Program-made: the position numbers and the translations under genes | The notes under the pieces: generated by a model | The model's input: only the letters and a program-made list of their open reading frames with translations | Databases searched by the model: none | Told to the model about the DNA's origin: nothing | Part shown: one piece after another, positions 1 through 64,000 of the stretch | Layout: every line of letters begins with the position of its first letter | How positions within the stretch are numbered: position 1 is the first letter of the stretch | Source of the DNA: an uncultured Nitrospirales bacterium | GTDB lineage: Bacteria > Nitrospirota > Nitrospiria > Nitrospirales > UBA8639 | Reading direction: 5' to 3' | Length of the DNA: 64,000 nt | Assembly (NCBI GenBank): GCA_958295805.1 | Contig: OY282373.1 | Location: forward strand, 715,001 to 779,000

Positions 1-138
1 CGCCTGTTCCATAATCAATGGCTCAATCTGTTGGCCCTCGATCCGAACACGTTTGCGTTTCATCGCTATCGTCCTGACGCGACGTGGGAGCCCATGGTTC
101 ACTGCCGTGAACGGGTTGTGACTTCTGGCGAGGCATAA
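1..138 (+). CDS. dabA: C-terminal end of DabA-like (DUF2309/UPF0753) protein, partial
   Basis: An open frame enters from the left edge and stops at 136-138, giving the last 45 residues of a protein. The segment reading LFHNQWLNLLALDP followed by a Tyr/Trp-containing tail resembles the C-terminus of the DUF2309 family, where a QLF-x-NGW-x-x-L-x-AxDP pattern precedes the end. DabA pairs with an NuoL-like membrane protein (DabB) to take up inorganic carbon using cation-gradient energy. The stop lies 3 bases before the mrpE start, so it is probably cotranscribed with the antiporter genes. The call rests on a short fragment recalled from family knowledge; the catalytic zinc residues lie outside the window. 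Confidence 0.55.
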   Translation, partial: RLFHNQWLNLLALDPNTFAFHRYRPDATWEPMVHCRERVVTSGEA

Positions 139-141
139 GCG

Positions 142-633
142 ATGCTGAAGGTTACGATGGAGATGCTTCTCAAAACGGCCGCGTTGTTTATCATCTGGCT
201 CATTTTGTCGGGAACGTCTCATCCGTTTAACGTGGGTCTGGGGCTGGTGGCGTCTTTTGTCGTGGCATGGTTGAATTCCGGCCACGCCGATTCGCCGTTC
301 CGACTCGTCCCCGCGTTACGAATGCTCTGGTATCTGCCCTGGCTCTTTGGGCGAATCGTTCAAAGCAGTCTTCATCTGACGGCACTCATTCTTCATCCCG
401 CTTTGCCGATTGCGCCGACACTCATTTATTATCGAACCAGGTTGCAGAGTCAGGCGGCCATCGTTCTGTTGGGAAATTCCATCACGCTAACTCCGGGCAC
501 GATCACGGGTGAAGTCAATGAGCAGGAACTTGTCGTCCACGCTCTGGATGAGGAATCGGGCCACGATCTGACCACGCGCCGCCTTGAACAAAAGATTGCC
601 CACGTGTTCCAGGAACAGACGAGTTCAGAATGA
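142..633 (+). CDS. mrpE: Mrp/Mnh antiporter subunit E
   Basis: A 163-residue membrane protein of the MnhE/MrpE family. The N-terminal third has hydrophobic helices (about residues 8-25 and 30-45), a third helix lies near 60-90, and a soluble tail follows with the typical NSITLTPGT segment near residues 110-120. MrpE is a small subunit of the multisubunit cation/proton antiporter in the inner membrane. It opens a tightly packed operon, starts 3 bases after the DabA-like stop and overlaps mrpF by four bases. A start five codons further in (157) is also possible. Confidence 0.9.
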   Translation: MLKVTMEMLLKTAALFIIWLILSGTSHPFNVGLGLVASFVVAWLNSGHADSPFRLVPALRMLWYLPWLFGRIVQSSLHLTALILHPALPIAPTLIYYRTRLQSQAAIVLLGNSITLTPGTITGEVNEQELVVHALDEESGHDLTTRRLEQKIAHVFQEQTSSE

Positions 634-896
634 AATTCTTTTTTCTGTTCGTGTTGATCGCTCTCGCCGTCCTTATTCTGGTCTATTTGTATCGCGTGGT
701 CCAAGGGCCGACGATCTATGATCGCGTGTTAGGTCTGAACGGGATTTCAACGAAAGCCATTATTCTGTTGGTCCTGATCGGGACCGTCTACGAACGAGTC
801 GATATGTTCGTGGATATCTCCACGGGGTATGCCCTGTTGAATTTGGTCGGGGCCTTGGCCATTGCGAAATTTCTTGAACAGCGAGGGAGCGTGTAA
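630..896 (+). CDS. mrpF: Mrp/Mnh antiporter subunit F
   Basis: An 88-residue protein with three predicted transmembrane helices, the size and topology of MrpF/MnhF. The conserved segment GPTIYDRVLGLN near residues 26-37 is diagnostic. It is a structural subunit of the Mrp complex in the inner membrane. It overlaps the end of mrpE (ATGA) and abuts mrpG, indicating translational coupling. Confidence 0.9.
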   Translation: MKFFFLFVLIALAVLILVYLYRVVQGPTIYDRVLGLNGISTKAIILLVLIGTVYERVDMFVDISTGYALLNLVGALAIAKFLEQRGSV

Positions 897-1196
897 ATGT
901 CCGCGTTGGCCATTGCGCTCATTCTCGCGGGATTGTTTTTTCTGGTCGTCGCGGCAATCGGAATGCTGCGCTTGCCGGACGTGTTTACCCGTTGCCATGC
1001 CCTGTCACTGACTGATTCCCTGGGAGCGTTTCTGGTCTTGGCCGGGTTGGCCGTTTATCAGGGATTCAGCCTGAACCTGCTCAAAATTCTGGTGGTCCTC
1101 ATGCTGATTTATCTGCTCAATCCCGTTATTGCCCACGCCACCATTCGAGCGGCTCTTCGCTCGGGACTCAGACCGTGGAGGAGAGAATCGCCATGA
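897..1196 (+). CDS. mrpG: Mrp/Mnh antiporter subunit G
   Basis: A 99-residue MnhG/PhaG-family protein with three hydrophobic helices. The family signature GMLRLPDVFTRCHA appears near residues 22-35, followed by a TDSLGAF-type segment. It contributes to the Mrp cation/proton antiporter in the inner membrane. It begins directly after the mrpF stop and overlaps the next gene by four bases at 1193-1196. Confidence 0.92.
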   Translation: MSALAIALILAGLFFLVVAAIGMLRLPDVFTRCHALSLTDSLGAFLVLAGLAVYQGFSLNLLKILVVLMLIYLLNPVIAHATIRAALRSGLRPWRRESP

Positions 1197-1723
1197 CGTT
1201 TTCATTTGAAGTTCCTCTTCTGATTCTCCTGATTCTGACGGCGGCGGGAGCCATTCTGGTCAAAGACCTGGTGCCGGCGGTGTTTATTTTGGGGTCCTAC
1301 AGTTTCTTTTTAGCGTTGGTGTGGGCGTGTCTTGGCGCCGTGGACGTGGCGTTTGTTGAAGCGGTCGTGGGCGCCGGCTTGGCCACGGTGTTTTTTCTGT
1401 TGACGCTCTTCAGGACGGCTCAAAAGGATACCCGCCTGTATCCCTCTTCCTATCGCGGGGCCGCGCTGATCGGATTGCCGCTCCTGGGTTTCCTCATTTT
1501 GTATGCAGCCAATGACCTTCCCAAGTTTGGCGATCCTGCGTCTCCCGCAAGCGTTCACGTTTCTCCCGTTTACCTGGAAAACAGTCTGCACGACACCCGG
1601 ACGCCCAACGTCGTCACCTCGGTGCTCATGGATTATCGGGCTCTGGACACGTTGATTGAAACCGTTGTGATTTTTACGGCCGGGATTGCCTGTGCCTTGT
1701 TGCTGGGGAGGAGCCGGGAATGA
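1193..1723 (+). CDS. MrpA C-terminal-type subunit (DUF4040/MbhD-MbhE-like)
   Basis: A 176-residue membrane protein corresponding to the C-terminal part of MrpA, encoded here as a separate gene. The first about 75 residues form the DUF4040/MbhD-like unit (AVFILGSYSFFLALVW, then VDVAFVEAVVGAG). The last about 45 carry the MbhE-like pattern NVVTSVLMDYRALDTLIE. The ATG at 1193 overlaps the mrpG stop; a GTG at 1175 is in frame but less likely. A split MrpA is usual in archaeal-type Mrp and Mbh complexes. The large antiporter portion is probably supplied by the NuoL-like gene at 4034. Confidence 0.8.
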   Translation: MTFSFEVPLLILLILTAAGAILVKDLVPAVFILGSYSFFLALVWACLGAVDVAFVEAVVGAGLATVFFLLTLFRTAQKDTRLYPSSYRGAALIGLPLLGFLILYAANDLPKFGDPASPASVHVSPVYLENSLHDTRTPNVVTSVLMDYRALDTLIETVVIFTAGIACALLLGRSRE

Positions 1724-2169
1724 TCCACGCGCACGATAGTCTGATCGTGCTGATGTTGGGACGGATCCTGATTCCCTTGGTGCAATTGTATGGACTGTAC
1801 GTGTTGTTCTTCGGACAGTATGGCCCGGGTGGGGGATTCGTGGGTGGGGTTATTTTTGGCACGAGTATGATTTTATCCGTCCTCATTTTTGGTCACGGCG
1901 CTTCGTACAGCACCATGGCGAGGACGGTGCGCCACGGTGATGGAGTGGGGTTGCTGATTTTTGCCGGAGTCGGCGGATTGTGTCTGATCGGGGGAGGGGA
2001 GTTTTTGAATTACGCGGCACTCGAGATCCCCGGTCTCGACGTGGCCTCACGTCGTTATCTGGGGATTGTGCTGGCGCAAATCGGCGTGGCGGTCGACGTC
2101 GGCGTGACGGCCATTTCCATTGTGTTCAGTTTGTCGTTCGATCACGAAGACGGGGACTCCCATGCTTGA
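1720..2169 (+). CDS. mrpB: Mrp/Mnh antiporter subunit B
   Basis: A 149-residue MnhB-domain protein with four predicted membrane helices. The signature LYVLFFGQYGPGGGFVGG lies near residues 27-44 and is typical of MrpB. It overlaps the preceding gene by four bases and the following mrpC by eight, so the operon is translationally coupled. A glycine-rich stretch in the middle (GVGGLCLIGGGEFLN) precedes the last two helices. Confidence 0.92.
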   Translation: MIHAHDSLIVLMLGRILIPLVQLYGLYVLFFGQYGPGGGFVGGVIFGTSMILSVLIFGHGASYSTMARTVRHGDGVGLLIFAGVGGLCLIGGGEFLNYAALEIPGLDVASRRYLGIVLAQIGVAVDVGVTAISIVFSLSFDHEDGDSHA

Positions 2170-2539
2170 GCTCATTGAGGCGTGGCTTCACCGGCCAAAC
2201 TTTATCGCCTTCGTGATCCTGTTTCTTTGGGGCTTCTACATCATGGTGACCCATCATAACTTCGTGAAAAAGCTCATCGGCATGTACATCGTGCAGACCA
2301 GCGTGATTTTTTTCTTGGTGGCGATCAGTGCGAAAACGGGCGCCACGGTTCCTATCCTGTTGTCCGGAACGGTCCCCGTCCACGCTGAAACCTATGCCAA
2401 TCCCTTACCGCACGTGTTGACGCTCACGGCGATCGTGGTCCAAGTCGCCACCTTGGGCGTTTCGTTGGCCTTGGTCGCGGCGATTTATCGAAAATACGGC
2501 AGCTTGGATGAAGATGAAATTTTGAAGAGGTTGGAATGA
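2162..2539 (+). CDS. mrpC: Mrp/Mnh antiporter subunit C (NuoK-like)
   Basis: A 125-residue NuoK/MnhC-family protein with three membrane helices. It has the segment LIGMYIVQTSVIFFLV near residues 35-50 and HVLTLTAIVVQVATLG near 85-100, where a T-x-I-V segment is characteristic of MrpC. The ATG at 2162 is chosen because it starts the family-conserved N-terminus; a GTG-type upstream extension would lie inside mrpB. It overlaps mrpD by four bases. Confidence 0.9.
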   Translation: MLELIEAWLHRPNFIAFVILFLWGFYIMVTHHNFVKKLIGMYIVQTSVIFFLVAISAKTGATVPILLSGTVPVHAETYANPLPHVLTLTAIVVQVATLGVSLALVAAIYRKYGSLDEDEILKRLE

Positions 2540-4005
2540 GAGATCACGCGCCGGCGATCCTCTTCCTGCTTCCGTTCGTGACGGCCATCTCGTTGCCCAT
2601 GGTCGGCTTGAAACGTCGTGAGTGGTGTCGCCCCATGGCGTTAGTGGCCGTGTCCGCCATGGGTCCGGTTGCCTTGGCCAATCTCATGGTCGTCCTGAAT
2701 CATGGAGAGATTCGCTATGCCTTCAGCGGATGGGCGGCTCCGATTGGCATTGAATGGGTCGCCGACGGCCTGGCGAGCGTCGTCATGGTGGTCGTCAGTT
2801 TCTTGGCGTTGCTTGCTCTGATCCACGCGGGTCCGACGTCGCCTCAGACGCTTGGGCAACGGATCGTGCCCTACTACACGTTGATCCTTTTGTTGATTTC
2901 AGCACTGACGGGGATCGTCTTTGCCGGGGATTTATTTAACGTGTTCGTGTTCCTGGAAGTGGCCGCGTTGTCGGGGTACGCCCTGGTAGGAGTCGCAGGA
3001 GGAAAGGCGCTCGTCTCCGCCTTTCGCTATCTCATTTTGGGTACGCTCGGGGCCTCCTTGTACTTATTGGGGGTCGGGTACTTTTACGCGGCAACGGGAA
3101 CGCTGAACATGGCGGACTTGGCCCTGCGCGTGCCTGCATTAGTGACGTCCAAAGCCATCGTCGGCGGGTTGATTTTCATGTTCCTTGGCCTTGCGATCAA
3201 GATGGCGCTCATGCCGCTTCACGGATGGTTGCCTGACGCCTATACGCATGCACCGGAAGCCGTGTCACCGCTCCTCGCCTCTCTTGTCACCAAGGTGGCG
3301 TTGATCGCCTGGGTTCGGATCATGTTTGGGGTGGTGGGTCCTGATACGGAAATTGAACACGTGCCGGTCCTCATTCTTCTGGAGGAATTGGGGGCAATCG
3401 CAGCGGTCGTCGGGGCCTTACTCGCGTTGACTCAACATGAACTCAAACGAATGTTCGCCTACGGCGGCATTTCTCACATCGGGTTGATTCTCGTCGGAGT
3501 GGGGTTGGGCAATCCAACGGGTTTTGCCGGCGGCCTGTTTTATTTGATTAATGACGCGGTCATGCAAGCGGCACTTTTTTTCCTGGCGGGTGCCGTCGTG
3601 TATCAGTATGGCGCCCGGACCATTGATGAGTTGGGGTGTTTGCGTGGACAAGCCCCATGGATGACGGGTGCGCTGATCGTCATGGCCATGTCGATGGTCG
3701 GGTTTCCCCCGACCGGTGGATTTTTTGGCAAATGGTACATTATTCTGGGTGCCATCGAGGCTCACCATTATTTTGCCGTTGCGGCAGTGATTCTCTCCAC
3801 CATTTTAACGCTGGCGTATTTTGTCAAACTCTTTGAACGTATCTTCCGGGACCGTCCGGTATCCTCCGTGATGAGCCCGGTGGAGGCACCCTTGTCCTTA
3901 AAGGTGAGCGTGGGAGCCGTGTCCGCGACGATTATTCTTTTGGGAGTGTGGAGCGATCCGATCGTCGGATTCCTGCTCAAGACTGCCGTGCCCACGGGGT
4001 GGTAA
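2536..4005 (+). CDS. mrpD: Mrp antiporter subunit D (proton-translocating NuoM/N-like)
   Basis: A 489-residue polytopic protein of the proton-antiporter M family with about 14 predicted helices. Antiporter signatures include the Glu in LFNVFVFLEVAALSGYALVG (TM5 glutamate), the KMALMPLHGWLPDAYTHAPEAVS segment with its conserved Lys, and the QHELKRMFAYGGISHIG segment (TM12 lysine region). It is expected to be one of the ion-pumping subunits of the complex. It overlaps mrpC by four bases and is followed 28 bases later by the NuoL-like gene. Confidence 0.88.
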   Translation: MRDHAPAILFLLPFVTAISLPMVGLKRREWCRPMALVAVSAMGPVALANLMVVLNHGEIRYAFSGWAAPIGIEWVADGLASVVMVVVSFLALLALIHAGPTSPQTLGQRIVPYYTLILLLISALTGIVFAGDLFNVFVFLEVAALSGYALVGVAGGKALVSAFRYLILGTLGASLYLLGVGYFYAATGTLNMADLALRVPALVTSKAIVGGLIFMFLGLAIKMALMPLHGWLPDAYTHAPEAVSPLLASLVTKVALIAWVRIMFGVVGPDTEIEHVPVLILLEELGAIAAVVGALLALTQHELKRMFAYGGISHIGLILVGVGLGNPTGFAGGLFYLINDAVMQAALFFLAGAVVYQYGARTIDELGCLRGQAPWMTGALIVMAMSMVGFPPTGGFFGKWYIILGAIEAHHYFAVAAVILSTILTLAYFVKLFERIFRDRPVSSVMSPVEAPLSLKVSVGAVSATIILLGVWSDPIVGFLLKTAVPTGW

Positions 4006-4033
4006 GGCATCATCGTTCGTTCGAAACCGTCCT

Positions 4034-6145
4034 ATGTCCGTGTACACTCTGATTCCTCTCCTTCCCTTGATGGCGTTTCTGACCCTCACGTCGGGGGGAC
4101 GATGGTGGGGAGGAGCAAGCCACAAAGTGGCGATTCCTGCAATCGGCCTCTCCTTCGGTCTCTCGATCGGCGCGTTTGTCGAAGTCCTGAGCCATGGCCC
4201 GATCGCGATTCCCCTGTATCGACTGATTCAGTCGGGCAATCTTATTGTCGACCTCGGGTTGTACGTCGACCAACTGACCGCGTTGCTGTTGCTGCTGGTC
4301 ACGATGGTGAGCAGCGTCGTCCACGTCTATGCTTCCCGTTACATGATCGGGGACCCACGATACAATCGGTTCTTCGCGATCACGTCGCTCTTTACCTTTG
4401 CCATGCTCATGCTGGTGATGAGTCGCAATCTGCTCATGCTCTACGTCTTTTGGGAAGTCATGGGCCTGTGTTCCTATCTCCTGATTGCTCATTGGGCGGA
4501 ACGACCGGCCGCGTGTTCCGCGGCGACGAAAGCCTTTTTGGTCAACGCCGTGGCTGACGTCGGCTTCGGCTTCGGCGTGATCCTCACCTTCGTGACGTTC
4601 GGGACGCTCGACATTCCTCAGATACTGGACCAGGCTTCTTCCGCGTCCGATCAGACGGTGAATCTGTTGGGATGGGCGGGGGGTGACCTTCACCTTCGGT
4701 CCGTCACGCTCATCACGCTTTGCTTCTTTACGGGCGCGATGGGCAAATCCGCACAAATCCCGTTTCACGTCTGGTTGCCCTTTGCCATGGAGGCCCCGAC
4801 GCCCGTGTCGGCGTTGATTCACGCCGCGACCATGGTCAACGCCGGTCCGTTTCTGTTGGTGCGATTGAGTCCGTTGATCGTGCTTTCTCCCGTCGCCATG
4901 ACGATCATCGCGGTGATCGGAGCGACAACCGCGGTGTTCGCCGGCGTGGTCTCCCTGACCCAGTCCGACGTGAAAAAGATTCTGGCCTATTCCACGATCA
5001 GCCACATCGGATTCATGATTATGACGTGTGGCGTGGGGGCGTTCGTCGTCGCGATTTTCCATTTGTTGGCCCATGGCTTTTTGAAAGGATTTTTATTCTT
5101 ATCGACCGGCAACGCTCTGCAAGTCGTCCACGCCCACGGGCATACCGCCTCTGATTCCGGACGCGATGGGCAAGCGCCGAGGCTCTTGGTCGCCGGAGCA
5201 TTGACGTTGGCGTGCCTTCCGCCGTTTGTGATTTTTTCCGGACCTTATGAATCGTTGTGGACGGTCCAGCAGTTCGCCTCCGCGAAAGCCGCCTTTTGGG
5301 TGATTGGCTTAATCACCGTCTTTTGTACGGGCATGTATCTCTTTCGCGGAATGCTCTCACTCTTTCAGCAGGAACTTGCCGTCGGCGTCCCGGGAGGTGA
5401 GGGTCCCGTTCTGACTCGCCCTCGGTTGTTTTCATCGTCTCACTTCATCGGGGTCATCGTCGGAGCCATCGTGATGAGCTGCGTGTTGGTGGTCCTCTGG
5501 AGGTGGTTTGCTCAATTTTTAGCGCCTGCGTTGACGCGACCCGTGGCGTCGCTTGCCGAGTCGTCTCCAATGACTTGGCCGTTCCTTCGAGGCTCAGGAC
5601 AAGCTCTGTGGTTCGTGGTCCCGCTTGTCGTGGCATTGAGTGGTTGGGGATTCGCCTACTGGTTGCACGTGAATCCTCAACGGTCCCCGTGGAGACGGTC
5701 GGAGCGGGGAAAAACGTTGTACGTGCTGTTTCTCAACAAGGTGTACGTGGATGAAATCTATGACGTCTACGTGGTGCAACCCACGCTTCGACTGGCCGGC
5801 TGGTTGTGGAAAACCGTTGATCTTGGAGGAATTGATCGCGTGATTATGAGCATAGGCGGCACGTCAGTTGCCCTTGCCCGATGGCTGTGGCACGTTGTGG
5901 ACGTGAAAGGCATTGATCGCGTCGTCGTCGGGAGCGGGGGGCAAACCATGAGCGTCGCCATGTGGCTGTGGCGGATGATTGATATTCGGGGCATTGAAAA
6001 GAACGTTGAACGATTGGGAGACCAGGTTGATGCCACGGGTCATCCGTTGCACAGAGTCGAACCACGGACGCTTCAGCACCACTTGCTCGTCATCGTCTTC
6101 TGGCTGATTACCGCGATAGGACTGTTCTATTGGTTTGTGGCATGA
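4034..6145 (+). CDS. NuoL/MrpA-like proton-translocating subunit
   Basis: A 703-residue NuoL-type antiporter protein. The N-terminal half has the NuoL core: LGLYVDQLTALLLLLVTMVSSVVHVYA, then SRYMIGDPRYNRFFA, then a VFWEVMGLCSYLL helix with the conserved Glu, then KSAQIPFHVWLPFAMEAPTPVSALIHAATMVNAG. It continues with the QSDVKKILAYSTISHIG segment and a histidine-rich linker (HAHGHTASD). The C-terminal part (residues about 585-665) contains three tandem copies of an LW-x3-D-x2-GI-(D/E) unit of about 32 residues before a last membrane helix. Given the neighbouring MrpA C-terminal gene it probably serves as the A subunit; a DabB-type role beside the DabA-like gene is the main alternative. Confidence 0.8.
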   Translation: MSVYTLIPLLPLMAFLTLTSGGRWWGGASHKVAIPAIGLSFGLSIGAFVEVLSHGPIAIPLYRLIQSGNLIVDLGLYVDQLTALLLLLVTMVSSVVHVYASRYMIGDPRYNRFFAITSLFTFAMLMLVMSRNLLMLYVFWEVMGLCSYLLIAHWAERPAACSAATKAFLVNAVADVGFGFGVILTFVTFGTLDIPQILDQASSASDQTVNLLGWAGGDLHLRSVTLITLCFFTGAMGKSAQIPFHVWLPFAMEAPTPVSALIHAATMVNAGPFLLVRLSPLIVLSPVAMTIIAVIGATTAVFAGVVSLTQSDVKKILAYSTISHIGFMIMTCGVGAFVVAIFHLLAHGFLKGFLFLSTGNALQVVHAHGHTASDSGRDGQAPRLLVAGALTLACLPPFVIFSGPYESLWTVQQFASAKAAFWVIGLITVFCTGMYLFRGMLSLFQQELAVGVPGGEGPVLTRPRLFSSSHFIGVIVGAIVMSCVLVVLWRWFAQFLAPALTRPVASLAESSPMTWPFLRGSGQALWFVVPLVVALSGWGFAYWLHVNPQRSPWRRSERGKTLYVLFLNKVYVDEIYDVYVVQPTLRLAGWLWKTVDLGGIDRVIMSIGGTSVALARWLWHVVDVKGIDRVVVGSGGQTMSVAMWLWRMIDIRGIEKNVERLGDQVDATGHPLHRVEPRTLQHHLLVIVFWLITAIGLFYWFVA

Positions 6146-6199
6146 ATGCCCCGTTGATCACCGTGAAGTGCCACGTCGGTGTTTCCTGAAGAACGCGTC

Positions 6200-7711
6200 A
6201 TGAGTTCAATCGTTGCAGACCACGTTCTCAGTTGGATGATTGCCGTTCCGTTTCTTGGGATTGCGGTCCTGGTTTTCGTTCGGGATCGGGAATGGATTCG
6301 CCGAACGGCCCTTGCGGCGACGCTGTTGGATTTTGGTCTGTCCCTGATGCTCTGGGCCGGGTTTGACGTCGGAAATCAGGGCATGCAGTTTGTGGAGCGC
6401 ATGCCGTGGATGCCCACCTTCAACATTCAGTACGCCGTTGGCGTGGACGGCATCAGTCTCCCGCTGGTCGTGCTGACCACGCTGCTCTGTCCTCTTTGCG
6501 TCCTCTGTTCGTGGCGTTCCATCAATACGAGAGTCAAAGCGTTCATGATGCTGATCCTGTTGGTTGAAGGGGCGATGATCGTGGTCTTTACGGCTCTGGA
6601 CGTGTTCCTCTTTTTTATGTTGTGGGAAGTGACCATGATTCCCATGTATTTCCTGATCATTTTATGGGGAGGGCCGAATCGCATCGCGGCGGGCATCAAA
6701 TTCATCTTATATAGTTTGACGGGCAGCTTGTTGCTGTTGGTGGCGATTTTGGGGTTATACCTGGAAGGCGGCCGGACATTCGACGTCCTCGCTCTTGCCG
6801 GTCACACGTATTCATCGCAAGCGCAGTTTTGGATTTTCCTCGCCTTCTTTCTGGCTTTTGCCATCAAGATGCCGATGTTGCCCTTTCATACGTGGCTGCC
6901 GGACGCGCATTCAGAAGCCCCGACCGCGGGAAGCGTGGTCCTTGCCGGGGTGTTGTTGAAAATGGGCGGATATGGATTTTTGCGATTTTGTCTTCCCGTC
7001 TTTCCCGAGGCGTCCGCACAATTTGCGCCGTTCATTTTATGGCTGTCGGTCGCGGCCATTCTTTACGGCGGGTACATGGCCTTGGCGCAGTCCGACCTTA
7101 AAAAGCTCGTGGCGTATTCTTCGATTTCCCACATGGGATTTGTGACCCTGGGGATTTTTGTCTTCAACCATCAGGGCATCCAGGGCGCGGTCCTCCAGAT
7201 GTTTAATCACGGCGTGACGACCGGAGCCCTGTTTTTAGCGGTCGGACAGTTGTATGACCGCACACACAGTCGTTCCGTTCATGATTACGGCGGCCTTCAT
7301 GCAACCATGCCGCGATTTGTGGTGCTGTTGTGCCTCTTTTCCGTGGCGTCGTTCGGTCTGCCTGGGACGTGTAACTTTATCGGGGAATTTCTGGTCCTCG
7401 TCGGGACGTCATCCGAAAGTTTCGTCAAAGTGCTGCTGGCCATGGGTGGGATCGTCTTGGCGGCCGCGTATATGCTCTGGATGTTGCAGCGCGTCGCGTT
7501 TGGACGATCACGAACGGCGTTTGCCGCACGGCTACCCGATCTGAACTGGCGAGAAACGGCGACGATGATTCCTTTGGTGGTCATGGTGTTCTGGATTGGA
7601 TTGTATCCCGGGCCTTTCCTCGACGTGATGGACGCGAGCGTTTCGCACCTCGTGGAACACGTGACGGGAACGCTCGGACTTGAGGTTTCCCAACGTTCTC
7701 CCGGTCCCTGA
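6200..7711 (+). CDS. NuoM-like proton-translocating subunit
   Basis: A 503-residue NuoM-type protein and the last gene of the cluster. Family signatures include QYAVGVDGISLPLVVLTT, FFMLWEVTMIPMYFLI with the conserved Glu, KMPMLPFHTWLPDAHSEAPT and SDLKKLVAYSSISHMGF. Together with MrpD and the NuoL-like protein this gives the cluster three large ion-pumping subunits, one more than a normal Mrp. The ATG at 6200 is preferred over an upstream GTG at 6179 because it directly precedes the family-like N-terminus. The 54 bases after the NuoL-like gene show no further gene. Confidence 0.82.
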   Translation: MSSIVADHVLSWMIAVPFLGIAVLVFVRDREWIRRTALAATLLDFGLSLMLWAGFDVGNQGMQFVERMPWMPTFNIQYAVGVDGISLPLVVLTTLLCPLCVLCSWRSINTRVKAFMMLILLVEGAMIVVFTALDVFLFFMLWEVTMIPMYFLIILWGGPNRIAAGIKFILYSLTGSLLLLVAILGLYLEGGRTFDVLALAGHTYSSQAQFWIFLAFFLAFAIKMPMLPFHTWLPDAHSEAPTAGSVVLAGVLLKMGGYGFLRFCLPVFPEASAQFAPFILWLSVAAILYGGYMALAQSDLKKLVAYSSISHMGFVTLGIFVFNHQGIQGAVLQMFNHGVTTGALFLAVGQLYDRTHSRSVHDYGGLHATMPRFVVLLCLFSVASFGLPGTCNFIGEFLVLVGTSSESFVKVLLAMGGIVLAAAYMLWMLQRVAFGRSRTAFAARLPDLNWRETATMIPLVVMVFWIGLYPGPFLDVMDASVSHLVEHVTGTLGLEVSQRSPGP

Positions 7712-7794
7712 ACCTTGACGAACGTCGTTGCCTTCACGCGAACATGTTTTTCTGCCCTTGACTTGGTCTCGATTGCGTCTTATTACTTCATGAT

Positions 7795-8379
7795 ATGAGT
7801 CAACCGCGTCCATTAACGCATGATGAGAAAAAAGCCGCGGAGGCGGCCTTCCAGGGCCGACCGTTCGATGCCTCCTGGTCGAAATCTGCTCAGGGCATCT
7901 ATGAGGGTATTCTCAAAGCACGCGGTGACGTGGTGGATGCCGACTCCATTGAGACCAGCCCCGCGTCACCAACGCACACCCGCCACGTAACCTCCCGCCA
8001 GGACGCCATTGACGCCGGCTTACTTGTTGACGTGACCCCAAAGGCCCAACGCATCGGCTTGAATCTGGCCGTGGGGATTACCAAGTCGTTATGGGATCGG
8101 AGCATCACCCAGGCCGTGGAACTTGATCCGCATGAATGGGATCTCCGGGTCCGGGACATGTTGCTGGCCGTTCGCCTGCGACTTGCCGGTCTCGAAACGC
8201 CCATGCCGTGGATTGAAGTGCCGGTCTTGTTTCCGGCGGAGCACGGCGAAGCGTCACCCCGGATGTTTCCCATCTATGCCTTATTTCACAAAGATCCCGT
8301 TGCCGAAGACTGCCTGACGCTCATTCACCCGAATGAATGGTCTTCCATGCGCCTCTCGTCTCATTCCGACCAGGAATAA
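7795..8379 (+). CDS. DUF6573-like protein of unknown function
   Basis: A soluble 194-residue protein. The middle carries SRQDAIDAGLLVDVTPKAQ (residues about 62-80) followed by a segment on a helix-Trp pattern (LAVGITKSLWDRSI). This is the pattern of the DUF6573 family seen in phages, plasmids and chromosomes. No catalytic motif or membrane segment is visible. It stands alone, 83 bases after the antiporter cluster and about 160 bases before the transposon-like element. The family name is recalled, and no function can be assigned. Confidence 0.55.
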   Translation: MSQPRPLTHDEKKAAEAAFQGRPFDASWSKSAQGIYEGILKARGDVVDADSIETSPASPTHTRHVTSRQDAIDAGLLVDVTPKAQRIGLNLAVGITKSLWDRSITQAVELDPHEWDLRVRDMLLAVRLRLAGLETPMPWIEVPVLFPAEHGEASPRMFPIYALFHKDPVAEDCLTLIHPNEWSSMRLSSHSDQE

Positions 8380-8540
8380 GAGCCGCCTTTCACCGATACT
8401 TTTTGAAGGACTTCCCCTCCTCTCTTCGACGTTCTTGATTGCGTCATTTTCGAAGCAACGGCATATCATCAATCAAGCATAGGGGAAGACGCCGCAAGAC
8501 ATGTTCATGCCTCCGAACAGGGATGGCTCGGCTCCAATCA

Positions 8541-8555
8541 GAGACCTTTGCAAAA
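8541..8555. repeat. Left terminal inverted repeat of the element
   Basis: GAGACCTTTGCAAAA, exact inverted match to 11136-11150, preceded by AATCA at 8536-8540. Confidence 0.8.
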
Positions 8556-8570
8556 ATCGTCATTCCCGCC

Positions 8571-8650
8571 CTTCCCCCTCCTCGAAGGGATACGCCCACC
8601 GGGTTTCAACCTGGAACCCGGCTTCCCCGGCCAGAACGGGGACAAATAAA
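8571..8650. repeat. Two CRISPR-like hairpin repeats, degenerate
   Basis: Two units begin with CTTCCCC at 8571 and 8622, each followed by a short variable centre and a GGG-rich right arm, then ATAC or ACAA. They match the pattern of better preserved units at 10673-10813. The spacing of 51 bases is not that of a functional I-E array, so these are relics or REP-like palindromes. Confidence 0.35.
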
Positions 8651-8694
8651 ATACCGTCCCGTCCGCCAAATACCCGTCAAGCAAGCGCCCCGGC

Positions 8695-8784
8695 TCACAG
8701 CTCGAAAGCCACGATTGCGAACGCGAAGAGAGCCATCGCCGCAAAAAACGCCCAAAAAATCGCAAGCTTGCACCCTTCGGTCAT
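8695..8784 (-). CDS. 29-residue single-helix membrane micropeptide
   Basis: A short frame with a very strong ribosome-binding site: AAAGGAGG lies 7 bases before the ATG at 8784, and the TGA is at 8695-8697. The product starts MTEGCKLAIFWAFFAAM, continues with an Ala/Phe/Val-rich stretch and ends AFEL. It is one hydrophobic helix with a charged N-terminus and a single Cys. Small helices of this kind can be type I toxins or subunits of membrane complexes; nothing here distinguishes these. It is transcribed opposite to the other cargo genes. I do not recognise the family. Confidence 0.5.
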   Translation of the reverse strand: MTEGCKLAIFWAFFAAMALFAFAIVAFEL

Positions 8785-8814
8785 CGTAATTCCTCCTTTG
8801 CCAATGTATAAGAG

Positions 8815-9132
8815 CATCCGACCGAGGCGTCGTCGAAGCGCAAGGCAACTAGCCCTCATGTACTACCATGGAAAAGGCACCAGGCAAGACGACGGCCTGG
8901 CATTCGCTTGGGCCAGCGTCGCCGCCGCCCGGGGCCACGGGTCGGCGATCGACCTGAGAAATGACCTCGCGAAATCGCTGGCATCCAAGCCGAAGATGCT
9001 TGACAAACTGTTTACAAGCCGTAAAAAACAGTTTATTATAACGCGAAATCGCTGGCATCCAAGCCGAAGATGCTTGACCGCGCAAAAGAACTGGTGCGAC
9101 AATGCCAAAAAACTTATAGAAACTGGCCCTGA
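8815..9132 (+). pseudogene. Sel1-repeat protein remnant
   Basis: The reading GVVEAQ, then after a one-base frame change QLALMYYHGKGT, then LAFAWASVAAARGH, follows the Sel1-repeat consensus (A-x-G-x3-A-Q-x2-L-A-x-MY-x2-GKG). The gene is then interrupted: 37 bases (8968-9004) recur at 9042-9078, an offset of 74 that breaks the frame. The second copy restores the frame, giving MLDRAKELVRQCQKTYRNWP and a stop at 9130-9132. It is therefore a Sel1-type gene inactivated by a partial tandem duplication and a second frameshift. The start is uncertain. Confidence 0.6.
8968..9078. repeat. 37-bp direct repeat, 74-bp period
   Basis: Bases 8968-9004 and 9042-9078 are identical over 37 positions. The offset of 74 is not a multiple of three, so the duplication shifts the Sel1 reading frame. 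The 37 bases between the copies contain an AT-rich stretch (CAGTTTATTATAACG) unlike the rest of the gene, so the extra sequence is not a simple duplication of the flank. Confidence 0.85.
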
Positions 9133-9188
9133 AGCCGCTGTCGCGACTCGCCGCGCGATCAAGCCCTCCCCCAGGAGACAACCGACCC

Positions 9189-10424
9189 GTGTACAGGCAG
9201 CACCTCATCGCCCAGGCCGCCGAAGCCGGCGACCTCGACCTGCGCAAGATCGAAGGCATGACCGAAGCCGCCGCCGCCCCCCAAGTCCTGCGATACGCCC
9301 AGACCGGCGCCCTGCAGTTCCGGGTCGCAGGCAACCTCATGAACGAATGGGTCCGCCAGCTCGACTACCAGGAGCTCCTGAAGAACGCGCTCGTGGCGGC
9401 CTCCATCGCCGGACACACAGCCAGCGGCTGGCTACAAAATCTCGACTTCAACGCGCTGCCCAAAGACCTCCTGAGCTACTACCAGCGGGCCGGCGTCACC
9501 TCCCGGAACTTAGACGGCGCGAGAGCGATATGGGAAACTATCCCCGCCCTCATCAGGACGGGCGGTGAAGACGCCCTGCGAAAGTTCCACGCCGAGCGCG
9601 ACTGGAGCCACATCGTGCCGAGAAGCCTCGACGGCGGCAACAGCGCCAGCGAAGGCATTTTCGAGAACGCGTCGCTCAACCGCGCCCGCGGCAACTCCAC
9701 GATGACCGGGGCCGAGCTCGACGCGGCGCGCCAGGCCCTCGGCATGGAAGCCCTGCGCCACGCCGTCACGCAGGCGGCGCAAGTCGTCGTCGTCAGCGGC
9801 CTGACGGCCGCCATCGTCGAAGGCGTCTTCGCCACCATGGAAGAAGGGCTACTCTACTTCGATGGAGAGATCGACAAGCGGGAATTCTACTCGCGCGTGC
9901 TGAAGCGGCTCGGCACTTCCGTCGCGCACGCCGTCGTCATTTCCGGACTGATCGTCGGCCTCGTAACGCTCTGTCCCGTTCTCATCCCGGTCCTCGAGCT
10001 TCTGGCGCTGCCCCTGGCTATCGCCAGCTTCACGCTGCTAGGGATCAGGTTCGATCACTTGAACAGGGAATGGTGGCAACGCGTCAGCCTCGACCCCAGC
10101 CTGCCGGCCGAGCTGCTGCCCGACTGGTTACGAAACTGGACTTGGGAACCCGTCAAAAGCCTCCCCGGGCAAGCCTTGGAAGCTGTGAGCAAGGCGCGGG
10201 AAAGCATGCCGAACGCTTGGAGACGAGTCTCCGGCGCCACGAAAAAGACTTCCCAAGACGCCTCGGAATGGGCCGGCGAGTGGTTCGGCGGAAAGATATG
10301 GGAAGCGCAGGATGCCGCCGAAAGCTGGAGGCTGACGCTGGAATCGCTGCGGAGCTCGACCGGCGGCTTTCTTTTCAGGTCCGGATCCGGATCCAAGCCC
10401 GAAACGCCGCTGCTTTCCGAATAA
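9189..10424 (+). CDS. HNH-motif protein with C-terminal membrane segments
   Basis: A 411-residue cargo gene. The GTG at 9189 is preceded by AGGAG about 11 bases upstream. Residues 138-172 read D-W-S-HIVPRS-x-DGGNSAS-x4-EN-x2-LNRARGN, an HNH/His-Me-finger-like pattern with His141, Asn160, Asn164 and Asn169 as candidate metal or active residues. Two or three hydrophobic segments follow (about 197-214 and 246-286), with a charged C-terminal region (290-400) predicted helical. An HNH-like module fused to membrane helices suggests an effector or toxin that acts at or through the membrane, but no family with known function is recognised. High GC and use of GCC, CTC and CGC codons mark it as acquired. 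Confidence 0.65.
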   Translation: MYRQHLIAQAAEAGDLDLRKIEGMTEAAAAPQVLRYAQTGALQFRVAGNLMNEWVRQLDYQELLKNALVAASIAGHTASGWLQNLDFNALPKDLLSYYQRAGVTSRNLDGARAIWETIPALIRTGGEDALRKFHAERDWSHIVPRSLDGGNSASEGIFENASLNRARGNSTMTGAELDAARQALGMEALRHAVTQAAQVVVVSGLTAAIVEGVFATMEEGLLYFDGEIDKREFYSRVLKRLGTSVAHAVVISGLIVGLVTLCPVLIPVLELLALPLAIASFTLLGIRFDHLNREWWQRVSLDPSLPAELLPDWLRNWTWEPVKSLPGQALEAVSKARESMPNAWRRVSGATKKTSQDASEWAGEWFGGKIWEAQDAAESWRLTLESLRSSTGGFLFRSGSGSKPETPLLSE

Positions 10425-10461
10425 CGGGAAAGCAGCGCCTCGAACTGGTAAGATAACCGCC

Positions 10462-10662
10462 ATGAATCTCAAAGAGTACCTAGCCAAGCGCGGCGCGAAG
10501 CCCCTGGACGACGACTTCATGCAGAGCTACCTCGCCGGCATGGAAGCCCTGATCCCCGAGATACTCCGCCGCATCGACGAGCGCGAGGAACGCGCGGCCG
10601 AGCTGCGCCTCCGGCCTTGGAAGCAACGCCTGCGAACGGGAATAAACCTACAACCCCTTTAA
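10462..10662 (+). CDS. 66-residue protein of unknown function
   Basis: A small soluble protein, highly charged in its second half (RRIDEREERAAELRL, residues 36-50), predicted largely helical. It starts 37 bases after the HNH-motif gene on the same strand and shares its high GC, so it may be cotranscribed with it. Its last 14 codons run into the first degenerate hairpin repeat, so the original C-terminus may have been replaced. A regulator or immunity role beside a nuclease-like gene is possible but unsupported. Confidence 0.4.
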   Translation: MNLKEYLAKRGAKPLDDDFMQSYLAGMEALIPEILRRIDEREERAAELRLRPWKQRLRTGINLQPL

Positions 10663-10672
10663 GAATCCGCAT

Positions 10673-10813
10673 CTTCCCCGCAACGCCGGGGATAACCCGC
10701 AAGGAACGTCAAGGTTCCTCCTTTCTCTTCCCCGCAAAGACGGGAATTGCCTCACTGGATTTCAACAGGCGCGACGCCGGGCCTAGCCTTCCCCGCTCGC
10801 ACGGGGATACGCC
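10673..10813. repeat. Three CRISPR-like (type I-E pattern) degenerate repeats
   Basis: Units begin with CTTCCCCGC at 10673, 10727 and 10788 and continue with a variable 4-6 bases, (C)GGG(G/A)AT and A/T-C-C bases. This resembles type I-E repeats of the form TTCCCCGC-n-GCGGGGATAA. The last two starts are 61 bases apart, the usual I-E period; the first two are 54 apart. No cas gene is present. It is either a decayed mini-array or a family of palindromic repeats that imitates one. Confidence 0.4.
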
Positions 10814-10840
10814 GTCAGTCAGCCGCAAGCCGCCGTCCCC

Positions 10841-10941
10841 GCCCCCCTCCCGTCATTCCCGTCCCCCCCTCCCGTCATTCCCGCCCCTCTCTCGTCATTC
10901 CCGCCCTTCTCCCGTCATCCCGCCCCCCTTCCGTCATTCCC
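10841..10941. repeat. Pyrimidine-rich minisatellite, five units of 19-22 bp
   Basis: Five imperfect copies of a unit with CCCCCCTCCCGTCATTCCC as its core run head to tail. Each ends in the CGTCATTCCCG half of the dispersed REP-like repeat, so the array looks like amplified half-REPs. The top strand is almost purely C and T except for the GTCAT core. Confidence 0.75.
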
Positions 10942-11097
10942 GCAGTCTTAAGCGGGAATCCAGATTGGTTTTCAAGGAAGAGCCACGGGAGCGAGAAGCG
11001 ACCGAGCCCCCTCGGGAAACACCGCCAACCTCACTTCTCTGTTATGTCCGGGGCGATCTTGCCTCTCTTTCCGGATTCCTGCTTTCGCGAGAATGAC
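10931..11097. repeat. REP-like palindromic repeats near right end of element
   Basis: The sequence GTCATTCCCGCAGTCTTAAG followed by CGGGAATCCAG (about 10932-10962) is a REP-like imperfect palindrome. A second copy in inverted orientation (GGATTCCTGCTTTCGCGAGA, then ATGACA) lies at about 11072-11097. No gene is visible between them. Confidence 0.65.
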
Positions 11098-11135
11098 AGT
11101 GCTGCTTGACCAGTGTCTGGATGCAGTCATTCGAC

Positions 11136-11150
11136 TTTTGCAAAGGTCTC
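11136..11150. repeat. Right terminal inverted repeat of the element
   Basis: TTTTGCAAAGGTCTC, exact reverse complement of 8541-8555, followed by AATCA at 11151-11155. Confidence 0.8.
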
Positions 11151-11208
11151 AATCAGTCCGTCCATTGTGCCGTGCGTGTATCAGAACAGATGTGCTAAGG
11201 TGCCTTCT

Positions 11209-11637
11209 ATGCCGAACGATCCCAAGCTGTTCGTGAACGCCGTGCTCGGGGCCATGGCCGTGGCCGGGGGGTTGTGGTTTCTGCAAGGGGGGCTCTCCTT
11301 GACCGTGACCGTACTGGTGGTCGTGGGACTAACGGCGGTGTTGGCGAACGTCTGTCAGAGGGCGGCTCAAGTCTGGACGTGGTCAACCCTGCTGTTGGGA
11401 CTTGAAAGTCTGGCGTGGCCCTTTCAACTGTTAGGCGAACTCCAGCAATTCGGTCCCGAACCGCCCATGGAAGAAATGAGCAAGGTGTTTACCGCGGTGC
11501 TGTTCGGAGTGTTCTCGGGAATTTTCTGGCTCACCTTCGCCTATGGCCTGTACCGTCGATCCCAACCCTCACCGGAAGAACCGGCTGCTCCATTAACTCC
11601 GAACCAAGCCAAAGCCAAACGGAGGAAGCAGCGGTAA
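11209..11637 (+). CDS. Small membrane protein of unknown function
   Basis: A 142-residue protein starting MPNDPKLFVNAVLGAM with four predicted membrane helices (about 8-26, 30-45, 55-72, 92-112) and a basic C-terminal tail (KAKRRKQR). The ATG at 11209 is preferred: an upstream start at 11113 would place the N-terminus inside the element's right inverted repeat. The element's right end lies only 58 bases before the start, so its insertion probably changed this gene's promoter region. Family not recognised. Confidence 0.6.
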   Translation: MPNDPKLFVNAVLGAMAVAGGLWFLQGGLSLTVTVLVVVGLTAVLANVCQRAAQVWTWSTLLLGLESLAWPFQLLGELQQFGPEPPMEEMSKVFTAVLFGVFSGIFWLTFAYGLYRRSQPSPEEPAAPLTPNQAKAKRRKQR

Positions 11638-11711
11638 AAACATAAATGAGGCTCGTCCTATGGTGGCTGTGGATCCCGCGACAACCGGTTTGTCCAAGTG
11701 GTCAGAATTCA

Positions 11712-11761
11712 AGAAAATGACAGTGAGTGTCTAAAAATTTTGTCTAATGAGGTCATTTTCT
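11712..11761. promoter_or_regulatory. Operator-like site before the RHH/methyltransferase genes
   Basis: A perfect 10-base inverted repeat (AGAAAATGAC at 11712-11721, GTCATTTTCT at 11752-11761) encloses two direct copies of TGTCTAA 13 bases apart (11728-11734 and 11741-11747). The site ends 15 bases before the RHH gene, which is a natural candidate for binding it. Confidence 0.5.
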
Positions 11762-11776
11762 GTAAAATCGTAAATC

Positions 11777-12019
11777 ATGAAATACGATTCAATGAACAAG
11801 TTTCGTAAACCCGTCTCCGACATTGGCAATCGGGGATTCATGGTGCGTGAGCCGTCCCCTCTGTCCGGAGTTACTCCTTCTGAAATGAAACGTCTCACCA
11901 TTGATGTTCCGGCGTATCTTCATGCCAATGTCAAAGCAGGGTGTGCGAGACGGGGCATTAAAATGGCAGATGCGATAAGGGAACTTCTCGAAGAAAAGTT
12001 TGGAAATATTGAGGGGTGA
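11777..12019 (+). CDS. Ribbon-helix-helix-like small DNA-binding protein
   Basis: An 80-residue protein. The C-terminal half (residues about 40-76) reads [18 protein letters not shown] and then a helix ending [12 protein letters not shown]. This fits a ribbon-helix-helix fold with a short beta strand followed by two helices. It overlaps the start of the methyltransferase gene (TGATG), so the two are coupled, and an operator-like palindrome precedes it. A role as a controller of the restriction-modification genes is likely; a ParG-type or antitoxin-type role cannot be excluded. Confidence 0.6.
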
Positions 12020-12795
12020 TGAAGACGAAACAAGTTGAAATGCGTTTTGGCTTAGCTGAACGTCATACGCCTTCAGGAAGGAGAAAACCTAATGGCGTTG
12101 CAACGTCAGACCTTATATTCTCGGCGTACGTCGGAAATAATTCAGACATTTTCCAGAAAATATTGAAGCTTCACGTTGCGACTGGAGCAAAAATTGCGGA
12201 TGTCACGTATGGCAAAGGAGTCTTTTGGAAAAATATAGATACGAGTCAATACGATTTTTCCCCCTCCGATATTGCAAACGGCATAGATTGCCGACACCTC
12301 CCGTACAAAAACCATTCATTTGATGCGATAGTCTTTGATCCACCGTACATGGAAGGGTTCTACAGGAAAGGGAATGCCACAAAGGCGGGCGACGGGACAC
12401 ACAACACGTTCAGAGAGCATTATTCGAATGGCGATGAAGCGCCTCAACCTCACGGCGGTAAATGGCACGAGGCCGTTTTAGAGATTTACAATGAAGGCGG
12501 CAAAGAGGCGTGCCGGGTACTCAAGGACGGAGGAATCTGTATCGTCAAGTGTCAGGATGAAGTGAGCGCGAACAAGCAGAATCTCACGCATGTGGAAATC
12601 ATCAACTCATACGCTGCAATCGGATTCTTCTGTAAAGATTTGTTTGTTGTGGTTCGCCCAAATAAACCCGGAATGAGCAGGGTCATCAACCAGATACACG
12701 CCAGAAAAAACCATTCCTACTTCCTTGTCTTTGTCAAAAAAGGCAAGAACGCATCGCACATGCGGTTTTCTAAAGCATCTCGTTCATCAAAGTAA
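12019..12795 (+). CDS. DNA methyltransferase (DPPY amino-methyltransferase)
   Basis: A 258-residue class I S-adenosylmethionine-dependent enzyme. A motif I-like segment [13 protein letters not shown] lies at residues 58-70, and the catalytic motif IV DPPY at 107-110, typical of N4-cytosine or N6-adenine DNA methyltransferases. The C-terminal half has the strand-rich pattern [11 protein letters not shown] and [12 protein letters not shown]. It overlaps the RHH gene at its start, and its last 26 bases overlap the convergent endonuclease gene. A GTG start three bases earlier is possible. Base composition is more AT-rich than the neighbours. Confidence 0.75.
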
Positions 12796-13351
12796 ACGGT
12801 TCCTCATAGAACGGCGGCTTGGGCGGCCAATGAACGGTGACGAGAGTGGCAAGCAACTGACTTTGTTGATACGCAGTGTAGCGTTTATATTTGGAAGACG
12901 GCAGGTCGCTGTTTTTTGCAAAAACAAATCTCCATTTCTCTTCGAAAGCAAAAACGTTGACGGCCAGAATATGAAATTCGTTGCGAAGTAAACAGGTTGT
13001 GTTTACTTTCGTTCCATCGGGAAGCATGACCTCTCGCCTGTCACTCGCATCCACTTGGACCTTGCCGACCCACCCTTCATCTGTTTTCTGTATCATATTG
13101 GTCTGTAGAGACTTCGACTCGAAAATGAACTTCTTGCCTTTGTAAGTAACGATGAGATCGCCTTTCTTTTTCCTGTCATGATCGTCATGCTTCGACGTGT
13201 CAGAAATTCCATCGCGTCTGAGCCATAATTTTTCCAACTTCAACTCTGCCAGATAGCCAAGGAGCATTCCCCTGAGGCTTGGTTTTTGATCCACTACTTG
13301 GGTAAGTTCCTCAACCGTGATATCCCACCGTTTCAGTATTGAATCAGTCAT
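12770..13351 (-). CDS. Probable type II restriction endonuclease (PD-(D/E)xK-like)
   Basis: A 193-residue protein convergent with the methyltransferase. The segment [20 protein letters not shown] (residues 62-81) gives Asp65, Glu78 and Lys80, matching the PD-(D/E)xK nuclease core, with Glu36 or Glu40 in the preceding helix. The protein is compact and without membrane segments. Its context, facing a DPPY methyltransferase and downstream of an HEPN gene by 15 bases, supports a restriction enzyme. Recognition sequence unknown. Confidence 0.65.
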
Positions 13352-13366
13352 AGATTGTGTATTTTG

Positions 13367-14014
13367 TTAGCCGTGACTAAATTTCGTCAGCAAAAACTGC
13401 TCAACAAAACCAATGACGCTATTGACATCAGGTTCTGATATTTTTTCCCAATCCGCGTGCATTGCGTAATTTCTTATCTTAGGCATAGCATCGAGCAGTG
13501 TTTTTTGTGCACCTGATACCAGGCCTTTCGATTTGAGCGCATTAATGACTGCCACCATTGACTCGTCATCAACATTCAGTCCATTAGCAGTCGCATAACG
13601 TTTCAGAGAATCTTCCAGTGCCGCAGATGCCAACACTGCTGCCACGTCTTTATGCCCTTCCGCGAGGGACTGCTTGGCCAAAACAATAAAATCGCCGAAG
13701 ACCTCTCCAGAAACCCTGAGATCAACGTTGAAAACGTAGCCACCTTCAAAATCTTCTTTCGCGCTCTTGAATCGTCCTTGGAGACCCTTAACGTGCGCAC
13801 CATCTCCTGCGCATGTTTTCACTGCTTCGGTAAAATTTATGTAGTGTGGCGAATCTTCTCCAAACACGGCTTTAATTAAATTCTGAGCGCTTGTAGCCCA
13901 TCCTTCCCAGCTACCGTCTGGTACGTAAGTGAAAGGATCGCCACTATGAAACGGTATTAAATCTGATTCCTTTTGGAGTTCTCGAAATCGTTTTGAAAAT
14001 TGATCGGTCTGCAT
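13367..14014 (-). CDS. HEPN-like protein of the restriction locus
   Basis: A 215-residue protein. The C-terminal domain (about residues 105-213) is all-helical, with an AAVLASAALEDSLKRYA helix and the motif RNYAMH at 181-186. This fits the Rx4-6H signature of HEPN domains, many of which are ribonucleases in defence and toxin systems. The N-terminal part (FTYVPDGSWEGWATSAQNLI) resembles the DUF4145-type arrangement. It lies upstream of the endonuclease in the same operon. It could be an abortive-infection effector, an accessory factor or an antitoxin-like partner. Confidence 0.6.
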   Translation of the reverse strand: MQTDQFSKRFRELQKESDLIPFHSGDPFTYVPDGSWEGWATSAQNLIKAVFGEDSPHYINFTEAVKTCAGDGAHVKGLQGRFKSAKEDFEGGYVFNVDLRVSGEVFGDFIVLAKQSLAEGHKDVAAVLASAALEDSLKRYATANGLNVDDESMVAVINALKSKGLVSGAQKTLLDAMPKIRNYAMHADWEKISEPDVNSVIGFVEQFLLTKFSHG

Positions 14015-14112
14015 AGAATTTCTTCATAATGGTTGTTTATCTTACAAATGAAAAAGTTCTGGCATGATTCGGATGTTGTCAAGTCCTGAAACAGGATGAT
14101 AGTTGGATCATC

Positions 14113-16359
14113 CTACATCACGTCTAGTGGATCCACGTTCACTCCGAACTTGACTTGCCGATACGTTTTTTCTCTGGTCATTTGTTCCAGCGTGTGTCTT
14201 ACGAGGGTTCTGGCGGCGGGTCCGTCTTTGAATTTGAGCAAGAGATGATAGCGTTGCCGTTTTGGCGACGTTGGTCCCCGCGAGAGCAGGGGGCCGAGGA
14301 CGGCGTCGTGTTCCTGGGGTGTCGTGTCTCCTTGCGAGATCATGCTTGCCCGTTGGGTGGTGAGTCGGTCTGCCCATAGTTTGGCGGCGGCTTCGGTTTC
14401 CGTTCGGTCTTTGCCTGATACCTCCAACTGGATGAGAAGACCGAACGGGGGGTATCCGGCCATTCGGCGGAAGGCCAGTTCATGGTCATAGAAGAGCTGG
14501 GGTTGTTGCGTCCTGATGGCCTGCATCGCGTGGTGAGAGGGCAGCTGCGTTTGAATCATTACTGAGCCGTTCATGCTTGGCGTGAGCAGATCCACTGCCT
14601 GTCGGAGATAATGAAACACGCGTTCCGAGGATCGAAAATCAGGAAGGTGCAATCCGGCGTCTGCGTAGGGGACGGCCACACATCTCACGGGACCGAGCGG
14701 GGACGCATGAAACAGCATCTGGGTGGCGACTAATATTTGAACGTGGCCTTTGCAGAATTGTTCTCTGACGTGGCGGGCCGTTGATTCGCTCTTGATCGCG
14801 TCGCCGTCATAGCGGCTGATGGTGGCGTGGGGATACCATCCTTTCAATTCCTCTTCGAGGCGTTCCGTGCCGAATCCAAAAGGTTCGAGTTTTGTGCCGG
14901 AACACGACGGGCACACGGTGGGGATGATCTCGGCCTGCCCGCAATAGGGGCACAGGAGTCGTGATTGGTGGAGTCTGAACGGGACGTGACAGCGCGTGCA
15001 TGATGGGGCCGTCCCGCACTCTTGGCAGGTGAAGGAGGAAGAAAACCCTTTGCGATTGTGGTAGACAATAATGCCGCCTTCCCGCTCCAGCGCCTTTTCA
15101 ATGCCTTGGCGCAAGACGTCGGAGAAGATTGTTCCGAACGGCACTTCTTGAAGGTTGACCATGTGAACGGCGTTTGCGGTTTCCTGGCTCGGTGTTGGAA
15201 AAGATTGTAGAACCTTGACTCGGCTTCCAAAGTGATGGACGGTCTCAAGCGTTGGGTGCGACGAATGGTACACGAGCACGGCTTGGTCCAACGACGCTCT
15301 TTTTCGTGCAACTTCCCGTGCGTGATAGTGTGGCCCGGCCTCTTCTTTATACGAGGTGTCTTCTTCTTGTTCGATCCATATGCACCCCAGGGCGGGGAGA
15401 GGAAGGAACAGGGCCGATCGGGTGCCCACGACCACGGCGTAGTGTCCCTGTCTGACGGCCTGCCATTCTTGAATGCGACGTTTTTCCGACAGGCCGCTGT
15501 GAAATTCTCCGATGCGTCCTCCAACCCGGCCACGAAGGCAGGCGGCCACGCGGAGCGACTGGTTGATGTTGGGCGTCAGCACAAGAGCCGTGCGCTGGTT
15601 GGCCAGTGTGGCTTGTATGACTTTCGCCAAGAGGGGAACATGCGGTCGTTCATGGGCCATGATTTCGCCGAATTGTTCGGTTGTGAGGTATTGCTGGAAA
15701 TGATCCCACCAAATGGGCAGGTCAGAATTTTCATGGAATCCGTCGGCAGATTGTTCGGGGACACCCGCGTCAGGCGGTGGGGGAGAGAGGGTATGGTGAA
15801 TGGGCCGTTCGCTCCAGTCTTCTTGTTCCTGAATCCATCGTTGTCGTTTGAGTTTTCTCAGAATTGGGGAAGGATTGTTCACAAGGTGGTCAATGGTTGA
15901 CGGTGCCAAGCCTTTGGAGCGTTTGGCCAGTGCCGTCAGGAGGGTGTGCGTGGTCGTGCCTCTGCGGGTGGTTTCAAGACGTTGATGTCCTTGCCGGGTC
16001 ATGGTCCAGCGGACGGTGCGGCGAAAGGGGAATTGGGGTGGTTGGATCAAGGCCATGCACGTCCCGATGGGAGCCAGATAATAGTCGGCCATCCAGTGCG
16101 ACAGGGCAACCAGATTGGGATCGAGGTCCCATTGCGACGACGTGATGAGGTGCAGGTCTCGAATTTTTTTTGGATGAACCGTGGCTTGCGTCGCGTCGTC
16201 GGTGAGAGAGACGACGAGCCCGGGTTTGTGCCGTGGGCCGAACGGGGCCAGAACCCATTGCCCCACCGCTGGTGGGGTTCTCCACGAATCAGGAATATGG
16301 TAGGTAAATGATCGGGAAATCCTGGGCGGAAAGACAACGTCGGCATAGCGTGGTCGCAT
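14113..16359 (-). CDS. priA: PriA-like primosomal protein N', ATPase motifs degenerate
   Basis: A 748-residue PriA homologue with the DNA-binding N-terminus (YADVVFPPRISRSFTYHIP), the conserved EFHSGLSEKRRIQEW and VVGTRSALFLPLPALG segments, and the zinc-binding cysteines (CQECGTAPSCTRCHVPF, then CPYCG and CPSCS). The Walker A loop (GxxGSGKT) is absent: residues about 232-245 read IMAHERPHVPLLAK. The Walker B DEEH is replaced by EQEED at 330-334, the SATPSLE motif by HSSHPTLE, and the helicase VAGRAGR motif by AVDLLTP. It probably recognises forks without helicase activity, as in actinobacterial PriA-like proteins. It stands alone, opposite in strand to fkbM. Confidence 0.85.
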   Translation of the reverse strand: MRPRYADVVFPPRISRSFTYHIPDSWRTPPAVGQWVLAPFGPRHKPGLVVSLTDDATQATVHPKKIRDLHLITSSQWDLDPNLVALSHWMADYYLAPIGTCMALIQPPQFPFRRTVRWTMTRQGHQRLETTRRGTTTHTLLTALAKRSKGLAPSTIDHLVNNPSPILRKLKRQRWIQEQEDWSERPIHHTLSPPPPDAGVPEQSADGFHENSDLPIWWDHFQQYLTTEQFGEIMAHERPHVPLLAKVIQATLANQRTALVLTPNINQSLRVAACLRGRVGGRIGEFHSGLSEKRRIQEWQAVRQGHYAVVVGTRSALFLPLPALGCIWIEQEEDTSYKEEAGPHYHAREVARKRASLDQAVLVYHSSHPTLETVHHFGSRVKVLQSFPTPSQETANAVHMVNLQEVPFGTIFSDVLRQGIEKALEREGGIIVYHNRKGFSSSFTCQECGTAPSCTRCHVPFRLHQSRLLCPYCGQAEIIPTVCPSCSGTKLEPFGFGTERLEEELKGWYPHATISRYDGDAIKSESTARHVREQFCKGHVQILVATQMLFHASPLGPVRCVAVPYADAGLHLPDFRSSERVFHYLRQAVDLLTPSMNGSVMIQTQLPSHHAMQAIRTQQPQLFYDHELAFRRMAGYPPFGLLIQLEVSGKDRTETEAAAKLWADRLTTQRASMISQGDTTPQEHDAVLGPLLSRGPTSPKRQRYHLLLKFKDGPAARTLVRHTLEQMTREKTYRQVKFGVNVDPLDVM

Positions 16360-16479
16360 ATCCGGTATTGTGCCAAAGGAGAACCGGCCTCACAACGAAG
16401 GGAAGCAATTCAGAGAACCACGTCACTATGCCGCAGGAGAAAGCAGAGAGATGACCGGTCTCAGGTCAAGAGTGTAGCC

Positions 16480-17202
16480 ATGAAGCAATTAATCCATAGA
16501 TTCAAACGAACGGGGCTTGTGTGTTTCATCAGAGGGTTTTTCTTTGATGGAACGACGGTCAGAAAAGCTGAACCAGAGGTCTATGAATTTATGCACGCCA
16601 ATATTGGATATGGTTGGCGCTGCATTGATTGTGGAGCCAATCGTGGCGAATATAGTTTTCTGATGGCAAAACTGGTGGGACCATCGGGGTTTGTCCATGC
16701 CTTTGAATTGCATCCTGAGAATGCAAAGCAGATCAAGTACAATACGCGGCGGTTCCGTGACCGGATCAAGATAGAAAATGTCGCCGTGACGGATGGAGAG
16801 AAAAGGGTTGTGCCGGTATTTTCTGGAAAAAGTCAGACGAGTGGTGCTGAATGGAATATTGTCGGGCCACATGACGGAGATACGACCAGTCGCCCTGAAT
16901 TTTCTATCCCTGCCGTTTCATTGGATCAATATTCAGGTGAAAGAATTGATTTTGTGAAAATTGACGTTGAGGGCGCAGGGTATGAGGTGATATCCGGTAT
17001 GCAGAGAATGCTACGACAAGCTTGTCCCGTCGTCGTCTTCGAGGTCCACTCCCCAAAGGAATGGGAAAGCCGAAAATATTTCTTGGATGCGGACTATACA
17101 ATCTTCACCATGCAGGGGCAGCCAATGAACGCGGCCAAGCCGTTTGTTTTTCATTGTGTTGCTGTCCCCAATGGCAAATCAGTAAACTGGCCTACCCCGT
17201 GA
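16480..17202 (+). CDS. FkbM-family methyltransferase
   Basis: A 240-residue S-adenosylmethionine-dependent methyltransferase. Motif I lies at residues 48-60 (WRCIDCGANRGEYS), followed by FVHAFELHPENAKQ and the family segment SLDQYSGERIDFVKIDVEGAGYEVISGM, where KIDVEG is diagnostic of FkbM proteins. These enzymes mostly O-methylate sugars or polyketides; the substrate is not predictable. It is a single gene between priA and an EF-hand-like exported protein. Codon use is more AT-rich than its neighbours, suggesting transfer. Confidence 0.8.
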   Translation: MKQLIHRFKRTGLVCFIRGFFFDGTTVRKAEPEVYEFMHANIGYGWRCIDCGANRGEYSFLMAKLVGPSGFVHAFELHPENAKQIKYNTRRFRDRIKIENVAVTDGEKRVVPVFSGKSQTSGAEWNIVGPHDGDTTSRPEFSIPAVSLDQYSGERIDFVKIDVEGAGYEVISGMQRMLRQACPVVVFEVHSPKEWESRKYFLDADYTIFTMQGQPMNAAKPFVFHCVAVPNGKSVNWPTP

Positions 17203-17424
17203 TTGACTCTTTCCTGTTTCTCGCCTTTCCCCATTAATCAGTAGAGATATCTTTGCATCTTTTTGATGATTCAACTGCTCGGTGAGCGTCATCAGTGCGA
17301 GATTATGAGCAACCTTCTTCTCTTTCGGGAGTCGCGGGATGAAGAATCGACGTGTTCGAAATGTCCACGTGCCAAAGAATTTCTTCTATTTTGACGAGCG
17401 AATAGTTAATATGAAAAGGAGTCC

Positions 17425-17994
17425 ATGAACTCGATGATGGGTTCGCGATTCAGCAGGATTCAATCTGGAAACGGGAAACGTATGCTCCCCGTGGTGATTT
17501 GTGCCATTGCTGCGGCTCTGCTCATGCCGGTCGCTCACGTTGCCGGACGGGACAATTCATTGTCGCCACCCTCTCCCCCGCATTCATCGGCCGCCCCGTC
17601 TTCGCGGGAAACGCATTTGCGAGATTTTTCTCCGTTGCCTGAAGAACCGGAAGAGTTTGACGATCGCGAAGTCAAGGCGTATTACGACTGGCGGAATGAT
17701 TTATTCTTTCGGGAATTCGATTTGAACGGGGACGGCGTGGTGAACTATATGACGGCCCGTCGTACCTATAAGGTCTGGCTGGACGACTTCGGCACCCCGA
17801 TCGTCGTGACGGTCGGGTCACCGTTGTTCTATTGGCTGGATCGCAATGGGAATGGAGAATTTGAAACGGGCCGAGGCGAAATGTGGTCGGACCCTGATGA
17901 GGACGGGATTACCGGGAATGAACGGATTTATGATACCAGCCATTTAGAAAAGCAGCCTTCGCGCGTTCCACGGTGGTCTGCACCCGTTCCGTAA
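17425..17994 (+). CDS. Exported protein with EF-hand-like motifs
   Basis: A 189-residue protein with an N-terminal signal-like segment (residues about 20-40, MLPVVICAIAAALLMPVAHV). A Pro/Ser-rich linker follows, then two calcium-loop-like stretches, DLNGDGVVNYMTARR near residues 98-112 and DRNGNGEFETG near 136-146, plus an acidic DPDEDG stretch. This suggests a calcium-binding periplasmic protein. AAAAGGAG before the ATG at 17425 supports the start. No operon partner is visible. Confidence 0.65.
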   Translation: MNSMMGSRFSRIQSGNGKRMLPVVICAIAAALLMPVAHVAGRDNSLSPPSPPHSSAAPSSRETHLRDFSPLPEEPEEFDDREVKAYYDWRNDLFFREFDLNGDGVVNYMTARRTYKVWLDDFGTPIVVTVGSPLFYWLDRNGNGEFETGRGEMWSDPDEDGITGNERIYDTSHLEKQPSRVPRWSAPVP

Positions 17995-18068
17995 GCCCAC
18001 CATGGGTAGACTGACGCATCACAATCCTTTTAAGATGGTTTCCTGATAGAAGAAAGGGGGAAGGTGTA

Positions 18069-18338
18069 GTGCCAAGTTTCAAGGCTGAAATGAAGTCGGT
18101 CATTCCAAAAAGCGTTCGGACTACGATCCGCAACGCATTGGCATCGGTCATTCAGGAAAACACGAAGGAAGATAGAGAAAACCCCTCTGAGGGAAAAGCG
18201 CCGCACCGCATTCAGACCCAGATTCATCGGCGGAAGAAGGCCAAAGCGGTTGCTCCCCTCATGAATGAATGGGAACGTTCTCAATCGCTGCCGCCGAAGA
18301 ATTTGAAACGCTCCTCGCAGGATATGCGGAAATCATAA
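18069..18338 (+). CDS. Small basic protein of unknown function
   Basis: An 89-residue basic protein with many Lys/Arg and no membrane segment. The GTG at 18069 is preceded by AAAGGGGGAAGG, a plausible ribosome-binding site. It lies between the EF-hand-like gene and a REP-like repeat. No family is recognised. Confidence 0.4.
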   Translation: MPSFKAEMKSVIPKSVRTTIRNALASVIQENTKEDRENPSEGKAPHRIQTQIHRRKKAKAVAPLMNEWERSQSLPPKNLKRSSQDMRKS

Positions 18339-18607
18339 CGCTCCCTTGCCTCTTCCCTCTTCGCTCCTCACCCTGACCTTCTCCCACGGGGAGAGGGAAT
18401 TGGAGTAAGTTTTTACCCCTACTTTTATTACGTTCAGTGCTATTCATCTGTTCCAACCCATGGGAATTAGAACCTTGGGGCTTTTGCGAATGAGGCGGTA
18501 GGTCTTTTGTTCGCTTGATTCGTAAAAAATTCGGGTGCTACCATGTCAAATTCAGTGAAATCATTGAAGATTTTTGATCCCCGATAAAAGATGTCGGGGA
18601 CAAGCTT
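18339..18607. repeat. Intergenic region with REP-like palindrome
   Basis: About 270 bases without a gene. Bases about 18366-18402 hold CCTCACCCTGACCTTCTCCC followed by ACGGGGAGAGGG, a common REP-like palindrome. At 18578-18600 TCCCCGA and TCGGGGA form a 7-bp stem with a 9-base loop, 20 bases before nuoA. The leader hairpin may affect nuo expression; this is speculative. Confidence 0.5.
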
Positions 18608-18619
18608 TTGCGAGATCAC

Positions 18620-19012
18620 ATGAGCATGGTGAGCGGATATGACCTTCTTCTGGATTATTTGTCCACGTATTTCCCCATTCTCGTGTTTATTCTTCTGGCG
18701 TTAGGGTTCGGGCTGGTGACGCTCGCGCTGAGCTATCTCGTCCACCCGAAATATCCCGAAGTGGAAAAATTAAGCGTCTATGAATGCGGGAGCGAACCGT
18801 TTTCCGACTCTCGGATGCCGTTTCCCGTTCGCTATTACGTCATTGCGATGCTGTTTGTGATTTTTGATATTGAAGTGATTTTTCTCTATCCCTGGGCCGT
18901 CACGTTTGACCAGCTTGGAATCATCGGCCTGATCGAGATGATGATTTTTATCGGGCTGTTCGTGGTGGCCTACGTCTATGCGTGGCGCAAGGGCGCGTTG
19001 GAGTGGGATTGA
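18620..19012 (+). CDS. nuoA: NADH-quinone oxidoreductase subunit A
   Basis: A 130-residue membrane subunit of complex I with three helices. Signatures include KLSVYECGSEPFSDSRMPFPVRYYVIAMLFVIFDIEVIFLYPWA-type residues (about 50-95), where YECG and FDIE are conserved. It opens the nuo operon. The ATG at 18620 is preferred over an in-frame TTG at 18608. Confidence 0.95.
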   Translation: MSMVSGYDLLLDYLSTYFPILVFILLALGFGLVTLALSYLVHPKYPEVEKLSVYECGSEPFSDSRMPFPVRYYVIAMLFVIFDIEVIFLYPWAVTFDQLGIIGLIEMMIFIGLFVVAYVYAWRKGALEWD

Positions 19013-19028
19013 TCGGTCTGCAGGGTGA

Positions 19029-19568
19029 ATGATGGGTTTAATCCAGATCGGAAAGAGGCACGAGAAAGACGGCGATCTCGGCGTGATCACGCTGTCGTTG
19101 GAAAAGGTCGTGAACTGGGCGCGGAAAGGGTCGCTCTGGCCCATGACCTTTGGCTTGGCCTGTTGCGCGATTGAAATGATCGCCGCGGTCTCGTCCAGGT
19201 ACGACATCGATCGATACGGTGCCGGCGTCTTTCGGGGGTCGCCGCGGCAGTCCGACGTCATGATCGTGGCGGGGACTGTGTGCCGGCGCATGGCTCCGGT
19301 CATTCGTAAAATCTACGATCAGATGCCGGAACCCAAATACGTGATTTCCATGGGCTCCTGTGCCACGTCCGGCAATATTTACGATAGTTACAGCGTGGTG
19401 CAGGGGGTGGATCGATTCGTGCCCGTGGATATTTACGTGCCGGGCTGTCCTCCGACTCCCGAAGCCCTGTTTGACGGGATTTTGAAACTGCAAGATCAGA
19501 TCATGCAGAAGCGGGTCTTTACCAAGCAGCCCGAGCAAGTCAAGCCGAAGAACAAGGCAATCGTGTAA
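19029..19568 (+). CDS. nuoB: NADH-quinone oxidoreductase subunit B
   Basis: A 179-residue peripheral-arm subunit that carries the N2 [4Fe-4S] cluster. The cluster ligands are visible as the tandem CC in [10 protein letters not shown] (near residue 48), the Cys in [10 protein letters not shown], and [11 protein letters not shown]. It begins 16 bases after nuoA. The end of the gene (AACAAGGCAATCGTGTAATG) is repeated after a REP-like palindrome just before nuoC. Confidence 0.95.
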
Positions 19569-19628
19569 TGGATTCCCGCTAAGGACCGGCGGGAATGACA
19601 GGACCAGAAACAAGGCGATCGTGTAATG
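19551..19628. repeat. REP-like palindrome bounded by a 20-bp direct repeat
   Basis: The last bases of nuoB (19551-19570) recur at 19609-19628 with one mismatch in 20. Between them lies GATTCCCGC-n-GGCGGGAATGACAGG, a REP-like palindrome. This looks like insertion of the repeat with duplication of its target, leaving nuoC with a copy of the original junction. Confidence 0.7.
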
Positions 19629-20123
19629 CACCCGCTTGCTGAACGCATCCAAGGCCGCTTTGCCGACGGCGTTCTCCTGGCCCACGAATGGCGCGGGGAT
19701 CTGGCCGTGACGGTGAAACGCGAATCCTTGCACGCGATCTGTCGCTTTCTGCGGGACGATCCGGCCATGGATTTCGATTACATCGTCCACGTCAGCTCGG
19801 TGGATTGGCCTGATGATGAAGAACGGTTTGAAGTCGTCTATGAAGTCTATTCCATTCGGCATCGGCACCGTCTTCGCGTGAAAACACGGGTGCCGGAACA
19901 CGATTGTTACGTTGATTCGTTGACGGACATCTGGCGGGGCGCGGAGTTCATGGAACGAGAGGTCTTCGACATGATGGGGATTCGATTCAAGAACCATCCG
20001 GACCTTCGCCGCATTTTGATGCCGGATGACTTTCAGGAAGGCTATCCGTTACGAAAAGATTTCCCCCTCCAAGGAAAGGGCTGGCGGGATACCTTTGATT
20101 TTCTGAATGAAGGCGCGGCCTGA
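19626..20123 (+). CDS. nuoC: NADH-quinone oxidoreductase subunit C
   Basis: A 165-residue subunit of the peripheral arm, the 30-kDa family. The diagnostic segment WRGAEFMEREVFDMMGIRF lies near residues 102-120, followed by RRILMPDDFQEGYPLRKDFPL. It is separate from NuoD, not fused. The start lies within the duplicated 20-base sequence at the nuoB-nuoC junction. Confidence 0.95.
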   Translation: MHPLAERIQGRFADGVLLAHEWRGDLAVTVKRESLHAICRFLRDDPAMDFDYIVHVSSVDWPDDEERFEVVYEVYSIRHRHRLRVKTRVPEHDCYVDSLTDIWRGAEFMEREVFDMMGIRFKNHPDLRRILMPDDFQEGYPLRKDFPLQGKGWRDTFDFLNEGAA

Positions 20124-20164
20124 CCCCTGCGCGTGACTCTTCAGAACGACCACTCCTAAGAACG

Positions 20165-21415
20165 ATGGCACGTTTCACGGACCAACGCGACACCGTCTAT
20201 AAAGTCGATCCGGAACATCCGGCGACCAAGGATCTTCCCATCCTGCGGACGGAGGAACTGCTGTTGAACATGGGGCCGCAGCACCCGGCGACCCATGGCG
20301 TGCTGAAGGTCATCCTGGACCTTGAAGGGGAGCGCATTACCAAGTCCACGGTGGTGATGGGTTTTCTCCATCGCGGCGTGGAAAAGCTCGCTGAATACGG
20401 GACGTATCATCAATTTATTCCGCACACGGACCGTCTCGACTACGTGTGCGCGATGTACAACAACTTCGCGTATTGCCGGGCGGTTGAGAAACTGATGAAC
20501 GTCACCGTGCCTGAACGTGCGGAATATTTGCGTACCATTGTCGCGGAAGTCCAGCGGATCATCGGGCATTTGTTCTGGTTGGGGACACAGGCGTTGGATA
20601 TGGGCGCGATGACCGTGTTTTTCTATACGTTCCGGGACCGCGAAATTCTGCTGGACTGGTTTGATGAACTCTGCGGCGCGCGACTCACGACCAGTTGGTA
20701 TCGGATCGGCGGCGTGGAACGGGATTTTACCGACTCCCTTGAAGCCAAGATTCGGCACTTTCTGGATTATTTCCCGCCCAAAATAGACGAATACGTCGTG
20801 TTTCTGGAAAAAAATCGCATCTGGTTGGCTCGCACCGTGGGCGTGGCGGTTATTTCGGCTGAGGATGCCTTAAGCTTCGGGTTGAGCGGGCCGACGCTCC
20901 GGGGGTCCGGGGTTGATTACGACTTGCGAAAGTACGAGTCGTACGGCGCCTATCCCCAGTGTGAATTCAGCGTGCCCGTCGGTCAGAACGGCGACACCTA
21001 TGATCGGTATTGGGTCCGGGTTGAGGAGATGCGGGAAAGTATTAAAATCATTCGGCAGTGCATGGACCAAATGCCCAAGGACGGGCCGGTGATGGCCGAC
21101 GTGCCCAGCGTGACGTTGCCGCCCAAGCACCGCGTGTTGACCAATCTGGAATCGATGATCCAGCAGTTCAAACTGTTTTCCCAAGGGTTCGATGCCCCGC
21201 CCGGTGAAATTTATTGTGGAACCGAGGCGCATAAAGGCGAATTGGGTTTTTATATCGTGAGCACGGGAGGCGGTCATCCGTATCGATTGAAAATTCGATC
21301 CCCGTCCTTCATCCACATGGGAGCCTTCGATCACATGGCCCGGGGCTACATGATTGCCGACGCCGTCACGATCTTCGGATCGTATGACATCGTAATGGGA
21401 GAATGCGATCGATAA
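20165..21415 (+). CDS. nuoD: NADH-quinone oxidoreductase subunit D
   Basis: A 416-residue 49-kDa-family subunit forming the quinone site with NuoB. Signatures are MGPQHPATHGVLKVILDLEG (near residues 38-58), FLHRGVEKLAEY and, in the middle, GLSGPTLRGSGVDYDLRK, with a conserved GECDR end. It is followed by the ParA-like cassette rather than by nuoE/F/H. Confidence 0.95.
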   Translation: MARFTDQRDTVYKVDPEHPATKDLPILRTEELLLNMGPQHPATHGVLKVILDLEGERITKSTVVMGFLHRGVEKLAEYGTYHQFIPHTDRLDYVCAMYNNFAYCRAVEKLMNVTVPERAEYLRTIVAEVQRIIGHLFWLGTQALDMGAMTVFFYTFRDREILLDWFDELCGARLTTSWYRIGGVERDFTDSLEAKIRHFLDYFPPKIDEYVVFLEKNRIWLARTVGVAVISAEDALSFGLSGPTLRGSGVDYDLRKYESYGAYPQCEFSVPVGQNGDTYDRYWVRVEEMRESIKIIRQCMDQMPKDGPVMADVPSVTLPPKHRVLTNLESMIQQFKLFSQGFDAPPGEIYCGTEAHKGELGFYIVSTGGGHPYRLKIRSPSFIHMGAFDHMARGYMIADAVTIFGSYDIVMGECDR

Positions 21416-21455
21416 CGGGGTCTGTCAGATCATATCAGACTTTTGGTGAAGGAAG

Positions 21456-22337
21456 ATGAACGATAAGAAACCGCCAAAGACGATCGCGACCATCAACTTC
21501 AAGGGTGGCGTCGGCAAAACAACCGTTACCTGGTGTCTTGGCGATTTGATTTCCACCTACGGAAAATCGGATGTACTCTTGTTTGATCTCGACGCTCAGA
21601 TGTCCCTCACGCAAGCAATTACTCTGAACGAAGACGGCAGCCTTCACGGAAAGTTCAGTAACTGGCAAGAGCGGTCGGAAAAGGGAAAGAAAACAATCTT
21701 CAATGCGATTGATGAATATACCAAGCCTAAAAGCTTCAATTTTGGGATAGATTACGATTTTATTTACCAGATTGCTGATCGTTACCATTTTGTCCCATCC
21801 TCCGAAGAACTTTACTGGCTTGAACTTGAGGTGTTCGACCGTGAGAAAATGAAGGGGTTGATGCGAGAACTTCTCGGGAAAATCACGTGGTCCAAGAAAG
21901 TATCGAATTACCACTATGCACTATTTGACTGCCCACCCTCGTTCACTTTGCTCTCCTATTCAGTTCTTGCAGTTTGCGATCTGATACTGATACCCGTTAA
22001 TCCCGATTTCTACGCTGTGAAAGGCGTTCCATTGATTTTGAACACGCTCAAAATGCGAATTGAACCATTGCCAATTCCGAAAATTGCAGTTTTCATGAAC
22101 AAGGCGAAACCATACGCGGGAAAGATGACAAGGGAATCACAATTCTACTGGAATCAGGTTCAGTCTATATGCTTGAAGGCATCCGAACAGTCTGGCTTGA
22201 ATGTGAAATGTCTTGATACGCCTATTTTCGACCGCGTCCAAATCAAACGTGCGATTACATCCGGCGGGATTCCCGACGACTTTGTTCGTGATTTCAAATC
22301 CCTCTGGGCAGGCATAACTGATTTCCTCAATGAGTAA
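21456..22337 (+). CDS. ParA-family ATPase inserted in the nuo operon
   Basis: A 293-residue ParA/Soj-like ATPase. The deviant Walker A FKGGVGKTTVTW lies at residues 15-26, the A' motif LLFDLDAQMS near 43-52, and the Walker B-like YALFDCPPSF near 152-161. An insertion of about 60 residues (FSNWQERSEKGKKTIFNAID and after) follows the first motifs. ParA proteins position plasmids, chromosomes or protein complexes. It sits between nuoD and nuoG on the same strand, and its AT-richer composition suggests later acquisition. The next gene overlaps its end by 8 bases and is the likely partner. Confidence 0.8.
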   Translation: MNDKKPPKTIATINFKGGVGKTTVTWCLGDLISTYGKSDVLLFDLDAQMSLTQAITLNEDGSLHGKFSNWQERSEKGKKTIFNAIDEYTKPKSFNFGIDYDFIYQIADRYHFVPSSEELYWLELEVFDREKMKGLMRELLGKITWSKKVSNYHYALFDCPPSFTLLSYSVLAVCDLILIPVNPDFYAVKGVPLILNTLKMRIEPLPIPKIAVFMNKAKPYAGKMTRESQFYWNQVQSICLKASEQSGLNVKCLDTPIFDRVQIKRAITSGGIPDDFVRDFKSLWAGITDFLNE

Positions 22338-22743
22338 AGAATTTTTACAACCATCAGAAGAACTGAAACGTCTAGCTGAAGGGATCTCTGGCTTGCGCCG
22401 CGACCTCCAAACGACAACGTTGTCTCTTGGGAGGATGGAGCGTCGCCTAAAAGCTGCGTTTCCAAACTACCCGGCAAAGAAAAAGGCCGCGAAGGAATCC
22501 AAGGCTGTTCCGGCAACCAACAAATCAACCGAAGAGTTGAACAAGATTTTTGATTCACTGGTTGTCGCCACTAAGGAGGAGGGAGACGCCGGATTTGATC
22601 GGGCTGCATCGGATATTGAAAAGTCGGTCATTCTTGCCGTGGCCATAGAAATCGGGGCTGGCGCCGCAAGCAGGCTTACGGTGCCAAAGGCAAAAAGGGG
22701 AATCCGAAGAAGGGTTCAGGAGTCGTTGCAGCTTCAATTCTGA
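22330..22743 (+). CDS. Partner of the ParA-like ATPase, unknown family
   Basis: A 137-residue protein overlapping the end of the ParA-like gene by 8 bases. Residues 5-50 form a probable coiled coil, a basic Lys/Ala-rich linker follows (YPAKKKAAKESK), then an acidic helical region, and the C-terminus is basic. An overlapping partner with a coiled coil and a Lys-rich stretch suits a ParB-like or adaptor protein, but no known domain is recognised. Confidence 0.5.
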   Translation: MSKEFLQPSEELKRLAEGISGLRRDLQTTTLSLGRMERRLKAAFPNYPAKKKAAKESKAVPATNKSTEELNKIFDSLVVATKEEGDAGFDRAASDIEKSVILAVAIEIGAGAASRLTVPKAKRGIRRRVQESLQLQF

Positions 22744-22817
22744 CTTGGAAAAACGCCGTTGCAGATAGCACGATGGAACCACAACGAATTCCTGAATCAT
22801 AGAGGTGGGAGAGAGAG

Positions 22818-25511
22818 ATGGCACTCAAACCAGTGACGACGCCGGATGTTGAAGCCGCAACCATTCAACTGAGTATCGACGGCGAAACCGTTAGCACGAA
22901 ACAGGGGGTTTCGCTGTACGACGTGATTTCACGCATGGGCAAAATCGTGCCGGCCATGTGTTATCACTACACCTTTGATCCTTTCGGGTCGTGTGGCATG
23001 TGTCTGGTACTGCAAGAGGGCAAGAAGGCACCGGTCCGATCCTGTACCGCCAAAGCCGCGGAAGGGATGGTGATTCGAACGGATGGAGAAGACCTGTTTG
23101 CCGCTCGCAAAAAAGCCGTGGAAAAACATCTGTCCGTGCATCCCCTGGATTGTCCGGTGTGTGACGCGGACGGCCATTGCGAATTGCAGGACATGGCCTT
23201 CCAGCATGAAGTCACCAACCTCGCCAACGCCAAACAGAAAAACATTCCGGAAGACACCCGCAGCATCGTGCTGGACTTCAACATGAATCGCTGCATCGCC
23301 TGCGGGGAATGTATCAACATTTGTAAAGACCTGCTGCGCATTGACGCCCTGCAATTCATGAAGAAGGGCGGATTTACGCAAGTGGTGGCGAAGGGCGATC
23401 AGGCGCTGGATTGCGAATTTTGCGGCGATTGCCTGGCCGTGTGTCCCGTAGGCGCGATTACCAATAAGTTCTCCAAATACGTCTATAAGCCGTGGCAACT
23501 CCGGAAAACCACGACCACCTGCAATTACTGCGGCGACGGATGTCAACTGTACGTGGAAACCAAGGATACCGAAGTGGTGCGGGTGACCTCCCCCTTATCG
23601 TGGAAGAATAAATGGGGCGACCGGGGCGACACGGTCGACGGTCATGGTGGGCTCTGCGTGCGGGGCCGATTCGGTTTCCAATTCATCGACAGCAAAGAGC
23701 GACTGACGGAGCCGCTTCTTCGTCAAGGCAGCGATCTCGTTCCCGCCCCGTGGATTGAAGCGTTGGACGCGGCAGCGGAGCGATTAGTGCAGATCAAAGG
23801 AAGATACGGCCCTGATGCCATCGCGGGATTGATCACGGCGCGTTGCACGAATGAGGAACTCTACGTCTTTCAGAAGTTCATGCGCACGGTCCTGGGCACC
23901 AATAATCTGGACAGCAGCGCCCGATACGGCCACCTCAATTTTGTGCGCGCGGTGCATCAGGCTCTGGGTATCTCCCGAATGATGAACACGTCCGCGGATA
24001 TGACCAAAGCGAAGGCCATTCTGGTGGTGGGAGCCAACGTGACGGAAACGAATCCCGTGGCCAGCGTGCGGATCAAAGCCGCCGTCGGGACCTACAAAGC
24101 CTCGGTCATCGTGGTGGATTCCATGCAGACCAACTTGGCCAAACTGGCCTCGCATCCGACCATGGTCAAACCCGGGACCGAAGGTCTGTTCGTCAAAGGA
24201 TTGGTGAGGTCCGTTCTGGATCAGGACCTCATCGACTCTCGCGTCGCTGCGCAAGCGCCTGATGCCTTGAATGCCTTGAAGTCGGCCGCGCAGGCCGTGT
24301 GCCTTGAGACCGTGGCAGCGGAAACCGGCGCGTCCGTGGAGACGATTCACGAAGTTGCAAAGATTTTTGCGGAAGCCCCCCGTGCCGTCGTGTTGTGCGG
24401 GGAAGGAATCGTTCGTCGGCCCCACGGCTATGACAACGTGTTGTCTCTCATTGATCTCGCTTGGGTGACGGGAACGTTCCATAAACCCGGCAGCGGCGTG
24501 AACACGTTTGTCGAAGAGAGCAATGAGCAAGGGGCCGTGGACATGGGGGTGGCACCGGAATTTCTGCCTGGCCCGGTGGGTTATGAAGATTCCACGGCAC
24601 GCCGGAAATTTTCTGAAGCCTGGGGCATGGACGTGGCAAGTGCCCAACCCGGTCAATCCCTTGTTGAAATCATCGAGAACTGTCGCGCTGGAAAAATTAA
24701 GGCGCTGTACGTGGTTGGAGAAAATCCTGTGGCGACGCTGCCGAAGTCATGTGGCGTGGAAGAAGCCTTGAGTCAATTGGAATTGCTCATTTGTCAGGAC
24801 CCCTTCCTGACGGAGACGGCTCAATGTGCGCACCTCGTGTTCCCCGCGTGTACGTTTGCGGAAAAGGACGGCACGGTCACGAATCAGGAGGGAAAGGTGC
24901 AGTTCGTCAGGCCGGCCCTGGACCCCTTGGGTCAGAGCGCGTTGGATTGGCACATCATGGTGGGCATTGCCAACGGCATGGGGTCTTCCCTGCCGTATGA
25001 AACGACGCAGGACATTCAGGCGGAGATTCGGAAATTGCTTCCCGGCTACTACAATCTGGGGCAACCTCAACCCGTTGCAGCCGACCCCACGGCGTATCTG
25101 CAGAATGGATATCAGGATGCCGTGGGCGCTCGGTACGCGACGAATGGCCGTGCCGACGGGTCCGAGCGGCCCTATGACATGACCTTGATTCAACTCCTCT
25201 ATCATTCAGGAAAACTGTCCACGAAAGCCTCCGGGTTGATGGAGATTTCGCCGAATACCAAAGCCTTACGGTTGTCGCTTGAAGCATGTGAGCAGTTGGG
25301 TGTAGCCGAAGACGGACGCGTGCGCGTGACGTCGGATCAGGGAAGCGTGGAGTTGGGGGTTGAAGCCGACCCCAGCGTGTTGCCGGGAACCTGTGCGTTC
25401 CCTGAGCATTTTAATGATCCTCCGGTCAAAGATCTTGTGCCGGTTGAAGTCGATCCCGTCACCCGAGTACCGTATTTCAAATTGACTCGGGTGACGATCG
25501 AAAAGGTGTAA
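22818..25511 (+). CDS. nuoG: NADH-quinone oxidoreductase subunit G
   Basis: An 897-residue subunit of the peripheral arm. The N-terminal domain has the [2Fe-2S] ligands (CYHYTFDPFGSCGMC, then RSC), the HPLDCPVCDADGHC cluster, two ferredoxin-type clusters (CIACGECINIC, CEFCGDCLAVC) and a further CNYCGDGC motif that may hold the N7 cluster. A molybdopterin-oxidoreductase-like domain follows to about residue 750, then a C-terminal domain similar to molybdopterin dinucleotide-binding folds. It passes electrons between NuoI and an electron partner; NuoE and NuoF, which would oxidise NADH, are not in the window. GGTGGGAGAGAGAG precedes the ATG. Confidence 0.93.
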   Translation: MALKPVTTPDVEAATIQLSIDGETVSTKQGVSLYDVISRMGKIVPAMCYHYTFDPFGSCGMCLVLQEGKKAPVRSCTAKAAEGMVIRTDGEDLFAARKKAVEKHLSVHPLDCPVCDADGHCELQDMAFQHEVTNLANAKQKNIPEDTRSIVLDFNMNRCIACGECINICKDLLRIDALQFMKKGGFTQVVAKGDQALDCEFCGDCLAVCPVGAITNKFSKYVYKPWQLRKTTTTCNYCGDGCQLYVETKDTEVVRVTSPLSWKNKWGDRGDTVDGHGGLCVRGRFGFQFIDSKERLTEPLLRQGSDLVPAPWIEALDAAAERLVQIKGRYGPDAIAGLITARCTNEELYVFQKFMRTVLGTNNLDSSARYGHLNFVRAVHQALGISRMMNTSADMTKAKAILVVGANVTETNPVASVRIKAAVGTYKASVIVVDSMQTNLAKLASHPTMVKPGTEGLFVKGLVRSVLDQDLIDSRVAAQAPDALNALKSAAQAVCLETVAAETGASVETIHEVAKIFAEAPRAVVLCGEGIVRRPHGYDNVLSLIDLAWVTGTFHKPGSGVNTFVEESNEQGAVDMGVAPEFLPGPVGYEDSTARRKFSEAWGMDVASAQPGQSLVEIIENCRAGKIKALYVVGENPVATLPKSCGVEEALSQLELLICQDPFLTETAQCAHLVFPACTFAEKDGTVTNQEGKVQFVRPALDPLGQSALDWHIMVGIANGMGSSLPYETTQDIQAEIRKLLPGYYNLGQPQPVAADPTAYLQNGYQDAVGARYATNGRADGSERPYDMTLIQLLYHSGKLSTKASGLMEISPNTKALRLSLEACEQLGVAEDGRVRVTSDQGSVELGVEADPSVLPGTCAFPEHFNDPPVKDLVPVEVDPVTRVPYFKLTRVTIEKV

Positions 25512-25527
25512 GGGGGAGATCGTATCC

Positions 25528-26103
25528 ATGGATACTCCGAGCCAAACGAAAAAATTATTCGACGCGGTCCTGTTCCGTGAAATCTGGAAAGCGATGAAGG
25601 TCACTTTCAAGCACATGTTTCATCGCCCGATGACCTTCGAGTATCCGCGAGAAAAGCGAACGATTCCCGATGCCCATCGTGGCGCCCTGGGCCTGTTGTG
25701 CTACGATGACGGGCGCGAACGGTGCGTCGGATGTGACCTCTGTGAAGCCGCGTGTCCCTCCCGGTGCATCAAAGTCATCAGTGAAGAAGATAAGTCGATG
25801 CCGCTGCAACGGTACGCGACGGAGTTTTACATCGATATTACCAAATGCGTGTTTTGTGGGTATTGCGTGGAAGCCTGTCCGGTCAACGCCTTGGCCATGA
25901 CGAAGATGTATGAATATTCGACTCCCGATAAACGCACCCTCCTGTTCGACAAACGGCGACTCTACGAAATCGGAGAACAACACATAGAGGATGCCAAGAA
26001 GTATTTATACGCTCATAATCAAGAAGAGGATGATGACGAGAGTCGCGCCTACCGCTATCATTTTCCCCAACCCGTCGGGAAAGCCGAAGTCTCTGACTCG
26101 TAG
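25528..26103 (+). CDS. nuoI: NADH-quinone oxidoreductase subunit I
   Basis: A 191-residue ferredoxin-type subunit carrying N6a and N6b. The two [4Fe-4S] motifs are RCVGCDLCEAACPSRCI and KCVFCGYCVEACPVNAL, in the middle of the protein. It passes electrons from NuoG to NuoB. It follows nuoG after 16 bases. Normally nuoH lies between nuoG and nuoI; here it is missing. Confidence 0.95.
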   Translation: MDTPSQTKKLFDAVLFREIWKAMKVTFKHMFHRPMTFEYPREKRTIPDAHRGALGLLCYDDGRERCVGCDLCEAACPSRCIKVISEEDKSMPLQRYATEFYIDITKCVFCGYCVEACPVNALAMTKMYEYSTPDKRTLLFDKRRLYEIGEQHIEDAKKYLYAHNQEEDDDESRAYRYHFPQPVGKAEVSDS

Positions 26104-26112
26104 CCTTTGACG

Positions 26113-26643
26113 ATGATGTATGTCTTGTTCGGGTACTTTGCGGTCGTGAGTATCCTGTCCGGGGTTTTCACGATTGCCTTGAAAAATCCCGTCCATTGCG
26201 GCCTGGGCCTGTTGTCCTTGCTGCTCCACGTGGCCGGTCTCTTCGTGTTGCTCAACGCCGAGTTTCTGTTTGCGGTTCAGATTATCGTCTATGCCGGGGC
26301 CATCCTGGTGCTCTATCTGTTTGTCCTGATGTTGCTGAACTTGAAAACGGAAGAACAGCATCTGCACAAGAAATACCCGTTTTTCCTGTTTGCCGGCGTG
26401 GCGATTCTGGGCGAATTACTCATTGTGACGTTGCAGACGCCCTATGGTGGTGCCAAAGGCACGGCGTCGGCAGAGGTGGTGTTGCAGACCGGCCCGAGTC
26501 ACGCCGTCGGGATCATGATGTTCAGCGACTATTTGTTGTTGTTTGAAATCGTCGGGGTCTTTCTCCTGGGCGCGATTATCGGGGCGATTGTGTTGGCGAA
26601 AACACCAACCCCGCCGACTCCCAAGACGGACGCGGCCACGTAA
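26113..26643 (+). CDS. nuoJ: NADH-quinone oxidoreductase subunit J
   Basis: A 176-residue membrane subunit. Five hydrophobic helices are predicted, with the conserved [24 protein letters not shown] segment near residues 55-78. The ATG at 26113 is preferred over TTG at 26107. It is followed by nuoK after 7 bases. Confidence 0.93.
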
Positions 26644-26650
26644 GTCAATC

Positions 26651-26953
26651 ATGATTCCTCTTTCCGCCTACGTCGCGTTGAGTGCCATCCTGTTTATGAC
26701 CGGATTGCTGGGCGTCCTGATTCGCCGGAATTTTATCATCGTCCTGATGTCCGTCGAGATCATGTTGAACGCGGCGAACGTTAATCTCGTGGCGTTCTCC
26801 CATTATCTGGAATCCATGGCCGGTCAATTGGCGGCCCTGTTCGTGATTGCGATTGCGGCCGGAGAAGCCGCGGTGGGCCTGGCGATTATCATCGTCGTGT
26901 TCCGTGGGAAAATTGCGACCAACGTCGATCAGATTAACTTGTTGAAGTGGTAA
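26651..26953 (+). CDS. nuoK: NADH-quinone oxidoreductase subunit K
   Basis: A 100-residue membrane subunit with three helices. The conserved glutamates of the proton path are visible: [16 protein letters not shown] (near residue 33-48) and [17 protein letters not shown] (near 70-86). It overlaps nothing and ends 1 base before the GTG of nuoL. Confidence 0.94.
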
Positions 26954-26954
26954 C

Positions 26955-28934
26955 GTGTTCGATTGGCTCGTCATTCTCATTCCGGTCCTTCCGTTACTGG
27001 CCGTCCTGGTGAACGGCCTGCTGGGCCATCGGTACGCGCACGGTCCGGCGGGACGAATTGCGTGCGGGTCGGTGGGGCTCTCGTTTCTTTGCGCCCTCGG
27101 GGTTGTCGCCCACGTGCTACCTGATCCCGCTCCCCGCGAAGTCGTGGCCTATTCCTGGATTTTCGGCGGTGACCTTCACGTCAACTTCGGCTTTCTGATT
27201 GATCCGCTGACCGCGGTCATGTTGATGGTGGTGACGGGAGTCGGTTTCCTGATTCACGTCTATTCCATCGGGTACATGCACGGCGAAGACGGGTTTACCC
27301 GCTTCTTCGTCTACATGAATTTGTTCATGGTCTCCATGCTGTTGCTGGTCATGGGGAATAATTTCCTGGTGCTTTTCATCGGATGGGAAGGCGTCGGTCT
27401 GTGTTCCTATCTGTTGATCGGGTACTACTTCAACAAAGTATCCGCGGCGAAAGCCGCGACCAAGGCTTTTGTCGTCAACCGGATTGGAGACGCGGGATTC
27501 CTGCTCGCGATGTTTCTGGTCTTCATCAATTTTCGCACCTTGGATTACCTGACGGTGTTCGAGCAGGCGAGCCGACTCTCTACCGAAACGGCGACGGCCA
27601 TTGCGCTGTGTCTGTTAGTGGGAGCGGTGGGAAAATCCGCGCAAATTCCGTTATACACCTGGCTTCCCGATGCCATGGAAGGGCCGACGCCCGTGAGTGC
27701 CTTGATTCACGCCGCGACCATGGTAACGGCCGGCGTTTACATGGTGGTCCGAACCCACGTGTTCTACGACATGTCGCCCGTGGCGCTGACCACGGTGGGG
27801 CTCGTCGGCGGCACGACGGCGTTGTTCGCCGCCACCATTGGACTGGTTCAGAACGACATCAAGCGCGTGTTGGCCTACTCGACCGTCAGTCAGTTGGGCT
27901 ACATGTTTCTGGCCTGTGGGGTGGGGGCCTATAGTGCCGCCGTCTTCCATCTGGTCACACATGCCTTTTTCAAGGCGCTGCTCTTCCTGTCCGCCGGTGC
28001 CGTGATCCATTCGCTGGAAGGAGAGCAGGACGTTCGCAAGATGGGAGGACTGGCCAGAAAAATTCCCATCACGCACGCCGTCTTTCTCATCGGCACCGTG
28101 GCGATTGCCGGCATTCCGCCGTTGGCAGGGTTCTGGAGCAAGGATGAAATCATGGCCCACGCCTTCGTCCATCATCATTACGTCCTCTATGGATTTGCGG
28201 CGGTCGGCGCGCTTCTGACCTCCTTTTACATGTTCCGCCTCACCTATTTGACGTTTTATGGTCGATCCCGGGTCGACCCCGACGTGGAACGCCACGTTCA
28301 TGAATCGCCACCGGTGATGACCGTGCCGTTGATGATCCTGGCGGGGCTTTCCATCTTCGGCGGATTGCTGGGCGTGCCGCCGGAACACGGCTGGTTTCAT
28401 GGGTTTTTAGAATCCGTGGCCACGCCCGTCGGAGCCGTGGCTCATGAAGTCAGTGGGAGCACGCTGATGACGTTGATGACCGTGGCCGTGGGTCTTGCGT
28501 TGAGTGGTTGGGTCGCGGCGCACTATCTGTATTCCGTAAAACCGAAGACGGCGGACGACTGGTCGCAACGGTACGCCGGAGCCTATCGAACGATTTTGAA
28601 TAAATACTACGTTGATGAACTCTACGATTCGATCTTCGTCGAGCCGTGTAAACGTCTGGGTCGGCTGTGGGATTGGATCGACCACCAGGTGATCGATCTC
28701 GTCGTTCGTGGAATTGGTCGCGGGGCGGACGTGAGCGCCGAAGGTGTGACCTGGGCCGAGAAACACGTGATTTACGGTGGAATCAACGTCATCGGATACG
28801 CGAACCATCTGGCGGCCCGGTCGTGGCGGAAGTTGCAAACCGGCCTCGTCAACCATTACGCCGCCGTGATCGTCATCGGTCTCTTTCTCCTCGTCCACGT
28901 ATTGTTGGTGTGGTTGACCGGAACGTCCGTCTGA
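26955..28934 (+). CDS. nuoL: NADH-quinone oxidoreductase subunit L
   Basis: A 659-residue proton-pumping subunit with about 16 helices. Signatures are GMHGEDGFTRFFVYMNLF-type residues, FIGWEGVGLCSYLLIGYY with the TM5 Glu, KSAQIPLYTWLPDAMEGPTPVSALIHAATMVTAG, and ACGVGAYSAAVFHLVTHAFFKALLFLSAG. A long amphipathic C-terminal region follows, ending in a last helix. The start is GTG. Confidence 0.94.
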   Translation: MFDWLVILIPVLPLLAVLVNGLLGHRYAHGPAGRIACGSVGLSFLCALGVVAHVLPDPAPREVVAYSWIFGGDLHVNFGFLIDPLTAVMLMVVTGVGFLIHVYSIGYMHGEDGFTRFFVYMNLFMVSMLLLVMGNNFLVLFIGWEGVGLCSYLLIGYYFNKVSAAKAATKAFVVNRIGDAGFLLAMFLVFINFRTLDYLTVFEQASRLSTETATAIALCLLVGAVGKSAQIPLYTWLPDAMEGPTPVSALIHAATMVTAGVYMVVRTHVFYDMSPVALTTVGLVGGTTALFAATIGLVQNDIKRVLAYSTVSQLGYMFLACGVGAYSAAVFHLVTHAFFKALLFLSAGAVIHSLEGEQDVRKMGGLARKIPITHAVFLIGTVAIAGIPPLAGFWSKDEIMAHAFVHHHYVLYGFAAVGALLTSFYMFRLTYLTFYGRSRVDPDVERHVHESPPVMTVPLMILAGLSIFGGLLGVPPEHGWFHGFLESVATPVGAVAHEVSGSTLMTLMTVAVGLALSGWVAAHYLYSVKPKTADDWSQRYAGAYRTILNKYYVDELYDSIFVEPCKRLGRLWDWIDHQVIDLVVRGIGRGADVSAEGVTWAEKHVIYGGINVIGYANHLAARSWRKLQTGLVNHYAAVIVIGLFLLVHVLLVWLTGTSV

Positions 28935-29013
28935 TGACGAAGCCGACGTGAAACGCGTCGTGCTGAACGACGCACCCGTCAACGAGGGGCGTTCAACGAT
29001 CTGCAAGGGCTGA

Positions 29014-30594
29014 GTGATCGGCATGCTCGAAGAATTTCAATTCGGATTTCCCATTTTGTCGGTGCTCCTCTTCTTGCCGCTTCTTGGTGCCGTTGTGTTG
29101 TGGCTGCAACGGGACCCCGATTTGATAAAGAAGTCCGTCTTGGGCGTGGCGATTCTGGAGTTGAGCCTCTCAATCATCCTGGTGCTTCGATTCATCCCGG
29201 GATCCGCGGCCATGCAGTTCAGCGAGCGACTGAATTGGATTCCCCCCCTCGGCATTTCCTATCATCTTGCGGTTGACGGCATCAGCGTCTTGTTCGTCGG
29301 ACTCTCGGCTTTCATCACGGTGTTAATCGTCCTCTATTCGTGGGACGCCGTCCAGGAAAACGTCAAGCCGTACTTCATGAGCATCCTGGCGTTGGAAACG
29401 ACGATGATCGGCATCTTTGTTTCCATCGACCTGATTCTCTTTTTTGTCTTCTGGGAACTCATGCTCGTGCCCAGCTATTTCCTGATCAAGTTGTGGGGCG
29501 TCGGGAACGAGAAAGAATACGCCGCGCTCAAATACGTGTTGTACACCTTGTTGGGCAGCGTGTTCATGTTGGTGGGGTTTGCGCTGTTAAGTTTGAATTA
29601 CTACGACGTCACGCAGACCTACAGTTTCGACTTGTTGGATCTGTTGACCGTGCCCGTTCCGGTTGACGAGCAACTGTTGATCTTCTGGCTGATCTTCATG
29701 GGGTTGGCCTTCAAGGCGCCGGTGTTTCCTTTCCACACGTGGTTGCCGGACGCGCTCGTGCAAGGCCCCATCGGCATGTCCGTGGTGTTGGCCGGAATCA
29801 AGCTTGGGACGTATGGGTTTCTGCGGTTCTCCTTCCCGCTGCTGCCCGAAGCCTCGACCAATGAAACCGTGGTGGTGATCGTGATGACCCTGGCGTTGGC
29901 CGCCATCGTCTGGGGCGCGATCATCGCCATCATGCAATCCGACTTCAGACGTCTGCTCGCGTTCAGCAGTATCAGCCATCTGGGATTTGTGTTGCTGGGC
30001 TTGTTTGCGTTGAATTTCCAGGGCCTGCAGGGCAGTCTGCTGCACATGATCAATTTAGGGTTGACGACCGCCGGACTCTTTTTCCTGGCGGGGTTTCTCC
30101 ATGACCGCCTCGGCAATACGCTGCTGGAACATTGCGGAGGTCTCGCGTCGAAGATGCCGTGGTTGGCGACCTTCGTGCTGCTCATTGGAATGGCCTCGAT
30201 TGGATTGCCCGGGACGAACGGCTTCGTCGGAGAATTTCTGATTCTGCTCGGCGCGTTTCAAGCGCATTGGGTCTACGGCGTCGTGGCGGTGTCGGGCGTG
30301 ATTTTCGCCGCCGCGTATTTTCTCTGGTATTACGAGCGGGCCATTTTCGGACCCGTCGGCCCAAAAGTCCCCGACGTGCTGAAAGACCTGACGCAACGTG
30401 AATCGATGATTGCCGTGGCGCTGTGCGTGATGATTATCTGGATCGGGCTGTATCCGGCGCCGTTTCTGCGCGTGATGAATGGATCGGTGCAGGCGGTGGT
30501 GGATCGATTGGACCGCGGGTCCATCGCGAGCGTGGAACGCGACCGGACGCTGCTGTCTCACGTCATGAACGACGGACCTGGAGACAAGGACTGA
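29014..30594 (+). CDS. nuoM: NADH-quinone oxidoreductase subunit M, first copy
   Basis: A 526-residue proton-pumping subunit with about 14 helices. Signatures include SYHLAVDGISVLFVGLSAF, FFVFWELMLVPSYFLI with the conserved Glu, KAPVFPFHTWLPDALVQGP and QSDFRRLLAFSSISHLGF. AAGGG lies about 6 bases before the GTG at 29014. It is followed after 3 bases by a second nuoM. Confidence 0.92.
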   Translation: MIGMLEEFQFGFPILSVLLFLPLLGAVVLWLQRDPDLIKKSVLGVAILELSLSIILVLRFIPGSAAMQFSERLNWIPPLGISYHLAVDGISVLFVGLSAFITVLIVLYSWDAVQENVKPYFMSILALETTMIGIFVSIDLILFFVFWELMLVPSYFLIKLWGVGNEKEYAALKYVLYTLLGSVFMLVGFALLSLNYYDVTQTYSFDLLDLLTVPVPVDEQLLIFWLIFMGLAFKAPVFPFHTWLPDALVQGPIGMSVVLAGIKLGTYGFLRFSFPLLPEASTNETVVVIVMTLALAAIVWGAIIAIMQSDFRRLLAFSSISHLGFVLLGLFALNFQGLQGSLLHMINLGLTTAGLFFLAGFLHDRLGNTLLEHCGGLASKMPWLATFVLLIGMASIGLPGTNGFVGEFLILLGAFQAHWVYGVVAVSGVIFAAAYFLWYYERAIFGPVGPKVPDVLKDLTQRESMIAVALCVMIIWIGLYPAPFLRVMNGSVQAVVDRLDRGSIASVERDRTLLSHVMNDGPGDKD

Positions 30595-30597
30595 GCG

Positions 30598-32193
30598 ATG
30601 GGGGAGTTGGCGTTACTCATCACCCTGTTTGCCCCGTTCCTGGGGTCCATCGCGTTGCTGTTTATTCCGAATCGGGAACCGCTTCAGGTTCGTGGCGTGG
30701 CCGCGGGTTCCGCCGGGGTGACCTTGCTCGCCGCTCTGTACGTGTTTCTGGCGTATGATCCCGAGCAAGGCGGGTTTCAATTCATCACCAAGTGGTCGTG
30801 GTCGGAAGAATTAGGCATTGCCTTTCATCTCGGCGTTGATGGGATAGGGGCTCCGCTGGTCTTTGCATCGGCCATACTCCTGTTTGCGGGGATTTTCATA
30901 TCGTGGCACATCAAGGATCGTACGAAGGAGTTTTACATCTTCCTGTTGATTCTGGCGGCGGCAACCATCGGGGTCTTCATGTCGCTGGATCTGTTTTTTC
31001 TCTACTTCTTTTATGAGATGTCCGTGTTGCCCATGTACGTGTTGCTGGGGGTCTGGGGCAGTCATACCAAAGGGTATTTGAGCATGACCGACTCCGAAGG
31101 CCGTAAGCTTCGCGATTCGGTCGGGTTCATTTTGAACTTCGGGGCGAACAGCAAAGAATACGCGGCCATGAAGTTGACGCTGTTCCTCTCGGCCGGCGCC
31201 GTGCTCGCGTTGATGGGCATTCTGCTGATTTATCATTTCTCACCCGTCCACACGTTCGACATTCTGGTCCTGCGGGAGGTCGCTGATTTTGATGGAACGT
31301 TGGCTACGATTATCTGGCTGCTGGTCTTTTTCGGCTTTGCGTCCATCGCGCCCATTTGGCCGCTGCATTCATGGTCGCCCGTGGGGCACGCCGCGGCACC
31401 GGCCGCGACCAGCATGTTACACGCCGGCGTGCTGATGAAACTCGGCCATTTTTCCATCATTCGCGTGGCCTATGAAATCCTGCCGGAAACCACGCAGCAG
31501 CTTATGCCCATCGCCGCGATTCTGTGCGTCTTCAGCATTCTCTACGGTGGGTTCGTTGCCTATTTTGCCAAAGACACGAAATACGTCATCGGGTATTCGA
31601 GTTCCAGCCACATGGGCTACGTGTTCCTGGGCATGGCGGCCCTGAATTACATCAGCCTGACCGGCGCCGTGATTTACATGTTCGCGCACGCCTTGGCCAC
31701 GGGGATGCTCTTCGCCATGGCAGGGTGGGTGTATGACCAGACCCATACGCGGGACATTCCCTCCCTGGGCGGGTTGGTCCAGAAAATGCCCTTCCTGGCC
31801 GGAGCGTTTATTATCGCGTGCATGGCGTCGGTCGGGATGCCCGGCACCGTGAACTTTATCGCCGAAATCATGATTATCGTCGGCGCGTGGGAAAAATATC
31901 CCTTCCAGGTCATCGTGGCGGTGTTGGGAATCGTGCTGACCATGGCCTATCTCTTCAAAATGATGCGGGGACTGTTTTATGGACGACTGTCCGCGGAGTA
32001 CGCCCACGTCAGCGACGCCAGAAATTGGGTTGACCGCATGCCGTTGCTGATCATGATCGGGTGCAGCATTTTCTTCGGTATTTTCCCCATGCACTTTTAC
32101 AACGTCGTGCGATCAACGGTGGTGCCGATGCTGGACCGGATTAACCAGGTGAGTCCGGTGCTGACGCAACAGACCACCGGATTATTCCCGTAA
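30598..32193 (+). CDS. nuoM2: NADH-quinone oxidoreductase subunit M, second copy
   Basis: A 531-residue NuoM-type subunit immediately downstream of the first. Signatures are FHLGVDGIGAPLVFASAILLFAG, FFYEMSVLPMYVLLGVWG with the conserved Glu, and GYSSSSHMGYVFLGM. A hydrophilic insertion of about 30 residues (TDSEGRKLRDSVGF within it) follows the Glu helix, and the HTWLPDA motif is altered to HSWSPVGHAAAP. Two tandem NuoM genes define the '2M' complex I, thought to have an added pumping module. The protein is diverged enough from copy one that the duplication is ancient. Confidence 0.92.
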   Translation: MGELALLITLFAPFLGSIALLFIPNREPLQVRGVAAGSAGVTLLAALYVFLAYDPEQGGFQFITKWSWSEELGIAFHLGVDGIGAPLVFASAILLFAGIFISWHIKDRTKEFYIFLLILAAATIGVFMSLDLFFLYFFYEMSVLPMYVLLGVWGSHTKGYLSMTDSEGRKLRDSVGFILNFGANSKEYAAMKLTLFLSAGAVLALMGILLIYHFSPVHTFDILVLREVADFDGTLATIIWLLVFFGFASIAPIWPLHSWSPVGHAAAPAATSMLHAGVLMKLGHFSIIRVAYEILPETTQQLMPIAAILCVFSILYGGFVAYFAKDTKYVIGYSSSSHMGYVFLGMAALNYISLTGAVIYMFAHALATGMLFAMAGWVYDQTHTRDIPSLGGLVQKMPFLAGAFIIACMASVGMPGTVNFIAEIMIIVGAWEKYPFQVIVAVLGIVLTMAYLFKMMRGLFYGRLSAEYAHVSDARNWVDRMPLLIMIGCSIFFGIFPMHFYNVVRSTVVPMLDRINQVSPVLTQQTTGLFP

Positions 32194-32296
32194 CCTGACG
32201 TTGAAATGGATCGAGAGACAAATCAGTGGTCATTCTGAGCAAAGCGAAGAATCTTTCTCAAAAGCAAGACCCTTGTCCAACGGCTCCTGACCAATC

Positions 32297-33793
32297 ATGA
32301 CCTTCGATCTCACTCTATCAGGTTCGGATCTTCTCCTGTTGGCGCCGGAGATGTTTCTCACCATCTGGCTGTGCGTGGTGTTGGCCGTGGACTGTACCCG
32401 TCGAACGATCAATCACGAGACGCTGGCCTACCTCAGCGTGGGGGGCGTCGTCGTCACGCTCGTGACGCTGATCTGGTTTGATTACGCGGAAATCCACGGC
32501 GCGCTGTTCAAAGACACGTTTGTCCTGGACGGCGTCGCGATCTTCTTTAAGATTTTCGTGTTGATGGCGACGGCACTGGTCTTACTCTGCTCGGTGGATT
32601 ACGTGCGGTCGTTCAAGTTTTTTCGAGGGGAATATTACTGTCTCATCATGATGTCGGCCTTGGGCATGATGTTCATGGCCTCGGCCCAAGACCTGCTCTC
32701 CGTGTTCGTCACGCTGGAATTTTCCACGTTCGGATTTTACGTCTTGGTGGCGTATCTGCGGGACAATCAGAAATCCAGCGAAGCGGGGCTCAAGTTCTTC
32801 ATTCTCGGAGTCTTCACCGCGGGCTTGCTCGCCTACGGCATCAGTCTCGTCTACGGAGAGACCGGAACGCTGGTGTTCTCGGAGATGACCGCAACGCCGG
32901 GAAGCTATGGGTTGGCCATCGGCTATATCATGATCTTTGCCGCGCTGGGCTTCAAAATCGGCGCGGTGCCGTTTCATTCCTGGATACCCGACACCTACCA
33001 GGGTGCCCCGACGCCCGTCACCGCCTTTCTGTCGATCGCGCCGAAAGGTGCGGCCATGGCGATCCTCATTCGCATGTTTTACGTGGCGTTGGCTACGTTC
33101 AAACCGACGTGGGTCCTCCTGTTCGTCGTGGCCTCGATCGCGTCCATGACCTACGGCAACGTCGTGGCCATTGCGCAGAAAAACATCAAACGATTACTTG
33201 CGTATTCGGGCATTGCCCAGATTGGCAACGTCATGATCGGGCTGGCTGCCGGCACCAAACGCGGGAGTGACGCCATTCTCTTCTATCTGCTCACCTATTT
33301 GTTCGCCAACTTGGGGGCCTTTGCCGTCGTCATCGGCGTGAGCAATCTGATCAAGAGCGACGAGATTGAAGATTACAATGGACTGAACCGTCGCTCACCG
33401 TTTCTGGCCGCGGCCATGCTGCTCTTTCTGTTGTCGCTTGCCGGGGTGCCCCCACTGGCGGGATTCATAGGCAAACTCTACATCTTCGTCGCGGCCATTG
33501 AGCAAGAACTCTATACCTTGTTAATCGTCGGGCTGATCAATATCGTCATTTCCATGTACTACTACCTGGTCGTCGTCAAGAAAATGTACATCAACGAACC
33601 TGCCGATCCCTCGCCGCTTTCCGTCTCGACTCCCCTGAAAACGGCCGTCTTCGTGGGCATGGCCGGCACTCTGCTGTTGGGCGTGTATCCCCAACCCTTC
33701 ATCAACTGGGCCGTGGACGCCACGCTGATGTTCTCAAACGTAGTCGCTCCAACTGCCGCCGTACCCACCCTGCCGTCCCCCATCGGCGGATAG
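32297..33793 (+). CDS. nuoN: NADH-quinone oxidoreductase subunit N
   Basis: A 498-residue proton-pumping subunit with about 14 helices. Signatures are LSVFVTLEFSTFGFYVLVAYL with the conserved Glu, GFKIGAVPFHSWIPDTYQGAPTPVTAFLSIAPKGAAMA, and AQKNIKRLLAYSGIAQIGNVMIG. It ends the nuo operon. The intergenic region before it (32194-32296) has no gene. Confidence 0.94.
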   Translation: MTFDLTLSGSDLLLLAPEMFLTIWLCVVLAVDCTRRTINHETLAYLSVGGVVVTLVTLIWFDYAEIHGALFKDTFVLDGVAIFFKIFVLMATALVLLCSVDYVRSFKFFRGEYYCLIMMSALGMMFMASAQDLLSVFVTLEFSTFGFYVLVAYLRDNQKSSEAGLKFFILGVFTAGLLAYGISLVYGETGTLVFSEMTATPGSYGLAIGYIMIFAALGFKIGAVPFHSWIPDTYQGAPTPVTAFLSIAPKGAAMAILIRMFYVALATFKPTWVLLFVVASIASMTYGNVVAIAQKNIKRLLAYSGIAQIGNVMIGLAAGTKRGSDAILFYLLTYLFANLGAFAVVIGVSNLIKSDEIEDYNGLNRRSPFLAAAMLLFLLSLAGVPPLAGFIGKLYIFVAAIEQELYTLLIVGLINIVISMYYYLVVVKKMYINEPADPSPLSVSTPLKTAVFVGMAGTLLLGVYPQPFINWAVDATLMFSNVVAPTAAVPTLPSPIGG

Positions 33794-33863
33794 CCCGCCG
33801 TTTGGTTCCTTGTGTTTCACTCCTGGATGAGTAATGTCTCAAGAGAACGGGAAACGAGAGCGG

Positions 33864-34391
33864 CTACGATAAATGTGCCCGTGCGTCTTTCAGGGTCATC
33901 ATCAGATCCATCGGATCCGTGGGAGAGGGTTGAAAACCGAACCGTTCATAAAATTGTTTGGCTTCTTCAGAGAGGGCATGAACCACAAAGGCACGGACTC
34001 CAGCAATATCTGCGGCTTGCAATGTCCGCTTCACCGCATCGGCAAGAAGATCCCCGCCTAAGCCCTTCTTTTGCCAATTCAGATGAACGGCCAGACGGCC
34101 AAGCACCATGACGGGAACAGGGTCAGGCACGTTACGACGAATCCGGCCTGGGGCACGCGCACGTTCCACGGCCCCGGTTGCCAGTGTGTAATACGCGATG
34201 ACGTGGTTCTGACGGCAGACCACGTAGGTCCGTGAAGCGCCGGAGGTTTCGTTTTTGATCGCACGGCGTTTCAGCCAGTTATTCAGCGTGTCATGACCAC
34301 AATCGAAGTCGTCGAGAAGATGAGACGCACTGAGCGGTTCGGGTGCGGTAAGCTTTGGCGTTGAATCCGGGTCCGTGCTCAATGTTCCCAA
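33864..34391 (-). CDS. GNAT acetyltransferase toxin (TacT-like)
   Basis: A 175-residue acetyltransferase. The acetyl-CoA-binding R/Q-x-x-G-x-G/A pattern is visible as WQKKGLGGDLLADAVKRT near residues 107-124, and the C-terminal end has AKQFYERFGFQPSP. The N-terminal part reads LSASHLLDDFDCGHDTLNNWLKRRA, typical of the toxin branch that acetylates the amino acid on charged tRNAs. It overlaps the upstream DUF1778 antitoxin gene. The start is a TTG, so it may lie a little further in. Confidence 0.8.
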   Translation of the reverse strand: MGTLSTDPDSTPKLTAPEPLSASHLLDDFDCGHDTLNNWLKRRAIKNETSGASRTYVVCRQNHVIAYYTLATGAVERARAPGRIRRNVPDPVPVMVLGRLAVHLNWQKKGLGGDLLADAVKRTLQAADIAGVRAFVVHALSEEAKQFYERFGFQPSPTDPMDLMMTLKDARAHLS

Positions 34392-34675
34392 AGCGGTTTC
34401 CGGCTCAGTAATGCGTTCAGTTCGGGATGGCTTGGCGTCGGAGCATCGAGTGCAGCGACAAATGCCTGATACTTCGTGGCATCAAGATTGAACAGTCGCC
34501 GGTCCAGGAGAACGTCCTCAGCCTCACGGCACGCCGCGTCCAGAACAAACTCCGTGACCGTCTTATCCACGACGGCGCGCGCGCGATCAATTAAAGCGCG
34601 CGCGTGAGGTTTCACACGAAGATTGATGTTTCCCGGCAGACGCTTGCGTCGCGTGTTAACGGTTTGTTTGCTCAT
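34379..34675 (-). CDS. DUF1778 antitoxin (TacA-like)
   Basis: A 98-residue ribbon-helix-helix protein. The strand and first helix read NINLRVKPHARALIDRARAVV near residues 17-37, followed by TVTEFVLDAACREAEDVLLD, typical of DUF1778 antitoxins. It lies upstream of the acetyltransferase toxin and overlaps it. The ATG at 34675 follows an alternative GTG at 34681. Inside the gene GCGCGCGCG recurs on either side of ATCAATTAAA as an inverted repeat. Confidence 0.8.
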   Translation of the reverse strand: MSKQTVNTRRKRLPGNINLRVKPHARALIDRARAVVDKTVTEFVLDAACREAEDVLLDRRLFNLDATKYQAFVAALDAPTPSHPELNALLSRKPLWEH

Positions 34676-34764
34676 AAACACCCCGCTTCTTTAAGATGGA
34701 GAGCCCAGTATGGTCTCTTGTACGCACGACGTCAACACATGACGGTCAATAATTGTCAGTATCA

Positions 34765-34840
34765 GGCATCGGGGTTTGATCTTGGATGTCAATTTAGTTG
34801 ATTATCATGAGAAAGGAAAGCGTTATGGGACTGCACAATC
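34765..34840 (+). pseudogene. higB: higB C-terminal remnant
   Basis: Immediately before higA, in another frame, the sequence reads [18 protein letters not shown], the conserved end of HigB/RelE-type toxins, where the core ends D-V-x-L-x-DYH. No start or body of the toxin is found upstream: the preceding bases belong to the tacAT promoter region. So only the end of higB survives. Confidence 0.5.
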
Positions 34841-35130
34841 CACCTCATCCTGGCCGCTCGATCAGGCGGGATTGCCTTGAGGCTCTTGGTCTGACGGTCA
34901 CGGATGGTGCAAAAATTTTGGGGATTACCCGGCATATGCTGTCGAGGATCCTGAATGGTCAGGCTGGCATTTCTCCGGAGATGGCCGTCAGGCTGGAAAA
35001 AGCTTTCGGCGGAACTGCCCAAAGTTGGTTGGCGTTGCAGCAGGCGTACAACCTCTCACGGGTGGAGCGAGGAACAATCAACGTGCGTCCGGTGTCTTCA
35101 GTCCTGGAAGAAGCGAGGGTTCAGGTATAA
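34825..35130 (+). CDS. higA: HigA-type antitoxin (XRE-family regulator)
   Basis: A 101-residue helix-turn-helix protein beginning [23 protein letters not shown]-type residues, the N-terminus typical of HigA. The HTH spans about residues 22-58 ([31 protein letters not shown]). It appears intact but lacks a full HigB partner. It may be kept as a regulator or protect against related toxins. Confidence 0.82.
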
Positions 35131-35455
35131 GGGAACACGTCCTGCCTTGACGCCACTTGTGTACTAGCCCACCGTTTTATTTTTTCTTTCCTCTGCCATC
35201 ATGAGACCTTCAGGAAGGACATTGTGCAAAGGTTTCATCATGGAGGGGCCACGGTCACGCGATAGCCGGGAGCATGGGAAGTCCTTGATCGTTTCGATGC
35301 TGAAGAGGCTGTCGCGTTAGCCCAGAGAGTGAAGGAAGCGGTCTTGGGCCAGAAGCGTGAAGACCGGAATTGTTATAACCGGCCTTGCGTCCGGTGAACG
35401 GGTTCAAGTAGAACCTTCTTACTGCATCTTGGCTGAAGAAGTACGGGATGAAACC

Positions 35456-35710
35456 ATGACCACGGCGACTTTCGATACTCATCAAGCCGTTCGCCGCCTC
35501 GAAGCGGCGGGCATTGACCAGCATCAGGCCGAAGCCATCGTTTCGGAAATGCGCGATGCCGTAGGCGAGAACGTCGCCACCAAGGCCGACTTGGCCGCTG
35601 CGGTTGCCGACCTCAAGGCCGACGTGCTCAAGGTGGCGATTGGGATCGTTGTCGCAGTCGTCGCCCTTCACGCGGCCTTGACGACCGCACTCATCAGGCT
35701 GTTTCCGTGA
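35456..35710 (+). CDS. DUF1640-like coiled-coil membrane protein
   Basis: An 84-residue protein: N-terminal FDTHQAVRRLEAAGIDQHQAEAIVSEM, then a coiled-coil linker with TKADLAAAVADLKADVLK, then one membrane helix (about 60-80). This fits the DUF1640/CCDC90-like family of small coiled-coil membrane proteins often found among mobile cassettes. The upstream 35131-35455 contains fragments of an older reading frame (AWEVLDRFDAEEAVALAQRV near 35270-35330) with no clear start, so a decayed gene is likely there. Confidence 0.65.
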   Translation: MTTATFDTHQAVRRLEAAGIDQHQAEAIVSEMRDAVGENVATKADLAAAVADLKADVLKVAIGIVVAVVALHAALTTALIRLFP

Positions 35711-36013
35711 TTGTCTAAGTCCTTCCTTCCGTCATTCCCGCGTGCGCGGGAATCTAGCAGCACATGATGACGCTCCGCCTCATCCCGACGCTGGGGGCGG
35801 TGCGCGGCGGGCTCATGATGTCAGTCGGTGCCTTGTCCTCTTTTGGTGCCGCCTTCACGAAACTCCTGGATTCCTGTTTGCGCCGCAATGACAACGGAGG
35901 GAAAGAGGAATGACGGGAACGGTTCCCCACTCAGGCTGGAGAGGCAGGCGGCTCGTCCTTCAAGGAGTGCCAAAGGTTTCTGAACGGCGACAGTTCCCTG
36001 AAAAACGTCAGAG
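35711..36013. repeat. Intergenic region with REP-like palindromes
   Basis: About 300 bases without a gene. CGTCATTCCCGCGTGCGCGG followed by GAATCTAG at about 35731-35757 is a well formed REP-like palindrome; CTGGATTCCTGTTTGCGCCG and CAATGACA at about 35868-35893 is a second copy in reverse. Confidence 0.65.
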
Positions 36014-36256
36014 CTATCTGGCCTTCTTCACGTAGGCTTTATACACTTTTTGGGGCTGGACTTCTTCCTCCAGCCCCACCATTTCGTGGCCGGTGGTTTG
36101 ACACCAGGCGGGCATGTCTTTTTTGATGCCTTCGTCGTCTGAGAGGACTTCAAGGACTTGGCCCGTGGTGAGCTCTTTGATTTTTTTGGAGGTGAGAATA
36201 ATCGGCATGGGGCAGAAATACCCCAAGGTATCGAGTGTGACGTCGGATTCGATCAT
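36014..36256 (-). CDS. TusA/SirA-family sulfur-transfer protein
   Basis: An 80-residue TusA-like protein. The active-site motif is CPMP in LDTLGYFCPMPIILTSKKI (residues 9-27), where the Cys carries a persulfide. Its partner is the DsrE-like gene upstream on the same strand, after 87 bases with a REP-like repeat. Together they suggest intracellular sulfur transfer. Cell role unknown here: it may serve tRNA thiolation, cofactor biosynthesis or sulfur oxidation. Confidence 0.88.
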   Translation of the reverse strand: MIESDVTLDTLGYFCPMPIILTSKKIKELTTGQVLEVLSDDEGIKKDMPAWCQTTGHEMVGLEEEVQPQKVYKAYVKKAR

Positions 36257-36278
36257 TGGCTTAATCCTCTGCTGACTT

Positions 36279-36340
36279 CCCTCACCCCCCGCTTTCGCGG
36301 GGGCAGGCTCTGGCCTTCTCCAGCCAGGGGAGAGGGAAGA
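36279..36340. repeat. REP-like palindrome between dsrE-like and tusA
   Basis: CCCTCACCCCCCGCTTTCGC and GGGGGCAGGCTCTGGCC, then CTCCAGCCAGGGGAGAGGG, form two nested hairpins related to the repeat at 18366-18402. Confidence 0.6.
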
Positions 36341-36343
36341 GTT

Positions 36344-36874
36344 TCAAATGAACAGATTCACCGATCCTTGTCTGGCTTCGGCGAGGTAGGTGGAGACGCC
36401 GGCGAGTTGATCCACGCCGTCAATCAAGGTCTCCTTTGAAATGCCCAGTAAGCCCAGCGTGGTGGTACAGGCGATCATGTTGACGCCGAGGTCTTGAGCG
36501 GTTTCTATCAATTCCGGCACGTCGGGCATGTGATGATCTCGCATGACTTTCTTCATCATGGTGGTGCCCATCCCTCCGAAATTGAACTTGGACAGGGGAA
36601 GGCCGTCGGCGCCGCCTTTGTTGAGCCAGCCGAAGGCTTTCCGCAAAACGTCTTTGGCCGCACTCGTGGCACCGGGTTTGCGAATCACGTTCAAGCCCCA
36701 GAACGTGAAAAACATCGTCACGTGCATGCCCATGGCCGCGGCTCCCGTGGCAATAATAAAGGCGGCCATGGCTTTGTCCATGTCGCCACTCAGGAGCACA
36801 ATGGTGACGCGGTCGGGTTTGGATGCTTGAAGGTCAGCCAGCATCGCGGTTGGTTCGACTTGCGTGGTCGTCAT
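36344..36874 (-). CDS. DsrE/DsrF-like (DsrE2-type) protein
   Basis: A 176-residue DsrE-fold protein. It has KPDRVTIVLLSGDMDKAMAAFIIATGAAAMG (residues about 18-48), typical of the DsrE2 group, a hydrophobic MFFTFWGLN segment, and the conserved Cys in MIACTTTLGLLGI (near 133-145). It may bind the TusA partner encoded downstream. The ATG at 36874 is preferred, as the upstream 17 residues look unlike the family. Confidence 0.82.
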   Translation of the reverse strand: MTTTQVEPTAMLADLQASKPDRVTIVLLSGDMDKAMAAFIIATGAAAMGMHVTMFFTFWGLNVIRKPGATSAAKDVLRKAFGWLNKGGADGLPLSKFNFGGMGTTMMKKVMRDHHMPDVPELIETAQDLGVNMIACTTTLGLLGISKETLIDGVDQLAGVSTYLAEARQGSVNLFI

Positions 36875-37034
36875 GGGATCACCTGTCGTAAGCTGTGAGG
36901 GTTGTGTGACGTGGTGCGCGTGCAAGTGAGAAAATCAGTGAAGTTGACTATAATGTTGCCCTTTTGAGCTTGTCAAGAAAGCTCAATTTGCGTAAGAGAC
37001 CGGAGACGTTTTTGACGCGAAGGAACGGGACGTG

Positions 37035-37949
37035 ATGCCGCCCCTTGTTGAATGCGTGGCGAACGTGAGTGAAGGGCGAGATTTGGGCGTACTTGATAAA
37101 CTTAAAACCGCCCTGACTACAATTCAAGGCGTGCATGTACTTGACCAGCATCTAGATGAGGATCATCACCGGTGCGTACTGACCTTTGCCGGGACGGACG
37201 AGTCAGTCGGCGAAGCCGCCGTTGCCGTTGCGGCCAAAGCGGTAGAATTCATCAATCTCACACGTCACGTTGGCCGGCATCCTCGCATCGGAGCGACCGA
37301 CGTCGTTCCGATGATTCCACTGGCAGGCGCCACCATGGCCCAATGCGTCCAACTTGCCCGACGGGTAGGGGCTCGCATCGGAGAGGAATTGCAGATTCCA
37401 GTGTTTCTCTATGAAGAAGCCTGTGATCGATCGTTCCGCAAGAAATTGGAACAGATTCGGAACGGAGGGGTGGAGGCGCTGACTCGAAGAATGCAAACGG
37501 ATCCGGCCTGGGCCCCGGATTTCGGCCCTGCCCGACCACACCCGACCGCGGGCGTGACCGTGGTGGGGGCTCGTTATCCGTTGATTGCCTTCAACGTGAC
37601 GTTAGAGAGTCAGGACGTGTCCGTGGCCCGGGCGATTGCCGCAACCATTCGCGCCGCTCATGGAGGACTTCCCGCGGTCAAGGCCATCGGAGTGGAACTG
37701 AAAAGCCGAGGATGCGTGCAGGTGTCAATGAATCTGACGAACTATCACCGAACGCCCGTTCACGTGGCGTTTGAGGCCGTCAAAAAAGAGGCGGCGAACA
37801 AAGGCGTGGCCGTGGCACGCGGCGAGTTGGTGGGCTTAATCCCGCAGGAAGCTTTTGCGCAGGCAGAGCGGTATGATCTTCCGTGTGACTCCTTAACCCG
37901 GGAGCACGTGTTGGAGCATCGACTGAGACAGTGTGGGGTGGAATCATGA
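37035..37949 (+). CDS. ftcD: Glutamate formimidoyltransferase
   Basis: A 304-residue formimidoyltransferase-type protein. The N-terminus reads VECVANVSEGRD, the conserved centre LTRHVGRHPRIGATDVVPMIPL, and VPVFLYEEACDRSFRK-like residues follow. It transfers the formimino group between formiminoglutamate and tetrahydrofolate. The cyclodeaminase domain of the bifunctional enzyme is absent, as in many bacteria. ATG at 37035 or GTG at 37032 may start translation. It is followed 28 bases later by the ion channel gene. Confidence 0.88.
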   Translation: MPPLVECVANVSEGRDLGVLDKLKTALTTIQGVHVLDQHLDEDHHRCVLTFAGTDESVGEAAVAVAAKAVEFINLTRHVGRHPRIGATDVVPMIPLAGATMAQCVQLARRVGARIGEELQIPVFLYEEACDRSFRKKLEQIRNGGVEALTRRMQTDPAWAPDFGPARPHPTAGVTVVGARYPLIAFNVTLESQDVSVARAIAATIRAAHGGLPAVKAIGVELKSRGCVQVSMNLTNYHRTPVHVAFEAVKKEAANKGVAVARGELVGLIPQEAFAQAERYDLPCDSLTREHVLEHRLRQCGVES

Positions 37950-37977
37950 CGCAACGGGGAAACGGGAACGGTGACCC

Positions 37978-38805
37978 ATGGTGAAGCGGGCTGCGCAACG
38001 ACTGGTGAGTGCGCCGAGTTTTGAATACGTCATCATCGCGCTCATTATCGGGAACGGAGCGTTGTTGGGCGTGGAGACGTCTCCCGAGTTGGTGCGGCAA
38101 TACGGCGAATGGATGCACTTGGGCAATCAGGTGGTGTTGGCCGTGTTCATCCTTGAGGCCATGGTGAAGATGATGGCCGTGGCGCCGCACGTGGATCGGT
38201 ATTTTCGGGACGGGTGGAACGTCTTTGATTTTCTGGTGATCGTGTTCTCGTTGATTCCGGCGACCGGGGAGTATGCCATGATTGCCCGGCTTGCCCGGTT
38301 GTTGCGGGTTCTGCGGTTGATTTCCACCATTCAGGAATTGCGCCTGATCGTCTCCACGCTCGTGCGCTCGATTCCGAGCATGGGCCACGTCATGCTCCTG
38401 ATGAGCATCATCTTTTACATTTACGGGATTATGGGATACCAGTTGTTTCATGAACATGACCCCACTCATTGGCGGAATCTGGGCATTTCCCTGTTGTCCC
38501 TCTTTCGGGTCGTGACGCTGGAAGACTGGACGGACATCATGTATACCGCCATGGAACTGCATCCCCTGGCCTGGATATATTTCGTCAGCTTTGTGGTGGT
38601 CGGGACGTTTGTCGTGATCAATCTCTTTATCGCGGTGGTTCTCAATAATTTAGACGAAGCCAAGGCCGAACGCCTTCGAGAACTGGAGCAACCCGTTTCA
38701 CGTGAAGAAATAGTGCGCGACCTTCGTGCCACCCAAAAGGCCTTGCGGCGACTGGAAGAACGGTTGGAACGACAGGGTGAGCATCATCCTGGAAATCCAG
38801 GCTAG
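37978..38805 (+). CDS. One-domain voltage-gated cation channel (BacNav-like)
   Basis: A 275-residue six-helix channel subunit that would form a homotetramer. S4 carries regularly spaced arginines (R104, R107, R110, R113, in RLARLLRVLRLIS). The selectivity filter at residues 180-186 is TLEDWTD, compared with TLESWAS in the sodium channel NaChBac and TLDDWSD in the engineered calcium channel CavAb. A C-terminal coiled coil (residues about 225-265) is typical of tetramer assembly. The additional acidic residues predict calcium-selective or mixed conduction. It lies convergent to the egtE-like gene. Confidence 0.88.
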   Translation: MVKRAAQRLVSAPSFEYVIIALIIGNGALLGVETSPELVRQYGEWMHLGNQVVLAVFILEAMVKMMAVAPHVDRYFRDGWNVFDFLVIVFSLIPATGEYAMIARLARLLRVLRLISTIQELRLIVSTLVRSIPSMGHVMLLMSIIFYIYGIMGYQLFHEHDPTHWRNLGISLLSLFRVVTLEDWTDIMYTAMELHPLAWIYFVSFVVVGTFVVINLFIAVVLNNLDEAKAERLRELEQPVSREEIVRDLRATQKALRRLEERLERQGEHHPGNPG

Positions 38806-38829
38806 GCAGGCAGGTAGAGAAGAAGATTG

Positions 38830-39918
38830 TTATGATTCGAGTCGTTGCACAATCGTCGAAAGTCCCTGTTGTAGGTGGGGCAGGTTCAGAGTTGGAAGCC
38901 ACGACAGGCGAATCGCCGGCGCGTCATTGACTGGATAGTCCACGAAGGGCTTCACAATAATCCCGCGTTCTGAGGCCAGCCGTTTGGCGAATTGGCCATG
39001 ATCCATGTCGAACGTGCCTTTGAACGTGAGGATGCCCGGGGCATGGGGGCCTGCCCATTCCATGAGCCGGCAGCGTTGAGTTCTGCCGAGCGTTTCTTTG
39101 ACTTCCTCTCGAATGCCCATCAGGCGTTCGGTGTCTATTCCCTTCTGACGTCGGAGTTCACAAGCCTTTGCCAGCCCGGCAATGAGTCCGACGTTGTGCG
39201 TGCCCAGTTCAAATTGGGCGGCCGGCGGGTGTCCGCGCCGTTCTTCTTGAATCGCTCGAAAGTCGGGGCGCGTGAAAAAACGCTCCCGGACCACCATCGC
39301 TCCCGTGCCGAGCGGCCCTTCACACCACTTGTGTCCTGAAAAAAAGTAGACGTCCACGTCCAGGGTTTCGACGTCCACCGGCAGATGGCCGACGGCTTGC
39401 GCTCCGTCGATCATGACCGGACAGCGTGCCGTTCGGGCCAATGAGGCCACGGCGTGAATTGGAAAGATTCGGCCGTCCACGTGCGACACGTGACTCATCA
39501 CGATGGCCTTGACGCCGTGGTCGTTGAGTCGTTCTTGCACCTCATGCAGGAATTGGTCGGGGGAAATGGGCCTGACGGCGTGAACGTGGACGCCCTCGCG
39601 TTCCAGTGCGTGCAGCCGTCCGGCGATGGACGGGTTTTCATGCGTGGTGGTGAGCACGGTGTCGCCGGGTTCCCATTTCAACGAAGAAAGCGCGAGCGCG
39701 TGTGCAGTCGTCGCGTTCGAGGTGAACGCGATACTTGACGGATCACTCACTCGTAAGAGGTTGCCGACTGTTTGCCGACAGGCGTGGATCTTGTCGCGGT
39801 ACCACTCAATGCCGACGTCGGAATACAAATATTGTCCGAATTCCGCAAGCGTCCGTTGAACTTCCCGGTCAACGTCAGGATTGGTCGGGCACAGGGCGGC
39901 GTAGTTGAGATAGATCAC
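38830..39918 (-). CDS. Class V aminotransferase-fold enzyme (EgtE-like)
   Basis: A 362-residue PLP enzyme of the class V/cysteine desulfurase fold. Signatures are IAFTSNATTAHALALSSLKW, TTHENPSIAGRLHAL, SHVSHVDGRIFPI, and SGHKWCEGPLGTG, where Lys binds PLP. Being downstream of egtD and near egtB, it may be the C-S lyase EgtE, which splits hercynylcysteine sulfoxide to ergothioneine. A generic cysteine desulfurase is the alternative. Its start is ATG at 39918. Confidence 0.75.
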   Translation of the reverse strand: MIYLNYAALCPTNPDVDREVQRTLAEFGQYLYSDVGIEWYRDKIHACRQTVGNLLRVSDPSSIAFTSNATTAHALALSSLKWEPGDTVLTTTHENPSIAGRLHALEREGVHVHAVRPISPDQFLHEVQERLNDHGVKAIVMSHVSHVDGRIFPIHAVASLARTARCPVMIDGAQAVGHLPVDVETLDVDVYFFSGHKWCEGPLGTGAMVVRERFFTRPDFRAIQEERRGHPPAAQFELGTHNVGLIAGLAKACELRRQKGIDTERLMGIREEVKETLGRTQRCRLMEWAGPHAPGILTFKGTFDMDHGQFAKRLASERGIIVKPFVDYPVNDAPAIRLSWLPTLNLPHLQQGLSTIVQRLES

Positions 39919-40019
39919 GGTCGGTCGGTGAGGAGACCCTTCGCGTCGCTCAGGGTGACGCGGTTTTCACCAGGATGATACGGTTTTCGCTCACGGTGAC
40001 AGGTTTTCCGCGTGGCCCG

Positions 40020-41000
40020 TTACGGTTTATGGGCTAAGGCCAGACCGTGCAGTTGGTGAGGGTCGCTGTACCACGCCACTGGACTGAACCCCGCCTCGGT
40101 GAGGAGCCTTTCCACTTGGCCGCGGGTATATTTACAACTGATTTCCGTGAGGAGGTCTTCGCCTTCCTGGAGGTGAAGGGCCAACTCCAATTCGGGAATG
40201 GGAATCACTTGCGCTCGAATCGATCGCAGGGATATTTCAATCCAACGCTCGTCATGATTAAATCGAGCCACGTGGGCAAAAGCGTCGGGATCAAATTCCG
40301 CTCCGATCACGGAATTGACGACGGCCAGCATGTTTTTGTTGAACGCGGCCGTGAGCCCGGCTGCATCGTTGTACGCCGCTTCCATGCGAGCCACGTCCGT
40401 GATGAGTTGAGCCCCAAGGAGCATACAATCCCCCGAATCCATTTCGTGATGGATTGAGGATAAAAACGCCAAGGCGTCCTCAGGTCCCATGTTGCCGATG
40501 GTTCCGCCCAAGAAGATGACTAATCGTGGGCCACCATCCGGCAGGTGTTCTAAATGGGCAAGGAAATCCCCAACCACTCCATGCACCTGCAACCCGTCGT
40601 ATTCCTCAACCAGCTCTCGCGCCACTCGTCGCACGATGCCTTCGCTGAAATCAAACGGGACATAAAACCGAAGGTGGTTCGCTCGGGCCATCGCGTCCAA
40701 CAGCACCCGGGTTTTGATGGCGGCTCCCGAGCCTAATTCGACTAACGTCTCGGTGCCGGTTCGGGCGATGACCTCATCGGCCACGGTTTTCAGCAAGGCG
40801 TGTTCGGTGCGCGTCTGGTAGTATTCGGGCGATTCGCAGATTCGTTCAAACAGCGCGGACCCTTGATCATCGTACAAATACTTCGTCGGCAGCGTCCGGG
40901 GGGTCGAAAACAACCCCGCCCGAATTTCTTCTTTGATCGCCGCGGGATCCTGGGTGTTCAGATGCACATCGATCATGACGTTGGATTGCTCAAGCATCAT
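40020..41000 (-). CDS. egtD: L-histidine N-alpha-methyltransferase EgtD
   Basis: A 326-residue methyltransferase making hercynine from histidine, the first step of ergothioneine synthesis. Signatures are AGLFSTPRTLPTKYLYDDQG, SALFERICESPEYYQTRTE, VELGSGAAIKTRVLLDA and RLVIFLGGTIGNM. The start at 41000 is chosen because the upstream 72 codons are low-complexity, the family length is about 320, and an upstream start would overlap the transporter gene. Confidence 0.92.
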   Translation of the reverse strand: MMLEQSNVMIDVHLNTQDPAAIKEEIRAGLFSTPRTLPTKYLYDDQGSALFERICESPEYYQTRTEHALLKTVADEVIARTGTETLVELGSGAAIKTRVLLDAMARANHLRFYVPFDFSEGIVRRVARELVEEYDGLQVHGVVGDFLAHLEHLPDGGPRLVIFLGGTIGNMGPEDALAFLSSIHHEMDSGDCMLLGAQLITDVARMEAAYNDAAGLTAAFNKNMLAVVNSVIGAEFDPDAFAHVARFNHDERWIEISLRSIRAQVIPIPELELALHLQEGEDLLTEISCKYTRGQVERLLTEAGFSPVAWYSDPHQLHGLALAHKP

Positions 41001-41169
41001 TTCGATTCTTTGCGACGATGAAACGCGATGGGTGCCGTCATGACGAGAAGTCGGGGAAAATCGTTGCACTGTAGCGGGTTGCGCTTCTTTGTTCAAGGTT
41101 GGCGTGGTGGTCGCACCGGGGCGTGAACGGCCTGGGGCTCTGGGGCTGAACGGGTCCTCGCGGTTGCGC

Positions 41170-42762
41170 TCACGTTCGGTCGGGACGCGCGTGTAAGCCG
41201 CGAGGTCTGATCCCACGTTCGATCATGCCGAGCGTTCCATCAATCACCAAGGCCAACGCCGCTGCCGGCAGGGCGCCGGAGAGGATCATCGTGGTGTCGG
41301 CCATCTGTAATCCCGAGACAATGGGCACGCCTAGTCCCCCCGCTCCGATAAACGCCGCCAAGGTGGTGGTTCCGACGGTGATGACGCCCGCGGTGCGTAT
41401 GCCTGCCATGATGATCGGTGCGGCTAACGGGAGGCGAACCCAAGAGAGAATTTGCCATTCGGTCATGCCCAGTGCGCGCGCCGATTCCACGGCGTCGGGC
41501 GCCGCGTCGCGGAGGCCTGAATAGGTGTTTCTGACGATTGGAAACAGGGCGTAAATCCATAAGGCGATCACGGCCGGCAGGACGCCGATGCCGAACACCG
41601 GGATCATAAACGCCAGCAACGCGATGGAGGGGATGGTTTGCGTCAAGCCGATGCCTCGAATGACGGGTTCGGCCACCGTCTGACGGCGTTCAAGCAGTAA
41701 CCCCAAGGGAACGGCCAGCAGGATGCCCAACCCTAACGCCAGACCCGCCAGGAAAAGATGCTCAATGGTTTGCTGCATCAGCGTTGACCCATGCGACCAC
41801 AGATAGGCGAAGAGCTCATTGTCCTTCGAAGCCGGTTGCGATGGGGAGTTCTCGCTTGCCAACAGATTGAGTGCCGACAAGGCATCGCGTGCCACGACTT
41901 CGACCGATTCTCCGCCTTCCTGGAGACGATAATTCAATTGCCGCATGATCCGAGCGTCGAACGCGTTGCTTAATAAGCCCAACACGGACCCCACCTCCGG
42001 ATAGCGTTTCAACGTCGCGCCTCGAATGAGTCCGGCGGCTTCATAGGGTGGGAAAAAACGTTGATCGTCTTCAAGCACCACAAAGTCATACACGAACAGA
42101 CGCCCGTCGGTGGTATAGACGTCCAGCACGTCGATCTCCCCCGCCGCGGCGGCTTGATATTTTAAGGATTGCTGCATGGCTTGAACGCGTTGAAAGGTGA
42201 GGCCGTATCGTGTTTTCAGGCCGGGTAATCCATCGGGCCGTTGAATGAATTCATACCCGAACCCTGCCGTCAGGGACGCTGAAAATGCGGCAAGATCCGA
42301 CAAGGTGCGCGGAGGGTCGGCAGGCAGTCGGTCCCGAGGCACGGCCAGGGCATAGGCATTTTCAAAGCCTAAGGGATTCAACCACCACAGATCCCAGCGA
42401 CGTAAAAATTCCGACCGAACGGTGGTCAGCGCCGTTCGTGAATCTCCGGTCGGAGGTTGCCGAAGAATGCTGACGAGACCGGTGCCCGTATATTCCGGAT
42501 AGAGGTCAATGGCTCCCGTGCGAAGGGCTTCAAAGCAGACCTGCGTGCCCGCCAGTCCCAATTGGCGCTTGACGGACAAATCCGTGCGGGCTTCGATGAG
42601 TTGCGCAAAGATTTCAGCCAGGAGTTTGTTTTCCATGAAATTTTTCGATCCGACGACAAGGCGGCCTTCCTCGGACGACGCCGGCGGCGTCCAGGGAATC
42701 AGCAGAGCGAAGGCCAAGCCTACGGCGAGACCAAGCGGACGCATCCGCACGCATCGGCTCAT
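41170..42762 (-). CDS. Fused substrate-binding protein and permease of OpuC/EgtU type
   Basis: A 530-residue two-domain protein. After a signal-like start (residues 10-28), residues about 33-305 are a glycine-betaine-type substrate-binding domain (RLVVGSKNFMENKLLAEIFAQ, EYTGTGLVSILRQP). Residues about 325-520 form a permease domain with the EAA-like GLRDAAPDAVESARALGMT loop. The family includes the ergothioneine importer EgtU; here the binding domain is N-terminal, not C-terminal as in EgtU. It overlaps the upstream ATPase gene by ATGA. Genomic placement between egtD and egtB makes ergothioneine or a precursor its likely substrate. Confidence 0.82.
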   Translation of the reverse strand: MSRCVRMRPLGLAVGLAFALLIPWTPPASSEEGRLVVGSKNFMENKLLAEIFAQLIEARTDLSVKRQLGLAGTQVCFEALRTGAIDLYPEYTGTGLVSILRQPPTGDSRTALTTVRSEFLRRWDLWWLNPLGFENAYALAVPRDRLPADPPRTLSDLAAFSASLTAGFGYEFIQRPDGLPGLKTRYGLTFQRVQAMQQSLKYQAAAAGEIDVLDVYTTDGRLFVYDFVVLEDDQRFFPPYEAAGLIRGATLKRYPEVGSVLGLLSNAFDARIMRQLNYRLQEGGESVEVVARDALSALNLLASENSPSQPASKDNELFAYLWSHGSTLMQQTIEHLFLAGLALGLGILLAVPLGLLLERRQTVAEPVIRGIGLTQTIPSIALLAFMIPVFGIGVLPAVIALWIYALFPIVRNTYSGLRDAAPDAVESARALGMTEWQILSWVRLPLAAPIIMAGIRTAGVITVGTTTLAAFIGAGGLGVPIVSGLQMADTTMILSGALPAAALALVIDGTLGMIERGIRPRGLHARPDRT

Positions 42763-43514
42763 GGATGATCTCCACGGGATCGATGTCCCAGCAATTGCGC
42801 AACGTAGTCGTGAGCCGGAGCGTTGAGAAGTTCGGCGGGGCTTCCGATTTGCAGAAGGCGTCCATCTTTCAGCACCGCGATCCGGTCGCCGAGTCGGATC
42901 GCCTCGTCAACGTCGTGCGTGACCATGACCAGGGTCTTTTGGAGCTGGCGTTTGAGTTCGAGAAATTGACGTTGAAGATTGCGCCGAGTGATCGAGTCGA
43001 GTGCGCCAAAGGGTTCGTCAAGCAAGACGATGCTCGGGTCAGCCGCGAGGGCTCGCGCAACAGCCACGCGTTGTCGCTGCCCACCGGACAGTTCGATGGG
43101 GTACCGCGTTCGATACCGCGTGGGGTCGAGATTCACCATATCCAGAAGTTCATGCACGCGACTCGTTCTTTTTTCAGGATTCCATCCGAGCAGGACGGGC
43201 ACGAGGCTGACGTTCTCTTCGACCGTCCAATGCGGTAGCAATCCGCCGTCCTGCTGCACGTACCCAACGTGGCGACGGAGTTCTATGGGATCTTTGATCC
43301 GGATGGATTCTCCATGAAGGTGAATCTCTCCGGACGTCGGATGGTTCAACCCGTTAAACATGCGCAGCAGCGTCGTTTTTCCGGATCCACTTTCCCCGAT
43401 CAGGACCAACGTCTGACCTTGAGGGACGTCGAGGTTGACGTGCTGAAGGACTCGAACGTGAGCCTCAAACTCCATTGTCACGTCGTGGACGCTCAGGGCA
43501 GGTGGGTTCATCAT
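42759..43514 (-). CDS. ABC transporter ATPase of OpuC/EgtV type
   Basis: A 251-residue ATPase. Walker A is GESGSGKTT, the signature is LSGGQRQRVAVARALA, and Walker B is IVLLDEPFGALD, all typical of amino-acid and betaine importers. The start MMNPPALSVHDV at 43514 is preferred over upstream starts that would overlap egtB. With the fused binding protein-permease it forms a two-gene importer. Confidence 0.88.
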   Translation of the reverse strand: MMNPPALSVHDVTMEFEAHVRVLQHVNLDVPQGQTLVLIGESGSGKTTLLRMFNGLNHPTSGEIHLHGESIRIKDPIELRRHVGYVQQDGGLLPHWTVEENVSLVPVLLGWNPEKRTSRVHELLDMVNLDPTRYRTRYPIELSGGQRQRVAVARALAADPSIVLLDEPFGALDSITRRNLQRQFLELKRQLQKTLVMVTHDVDEAIRLGDRIAVLKDGRLLQIGSPAELLNAPAHDYVAQLLGHRSRGDHP

Positions 43515-43640
43515 GACCGATTTTTTCTTGACAAGCCCGACTATGGATATATTACAAAAGACCCATTGATTCCATTGACCGACGCCGTGACGTCTCTTAT
43601 GCCGTTCCCGTAAGACGTCGTGCCGATCGAGAAAGGGATT

Positions 43641-44849
43641 ATGCCGCAATTACTCGAAATACAAAAGGAATTATCCGCCGCACGAGCCTGTACCGATCAC
43701 ATCTTTACGCTGTTTCACCCCAAGACGCTTTATGAGCGCCCTATTCCTGAGCGCCATCGGGTGATTTTTTACGTTGGGCACGTTGAGGCGTTTGATTGGA
43801 ATCAAATTTGTCGTGGGACGCTGGGGCGTCCCTCCTTCCACCCGACGTTTGATTCGCTGTTTGAAGCAGGCATTGATCCGGAGGTCGGCTCGAAACAGGA
43901 GGACGCTCCTTCAGAATGGCCTTCCCTGGAAGAAATCCGTCGCTATAACGTCAAGGCTCGGGAGGCGGTGGATCACGCACTGGAAGCGGTGCCTGACGCG
44001 GTCCTTCGCATGACCGTTGAGCATCGTTGGATGCACGCCGAAACCACTGCCTATTTGCTCCACCGCGCTTCAATAGCCGGAAAAATTTCACCGCCCGTCT
44101 CACCTCCACCCGACGGCCCAGCCCCCGGACATACCATGATCGATATTCCCGCCGGCGTCGTGACCTTAGGCCGACGGGACGGCTTCGGGTGGGATAATGA
44201 ATTTGGCGAACGTCACGAAGACGTGCCGGCCTTTGCGATCAGCAAATATAAAGTCACCAATCATCAATATCTCCAGTTTGTGAAAGAAGGGGGGGCCATC
44301 CCTCCGTTTTGGGTCAACCGAGAGGACCGCTGGTTGTTGCGGACCATGTTCGACGAAATCCCTCTCCCTTCACATTGGCCGGTCTACGCGTCGCTGAACG
44401 ATGCGCGGGCCTATGCCCAATGGTCCGGCCTGGCCCTGCCGACTGAAGCACAATTTCATCGAGCGGCATACGGTACGCCAAATGGCGAAGAACGTGCCTA
44501 TCCATGGGGCAATCAGGCTTCCAATGGGGTTCATGGGAATTTTCATTTCCAGTCGTGGGATCCGTTTCCGGTGACGGCCACGCCGCAGGGAGATAGTGCC
44601 TTCGGGGTGTCACAATTAGTGGGGAACGGATGGGAATGGACTTCGACGCGCTTCCATCCCTTTGAAGGGTTTCAGCCCTATCCCACCTATCCGGGATATT
44701 CCGCTCGCTTCTTCGATGACGATCATTTCGTCGTCAAAGGGGGATCCCCGACTACGGCGTCATGCCTGCTGCGTCGATCATTCCGAAATTGGTTTCGCCG
44801 CGGCTACCCCCATGCCCACGCCGGATTCCGGTGCGTCAAGAATGTCTGA
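43641..44849 (+). CDS. egtB: Hercynine oxygenase-type sulfoxide synthase EgtB
   Basis: A 402-residue non-heme iron enzyme that couples hercynine to a thiol donor. The N-terminal DinB-like domain has the iron ligands H47 (VGHVEAFDW) and H128, H132, E134 (EHRWMHAET). The C-terminal FGE-sulfatase domain begins near residue 165 with IDIPAGVVTLGRRDGFGWDNEF and ends GYPHAHAGFRCVKNV. AAAGGG precedes the ATG at 43641. It is divergent to the transporter-egtD-egtE operon. No egtC is visible, so the donor may be cysteine. The last 15 codons are duplicated at 47468. Confidence 0.88.
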   Translation: MPQLLEIQKELSAARACTDHIFTLFHPKTLYERPIPERHRVIFYVGHVEAFDWNQICRGTLGRPSFHPTFDSLFEAGIDPEVGSKQEDAPSEWPSLEEIRRYNVKAREAVDHALEAVPDAVLRMTVEHRWMHAETTAYLLHRASIAGKISPPVSPPPDGPAPGHTMIDIPAGVVTLGRRDGFGWDNEFGERHEDVPAFAISKYKVTNHQYLQFVKEGGAIPPFWVNREDRWLLRTMFDEIPLPSHWPVYASLNDARAYAQWSGLALPTEAQFHRAAYGTPNGEERAYPWGNQASNGVHGNFHFQSWDPFPVTATPQGDSAFGVSQLVGNGWEWTSTRFHPFEGFQPYPTYPGYSARFFDDDHFVVKGGSPTTASCLLRRSFRNWFRRGYPHAHAGFRCVKNV

Positions 44850-44940
44850 CGTCCGGATGTTTTTCCTTCCCGATCTTTCCTTGAGTTCAGGGTTTGTTGA
44901 AGACATTCAATAAATAAGTAAAAAAATAGAATGATAAATA
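44802..44940. repeat. Direct repeat, copy 1 (egtB 3' end)
   Basis: The egtB end and about 95 bases after it match 47468-47605, at about 90 percent by eye, with offset 2666. Confidence 0.85.
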
Positions 44941-44980
44941 AGAGGAATCGATAGTTGTGTCAACAAGGCGGGGAATACCT

Positions 44981-46156
44981 ATGACAGACCCAATCATTAC
45001 GTGTCCAAAATGTAAGACCGACATCAAACTCACGGAATCGCTCGCAGCTCCGATCATTGAGTCGACTCGGCGTGATTTTGAAGAACAACTGAAAAAAGAG
45101 CGTATGGCAATCGCCGCTGAAGAAGAGAAGAAGGCCAGACGGGTCATGGCAACCGATCTCGATCAAAAAGCAAAGGAAATCAATGATCTTCAAGTTGTCG
45201 TGAAACAGCGTGACGAGAAACTCGCTGAGGCACAAAAAGCCCAAGCCGAACTGCTCCGTAAAAAGCGCGAACTTGACGATGCCAAGCGCGAGATGGACCT
45301 CACGGTTGAAAAACGAGTGCAGAAAGTTCTTGCCAACACGCGCGATCAGGAAAAAAGGAAAGCCGAGGAGTCATTAGGCCTGAAAGTAAAGGAGAAAGAG
45401 CAGACCATCGCCTCAATGCAGAAACAAATCGAGGAGTTGAAGCGCAAAGCTGAGCAGGGATCACAGCAACTTCAAGGAGAAGTGCAGGAACTCGAACTTG
45501 AATCGCTGTTGAGCACAAAGTTTCCACTTGACAGGATTCGGCCCGTGCCGAAAGGCGAGCACGGCGGGGACGTCTTACACGGGGTCATTGGTCCATCGGG
45601 ACAACCATGCGGAACGATCCTGTGGGAGTCCAAGCGCACCAAGAATTGGAGTAACGCTTGGCTGTCCAAGCTCCGCGATGACCAGCGTGCAGCCAAAGCG
45701 GAAGTGGCTGTGGTCGTCAGTCAGTCCCTTCCAAAAAGGACAGAAACATTCGATCTGATTGACGGCGTATGGGTGACACATCTGAGTGCTGCCCTGCCCA
45801 TTGCCATAATGCTTCGCCATACCCTGATTGAGATAGCAACCGCTCGCCAGACTTCTGAAGGTCGGCAGACGAAGATAGAGATGGTGTATCAATATTTAAC
45901 GGGACCACGCTTCCGTCAGCGCGTCGAGGCCATTGTGGAGGCCTTTTCGTCCATGCAAGCGGATCTTCATAAAGAGAAGAGAGCCATCAATAAGCAATGG
46001 GCCAAGCGCGAGGAGCAAATTGACCGGGTCATGCAGGCTACGGTCGGTATGTACGGAGATTTCCAAGGTATCGCAGGAAAAACACTTCAAGAGATCGAAG
46101 GTCTGGAATTGCGCGCGTTGGATGCGCTGACGATCCAGGGTGAAGATTCAGAATGA
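44981..46156 (+). CDS. DUF2130 protein
   Basis: A 391-residue protein with an N-terminal zinc-finger-like segment (CPKCKTDI, residues 7-14), a long coiled coil (residues about 35-170, Glu/Lys-rich), and a C-terminal DUF2130 domain. Within that domain FPLDRIRPVPKGEHGGDV and ILWESKRTKNWSNAWLSKLRDDQR (about 195-250) suggest a nuclease-like fold with an ESK motif. Possible relation to PD-(D/E)xK nucleases: Asp with Glu-x-Lys. Its function is not established. It lies in the island between two egtB 3' copies. Confidence 0.8.
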   Translation: MTDPIITCPKCKTDIKLTESLAAPIIESTRRDFEEQLKKERMAIAAEEEKKARRVMATDLDQKAKEINDLQVVVKQRDEKLAEAQKAQAELLRKKRELDDAKREMDLTVEKRVQKVLANTRDQEKRKAEESLGLKVKEKEQTIASMQKQIEELKRKAEQGSQQLQGEVQELELESLLSTKFPLDRIRPVPKGEHGGDVLHGVIGPSGQPCGTILWESKRTKNWSNAWLSKLRDDQRAAKAEVAVVVSQSLPKRTETFDLIDGVWVTHLSAALPIAIMLRHTLIEIATARQTSEGRQTKIEMVYQYLTGPRFRQRVEAIVEAFSSMQADLHKEKRAINKQWAKREEQIDRVMQATVGMYGDFQGIAGKTLQEIEGLELRALDALTIQGEDSE

Positions 46157-46203
46157 CAACGGACCACCGGCGTTCCGCCTTCTGACGTCGAAACCAAGAA
46201 GTC

Positions 46204-46535
46204 ATGCAATCTCCAATAGCACGTGCAGAGTTTGTTGCCGTAAAAAGGGGTGAAGCCAACCGGAACATCAAAATTTGTATGTTTCATCCCGAGCCGGACC
46301 CGGAATCTGAACGTATGACTATCGCTGTTGGATAACAATGGAAGGGTTTTCCGAGTCCGTCTATGCTTATGGAACCGATTCTTTACAGGCCTTGAGTTTG
46401 TCATGTTCCTACGTTCATCGAGAACTCCATAAGCTGGAGCGCGCCGGCTGGAAACTTACCATTGATGGAAAGAGACAAGCCGAACCTTCTCTGCTTTCGT
46501 CATATTTTCCAGGATTGCCGAGCCGCCGTGAGTGA
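46204..46535 (+). pseudogene. DUF6968-like gene broken by a frameshift
   Basis: From the ATG at 46204 the frame reads MQSPIARAEFVAVKRGEANR and ends at the TAA at 46333-46335 after IAVG. In another frame the sequence continues as GFSESVYAYGTDSLQALSLS and a helix ending ERAG, stopping at 46533-46535. Joining the two gives a protein in the pattern of DUF6968, in which a beta-strand half is followed by G-x-D-S-x-QAL. A single indel near 46330 would explain the break. Two short overlapping genes are the alternative. Confidence 0.5.
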
Positions 46536-46666
46536 GGCAAGGACGACTGTAGCCGCGTGTGGAAAATCTGCCGAAAGCTCCGCCAAAGGCATGGCAACAG
46601 TTGGAGTTTTCGTAAGAAGAAGAATTTTCGGTCATATGCGACAGTAGACTTGCTCATGAGTGTGTT

Positions 46667-46969
46667 ATGATCGATGAAGTGGTATCCAAGAACGGTGTTG
46701 TGATTCGACTCACCGATGAACGCTGGGCGCATATTACTGAGGAACACTGTGAATTAGCCGGTTTACGTTCAGAAGTGTTAGAAACAGTCCTGTTGCCGGA
46801 ACGGATACTCGGCGGTGGCGGTCGTGAACTGATCGCCGTACAGAAGATTCGACGTGACAAGTCTTTAGTCGTTGTCTATCGCGAACAGGGGGACGACGGG
46901 TTTATTATTACCGCATTTTTGACCAGCAAGTTTCGATCCCTTGCGAAGAGGAGTCAGATATGGCCATAG
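46667..46969 (+). CDS. Probable toxin, PBECR-like nuclease fold
   Basis: A 100-residue protein with LTDERWAHITEEHCELAGL near residues 15-33 (the R-W-x-HI-x3-H pattern) and VLETVLLPERILGGG, followed by a strand LVVVYREQGDDGFIITAF. This resembles the PBECR/DUF4258-like nuclease toxins. It overlaps the following DUF2283 gene by ten bases, as expected of a toxin-antitoxin pair. Family assignment is by pattern memory. Confidence 0.55.
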   Translation: MIDEVVSKNGVVIRLTDERWAHITEEHCELAGLRSEVLETVLLPERILGGGGRELIAVQKIRRDKSLVVVYREQGDDGFIITAFLTSKFRSLAKRSQIWP

Positions 46970-47202
46970 CCGATTTTCAGGAGTACTTGAAGCTGATCCC
47001 CGTCGTTAATCGGGCACCGCAACATGCCGTCTGGCTGACGTTTGATGCCGAGGCAGACACCCTGTATGTGAATTTTAAGAAGCCCAGCTACGCCACGGAC
47101 AGCGAGATGACCGATGATGACGTCATTGTCCGTTATGAAGGAAATGCGGTGATCGGTTTCACGGTGCTGCACGCCAGTCAACGATCACTCAAGACGGCCT
47201 GA
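46960..47202 (+). CDS. DUF2283 protein (probable antitoxin)
   Basis: An 80-residue protein with the DUF2283 pattern of a beta-strand pair: FDAEADTLYVNFKKP and DDDVIVRYEGNAVIGFTVLHAS. DUF2283 genes are regularly found beside RelE- or DUF4258-type toxins. It overlaps the upstream toxin-like gene. No DNA-binding motif is visible. Confidence 0.72.
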   Translation: MAIADFQEYLKLIPVVNRAPQHAVWLTFDAEADTLYVNFKKPSYATDSEMTDDDVIVRYEGNAVIGFTVLHASQRSLKTA

Positions 47203-47303
47203 TGATAAAGAATCCGACCAGAAATTATTTGGTTCAGCTAGACTAGCGGCCGAAATACGTGAGAGGAAATTCAACATAGGGGTTTTTCGAAGCAGACGGT
47301 CAT

Positions 47304-47374
47304 AAAAAAATAGGCCCGGCACGCGCCTCTCCACGGAGTTAGAGTCCGTAGTTCAACAGCAACGTCTGGGCCTA
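47304..47374 (-). ncRNA. Candidate tRNA-like cloverleaf RNA with T-run
   Basis: On the minus strand, 47374-47311 folds as a closed cloverleaf. The outer stem is 7 base pairs (TAGGCCC with GGGCCTA). Arm A is GTT-x7-AAC, arm B is ACGGA with loop CTCTAAC and TCCGT (5 pairs, 7-base loop), and arm C is GGC-GCGT-GCC. The B arm has the geometry of an anticodon arm with CTA in the anticodon position. A run of seven T follows (47310-47304), as in an intrinsic terminator. The T-arm TTCRA and D-loop GG of true tRNAs are missing and the length is 64, so it is tRNA-like, not a standard tRNA. A TTGACA element lies about 60-65 bases upstream on the minus strand. Confidence 0.4.
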
Positions 47375-47467
47375 TATAAAGTCTGAATGAAGTCGATAGA
47401 CGTTAGGACCATCGCAAGTCATTTGTCAATCCATCAATAGACTTTACTTATCTGGAAAATGTGCGGA

Positions 47468-47605
47468 GGCTACCCCCATGCCCACGCCGGATTCCGGTGC
47501 GTCAAGAACGTCTGACGGACGGATGTATTTTCCTACCCGATCTTTCCTTGAGTTCAGGGTTTGTTGAAGACATTCGATAAACAAGTAAACAATAGAAAGA
47601 CAAAT
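47468..47605. repeat. Direct repeat, copy 2 (egtB 3' end duplicated)
   Basis: Carries GYPHAHAGFRCVKNV plus stop, identical in protein to the egtB end, and the following about 90 bases, with scattered differences from 44802-44940. Confidence 0.85.
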
Positions 47606-47632
47606 CAGAATTTGACAAGGAAGGTGGCTGCG

Positions 47633-47767
47633 ATGAGAAGAGCTTGTAGCCTCTGTGGTCCACCGTGCAGAAAGGATAAAGTTCTGTTGAACAACTGCCT
47701 AATGGTTGACGATTTTCTACCCTGTGTGAAAAAACCGAATGTTCTTATCTGCGAGGAGGTTGGATGA
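47633..47767 (+). CDS. Small Cys-rich protein (zinc ribbon-like)
   Basis: A 44-residue frame MRRACSLCGPPCRKDKV and onward, with six cysteines including CSLC and a CxxC-like pair. AAGGAAGG precedes the ATG at 47633. It overlaps the start of the DUF4258 gene (TGATG-type junction), suggesting coupling. A regulator or leader peptide of the toxin cassette is possible; function unknown. Confidence 0.4.
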   Translation: MRRACSLCGPPCRKDKVLLNNCLMVDDFLPCVKKPNVLICEEVG

Positions 47768-48057
47768 GTGCCATCGGTCTATTGGTCTTTCGGATACATG
47801 CCATCAAGCGAATGTTTCAGCGTCGGATTAGCAAAGAGGATGTGCAGGAGGTTCTGGAGACCGGCGAGACGATAGAAACGTATCCAGATGACAAACCATA
47901 CCCTAGCCGATTGTTATTAGGATGGCGACACATGCGTCCACTCCACCTCGTGGCTGCTGAGAATGCGGAGTCTGGAGAAACAATCGTGATTACGGTCTAT
48001 GAGCCTGATCGTGAGGAATGGGAACAAGACTTCAAGAAAAGGAGGGCTGATACGTGA
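47764..48057 (+). CDS. DUF4258 toxin-like protein
   Basis: A 97-residue RelE-fold-like DUF4258 protein: HAIKRMFQRRISKEDVQEVLETGE (residues about 12-35), then a strand pattern and PLHLVAAENAESGETIVITVYEPD. GAGGAGG precedes the ATG. It overlaps the YgiT-type gene by four bases. Probable mRNA-cleaving toxin, by comparison with related families. Confidence 0.78.
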   Translation: MSAIGLLVFRIHAIKRMFQRRISKEDVQEVLETGETIETYPDDKPYPSRLLLGWRHMRPLHLVAAENAESGETIVITVYEPDREEWEQDFKKRRADT

Positions 48058-48281
48058 CCTGCGTGATTTGTAAAAATGGAAAGACTCGATTGGGGAAGGC
48101 GACGGTCGCTCTTGAACGTGAGGACACGACTCTGGTGGTCAAGGCAGTGCCGGCACAGGTTTGCGCGAATTGCGGAGAAGAATATATAGGTGAAGAAACG
48201 ACATCATGTCTGCTCAAGACCGCTGAAGAAGCTGCGCGTGCCGGGGTGCAAGTGGACATTCGCCAATACACGGCGGCATAA
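48054..48281 (+). CDS. YgiT-type zinc-finger protein (antitoxin)
   Basis: A 75-residue protein with CVIC and CANCGEEY zinc-binding pairs, the YgiT/MqsA N-terminal type zinc finger. It starts with GTG at 48054 overlapping the DUF4258 gene. It lacks the DNA-binding XRE domain of MqsA, as usual for antitoxins paired with DUF4258. The 155 bases after it hold no recognisable gene. Confidence 0.8.
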   Translation: MTCVICKNGKTRLGKATVALEREDTTLVVKAVPAQVCANCGEEYIGEETTSCLLKTAEEAARAGVQVDIRQYTAA

Positions 48282-48436
48282 ACGAAATTCAAATGCAGGA
48301 CCACGATTAGGAAGATGCTACAGGTTATGAACCCGCCGTGAGCAAAGGGTTTACGATTTTACGGCCACGTCACTACTCTGCCTTTGTGCATAAACTCAAC
48401 CAAACTCCTGAAAAAGCGTCAAAGACTGTATGAAAA

Positions 48437-48649
48437 ATGCCGGCAAGTAATTTACGTATTTACCCCTTTGTCAAGCATAACCAACCGGAACTATTTGAAA
48501 AATTAGAAAAACATGGCGTGACGATTCAGGATGTGCTCCACGTTTGCCGAGAGTGGGAAGTCTTCCATGAAATCGTCGGGACGGCGTTTTCTGGCGTTAC
48601 AAAATATGTGGACGGAATTGTGACAATAAATGGATGGCCGTCGTGTTAG
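48437..48649 (+). CDS. Small protein of unknown function
   Basis: A 70-residue frame with KHNQPELFEKLEKHGVTIQD and IVGTAFSGVTKYVDGIVTI; an unusually ordered hydrophobic pattern for a spurious frame. No clear ribosome-binding site and no family recognised. Adjacent to the toxin cassettes. Confidence 0.3.
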   Translation: MPASNLRIYPFVKHNQPELFEKLEKHGVTIQDVLHVCREWEVFHEIVGTAFSGVTKYVDGIVTINGWPSC

Positions 48650-48811
48650 CCGTCAACAATCATTCAGACGTCATAGTGGTCGTGTTGGCGTCGGGTTGTC
48701 TCTGGATGAGGATGAACGGGTATGGTACTATTTGAACAAACGCGACGATGGTATTCGGCCCTGACCGGGCCTGCACGTTTCCACGTGTCTCTCATGAAAG
48801 GTGGTGGTGGA

Positions 48812-49738
48812 ATGAAAACGTCTGTCGTCCTGTTGGCCGTTCTGAGTGCGGCGTGCGTGATCCTATTGGTGCAGAATCCGAGCACGTCGGCGCAGGACGG
48901 GGCATCGAGTCAGCCTACCAAAACGATTGTCGGTGATCTGCTGGACGTTGATCGAGACCTGTATATCGTGCGCGGTGAGCGCGGCGAGATTCACGTCGAA
49001 GCCACGTACACAACCGAGGTGACGGAAGAATTTGCATACGGGGATCGGATCAAAGCCGTCGTCCTTATGAACAACAAGGCTTTGAAGATTGAACGCGCCG
49101 GTCCCGATGACGTGTCGGGAGTCACGGAAAATCAGCCGGTTGCCGCGAAGTCCCCTGACGCCCGACGGGAAAACAACGGTCAAACTGCTGAGCCTTCGGT
49201 CCAACCCAAGCAACCGGAATCCAAAACGATTGTCGGCGATCTGCTGGAGATTGATCGAGACCTGTACATCGTGCGCGGCGAGCGCGGCGAGATTCACATC
49301 GAAGCCACGTACACAACCGAGGTGACGGAAGAATTTACATACGGGGATCGGATCAAAGCCGTCGTTCTTATGAACAACAAGGCTTTGAAGATTGAACGCG
49401 CCGGTCCCGATGACGTGCCGGGAATCACCGTGCATGACGTCGCGGCGTCGCCGAATCCCGACCAAGATCAAGGTCAGGCGTCATCTTCCGGCGGAGAGAG
49501 CACGACTCAGGACGTGGCGCCTTCAACCGTTGGGCAGGGTGATGAATCCCGCGTCGTCGAAGGTCAAGTTTTGATGGTGGATGGAGATTTTTACGTGTTA
49601 CGCGGTGAGATGGGTGAAATCCGCGTCGAACGAACGGCCGAAACCAAGATGACGGAAGATTTCCAATTCGGCGACTTCATCAAAGCCACGGTGACACCCA
49701 ACGATCAAGCCTTGACCATTGAGCGGCTGGCGCCATAA
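48812..49738 (+). CDS. Exported protein with three tandem domain repeats
   Basis: A 308-residue protein with an N-terminal signal-like helix (MKTSVVLLAVLSAACVILLV). Three copies follow of an about 60-residue domain, IVGDLL-(D/E)-(V/I)-DRDLYIVRGERGEI and EVTEEF-x-YGDRIKAVV, beginning near residues 32, 138 and 245. The first two are nearly identical in DNA (about 48916-49107 and 49222-49419), the third is diverged (QVLMVDGDFYVLRGEMGEI). Linkers are Gln/Ser/Pro-rich. It looks like a periplasmic multidomain binding protein. GGTGGTGG precedes the ATG. Confidence 0.7.
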   Translation: MKTSVVLLAVLSAACVILLVQNPSTSAQDGASSQPTKTIVGDLLDVDRDLYIVRGERGEIHVEATYTTEVTEEFAYGDRIKAVVLMNNKALKIERAGPDDVSGVTENQPVAAKSPDARRENNGQTAEPSVQPKQPESKTIVGDLLEIDRDLYIVRGERGEIHIEATYTTEVTEEFTYGDRIKAVVLMNNKALKIERAGPDDVPGITVHDVAASPNPDQDQGQASSSGGESTTQDVAPSTVGQGDESRVVEGQVLMVDGDFYVLRGEMGEIRVERTAETKMTEDFQFGDFIKATVTPNDQALTIERLAP

Positions 49739-49824
49739 AGCCCGTCTGCCTTCGGGCAGGGATGTCACGCGGCTTCCAGCAGCACTTTTGGGGTTTCCCA
49801 TTCCATCCATTCCATTCTCTCGAT

Positions 49825-49865
49825 TTCCTTGAAAATCATTTGTTAAGATCATGATTTTCAAGGAA
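49825..49865. promoter_or_regulatory. 15-bp perfect inverted repeat at start of dead ATPase gene
   Basis: TTCCTTGAAAATCAT (49825-49839) and ATGATTTTCAAGGAA (49851-49865) are perfect reverse complements around an 11-base loop. The right arm contains the start codon of the AAA-ATPase pseudogene. Operator or translation-blocking hairpin. Confidence 0.6.
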
Positions 49866-50646
49866 TATCATGATCCAATGTTGATTGAACGTCCCAAGGC
49901 CATTGCCGCTATCACATCCGCATTTCGTATTCATCCCGCAGTTGCATGAACCGGTCCTCGTCAATGTGGGAAGACGACCTTGGTCCGCATGTTTGCCGGC
50001 AACGAGCCGACGGTTTCCTTTTTCGACCTGGAAAGGGCGGTGGACCGTCGCAAACTGGGCTCACCTGAACAAACCCTCTCGCAACTGACCGGTCTGGTGG
50101 TTATTGATGAAATCCAGCGGCAACCACAACTGTTCGAAAGCCTGCGCGTGTTGCTGGACGGGCCGGCGTGCACGGCGCGTTTCCTGCTTTTGGGCAGTGC
50201 TGACGCCTTGGCACGAGAACCTGAAGAAACGTCAGGTCAAATCTCCAAAGATCTACGTTCGCGACAGCGGGCTGTTACACGCACTCCTGGAACTCCATTC
50301 TTTCGACGCGCTGTCGGGACATCCAAAGCTTGGCTCATCATTTGAAGGTTTTGCGATTGAGCAACTCCTCTCCGGCCTGGATACGAGGAGCGCAAGTTTC
50401 TGGGCAACCCATGGAGGAGCAGAACTCGATCTCCTGGTCACCATCGCCGGCAAACGCTATGGTTTTGAATGCAAATACGGCGATGCCCCGGGGACGACCC
50501 GCGCCATGCGTGTTGCCATTGACGACTTACAACTGGCACGTCTCTGGATTATGTATCCCGGTCATGAAGCCTATGAACTGGATGAAACGATCTCGGTGGT
50601 GCCGGCAAAGCACATCCCTGCCCTGGTCCGGCGGCTGGTTGCCTGA
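49851..50646 (+). pseudogene. AAA/DUF4143 ATPase pseudogene
   Basis: The frame from ATG at 49851 reads MIFKEYHDPMLIERPKAIAA, then meets an in-frame TGA at 49947-49949 just before the Walker A TGPRQCGKTTLVRM. It goes on with VVIDEIQRQPQLFESLR, a Walker B-like segment. Near 50213 the frame jumps and the middle of the protein is lost: the DUF4143 part resumes as NLKKRQVKSPKIYVRDSGLLHALLEL and ends at 50646 with LEMKYG-like nuclease-domain residues (FECKYGDAPGTTRAM). The family is often part of toxin or defence loci. Stop, deletion and frameshift all indicate decay. Confidence 0.75.
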
Positions 50647-50674
50647 ACACAAGGGGCTGAACGACTCCAAGCCG

Positions 50675-52624
50675 TCAAACTTCCAGATTGGTAATGGGGA
50701 AGGCCGTCACCGGGTCGGCTGGAATGAAGCCGAAAATTTTTGAATAAAAATACAGTTCGTGATCCAGCACCTGCTTGACGTGCTCGGCCCGGCGAAACCC
50801 GTGTTGCTCGCCTTCAAACGCAACGTAGGCCACGGGAAGACCTTTTGCTTTGACGGCTTCGAACATGTTTTCCGCCTGATTCGGCGGGACCACTTTGTCC
50901 TCTAATCCCTGAAACAGGATGAGCGGACAGGAAAGTCGGTCGGTGAAATGAATGGGAGATCGTTGAACGTAGAGGTCTTGAGATTCGGGAAGTGGGCCGA
51001 TAAGGCGGTCCAGGTAGCGCGATTCAAACTTATGGGTCTCTCTCGCCAAGGCCTCAAGGTCCGAGACCCCGTAGTAACTGGACCCGGCCGTAAACACGTC
51101 GCGAAACGTCAACGCGCATAACGTGGTAAAGCCTCCGGCACTCCCTCCGGTGATGGTGACCCGCTTTGGGTCTACTGCCTCCCGGGTGATGAGTGCCGTC
51201 ACCGCACTGACGCAATCAGCCACGTCCACAATGCCCCATTGGCCGTTGAGTCGTTCTCGATAGGCTCTACCGTATCCCGTGCTGCCGCCATAATTCACGT
51301 CCAGCACGGCAAAGCCGCGACTGGTCCAGAATTGAATCATCAGGTTACAGGCGGGAGACGCGGCACCGGTTGGGCCGCCATGGCTTTTCACCAGGAGTGG
51401 AGGACGTTCCGAGGGCGGACCTTGATACGCGCCATTGTGTGGTGGGTAAAAGAACGCGTGCCCGGTGTTTCCATCTTCGGTCGGATAGGTGACGGCGGAC
51501 GGGGTGGACGTAGAATCGGCGTCCAGCGAAAAATCGACTGAGCGTCGGATGACGGTCACGGCCTGCGTGTTCACGTCGACCTGAATGAGCGCCGTGGGTT
51601 CGGATGGAGAACCGGCCGTACAAAAAACGTTGGAGTGATGCACGTGGATATTGTCGAACGCGGTATACGGCAGATCGAATCGTTCCAGCCTGCGTTGTTC
51701 AACGTCTAAACGGCCCAGATGCCAGAAGCCGCGTTGTGTATAGGTGCAGATAATGGAACGAGACGATTCAAACCCATAGAGCCGTTGTCCGCCGATCCAT
51801 TGCGGTTGGCCGAACTCGGCCTCCATGGGATAAAGGGGGACGGCCTGCTCGTCGTGGAATCGATACAGGTTCCACCAACCGGACTGATCGGAGACAAAAT
51901 ACAATTGACCATCCGGCGACCACTCGGGTTGAAAAATGGAGGTTGAGGCTCCCCCGGCCACGCAACGCGAGGAAAGCAGAGAGCCGGCCGGGCAGAGGTC
52001 GGCCACCCAAAGTTCCGTGCCGTCCCACGGCATATTCGGGTGATTCCAGGTCAGCCAGGCTAACTGCCGTCCGTCCGGACTCAATCGGGGAGAGGCGTAA
52101 AAATCATTGCCGGCAACCAGAACGTCCCCGGAGGTCTCAGACGGTTGGCCGTCAAGACGAATGCCGACAATGGCGTTCCGGGGTTCTTCGTTGGATAGAG
52201 TATGATCTTCACGAATGCAAATCAGCCGGTTTCGTCTCGTGTCCACGAGGCCGTCGGCGTAGAACGTGGGGACGTCCGCGGTGATGGATTCAGGCGTCCC
52301 GCCTCGACGCTGTCGATAAAGTCGTTGATCGGAAAAATTCGAAAAGTAGACGATCCCTTTCGACACACAGTAGGCACCCCCTCCATATTCATGAACGCGG
52401 GTGCGAACGTTGAACGGGTTGGGAGTCAAGGTGTGGCACGTCCCATCGCCATCTCTTTGAACCACGGCATTTCGCCCGCCCTCATGAGGACGGTTTTCCA
52501 TCCAGAAAATCTGATCTCCATCCAGGGCCATTGCCCCGAGTCTGAGAGATTCCAAGACGATCCGGTCTGAGGTCAGAGGGGATTTCCATGACCCGTAGGG
52601 AGCAATCAGAGGATGGGGCATCAT
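50675..52624 (-). CDS. S9-family prolyl oligopeptidase-like peptidase
   Basis: A 649-residue protein with an N-terminal beta-propeller (about residues 1-390) and a C-terminal alpha/beta hydrolase domain. The nucleophile is in GGSAGGFTTLCAL, the Asp in GLEDKVVPPNQAE, and the His in FEGEQHGFRRAEH. Such enzymes cleave short peptides; no signal peptide is visible, so it is probably cytoplasmic. It lies downstream of bfd on the same strand, with 80 bases between. Confidence 0.85.
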   Translation of the reverse strand: MMPHPLIAPYGSWKSPLTSDRIVLESLRLGAMALDGDQIFWMENRPHEGGRNAVVQRDGDGTCHTLTPNPFNVRTRVHEYGGGAYCVSKGIVYFSNFSDQRLYRQRRGGTPESITADVPTFYADGLVDTRRNRLICIREDHTLSNEEPRNAIVGIRLDGQPSETSGDVLVAGNDFYASPRLSPDGRQLAWLTWNHPNMPWDGTELWVADLCPAGSLLSSRCVAGGASTSIFQPEWSPDGQLYFVSDQSGWWNLYRFHDEQAVPLYPMEAEFGQPQWIGGQRLYGFESSRSIICTYTQRGFWHLGRLDVEQRRLERFDLPYTAFDNIHVHHSNVFCTAGSPSEPTALIQVDVNTQAVTVIRRSVDFSLDADSTSTPSAVTYPTEDGNTGHAFFYPPHNGAYQGPPSERPPLLVKSHGGPTGAASPACNLMIQFWTSRGFAVLDVNYGGSTGYGRAYRERLNGQWGIVDVADCVSAVTALITREAVDPKRVTITGGSAGGFTTLCALTFRDVFTAGSSYYGVSDLEALARETHKFESRYLDRLIGPLPESQDLYVQRSPIHFTDRLSCPLILFQGLEDKVVPPNQAENMFEAVKAKGLPVAYVAFEGEQHGFRRAEHVKQVLDHELYFYSKIFGFIPADPVTAFPITNLEV

Positions 52625-52704
52625 ACGTTCACGGCGATTGACAACGGAAGAGATTCACGAAACGGCTCAGGGATTTGAAAGGAGTTGCTGAAAAAGCGAG
52701 GGCC

Positions 52705-52911
52705 CTATCTGTGAGACGAAGCAGAGCAGAGGAGGTGTTCCTGCGAGGCAATGGTCACAATATCGGCAATATTGTTGAGACAACGCCCGCAACATGTCTC
52801 TCCGTCGTCGATTCCCAGGACTGCGGCAAGTTGCTCCGGACACGTAATTCCTGCTCGCCCGAGCTTCTCAACGTCCGATTCCTTGATGCCTTTGCAGGGA
52901 CAAATGTACAT
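52705..52911 (-). CDS. bfd: Bacterioferritin-associated ferredoxin-like protein
   Basis: A 68-residue [2Fe-2S] protein with four Cys ligands in the Bfd pattern: CPC near residues 4-6 and CCGRC near 40-44. Bfd reduces bacterioferritin to release iron. A Fur-box-like palindrome lies upstream. The neighbours are a peptidase and the polysaccharide genes, so no bacterioferritin is adjacent. Confidence 0.85.
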   Translation of the reverse strand: MYICPCKGIKESDVEKLGRAGITCPEQLAAVLGIDDGETCCGRCLNNIADIVTIASQEHLLCSASSHR

Positions 52912-52914
52912 ACT

Positions 52915-52960
52915 GGTTATCGATAATACGATATTGATAGCTATTATCAGTTTTAGGGGT
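52915..52960 (-). promoter_or_regulatory. Fur-box-like region upstream of bfd
   Basis: On the minus strand the sequence contains CTGATAATAGCTATCAATAT and then ATTATCGATAACC, two overlapping GATAAT/ATTATC-rich elements resembling the Fur consensus. They lie within 45 bases of the bfd start. This agrees with iron-repressed transcription. Confidence 0.5.
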
Positions 52961-52964
52961 TTTA

Positions 52965-54941
52965 CTAAAAACGCGGCGGTTTGTCAAGCAGAGAGACTCG
53001 GTCAGTCTGGGACGACGGGACTCCGTTCGTCTTCTCCTTGAGCCGGGTGCCCGTCCGTGCCGTGATACATGCCGCGGTCATGGCTTCAGCGGAACGGATG
53101 GGTTTAAGCAGTTGTTGGGTCTGCCGCGGATGCCCGCCCCAGTTTTGGACCGGATTTTCTACCGTCGTCAACGTGCCGATAACTTTGTAATCGTTGACTG
53201 GATCCGCGCCAAAATCAGAGAGAACGTCGGCCGAAATTTCCCCATGGCCACCAGGTTCCGTCAACAACCACGCGACAGCGAGTTCTTCGCACGCAACCCT
53301 TTTCAAAGCGTCCCTCGCATATTCGTTACTTCCAGGATATCCTCCCGGAAACCAGGGCAGCCCAATGCTCTTTGCGCCTATAGCGTGCAGAAGACCGGGC
53401 GCCCTTCCGCTCAGATCGATCATCGGGGTTCCACGAGAGAACAAGCCTCGCTCCACCAAATCCATCGCCTCGGAAAGATACTGTCCGGAACTTCCAGCGA
53501 AAATCAACGTGGAGCCGGCCTCTCCCCACGCGACAGGGTAATCGTTCTCGCGCAGTGGTTGCGGCTGCCGAAATGGGTGTTCTATGAAGTGGTCCACCAA
53601 CACCACGGTCATCAGTTGCCCCGCGAGAGCAAGCGAGATCACCATGGACTTGAATCGTTGATGGTTCATGGCAGGAACGACGAGAACGAGTCCTGCCAGA
53701 ACCCAGAATATCCCGGCGCCAATTGCTTTAAGCCAGTAGTTGGTGTTTGATCCAAATGAATAGGCGAATGGCAACGCAAGAAAAATGAAAGCACGCGCCC
53801 ATTGCGCGCGTGAAATGTCAAACGCGCCGTTGAATTTTCGGAAACTCAGTCCGATGAAGGCGGCGGTGAACGGTATGGCCCAAAGCAACAATCCCTGCCT
53901 CACCCCCAACCCCAGATCCCGGGCAAGATTGACGTGGAGGAATCCAAGAATGATCGCCAAGGAGAAAAAGGGAAACAGCATGGATAGCATTGTGCCGCAG
54001 TACACGAACACGTTGGTCCTTGAACGAAGCAGGAAAGCGGCGAACAAAAAGACGGCCACGGCCGCCGTCAACGTGGCCGGCCCGTTCCCCCCAAAACTCA
54101 AATTATCATACCTCAATATGTCAGCAAGCCCGTGGCCCGCCTCTAGCAGCCAATAGCTCTCTATGCCTTCTTTCTGTCTTTTGATGAACCCCACGACTGA
54201 TCCATCAATGAGCCATGCACCGACGACGAATGAAATTGCGGCGACGGCCATTGGCATGAAAAGAAACCGAGCAGTCAGTTTCACGACTGTGAAAAGGTAG
54301 AAAACCGAACAACAACCCAACGCAATTGCGGTCGTCGGCTTGGCCATGAATGCCAGCCAGCCGCCGATGCCGAGCAAAAGACATCCGGCAAGGCTTTCGC
54401 GCGATCCGTCCCTCTCCATCAACAATAATCCGGTCGCGGCGATCATCAGGGACTGCAAAGCCAAACTGTTATAGTTTGGGGTGAGTAAGAGATCAATATT
54501 GAAGTAAGTTAGTGCCAGCACTGCAAAACCCGCCGTTATCACAGTGCCGTGCCAGCCTTGGAGCGTGGGGGTTGCGTGGGGTGTCAGGATGGTCTTAAAA
54601 AAGATGTTTGTGAGAACCCACGCCAAACAAAAGAAGATGAGGATGTTCGCTTGCCTCAGAGCCGCAATATTTCCGTCCAGCAATTCATACAATGGATGAT
54701 AAACAAAACCGAACTGAGTGTACGACACAGGATAGATGAACGGATTCGATATCCAGACGAGATATTGACCTTCGTCTGTATAATCCATTCCATAGCGACA
54801 ATACCAAAGTAACCAGATGAGGGTGGATACGGAAACAACGGCGGAAGATAGAACAAGCAGCGTTTCCGGCAGGGCGGCCGTTTTTAGCCGCGGCACGCGC
54901 TCCGATTGCTTTGTCTCTCTACGCATGGTCTTTCTAGCCAT
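52965..54941 (-). CDS. GT-C-type membrane glycosyltransferase, copy 1
   Basis: A 658-residue polytopic membrane protein with about 12 helices. The first loop has GMDYTDEGQYL near residue 50, the Asp/Glu pair typical of GT-C enzymes that use polyprenyl-linked sugars. The soluble C-terminal part (about 480-600) faces the periplasm. It is the downstream copy of a tandem duplication; its C-terminus extends 20 residues further than copy 2 (GVPSSQTDRVSLLDKPPRF), the likely original end. The start MARKTM at 54941 overlaps the truncated GT2 gene. Confidence 0.75.
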   Translation of the reverse strand: MARKTMRRETKQSERVPRLKTAALPETLLVLSSAVVSVSTLIWLLWYCRYGMDYTDEGQYLVWISNPFIYPVSYTQFGFVYHPLYELLDGNIAALRQANILIFFCLAWVLTNIFFKTILTPHATPTLQGWHGTVITAGFAVLALTYFNIDLLLTPNYNSLALQSLMIAATGLLLMERDGSRESLAGCLLLGIGGWLAFMAKPTTAIALGCCSVFYLFTVVKLTARFLFMPMAVAAISFVVGAWLIDGSVVGFIKRQKEGIESYWLLEAGHGLADILRYDNLSFGGNGPATLTAAVAVFLFAAFLLRSRTNVFVYCGTMLSMLFPFFSLAIILGFLHVNLARDLGLGVRQGLLLWAIPFTAAFIGLSFRKFNGAFDISRAQWARAFIFLALPFAYSFGSNTNYWLKAIGAGIFWVLAGLVLVVPAMNHQRFKSMVISLALAGQLMTVVLVDHFIEHPFRQPQPLRENDYPVAWGEAGSTLIFAGSSGQYLSEAMDLVERGLFSRGTPMIDLSGRAPGLLHAIGAKSIGLPWFPGGYPGSNEYARDALKRVACEELAVAWLLTEPGGHGEISADVLSDFGADPVNDYKVIGTLTTVENPVQNWGGHPRQTQQLLKPIRSAEAMTAACITARTGTRLKEKTNGVPSSQTDRVSLLDKPPRF

Positions 54942-55185
54942 GATGCCGTGGCGCATGTTTCACGTCGTCCGTGCGCGGGGAGTCGTCGTTATCCGATGAT
55001 TCAAAATTGACGCGCAACGCGTCGTCCAATACCGGCCCCCGGCGAACCTGAGAATGAATGGCGGCGATATACTCACCCAGGATCCCCATGAATAATAACT
55101 GGACCCCGCTGAAAAAAAACAGCCCGACGATCAGCGTCGGCATTCCTGCCGGCGCCACGCCGAAAAAAATCAGGGTGCCCATCAG
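54934..55185 (-). pseudogene. Truncated GT2 C-terminus from the tandem duplication
   Basis: An 83-residue fragment equal to the membrane-anchor end of the GT2 enzyme: MGTLIFFGVAPAGMPTLIVG, then GVQLLFMGILGEYIAAIHSQ. It lacks the catalytic domain. An ATG (55185) overlaps the stop of GT-C copy 2, so it may still be translated as a two-helix membrane peptide. Confidence 0.8.
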
Positions 55186-57104
55186 TTCGTCTTCTCCTTG
55201 AGCCGGGTGCCCGTCCGTGCCGTGATACATGCCGCGGTCATGGCTTCAGCGGAACGGATGGGTTTAAGCAGTTGTTGGGTGTGCCGCGGATGCCCGCCCC
55301 TTTGGACTGGACTTTCCACCGTCGTCAACGTGCCGATAACTTTGTAATCGCTGCCTAGATCCGCGCCAAAGTCAGAGAGAAGAACGTCCGCCGAAACTTT
55401 CACTTTCGGATGGAGTTCAGGTTCCGTCAACAACCATGCAACAGCGAGTTCTTCACACGCGATCCTTCTCAGAGCGTCCATCGCACGTTCGGTACTTCCA
55501 GGATATCCTCCAATAAACCAGGACAGCCCAATGCTCTTTGCGCCTATAGCGTGCAGAAGACCGGGCGCCCTTCCGCTCAGATCGATCATCGGGGTTCCAC
55601 GAGAGAACGAGACGCGCTCCACCAAATCCATCGCCTCGGAAAGATACTGTCCGGAACTTCCATCGAAAATCAACGTGGAGCCGGCCTCTCCCCACGCGAC
55701 AGGGTAATCGTTCTCGCGCAGTGGTTGCGGCTGCCGGTATGGGTATTCTATCGCGTAGTCGACCAACACCACGGTCATCAGTTGCCCCGCGAGAGCAAGC
55801 GAGATCACCATGGACTTGAATCGTTGATGGTTCATGGCAGGAACGACGAGAACGAGTCCTGCCAGAACCCAGAATATCCCGGCGCCAATTGCTTTAAGCC
55901 AGTAGTTGAAGTTTGTTCCAAATGAATAGGCGAATGGCAACGCAAGAAAAATGAAAGCACGTGCCCATTGCGCGCGTGAAATGTCAAACACGCCGTTGAA
56001 TTTTCGGGAACTCAGTCCGATGAAGGCGGCGGTGAACGGTATGGCCCAAAGCAACAATCCCTGACGCTCCCCCAACCCCAGATCCCGGACAAGATTGACG
56101 TGGAGGAATCCAAGAATGATTGCCAAGGAGAAAAAGGGAAACAGCATGGACAGCATTGTGCCGCAGTACACGAACACGTTGGTCCTTGAACGAAGCAGGA
56201 AAGCGGCGAACAAAAAGACGGCGACGGCCGCCGTCAACGTGGCCGGCCCGTTCCCCCCAAAACTCAAATTATCATACCTCAATATGTCAGCAAGCCCGTG
56301 GCCACTCTTGTCCAACTGTATGTTCTCTATACCTTCTTCCACTCTTTTGATGAATCCCACGACCGATCCATCAATAAGCCATGCACCGACGACGAATGAA
56401 ATTGCGGCGACGGCCATTGGCAGAAAAAGAAACCGAGCGGTGAGTTTCCCGACTGCCAACAGGTAGAAAATCGAACAGCAGCCTAACGCGATCGCGGTGG
56501 TCGGTTTGGCCATGAACGCCAGCCAGCCGCCGATGCCGAGCAAAAGACATCCGGCAAGGCTTTCGCGCGATGCGTCCCTCTCCATCAACAATAATCCGGT
56601 CGCGGCGATCATCAGGGACTGCAAAGCCAAGCTGTTATAGCTTGGGGTGAGCAAGAAATAATAATCCAAGTAAGTTAGTACCAGCACTGCAAAACCCGCC
56701 GTTATCACAGTGCCGTGCCAGCCGTGGAGCGTGGGGGGTGGGGGTATCAGGATGGTCTTAAAAAAGATGTTCGTGAGAACCCACGCCAAACAAAAGAAGA
56801 TGAGGATGTTCGCTTGCCTCAGTGCCGCAATATTTCCGTCCAGCAATTCATACAATGGATGATAAACAAAACCAAACTGAGTGAACGACACAAGATAGAT
56901 GAACGGATTCGATATCAAGTGGAGATATTCACCTTCGTGCGTAATATCCATTCCATAGCGACAATACCAAAGTAACCAGATGAGGGTGGATACGGAAACA
57001 ACGGCGGAAGATAGAACAAGCAGCGTTTCCGGCAGGGCGGCCGTTTTTAGCCGCGGCACGTGCTCCGATTGCTTCGCCTCTCCACGCATGGTCTTTCTAG
57101 CCAT
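55182..57104 (-). CDS. GT-C-type membrane glycosyltransferase, copy 2
   Basis: A 640-residue copy of the membrane glycosyltransferase. The catalytic loop reads GMDITHEGEYL in place of GMDYTDEGQYL, keeping the first Asp and the Glu. Its C-terminus is cut short by the duplication junction (ends KEKTN). It overlaps the end of the full GT2 gene by 8 bases. The clustered differences from copy 1 include the loop ENIQLDKSGHGL versus ESYWLLEAGHGL. Confidence 0.75.
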   Translation of the reverse strand: MARKTMRGEAKQSEHVPRLKTAALPETLLVLSSAVVSVSTLIWLLWYCRYGMDITHEGEYLHLISNPFIYLVSFTQFGFVYHPLYELLDGNIAALRQANILIFFCLAWVLTNIFFKTILIPPPPTLHGWHGTVITAGFAVLVLTYLDYYFLLTPSYNSLALQSLMIAATGLLLMERDASRESLAGCLLLGIGGWLAFMAKPTTAIALGCCSIFYLLAVGKLTARFLFLPMAVAAISFVVGAWLIDGSVVGFIKRVEEGIENIQLDKSGHGLADILRYDNLSFGGNGPATLTAAVAVFLFAAFLLRSRTNVFVYCGTMLSMLFPFFSLAIILGFLHVNLVRDLGLGERQGLLLWAIPFTAAFIGLSSRKFNGVFDISRAQWARAFIFLALPFAYSFGTNFNYWLKAIGAGIFWVLAGLVLVVPAMNHQRFKSMVISLALAGQLMTVVLVDYAIEYPYRQPQPLRENDYPVAWGEAGSTLIFDGSSGQYLSEAMDLVERVSFSRGTPMIDLSGRAPGLLHAIGAKSIGLSWFIGGYPGSTERAMDALRRIACEELAVAWLLTEPELHPKVKVSADVLLSDFGADLGSDYKVIGTLTTVESPVQRGGHPRHTQQLLKPIRSAEAMTAACITARTGTRLKEKTN

Positions 57105-58095
57105 GATGCCGTGGCGCGCGTTTCACGTCGTCCGTGCGCGGGGAGTCATCGTTATCCGACGATTCAAAATTGACGCGCAACGCGTCGTCCAATACCGGCC
57201 CCCGGCGAACCTGAGAATGAATGGCGGCGATATACTCGCCCAGGATCCCCATGAATAATAACTGGACCCCGCTGAAGAAAAACAGCCCGACGATCAGCGT
57301 CGGCATTCCGGCCGGCACCGTGCCGAAAAAAACCAGGGTGCCCACCAGTTGGGCCAGCGCATAGATGATGCTGATGAAGGCCAACGTGAACCCAAGAAAA
57401 ATACTCAACCGCATTGGGACGTTTGAGGTCGAAACGAATCCATTCAAGGCTTGGTCAATGAGGTGGTAGAGCCGATTCTTGGATGTTCCTGACCACCGCG
57501 TTTGCCACGTATACTCCACGCCGATGGATCGCTGACTGCATTGAGCGATCAAACCACGGATGTAGGGATAGTAATCATCAACCCTGATGATTGTGTCAGC
57601 CACCGACCGGTCGATAAGCTGGAACTCGCCGGTATCGGTAGGCAGGTTGACGTCCGTCGTCGATGCAACGAGACGATAGTAGAGCCAGCGCGCTCTGCGC
57701 AGCCACCATCGTTCCTGGCGCCGCCGCCGTATCCCATAGACCACTTTATATCCTGCCTTCCAGTGTCGAATGAATTCTGGGATGAGGGACGGTGGATCCT
57801 GAAGATCCGCCGGTAATTGGACGACGACGGCATCACCTGACGCACTCTTCAACGCGTTGAAGGTATTGCGGAACGGACCGAGGTTGCGGGCATTGACGAT
57901 AATCTTGACGCGCTTGTCGTCCCGCGCCATCGCCAACAGCCGCTCGACGGTTTTGTCGTAAGAGGCGTTATCCGAAAAAATGTGTTCGTAATCATAGTCG
58001 GGCAGCAATTCTTGGAACGTTTTTCGGACTTCGTCGCGGCAGACGGCGACGTTATCCTCTTCGTTGAAGCACGGAGTGATAACAGAAATGAGCAT
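57097..58095 (-). CDS. GT2-family membrane-bound glycosyltransferase
   Basis: A 332-residue DPM1/GtrB-like enzyme. Catalytic-domain signatures are ISVITPCFNEEDNV (residues 2-15), VQLPADLQDPPSLIPEF (DLQDPP metal site) and a QTRWSGTSKNRLYHL segment. Two C-terminal helices (VPMRLSIFLGFTLAF and FFFSGVQLLFMGILGEYIA) anchor it. It probably makes an undecaprenyl-phosphate-linked sugar that the GT-C enzymes downstream use. The start MLISVITP at 58095 is chosen. Confidence 0.88.
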   Translation of the reverse strand: MLISVITPCFNEEDNVAVCRDEVRKTFQELLPDYDYEHIFSDNASYDKTVERLLAMARDDKRVKIIVNARNLGPFRNTFNALKSASGDAVVVQLPADLQDPPSLIPEFIRHWKAGYKVVYGIRRRRQERWWLRRARWLYYRLVASTTDVNLPTDTGEFQLIDRSVADTIIRVDDYYPYIRGLIAQCSQRSIGVEYTWQTRWSGTSKNRLYHLIDQALNGFVSTSNVPMRLSIFLGFTLAFISIIYALAQLVGTLVFFGTVPAGMPTLIVGLFFFSGVQLLFMGILGEYIAAIHSQVRRGPVLDDALRVNFESSDNDDSPRTDDVKRAPRHHG

Positions 58096-58168
58096 ATTTG
58101 ACGCCAAGTTCATCAATCGAAAGAATTCAGTTCCTTACACCTACGGGTCAGGGGTTTGCGAAACGGGA

Positions 58169-59092
58169 TCAACACCGTTTCGGGTCGTGTTCCGTCACTG
58201 TGTAATCGATTGTCTCGGCGGAGTTCAGCGATGAGTAATCTTCCAGTGCGTCCCACATTTGGATCAGCTGCGCATGATTGAGCGCGTCCTGTTTCTGCGC
58301 GAATACCTCTTTTCTGTAGAAGCATTTAAGTACGCCAATGCGTGGATCGGGAAGCGCGGAGACAGGTGGCTCGCCGAACGGGGTGGCGGAACGGAACGTC
58401 TCCGCGCCGTTGATCACGACCCGGAAGGAAGGTTCGTCGCGGAAAGCGAACCGGCATAGTATTTCCACGTCTCCAATCGAAGAGACGAAGGACAGGTGCC
58501 GTCCTTCAACATAATTCACACGTCTGCAAAGTGCAGCCGGACCTAAAGCCTTCAACATCACGGGAAGGAAATTGATCGCGTAGTAAGCCACAATGCCACC
58601 GCCCACGCCAGGATCGTATTTCCACGAACTCGCTGGGTTGCGGAAATCCATTTCCCATTCCAGGCGGACGGAGCAGCCACGGCTGGCCACTGTATGCCAA
58701 ATGGCTCGCGTCCAGCGACAGTGAGGAAACAGGTAAGGAACGTGATATCGGATGCCGGCGTTAATCATCATTTGATGAAGCTGGCCGGCAGTCCTCGAGT
58801 TTACAGCAATTGGTTTTTCAACGACAATCTGGATATCCTTCCGATGTTGGACAAGGTTCTGGATGATCGGGAAGTGATCACCTGGGCGGCGCGCCAAGAC
58901 GAGAACGTTCGCCTGCGCCACCAGTTCTTCCTCGTCCTCAACGAATGAGACTTGCGGAATAAAACAAGACAACTCGGGGCGCGCTTGCAACGCCGTTCTA
59001 TAGCGGTCCAGCGTTGACACGGGGAATCCCAAATCGATCAGAGCCGGTAGATGCCCGTAAAGGCCGAAGCCGCCCCCTAGAACGGAGATCAA
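58169..59092 (-). CDS. Gfo/Idh/MocA-type sugar oxidoreductase
   Basis: A 307-residue NAD(P)-dependent oxidoreductase. The nucleotide site is ISVLGGGFGLYGHLPALID (residues 2-20), and DIQIVVEKPIAVNSRTAGQL carries the conserved EKP. The C-terminal domain is open-faced beta. It probably reduces or oxidises the nucleotide sugar of the cluster. It overlaps the C-methyltransferase stop by four bases. Confidence 0.75.
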   Translation of the reverse strand: MISVLGGGFGLYGHLPALIDLGFPVSTLDRYRTALQARPELSCFIPQVSFVEDEEELVAQANVLVLARRPGDHFPIIQNLVQHRKDIQIVVEKPIAVNSRTAGQLHQMMINAGIRYHVPYLFPHCRWTRAIWHTVASRGCSVRLEWEMDFRNPASSWKYDPGVGGGIVAYYAINFLPVMLKALGPAALCRRVNYVEGRHLSFVSSIGDVEILCRFAFRDEPSFRVVINGAETFRSATPFGEPPVSALPDPRIGVLKCFYRKEVFAQKQDALNHAQLIQMWDALEDYSSLNSAETIDYTVTEHDPKRC

Positions 59093-60282
59093 TGGAAGAC
59101 CTCCAACAACTCTCCGGTGAAGCCGCGCGTACGCACGTAACGTTGTATTTCGTCACGAATATGCCAAGCCATGTTCACGAGAATCGGCGCGTCTTCCTTG
59201 GCGAAAAATTCGCGTTCATCCAGAATGGGAATCCGGGTTCCGGGGATGTAATGGCCGATCTTGGGTGACTGCGGCTTTTCGTAGGCAGCACTGATCAGAG
59301 TTTCATCGATACCAAAATAGTTGATGAGGATCGAAGCCCGGCCGGGGAAAGCCTTGGCCGGAATAGGACCGTGAGTGACGGCCAGTTGGTTGAGTTGCCC
59401 CAGGATTTCGGCCCGGCGTCGGTCTATATAGCAGCGCATACCGTGAAATTTGTCTATCAATCCAGTTTCGTCCACGCTGATCGGCCGTGGATTGTCGCGT
59501 CGCGTCAGCACAACCCGAATGTTGCCGTTGTAGCGGGCGGGAAAGTTCACGGAGACGATGGCCATCTCGAGCTTGTTTGCGACGAACTGAAACGACCGCA
59601 GGCTATAGGTGCGGGGGTGCTCATGATAAAAAGTATCGAACTGATGCCTTTCTAGAATTGCACCAAGGTAATGGTTCTCAATAACGACGAACGTGTCCTT
59701 TTTGCTCAGGGTCTTGACGCAAGCGATAGTTGAATTCAGGTCTTCAATATGGGCGAACACATTGGTGAAGGTGATAATGTCCGGTGCGGGATGCAATGCC
59801 AGATATTCGTCGATTGCTTTAGGTCCAAAGAAGTCATGGATGACGGCATCAGCGTGGGAAAGAGCATCCTCGGCCGCGTCGGTCGGCTCGATGCCGATCG
59901 TCGTCGCGCCTTCAGCTTTGAATAAAGACAATAATGTGCCGTCATTGCAGCCGACATCCAGAATAATCTTTCCGGCGAGACCGCCGGCCTCTTCTCTGAT
60001 CACCGACACAAGATCCCGCATTCCGGCAACGACGTCTTGGGTCATGGCTGCACGGTAATGGTAAGACTTAGGAAAGAGAAGAGTCTTGCGGATCTGTTTT
60101 TTCTGATGAACCGTAAGGCAGTTCTCGCAGGCGAAAAGCTCCACCGGATATTTATGCGACCGTCTCGCATCGCCAAGAGGGACCAAGTCGTCGCACATCG
60201 GCTGCGCACCGAGGTCGAGGACAGGCACGAGGACCTGGTTTTCACAAACCTCACATCTCGATATTTCGAAAGAGTCGCTCAT
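59089..60282 (-). CDS. C-methyltransferase for nucleotide sugars
   Basis: A 397-residue methyltransferase of the TylC3/NovU type. The N-terminus has a zinc-binding Cys set (CEVCENQVLVPVLDLG and CENCLTVHQ), the centre the S-adenosylmethionine motif ILDVGCNDGTLLSLF, and the C-terminus a Rossmann-like module (GRASILINYFGIDETL). Such enzymes add a branch methyl to keto-deoxysugars. ATG at 60282 is preferred over TTG at 60300. A CDP-sugar made by rfbF/rfbG is the probable substrate. Confidence 0.85.
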   Translation of the reverse strand: MSDSFEISRCEVCENQVLVPVLDLGAQPMCDDLVPLGDARRSHKYPVELFACENCLTVHQKKQIRKTLLFPKSYHYRAAMTQDVVAGMRDLVSVIREEAGGLAGKIILDVGCNDGTLLSLFKAEGATTIGIEPTDAAEDALSHADAVIHDFFGPKAIDEYLALHPAPDIITFTNVFAHIEDLNSTIACVKTLSKKDTFVVIENHYLGAILERHQFDTFYHEHPRTYSLRSFQFVANKLEMAIVSVNFPARYNGNIRVVLTRRDNPRPISVDETGLIDKFHGMRCYIDRRRAEILGQLNQLAVTHGPIPAKAFPGRASILINYFGIDETLISAAYEKPQSPKIGHYIPGTRIPILDEREFFAKEDAPILVNMAWHIRDEIQRYVRTRGFTGELLEVFH

Positions 60283-60464
60283 TTCCAAGCTGTGATTCAA
60301 GGGAGGAGACGTGAAGTTCTCGCTACCCTGTAAAAATGTCGATGCACGACGTTACCGCCGTTCTCATACATCGCCGAAATCATGACAAGATTGAACGTGC
60401 CGGAGTCGTTCATGTTTCCCTCGTTAGTGGAAATCGTGATCCGTCCGATCTGCCCACGTGTGGT

Positions 60465-61529
60465 CTAAGTGTTTTGTTCCTGGGTTTTCTTGTACGCATA
60501 GACGTGCTCGCGACTCACTTGGTTCATATTCGCGCCCATCCGATGAGCCTTGTACCACTCGATCGTCATCTTCAGTGTCGTCGTGAGGTTCAGCATCGGG
60601 CGCCAGTTCAACGCCTTCATGGCCTTTGTGCTGTCAAGAGACAAAAAACGTGTTTCAGGCGGATGAATCCCATCGTCGTGCTTCCATTGCCCCCCTCCCC
60701 ACAGCGTCGTCACTGCGTTGATGACCTCCCGCACGGATTGCGCGTTTTCAGGGGCAGGGCCGAAGTTAAACGCATCGGCCGTCTCCTCCTCTCCGTTCAA
60801 CAACTTTTCCGCCAGAGCGATGTAGCCACTGAGGGGTTCGAGCACGTGCTGCCAAGGTCGTACTGCGTGGGGGTTGCGAACGAGCAAGACTTCCCTGGCT
60901 GAGAAGGCGCGCACGGCATCGGGAATCAGTCGATCGTCGGCCCAATCTCCGCCGCCGATGACGTTGCCCGATCTCACCGTGGCAATCAGCAACTTCCGGC
61001 CGGCCGGACCCGTGAACGCTCGCCGATAGGCATGAGTGACAAGCTCAGCGCACGCCTTGCTGCTGGTGTATGGGTCGTCTCCGCCCAGCCTGTCGTTCTC
61101 GCGGTACCCCCACGTCCACTCACGGTTCTCGTAACACTTATCCGTCGTGACCACAACCACCGCTCGAACGCGTTCACACTGCCGAGCTGCCTCCAGAACG
61201 TGCGCCGTACCCATGACGTTCGTTGAATAAGTTGCGATTGGATCCGCGTAGCCGCGTCGCACCAGCGGCTGAGCCGCTAAGTGAAAGACAACCTCCGCCT
61301 CGCTCCGAGACAGGGACTCGGTCAACGCGGGAAGGTCTCGGATATCGGCCATTGTTCCTTCGACGATGCGACTGACGTCAGCGGCTGCAAACAGGTTTGG
61401 TTCTGATTCCGGCGGTAAAGAGTAGCCGAATACGCGCGCGCCGGCCTCATGCAGGCACAAACTCAGCCATCCACCCTTGAATCCGGTGTGCCCGGTCAGG
61501 AAAACACGCTTGTCCTGCCAAACGGTCAT
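60465..61529 (-). CDS. rfbG: CDP-glucose 4,6-dehydratase
   Basis: A 354-residue short-chain dehydrogenase-type enzyme. The NAD site is VFLTGHTGFKGGWLSLCL (residues about 8-25), and the catalytic motif YTSSKACAELV appears near residue 157. FHLAAQPLVRRGYADP is typical of RfbG. It makes CDP-4-keto-6-deoxyglucose. The start at 61529 is preferred since the upstream 85 codons lie inside rfbF. A gap of about 180 bases separates it from the methyltransferase. Confidence 0.92.
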   Translation of the reverse strand: MTVWQDKRVFLTGHTGFKGGWLSLCLHEAGARVFGYSLPPESEPNLFAAADVSRIVEGTMADIRDLPALTESLSRSEAEVVFHLAAQPLVRRGYADPIATYSTNVMGTAHVLEAARQCERVRAVVVVTTDKCYENREWTWGYRENDRLGGDDPYTSSKACAELVTHAYRRAFTGPAGRKLLIATVRSGNVIGGGDWADDRLIPDAVRAFSAREVLLVRNPHAVRPWQHVLEPLSGYIALAEKLLNGEEETADAFNFGPAPENAQSVREVINAVTTLWGGGQWKHDDGIHPPETRFLSLDSTKAMKALNWRPMLNLTTTLKMTIEWYKAHRMGANMNQVSREHVYAYKKTQEQNT

Positions 61530-61548
61530 CGAATTGGCCCTGGGGACG

Positions 61549-62322
61549 TCAATCTGCCCATTGAACCCAGGGCGGACTGCCGGTGGTCCATAACCGCTCC
61601 AACTCACGCTTATCGCGGGGTGTGTCCATACATTGCCAGAAACCATCGTGCCGGTAGGCGACCAGTTCGCCGTCCGCAGCCAAGCGTTGCATCGGAGAAT
61701 ACTCCCAGATGACTTCGTCGCCGTTGATGAGATTGAGGACCTCAGGTGACAGGACAAAATACCCCCCATTAATCCACGCGCCATCTTCCAGCGGTTTCTC
61801 TTCGAATTTCGATACGAGATGACCGTCCAATTTTATCGACCCGAAACGTCCAATGGGCCGAACGGCCGTGACCGTCGCCAATTTACCATGCGACAAGTGA
61901 AAGTCGATCACCCGCCTGACGTCCAGGTCCGTCACCGCATCGGCGTACGTCATGCAAAAAATTTCATCCCCGATATAGTCGCGCACTCGCGCGAGTCGTC
62001 CCCCCGTCTGCGTTTCCTTTCCGGTCTCGACAAGAGTCACGCGCCAGGGCTCGATCGATTCATTGACGTATTCAACGTCGCCGCTTGCAAAATCGACGAC
62101 GACGTCGGATACGATTCTGCGGTAATTGATGAAGTATTGTTTGACGACGTCGCTCTTGTAACCAAGACACACGATAAAATCGGATACACCGTGCCGTTGG
62201 TAGATCTTCATAATGTGCCAGAGCATGGGCCGGCCGCCGATTTCGATCATCGGCTTTGGTTGGGCTACCGTTTCCTCGGACAGCCGCGTCCCCAACCCTC
62301 CGGCGAGAATGACGGCCTTCAT
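61549..62322 (-). CDS. rfbF: Glucose-1-phosphate cytidylyltransferase
   Basis: A 257-residue nucleotidyltransferase. The N-terminal MKAVILAGGLGTRLSEET is the NTP-binding signature, then PKPMIEIGGRPMLWHIM. Later segments WRVTLVETGKETQTGGRL and FEEKPLEDGAWINGGYFVL fit RfbF. It supplies CDP-glucose for rfbG. It is the first gene of the minus-strand operon. The 360 bases upstream (62323-62682) hold no gene I can support. Confidence 0.93.
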   Translation of the reverse strand: MKAVILAGGLGTRLSEETVAQPKPMIEIGGRPMLWHIMKIYQRHGVSDFIVCLGYKSDVVKQYFINYRRIVSDVVVDFASGDVEYVNESIEPWRVTLVETGKETQTGGRLARVRDYIGDEIFCMTYADAVTDLDVRRVIDFHLSHGKLATVTAVRPIGRFGSIKLDGHLVSKFEEKPLEDGAWINGGYFVLSPEVLNLINGDEVIWEYSPMQRLAADGELVAYRHDGFWQCMDTPRDKRELERLWTTGSPPWVQWAD

Positions 62323-62682
62323 AGCCGGTCGCTCCATGCATGCGTCGTGGTGACACATCCGTGCAATTTTATTGTCATTTCATTATTGATGACCATGCAA
62401 TAGCCTTGCTGGTGGGGATACAAAGGTTTTTAGTATACCACCACCAACGTCGGCATGTGAATATAACTCTCATCTTTTTTGCGCGCGACTTCGATAACCT
62501 GACAGACTGGCTGGTGGTGCAGCAGAAGGCCAAGGGAAAAGGCCGTCCCCGTACTGAGGTCGCCCTGGGGTCCTTCCACTGTTCTGCGAGCAACTTCTTT
62601 ATGCCCGAGATCTGATCGATGCAGATTTGCCACTGGCTTAGCTGCTTTTTATAATCCACCTCTTTGCCTCATTCCTTTGACC

Positions 62683-64000
62683 ATGGACCACTCTGCCTTT
62701 CCCCAAGCGTTTCATGCGCAACTTGCCGGTCGGTTGAGAGCCGACGACGTCCAAACGGTCTCCACGGCTCTTTTGGAGGCCGGGGTGGCGGACCAGGTTT
62801 GGGAATTGGTTGTCGAACTCCAGGAACGTTCGGCGAAACTATCGAGGGAAGCCATTGATGCGCTTCCTGAAATGGTCGAACGGTGTGAGCCTGAGATCAT
62901 GGTCACGTGGATGGACGTGGCCGTGACGTTAGCCGGGAGATCGGGGGCAACGACCTTGAAATTCCTGAAGGAGAGCCCGCGTCTGTTGGGGGTGCTTGAC
63001 TCCGTTGCTCTGCGACGGCGGGTCCTCAACGCCGCGTTGGACGTTGCAGATGGCGATTCGGAATTTGCCGCCAACTGCGCGTTTGAGTTTTTCCGTACAG
63101 CGCCGGAATTGCTCTTCATCGACCCACGCACCGATTTGGCGCAGTGGGCGATGATCGGGCAAGAATTGACGGATTGGAATCACGTGGTCGGCATTGAGTT
63201 TATTCGAGAATGTCCGAGAGTCGCGGGCGTGCTGACGTGGGACGCCGTTCGACCATGGGTGGCCTTCGGCATGAAACTGATTACGGAGAATAGTTTGGGT
63301 AAACCCGATTATCTGGGTGTTCTTGAATTCTTTCGCACGAGTCCCGGACTGATCGGAGACGTCTCTGACGTTGAGGTACGCGCCAGCGTTGTCGGCGTGG
63401 GATCAACGCTCGCCGATCAATCGCCTGAAACGGCACTGCGCTTTTTGACTGAAGCGCCGCGGATCATCGGCGGTCTGCCCTCGACCGAATGGCGCAAGAC
63501 CGTTCTCCGGTATGGAGGACTCTTGGCTGAACAAGATGCCGCGGCGTTCATGGAATACGTTCGTCGCTCGCCGGAAATTATTCGCTTAGGCAGTGGAGCG
63601 GAAAGCCGAAACGAGGCCTTTGAAACGTGGTTCCGTGGGGGCATGGAAGTGTTGGCCTATAGTCCTGAGGGGGCTCGCGCGTTTTTTGCTCTTGAAACGT
63701 CGAAGGCATTACGTGCCGTTGAGCAGGGCATGAACGGGGTTCCGCTTCGACGCGTGGCCCGCTCGTTGACGTTGTTTGCCCACATGATCGGCGGCCGGTC
63801 GGTGCGGATTGAATCGTTGGCAGACGCCACGCGGTCCCCTCGTCTGGATATGAAGCCCGAGGGTCCCGTCGTGTCTCTGCCTTCCATCATGAATCGGTTT
63901 TCGCTCAAGGAAGAGAACGTTCGCTGTTATTCGGTCATGGTTGCGCATGAAGTCGGGCACGTGGCATTTGGAACGTATCACGTCGATCGTCGGTTCCTTC
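62683..64000 (+). CDS. Large protein with helical repeats and HEVGH motif, partial
   Basis: A frame that opens with ATG at 62683 and runs past the right edge (at least 439 residues). Residues about 90-330 have at least six repeats of about 45 residues with F-x3-(S/A/C)P-x-(L/I/V)-x-G pattern (FLKESPRLLGVLD, FFRTAPELLFID, FIRECPRVAGVLT, FFRTSPGLIGDVS, FLTEAPRIIGGLP, YVRRSPEIIRLGS). Near residue 421 VAHEVGHVAFGTYH gives HExxH, a zinc-binding motif. NorD/CbbO-type activators with a C-terminal von Willebrand A domain have a similar arrangement; the C-terminus is outside the window. Confidence 0.6.
   Translation, partial: MDHSAFPQAFHAQLAGRLRADDVQTVSTALLEAGVADQVWELVVELQERSAKLSREAIDALPEMVERCEPEIMVTWMDVAVTLAGRSGATTLKFLKESPRLLGVLDSVALRRRVLNAALDVADGDSEFAANCAFEFFRTAPELLFIDPRTDLAQWAMIGQELTDWNHVVGIEFIRECPRVAGVLTWDAVRPWVAFGMKLITENSLGKPDYLGVLEFFRTSPGLIGDVSDVEVRASVVGVGSTLADQSPETALRFLTEAPRIIGGLPSTEWRKTVLRYGGLLAEQDAAAFMEYVRRSPEIIRLGSGAESRNEAFETWFRGGMEVLAYSPEGARAFFALETSKALRAVEQGMNGVPLRRVARSLTLFAHMIGGRSVRIESLADATRSPRLDMKPEGPVVSLPSIMNRFSLKEENVRCYSVMVAHEVGHVAFGTYHVDRRFL

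Follow-up and report, generated by a model that had tools for sequence, protein, structure and literature searches.

We found that the window, which is the whole 64-kb stretch of DNA analysed here, contains a four-gene insert that is probably a mobile type IIP restriction-modification (R-M) system of the NruI/Sbo13I family, with a HEPN gene as a captured accessory that is not needed for restriction. The R-M family is already known, while the putative ribbon-helix-helix (RHH) controller is unusual and the HEPN gene is optional. The features of the locus are as follows.

Up to 11637: left flank, a conserved membrane-protein gene.
11638..14112, no strand: extent of the insertion, junctions approximate; empty sites in 6 genus members, 44.9% GC.
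11740..11768, plus strand: sigma70-like promoter of the RHH-M operon, TTGTCT-17-TAAAAT; site conserved in position.
11766..11789, no strand: imperfect palindrome AATCGTAAATCATGAAATACGATT, core TCGTA-N10-TACGA, putative RHH operator; spans the RHH start codon.
11777..12019, plus strand: RHH, putative ribbon-helix-helix protein and autoregulator, 80 aa; from the ORF, Pfam and relatives upstream of M.
12019..12795, plus strand: M, DNA amino-methyltransferase of the M.NruI/M.Sbo13I family, 258 aa; DPPY at residues 107-110.
12770..13351, minus strand: R, restriction endonuclease of the NruI/Sbo13I family, PD-(D/E)xK fold, 193 aa; TCG^CGA predicted.
13367..14014, minus strand: HEPN/DUF4145 protein, 215 aa, optional; helical N-terminal region and C-terminal HEPN domain with RNYAMH.
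14113-16359, minus strand: right flank, priA.

The four open reading frames agreed with the arrangement described in the earlier note, in which an RHH-methyltransferase pair converges with an endonuclease-HEPN pair. The RHH and M reading frames overlap in a shared TGATG, the convergent M and R share 26 bp at their 3' ends, and the HEPN gene lies upstream of R on the same strand with a spacing of 15 bp. All four frames were open with intact motifs, and dN/dS across the four genes was 0.08-0.22. No system-level match to the four genes was obtained in PADLOC or NCBIfam.

That this is an R-M locus, as the earlier note had held, was confirmed by the homology of R and M to the Sbo13I system, although the note had overlooked that the pair belongs to the known NruI/Sbo13I family. 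R was 58% identical to R.Sbo13I and M was 57-60% identical to M.Sbo13I, with homology along most of the length. Relatives of R were detected by tblastn on Shigella boydii pSB13 (58%), E. coli pYLPK5b (58%) and a Leptospira plasmid (56%), and all three plasmids also carry the matching M, that of pYLPK5b having been left unannotated. The strain, the size of the plasmid and the order of its genes identify pSB13 as the 5.4-kb Sbo13I plasmid. Leptospira pLiSL22 (L003) carries an R-M pair of this family together with a second copy of M elsewhere (40225-40878).

M matched the Pfam family N6_N4_Mtase (8e-9), and its DPPY motif follows the AdoMet-binding half in a gamma-like motif order and is invariant with M.Sbo13I. 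R had no Pfam match; its catalytic residues D65 and E78-x-K80 were conserved in the alignments, and its AlphaFold model (pLDDT 91.5, built with 28 sequences) showed a PD-(D/E)xK fold. The model matched I-Ssp6803I (Z 12.4, 135 residues, 4.2 A), the Hjc resolvases (Z 8-9), and EcoRV and PvuII (Z 5-6). No PDB chain was matched by sequence to either R or M. The locus thus resembles Sbo13I in its convergent M and R, the PD-(D/E)xK residues of R and the DPPY family features of M, whereas it has RHH before M in place of the HTH C gene that Sbo13I has before R, and a HEPN gene stands before R in the window and in genome G185.

Sbo13I has been cloned and is an isoschizomer of NruI from Nocardia rubra, and both cut TCG^CGA, while the methylated base is apparently m6A for M.NruI and m4C for M.Sbo13I (PMC2890505). 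By homology, TCGCGA is the predicted target for cutting by R and methylation by M. Avoidance of TCGCGA was tried as a test of specificity and discarded: the source genome had 227 sites per Mb, the other carriers 220-252, and genus members without an R match 161-293. Since TCGCGA was not rarer in carriers, the genome counts give no independent support for the specificity. AGCGCT was rare in the source genome, with 88 sites in 2.9 Mb (30 per Mb) compared with about 84-151 per Mb in genus relatives. In the 64-kb window, 1 site was observed against 8.3 expected, and a further restriction system that recognises AGCGCT may have left this trace. Solitary relatives of M were also seen in mycobacteriophages (hits H1-H6, e.g. 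Wheeler; 53% identity, annotated as DNA or tRNA methyltransferase), where they possibly protect against NruI-type restriction in actinobacteria.

The first gene had been taken for an RHH controller, and it looks like one from the promoter-like site and the conserved palindrome at its start. Its profile matches were weak (ParG, E 0.001; 56B_RHH, E 0.003; both below the curated cut-off), and its start codon possibly lies further inside the gene. An RHH gene was located directly upstream of M in five Nitrospira loci (the window and L007-L010), in a Poribacterium (L013) and in a Pirellulales MAG (L027), and RHH-M-R is a recurring unit. This arrangement was absent from the other R-M loci fetched: Sbo13I, L016, L017, L020, L023, L032, L038 and L057 have an HTH gene upstream of R, and the remaining family loci have other small genes or none in the controller place.

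Sites equivalent to the RHH promoter-like site were detected in L008 (10/12) and L013 (12/12, perfect). About 3.5 such sites are expected by chance in the region, so the weight rests on the conserved position. The promoter lies too near the RHH start codon for a normal leader, and the mRNA may therefore be leaderless. The palindrome follows directly after the -10 box and had 1 match in the 64-kb window versus 0.01 expected; it was found at the same place in L007-L010, G277, G296 and the Poribacteria locus L013, and was missing in L027. From Nitrospira to Poribacteria the block of promoter and palindrome is nearly invariant while the sequence on both sides has diverged, and part of this conservation could be coding because the palindrome overlaps conserved codons (MKYD). 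A search for a second copy in the window gave none, and an extra match in the archaeal locus L035 falls within the M coding sequence. RHH is likely an autorepressor acting on a leaderless transcript.

The C-protein systems PvuII and Kpn2I are alike in having a small DNA-binding protein in the locus, an operator at its own promoter and a likely leaderless transcript; the C transcript of PvuII is leaderless (PMC2997769). However, their regulator is an HTH protein joined to R, whereas that of the window is an RHH-like protein joined to M and likely a repressor rather than an activator. No HTH C protein gene was found upstream of R in the window, where HEPN sits. The RHH regulators Omega and PaaR of toxin-antitoxin operons (PMC3874152) share with the window an RHH gene first in the operon, an operator at its own promoter and a protective gene next, but in the window the protective role falls to a methyltransferase, and the harmful gene is encoded on the opposite strand. 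Our literature search found no paper that describes a type II R-M system controlled by an RHH protein, which is no proof of absence.

The AT-richness that the earlier note had read as a sign of transfer was borne out by the flanks. The 2475-bp insert between the flanking genes has 44.9% GC versus 54.9% for the window, and under 0.2% of equally long stretches have a GC content as low. The left membrane gene was present in 14/14 genus members examined, and in six of these (G065, G200, G081, G298, G227 and G243) it adjoins priA, leaving an empty site. Carriers at the same site were the window, G185 (L010), G197 (L007), G173 (L009) and G299 (L008), and in G277 RHH and M extend up to the contig end. 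Between the window and its relatives, dS was 0.46-0.84 for R and M and 0.94-1.19 for the flanking priA and membrane gene, and the carriers were scattered on the priA tree. The lower dS of R and M together with this scatter suggests that the locus has been exchanged within the genus, although differing base composition could contribute to the dS gap. In G185, a 765-aa P-loop GTPase/AAA-like gene with a weak LeoA match lies between priA and HEPN (L010 1689-3986), so the insertion spot collects further cargo.

At the same site, G296 (L087 1968-3411) has kept RHH and the operator, while M breaks off after about 33 codons and a different methyltransferase, of the SPPY type, comes next, apparently one R-M system replaced by another. 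This remnant, and the lack of the locus in several genus members, could be read as signs that the window locus is decaying and inert; its four open frames, intact motifs and low dN/dS argue against this, and we regard such decay as extremely unlikely.

As the earlier note had proposed, the fourth gene proved to be a canonical HEPN gene. The protein matched DUF4145 (9e-7, above the Pfam cut-off), and its model (pLDDT 80) consisted of a short helical N-terminal region and a C-terminal HEPN domain. The best PDB matches were nearly all of the HEPN fold, including 2hsb (Z 14.4, 2.7 A over 116 residues), HepT, Csm6 and AbiA. R181 and H186 of RNYAMH (R-x4-H) were invariant in 9 relatives, and this canonical motif suggests an active RNase. 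The HEPN proteins of the window and G185 were 75% identical with a dN/dS of 0.22, consistent with purifying selection and with maintenance of the gene in both carriers.

HEPN was present in only two of the five intact same-genus loci, the window and G185 (L010), and was absent from L007, L008 and L009, which have kept RHH-M-R. Neither tblastn nor reading of the priA-R gap (about 160 bp in L008) revealed a HEPN remnant in these three. No HEPN relative was detected within the fetched flanks of the 31 other R loci (found among 84,980 species) or on the three plasmids, and among 296 genomes of the phylum 9 had R, 19 had a HEPN relative and 2 had both side by side. The closest outside relatives, on Paraburkholderia pBPHY01 (59%) and in a prophage (66%), were not beside such R-M genes. 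When the viral contigs were rescanned, the prophage gene was the sole close relative, with none in named phages. HEPN is an optional add-on and no fixed part of the locus. The earlier note had proposed a fixed four-gene set, to be given up if HEPN occurred independently of the R-M genes in relatives; it does so, and the neighbourhood survey refuted the proposal.

Two neighbouring observations concern related genes. The prophage relative (L042 3839-5642) closely follows a D12-class adenine methyltransferase gene where the tail genes end, which is a usual cargo place. In the Poribacterium locus L013, which has the RHH-M-R set, a separate protein is encoded beyond the RHH gene (7118-7933); it is a coiled-coil protein, and its C-terminus is DUF4145-like (RNIVAHH).

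The association of HEPN with R-M is not random: HEPN sits 15 bp from R and has been retained in two diverged lineages, which exceeds what chance cargo would lead one to expect. In a tree of M plus R rooted with other phyla, the window was the first to branch off and L010 the next (support 0.95 and 0.76); with this order, one gain and one loss of HEPN make a short history, and the genus may have had HEPN ancestrally and lost it once. In L008, where HEPN is absent, R is preceded by a promoter-like site, TTGCCT-18-CATAAT, within a stretch that L007 and L009 also have. The window has neither this stretch nor a promoter-like site of R's own, so R is probably read through from HEPN and the two genes are probably co-expressed in the source genome.

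The possible ancestry, the missing promoter and the fact that HEPN immediately precedes R in two species, with conserved proteins under purifying selection, would all suit a true partner. Such a partner would be a suicidal RNase of the PrrC kind that R or M keeps inactive until a phage blocks restriction. HEPN/DUF4145 genes have been recorded as recurrent neighbours of R-M systems, and a second, suicidal defence by such RNases is a published general hypothesis modelled on PrrC (PMC3710099). A suicidal second-line role is possible for the window HEPN, and the tight HEPN-R arrangement leaves room for it. Nevertheless, the R-M genes are maintained in the absence of HEPN in three sister genomes and at every other R locus fetched, and the closest outside HEPN relatives are without such R-M genes. 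PrrC RNase is moreover joined to a regulatory ATPase domain (PMC3710099), and none is present on the 215-aa HEPN protein. We therefore consider a true partnership rather unlikely. The window shares with PrrC of the PrrI type Ic system and with other HEPN-R-M neighbourhoods a HEPN RNase gene beside R-M (PMC3710099), but differs from PrrC/PrrI in having no ATPase domain, a type II rather than a type I system, and an optional association. Quite unlikely, in our judgement, is a complete built-in second line, in which HEPN and R form one transcript, R or M restrains HEPN, a phage block frees it, and the RHH repressor controls M; if true, the principle of PrrC would also hold for a simple type II system that has no ATPase sensor.

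The same transcription unit could also be read as regulatory: HEPN might tune the R-M system, for instance by cutting the mRNA that it shares with R, or its promoter might set the level of R expression. HEPN is indeed first in the unit, and the promoter-like site of the HEPN-less relatives is missing. Those relatives, however, presumably express R without HEPN, and R-x4-H points to an active RNase that gives no indication of being specific for the HEPN-R mRNA, which leaves such tuning very improbable.

We thus favour a mobile R-M system with a captured HEPN gene. In such a system, M would methylate and R would cut one shared palindrome, predicted to be TCGCGA. RHH and M would be expressed jointly from one promoter until enough RHH had accumulated; RHH would then most likely bind the palindrome that spans its own start codon, repressing RHH-M and giving an early burst of M followed by a low level. 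R would be transcribed from the opposite side, with the HEPN RNase gene presumably first in its transcription unit in the source genome and one sister species. HEPN would most likely be an accessory RNase of the abortive-infection type, captured by the locus and dispensable for restriction.

The controller changes within the NruI/Sbo13I family: some loci have an HTH gene ahead of R, some an RHH gene ahead of M, and others none that is recognised. In related bacteria, one chromosomal site holds this R-M system either with HEPN or without it. This natural comparison allows the long-standing proposal of HEPN RNases as a back-up of R-M systems to be tested directly in a small type II system.
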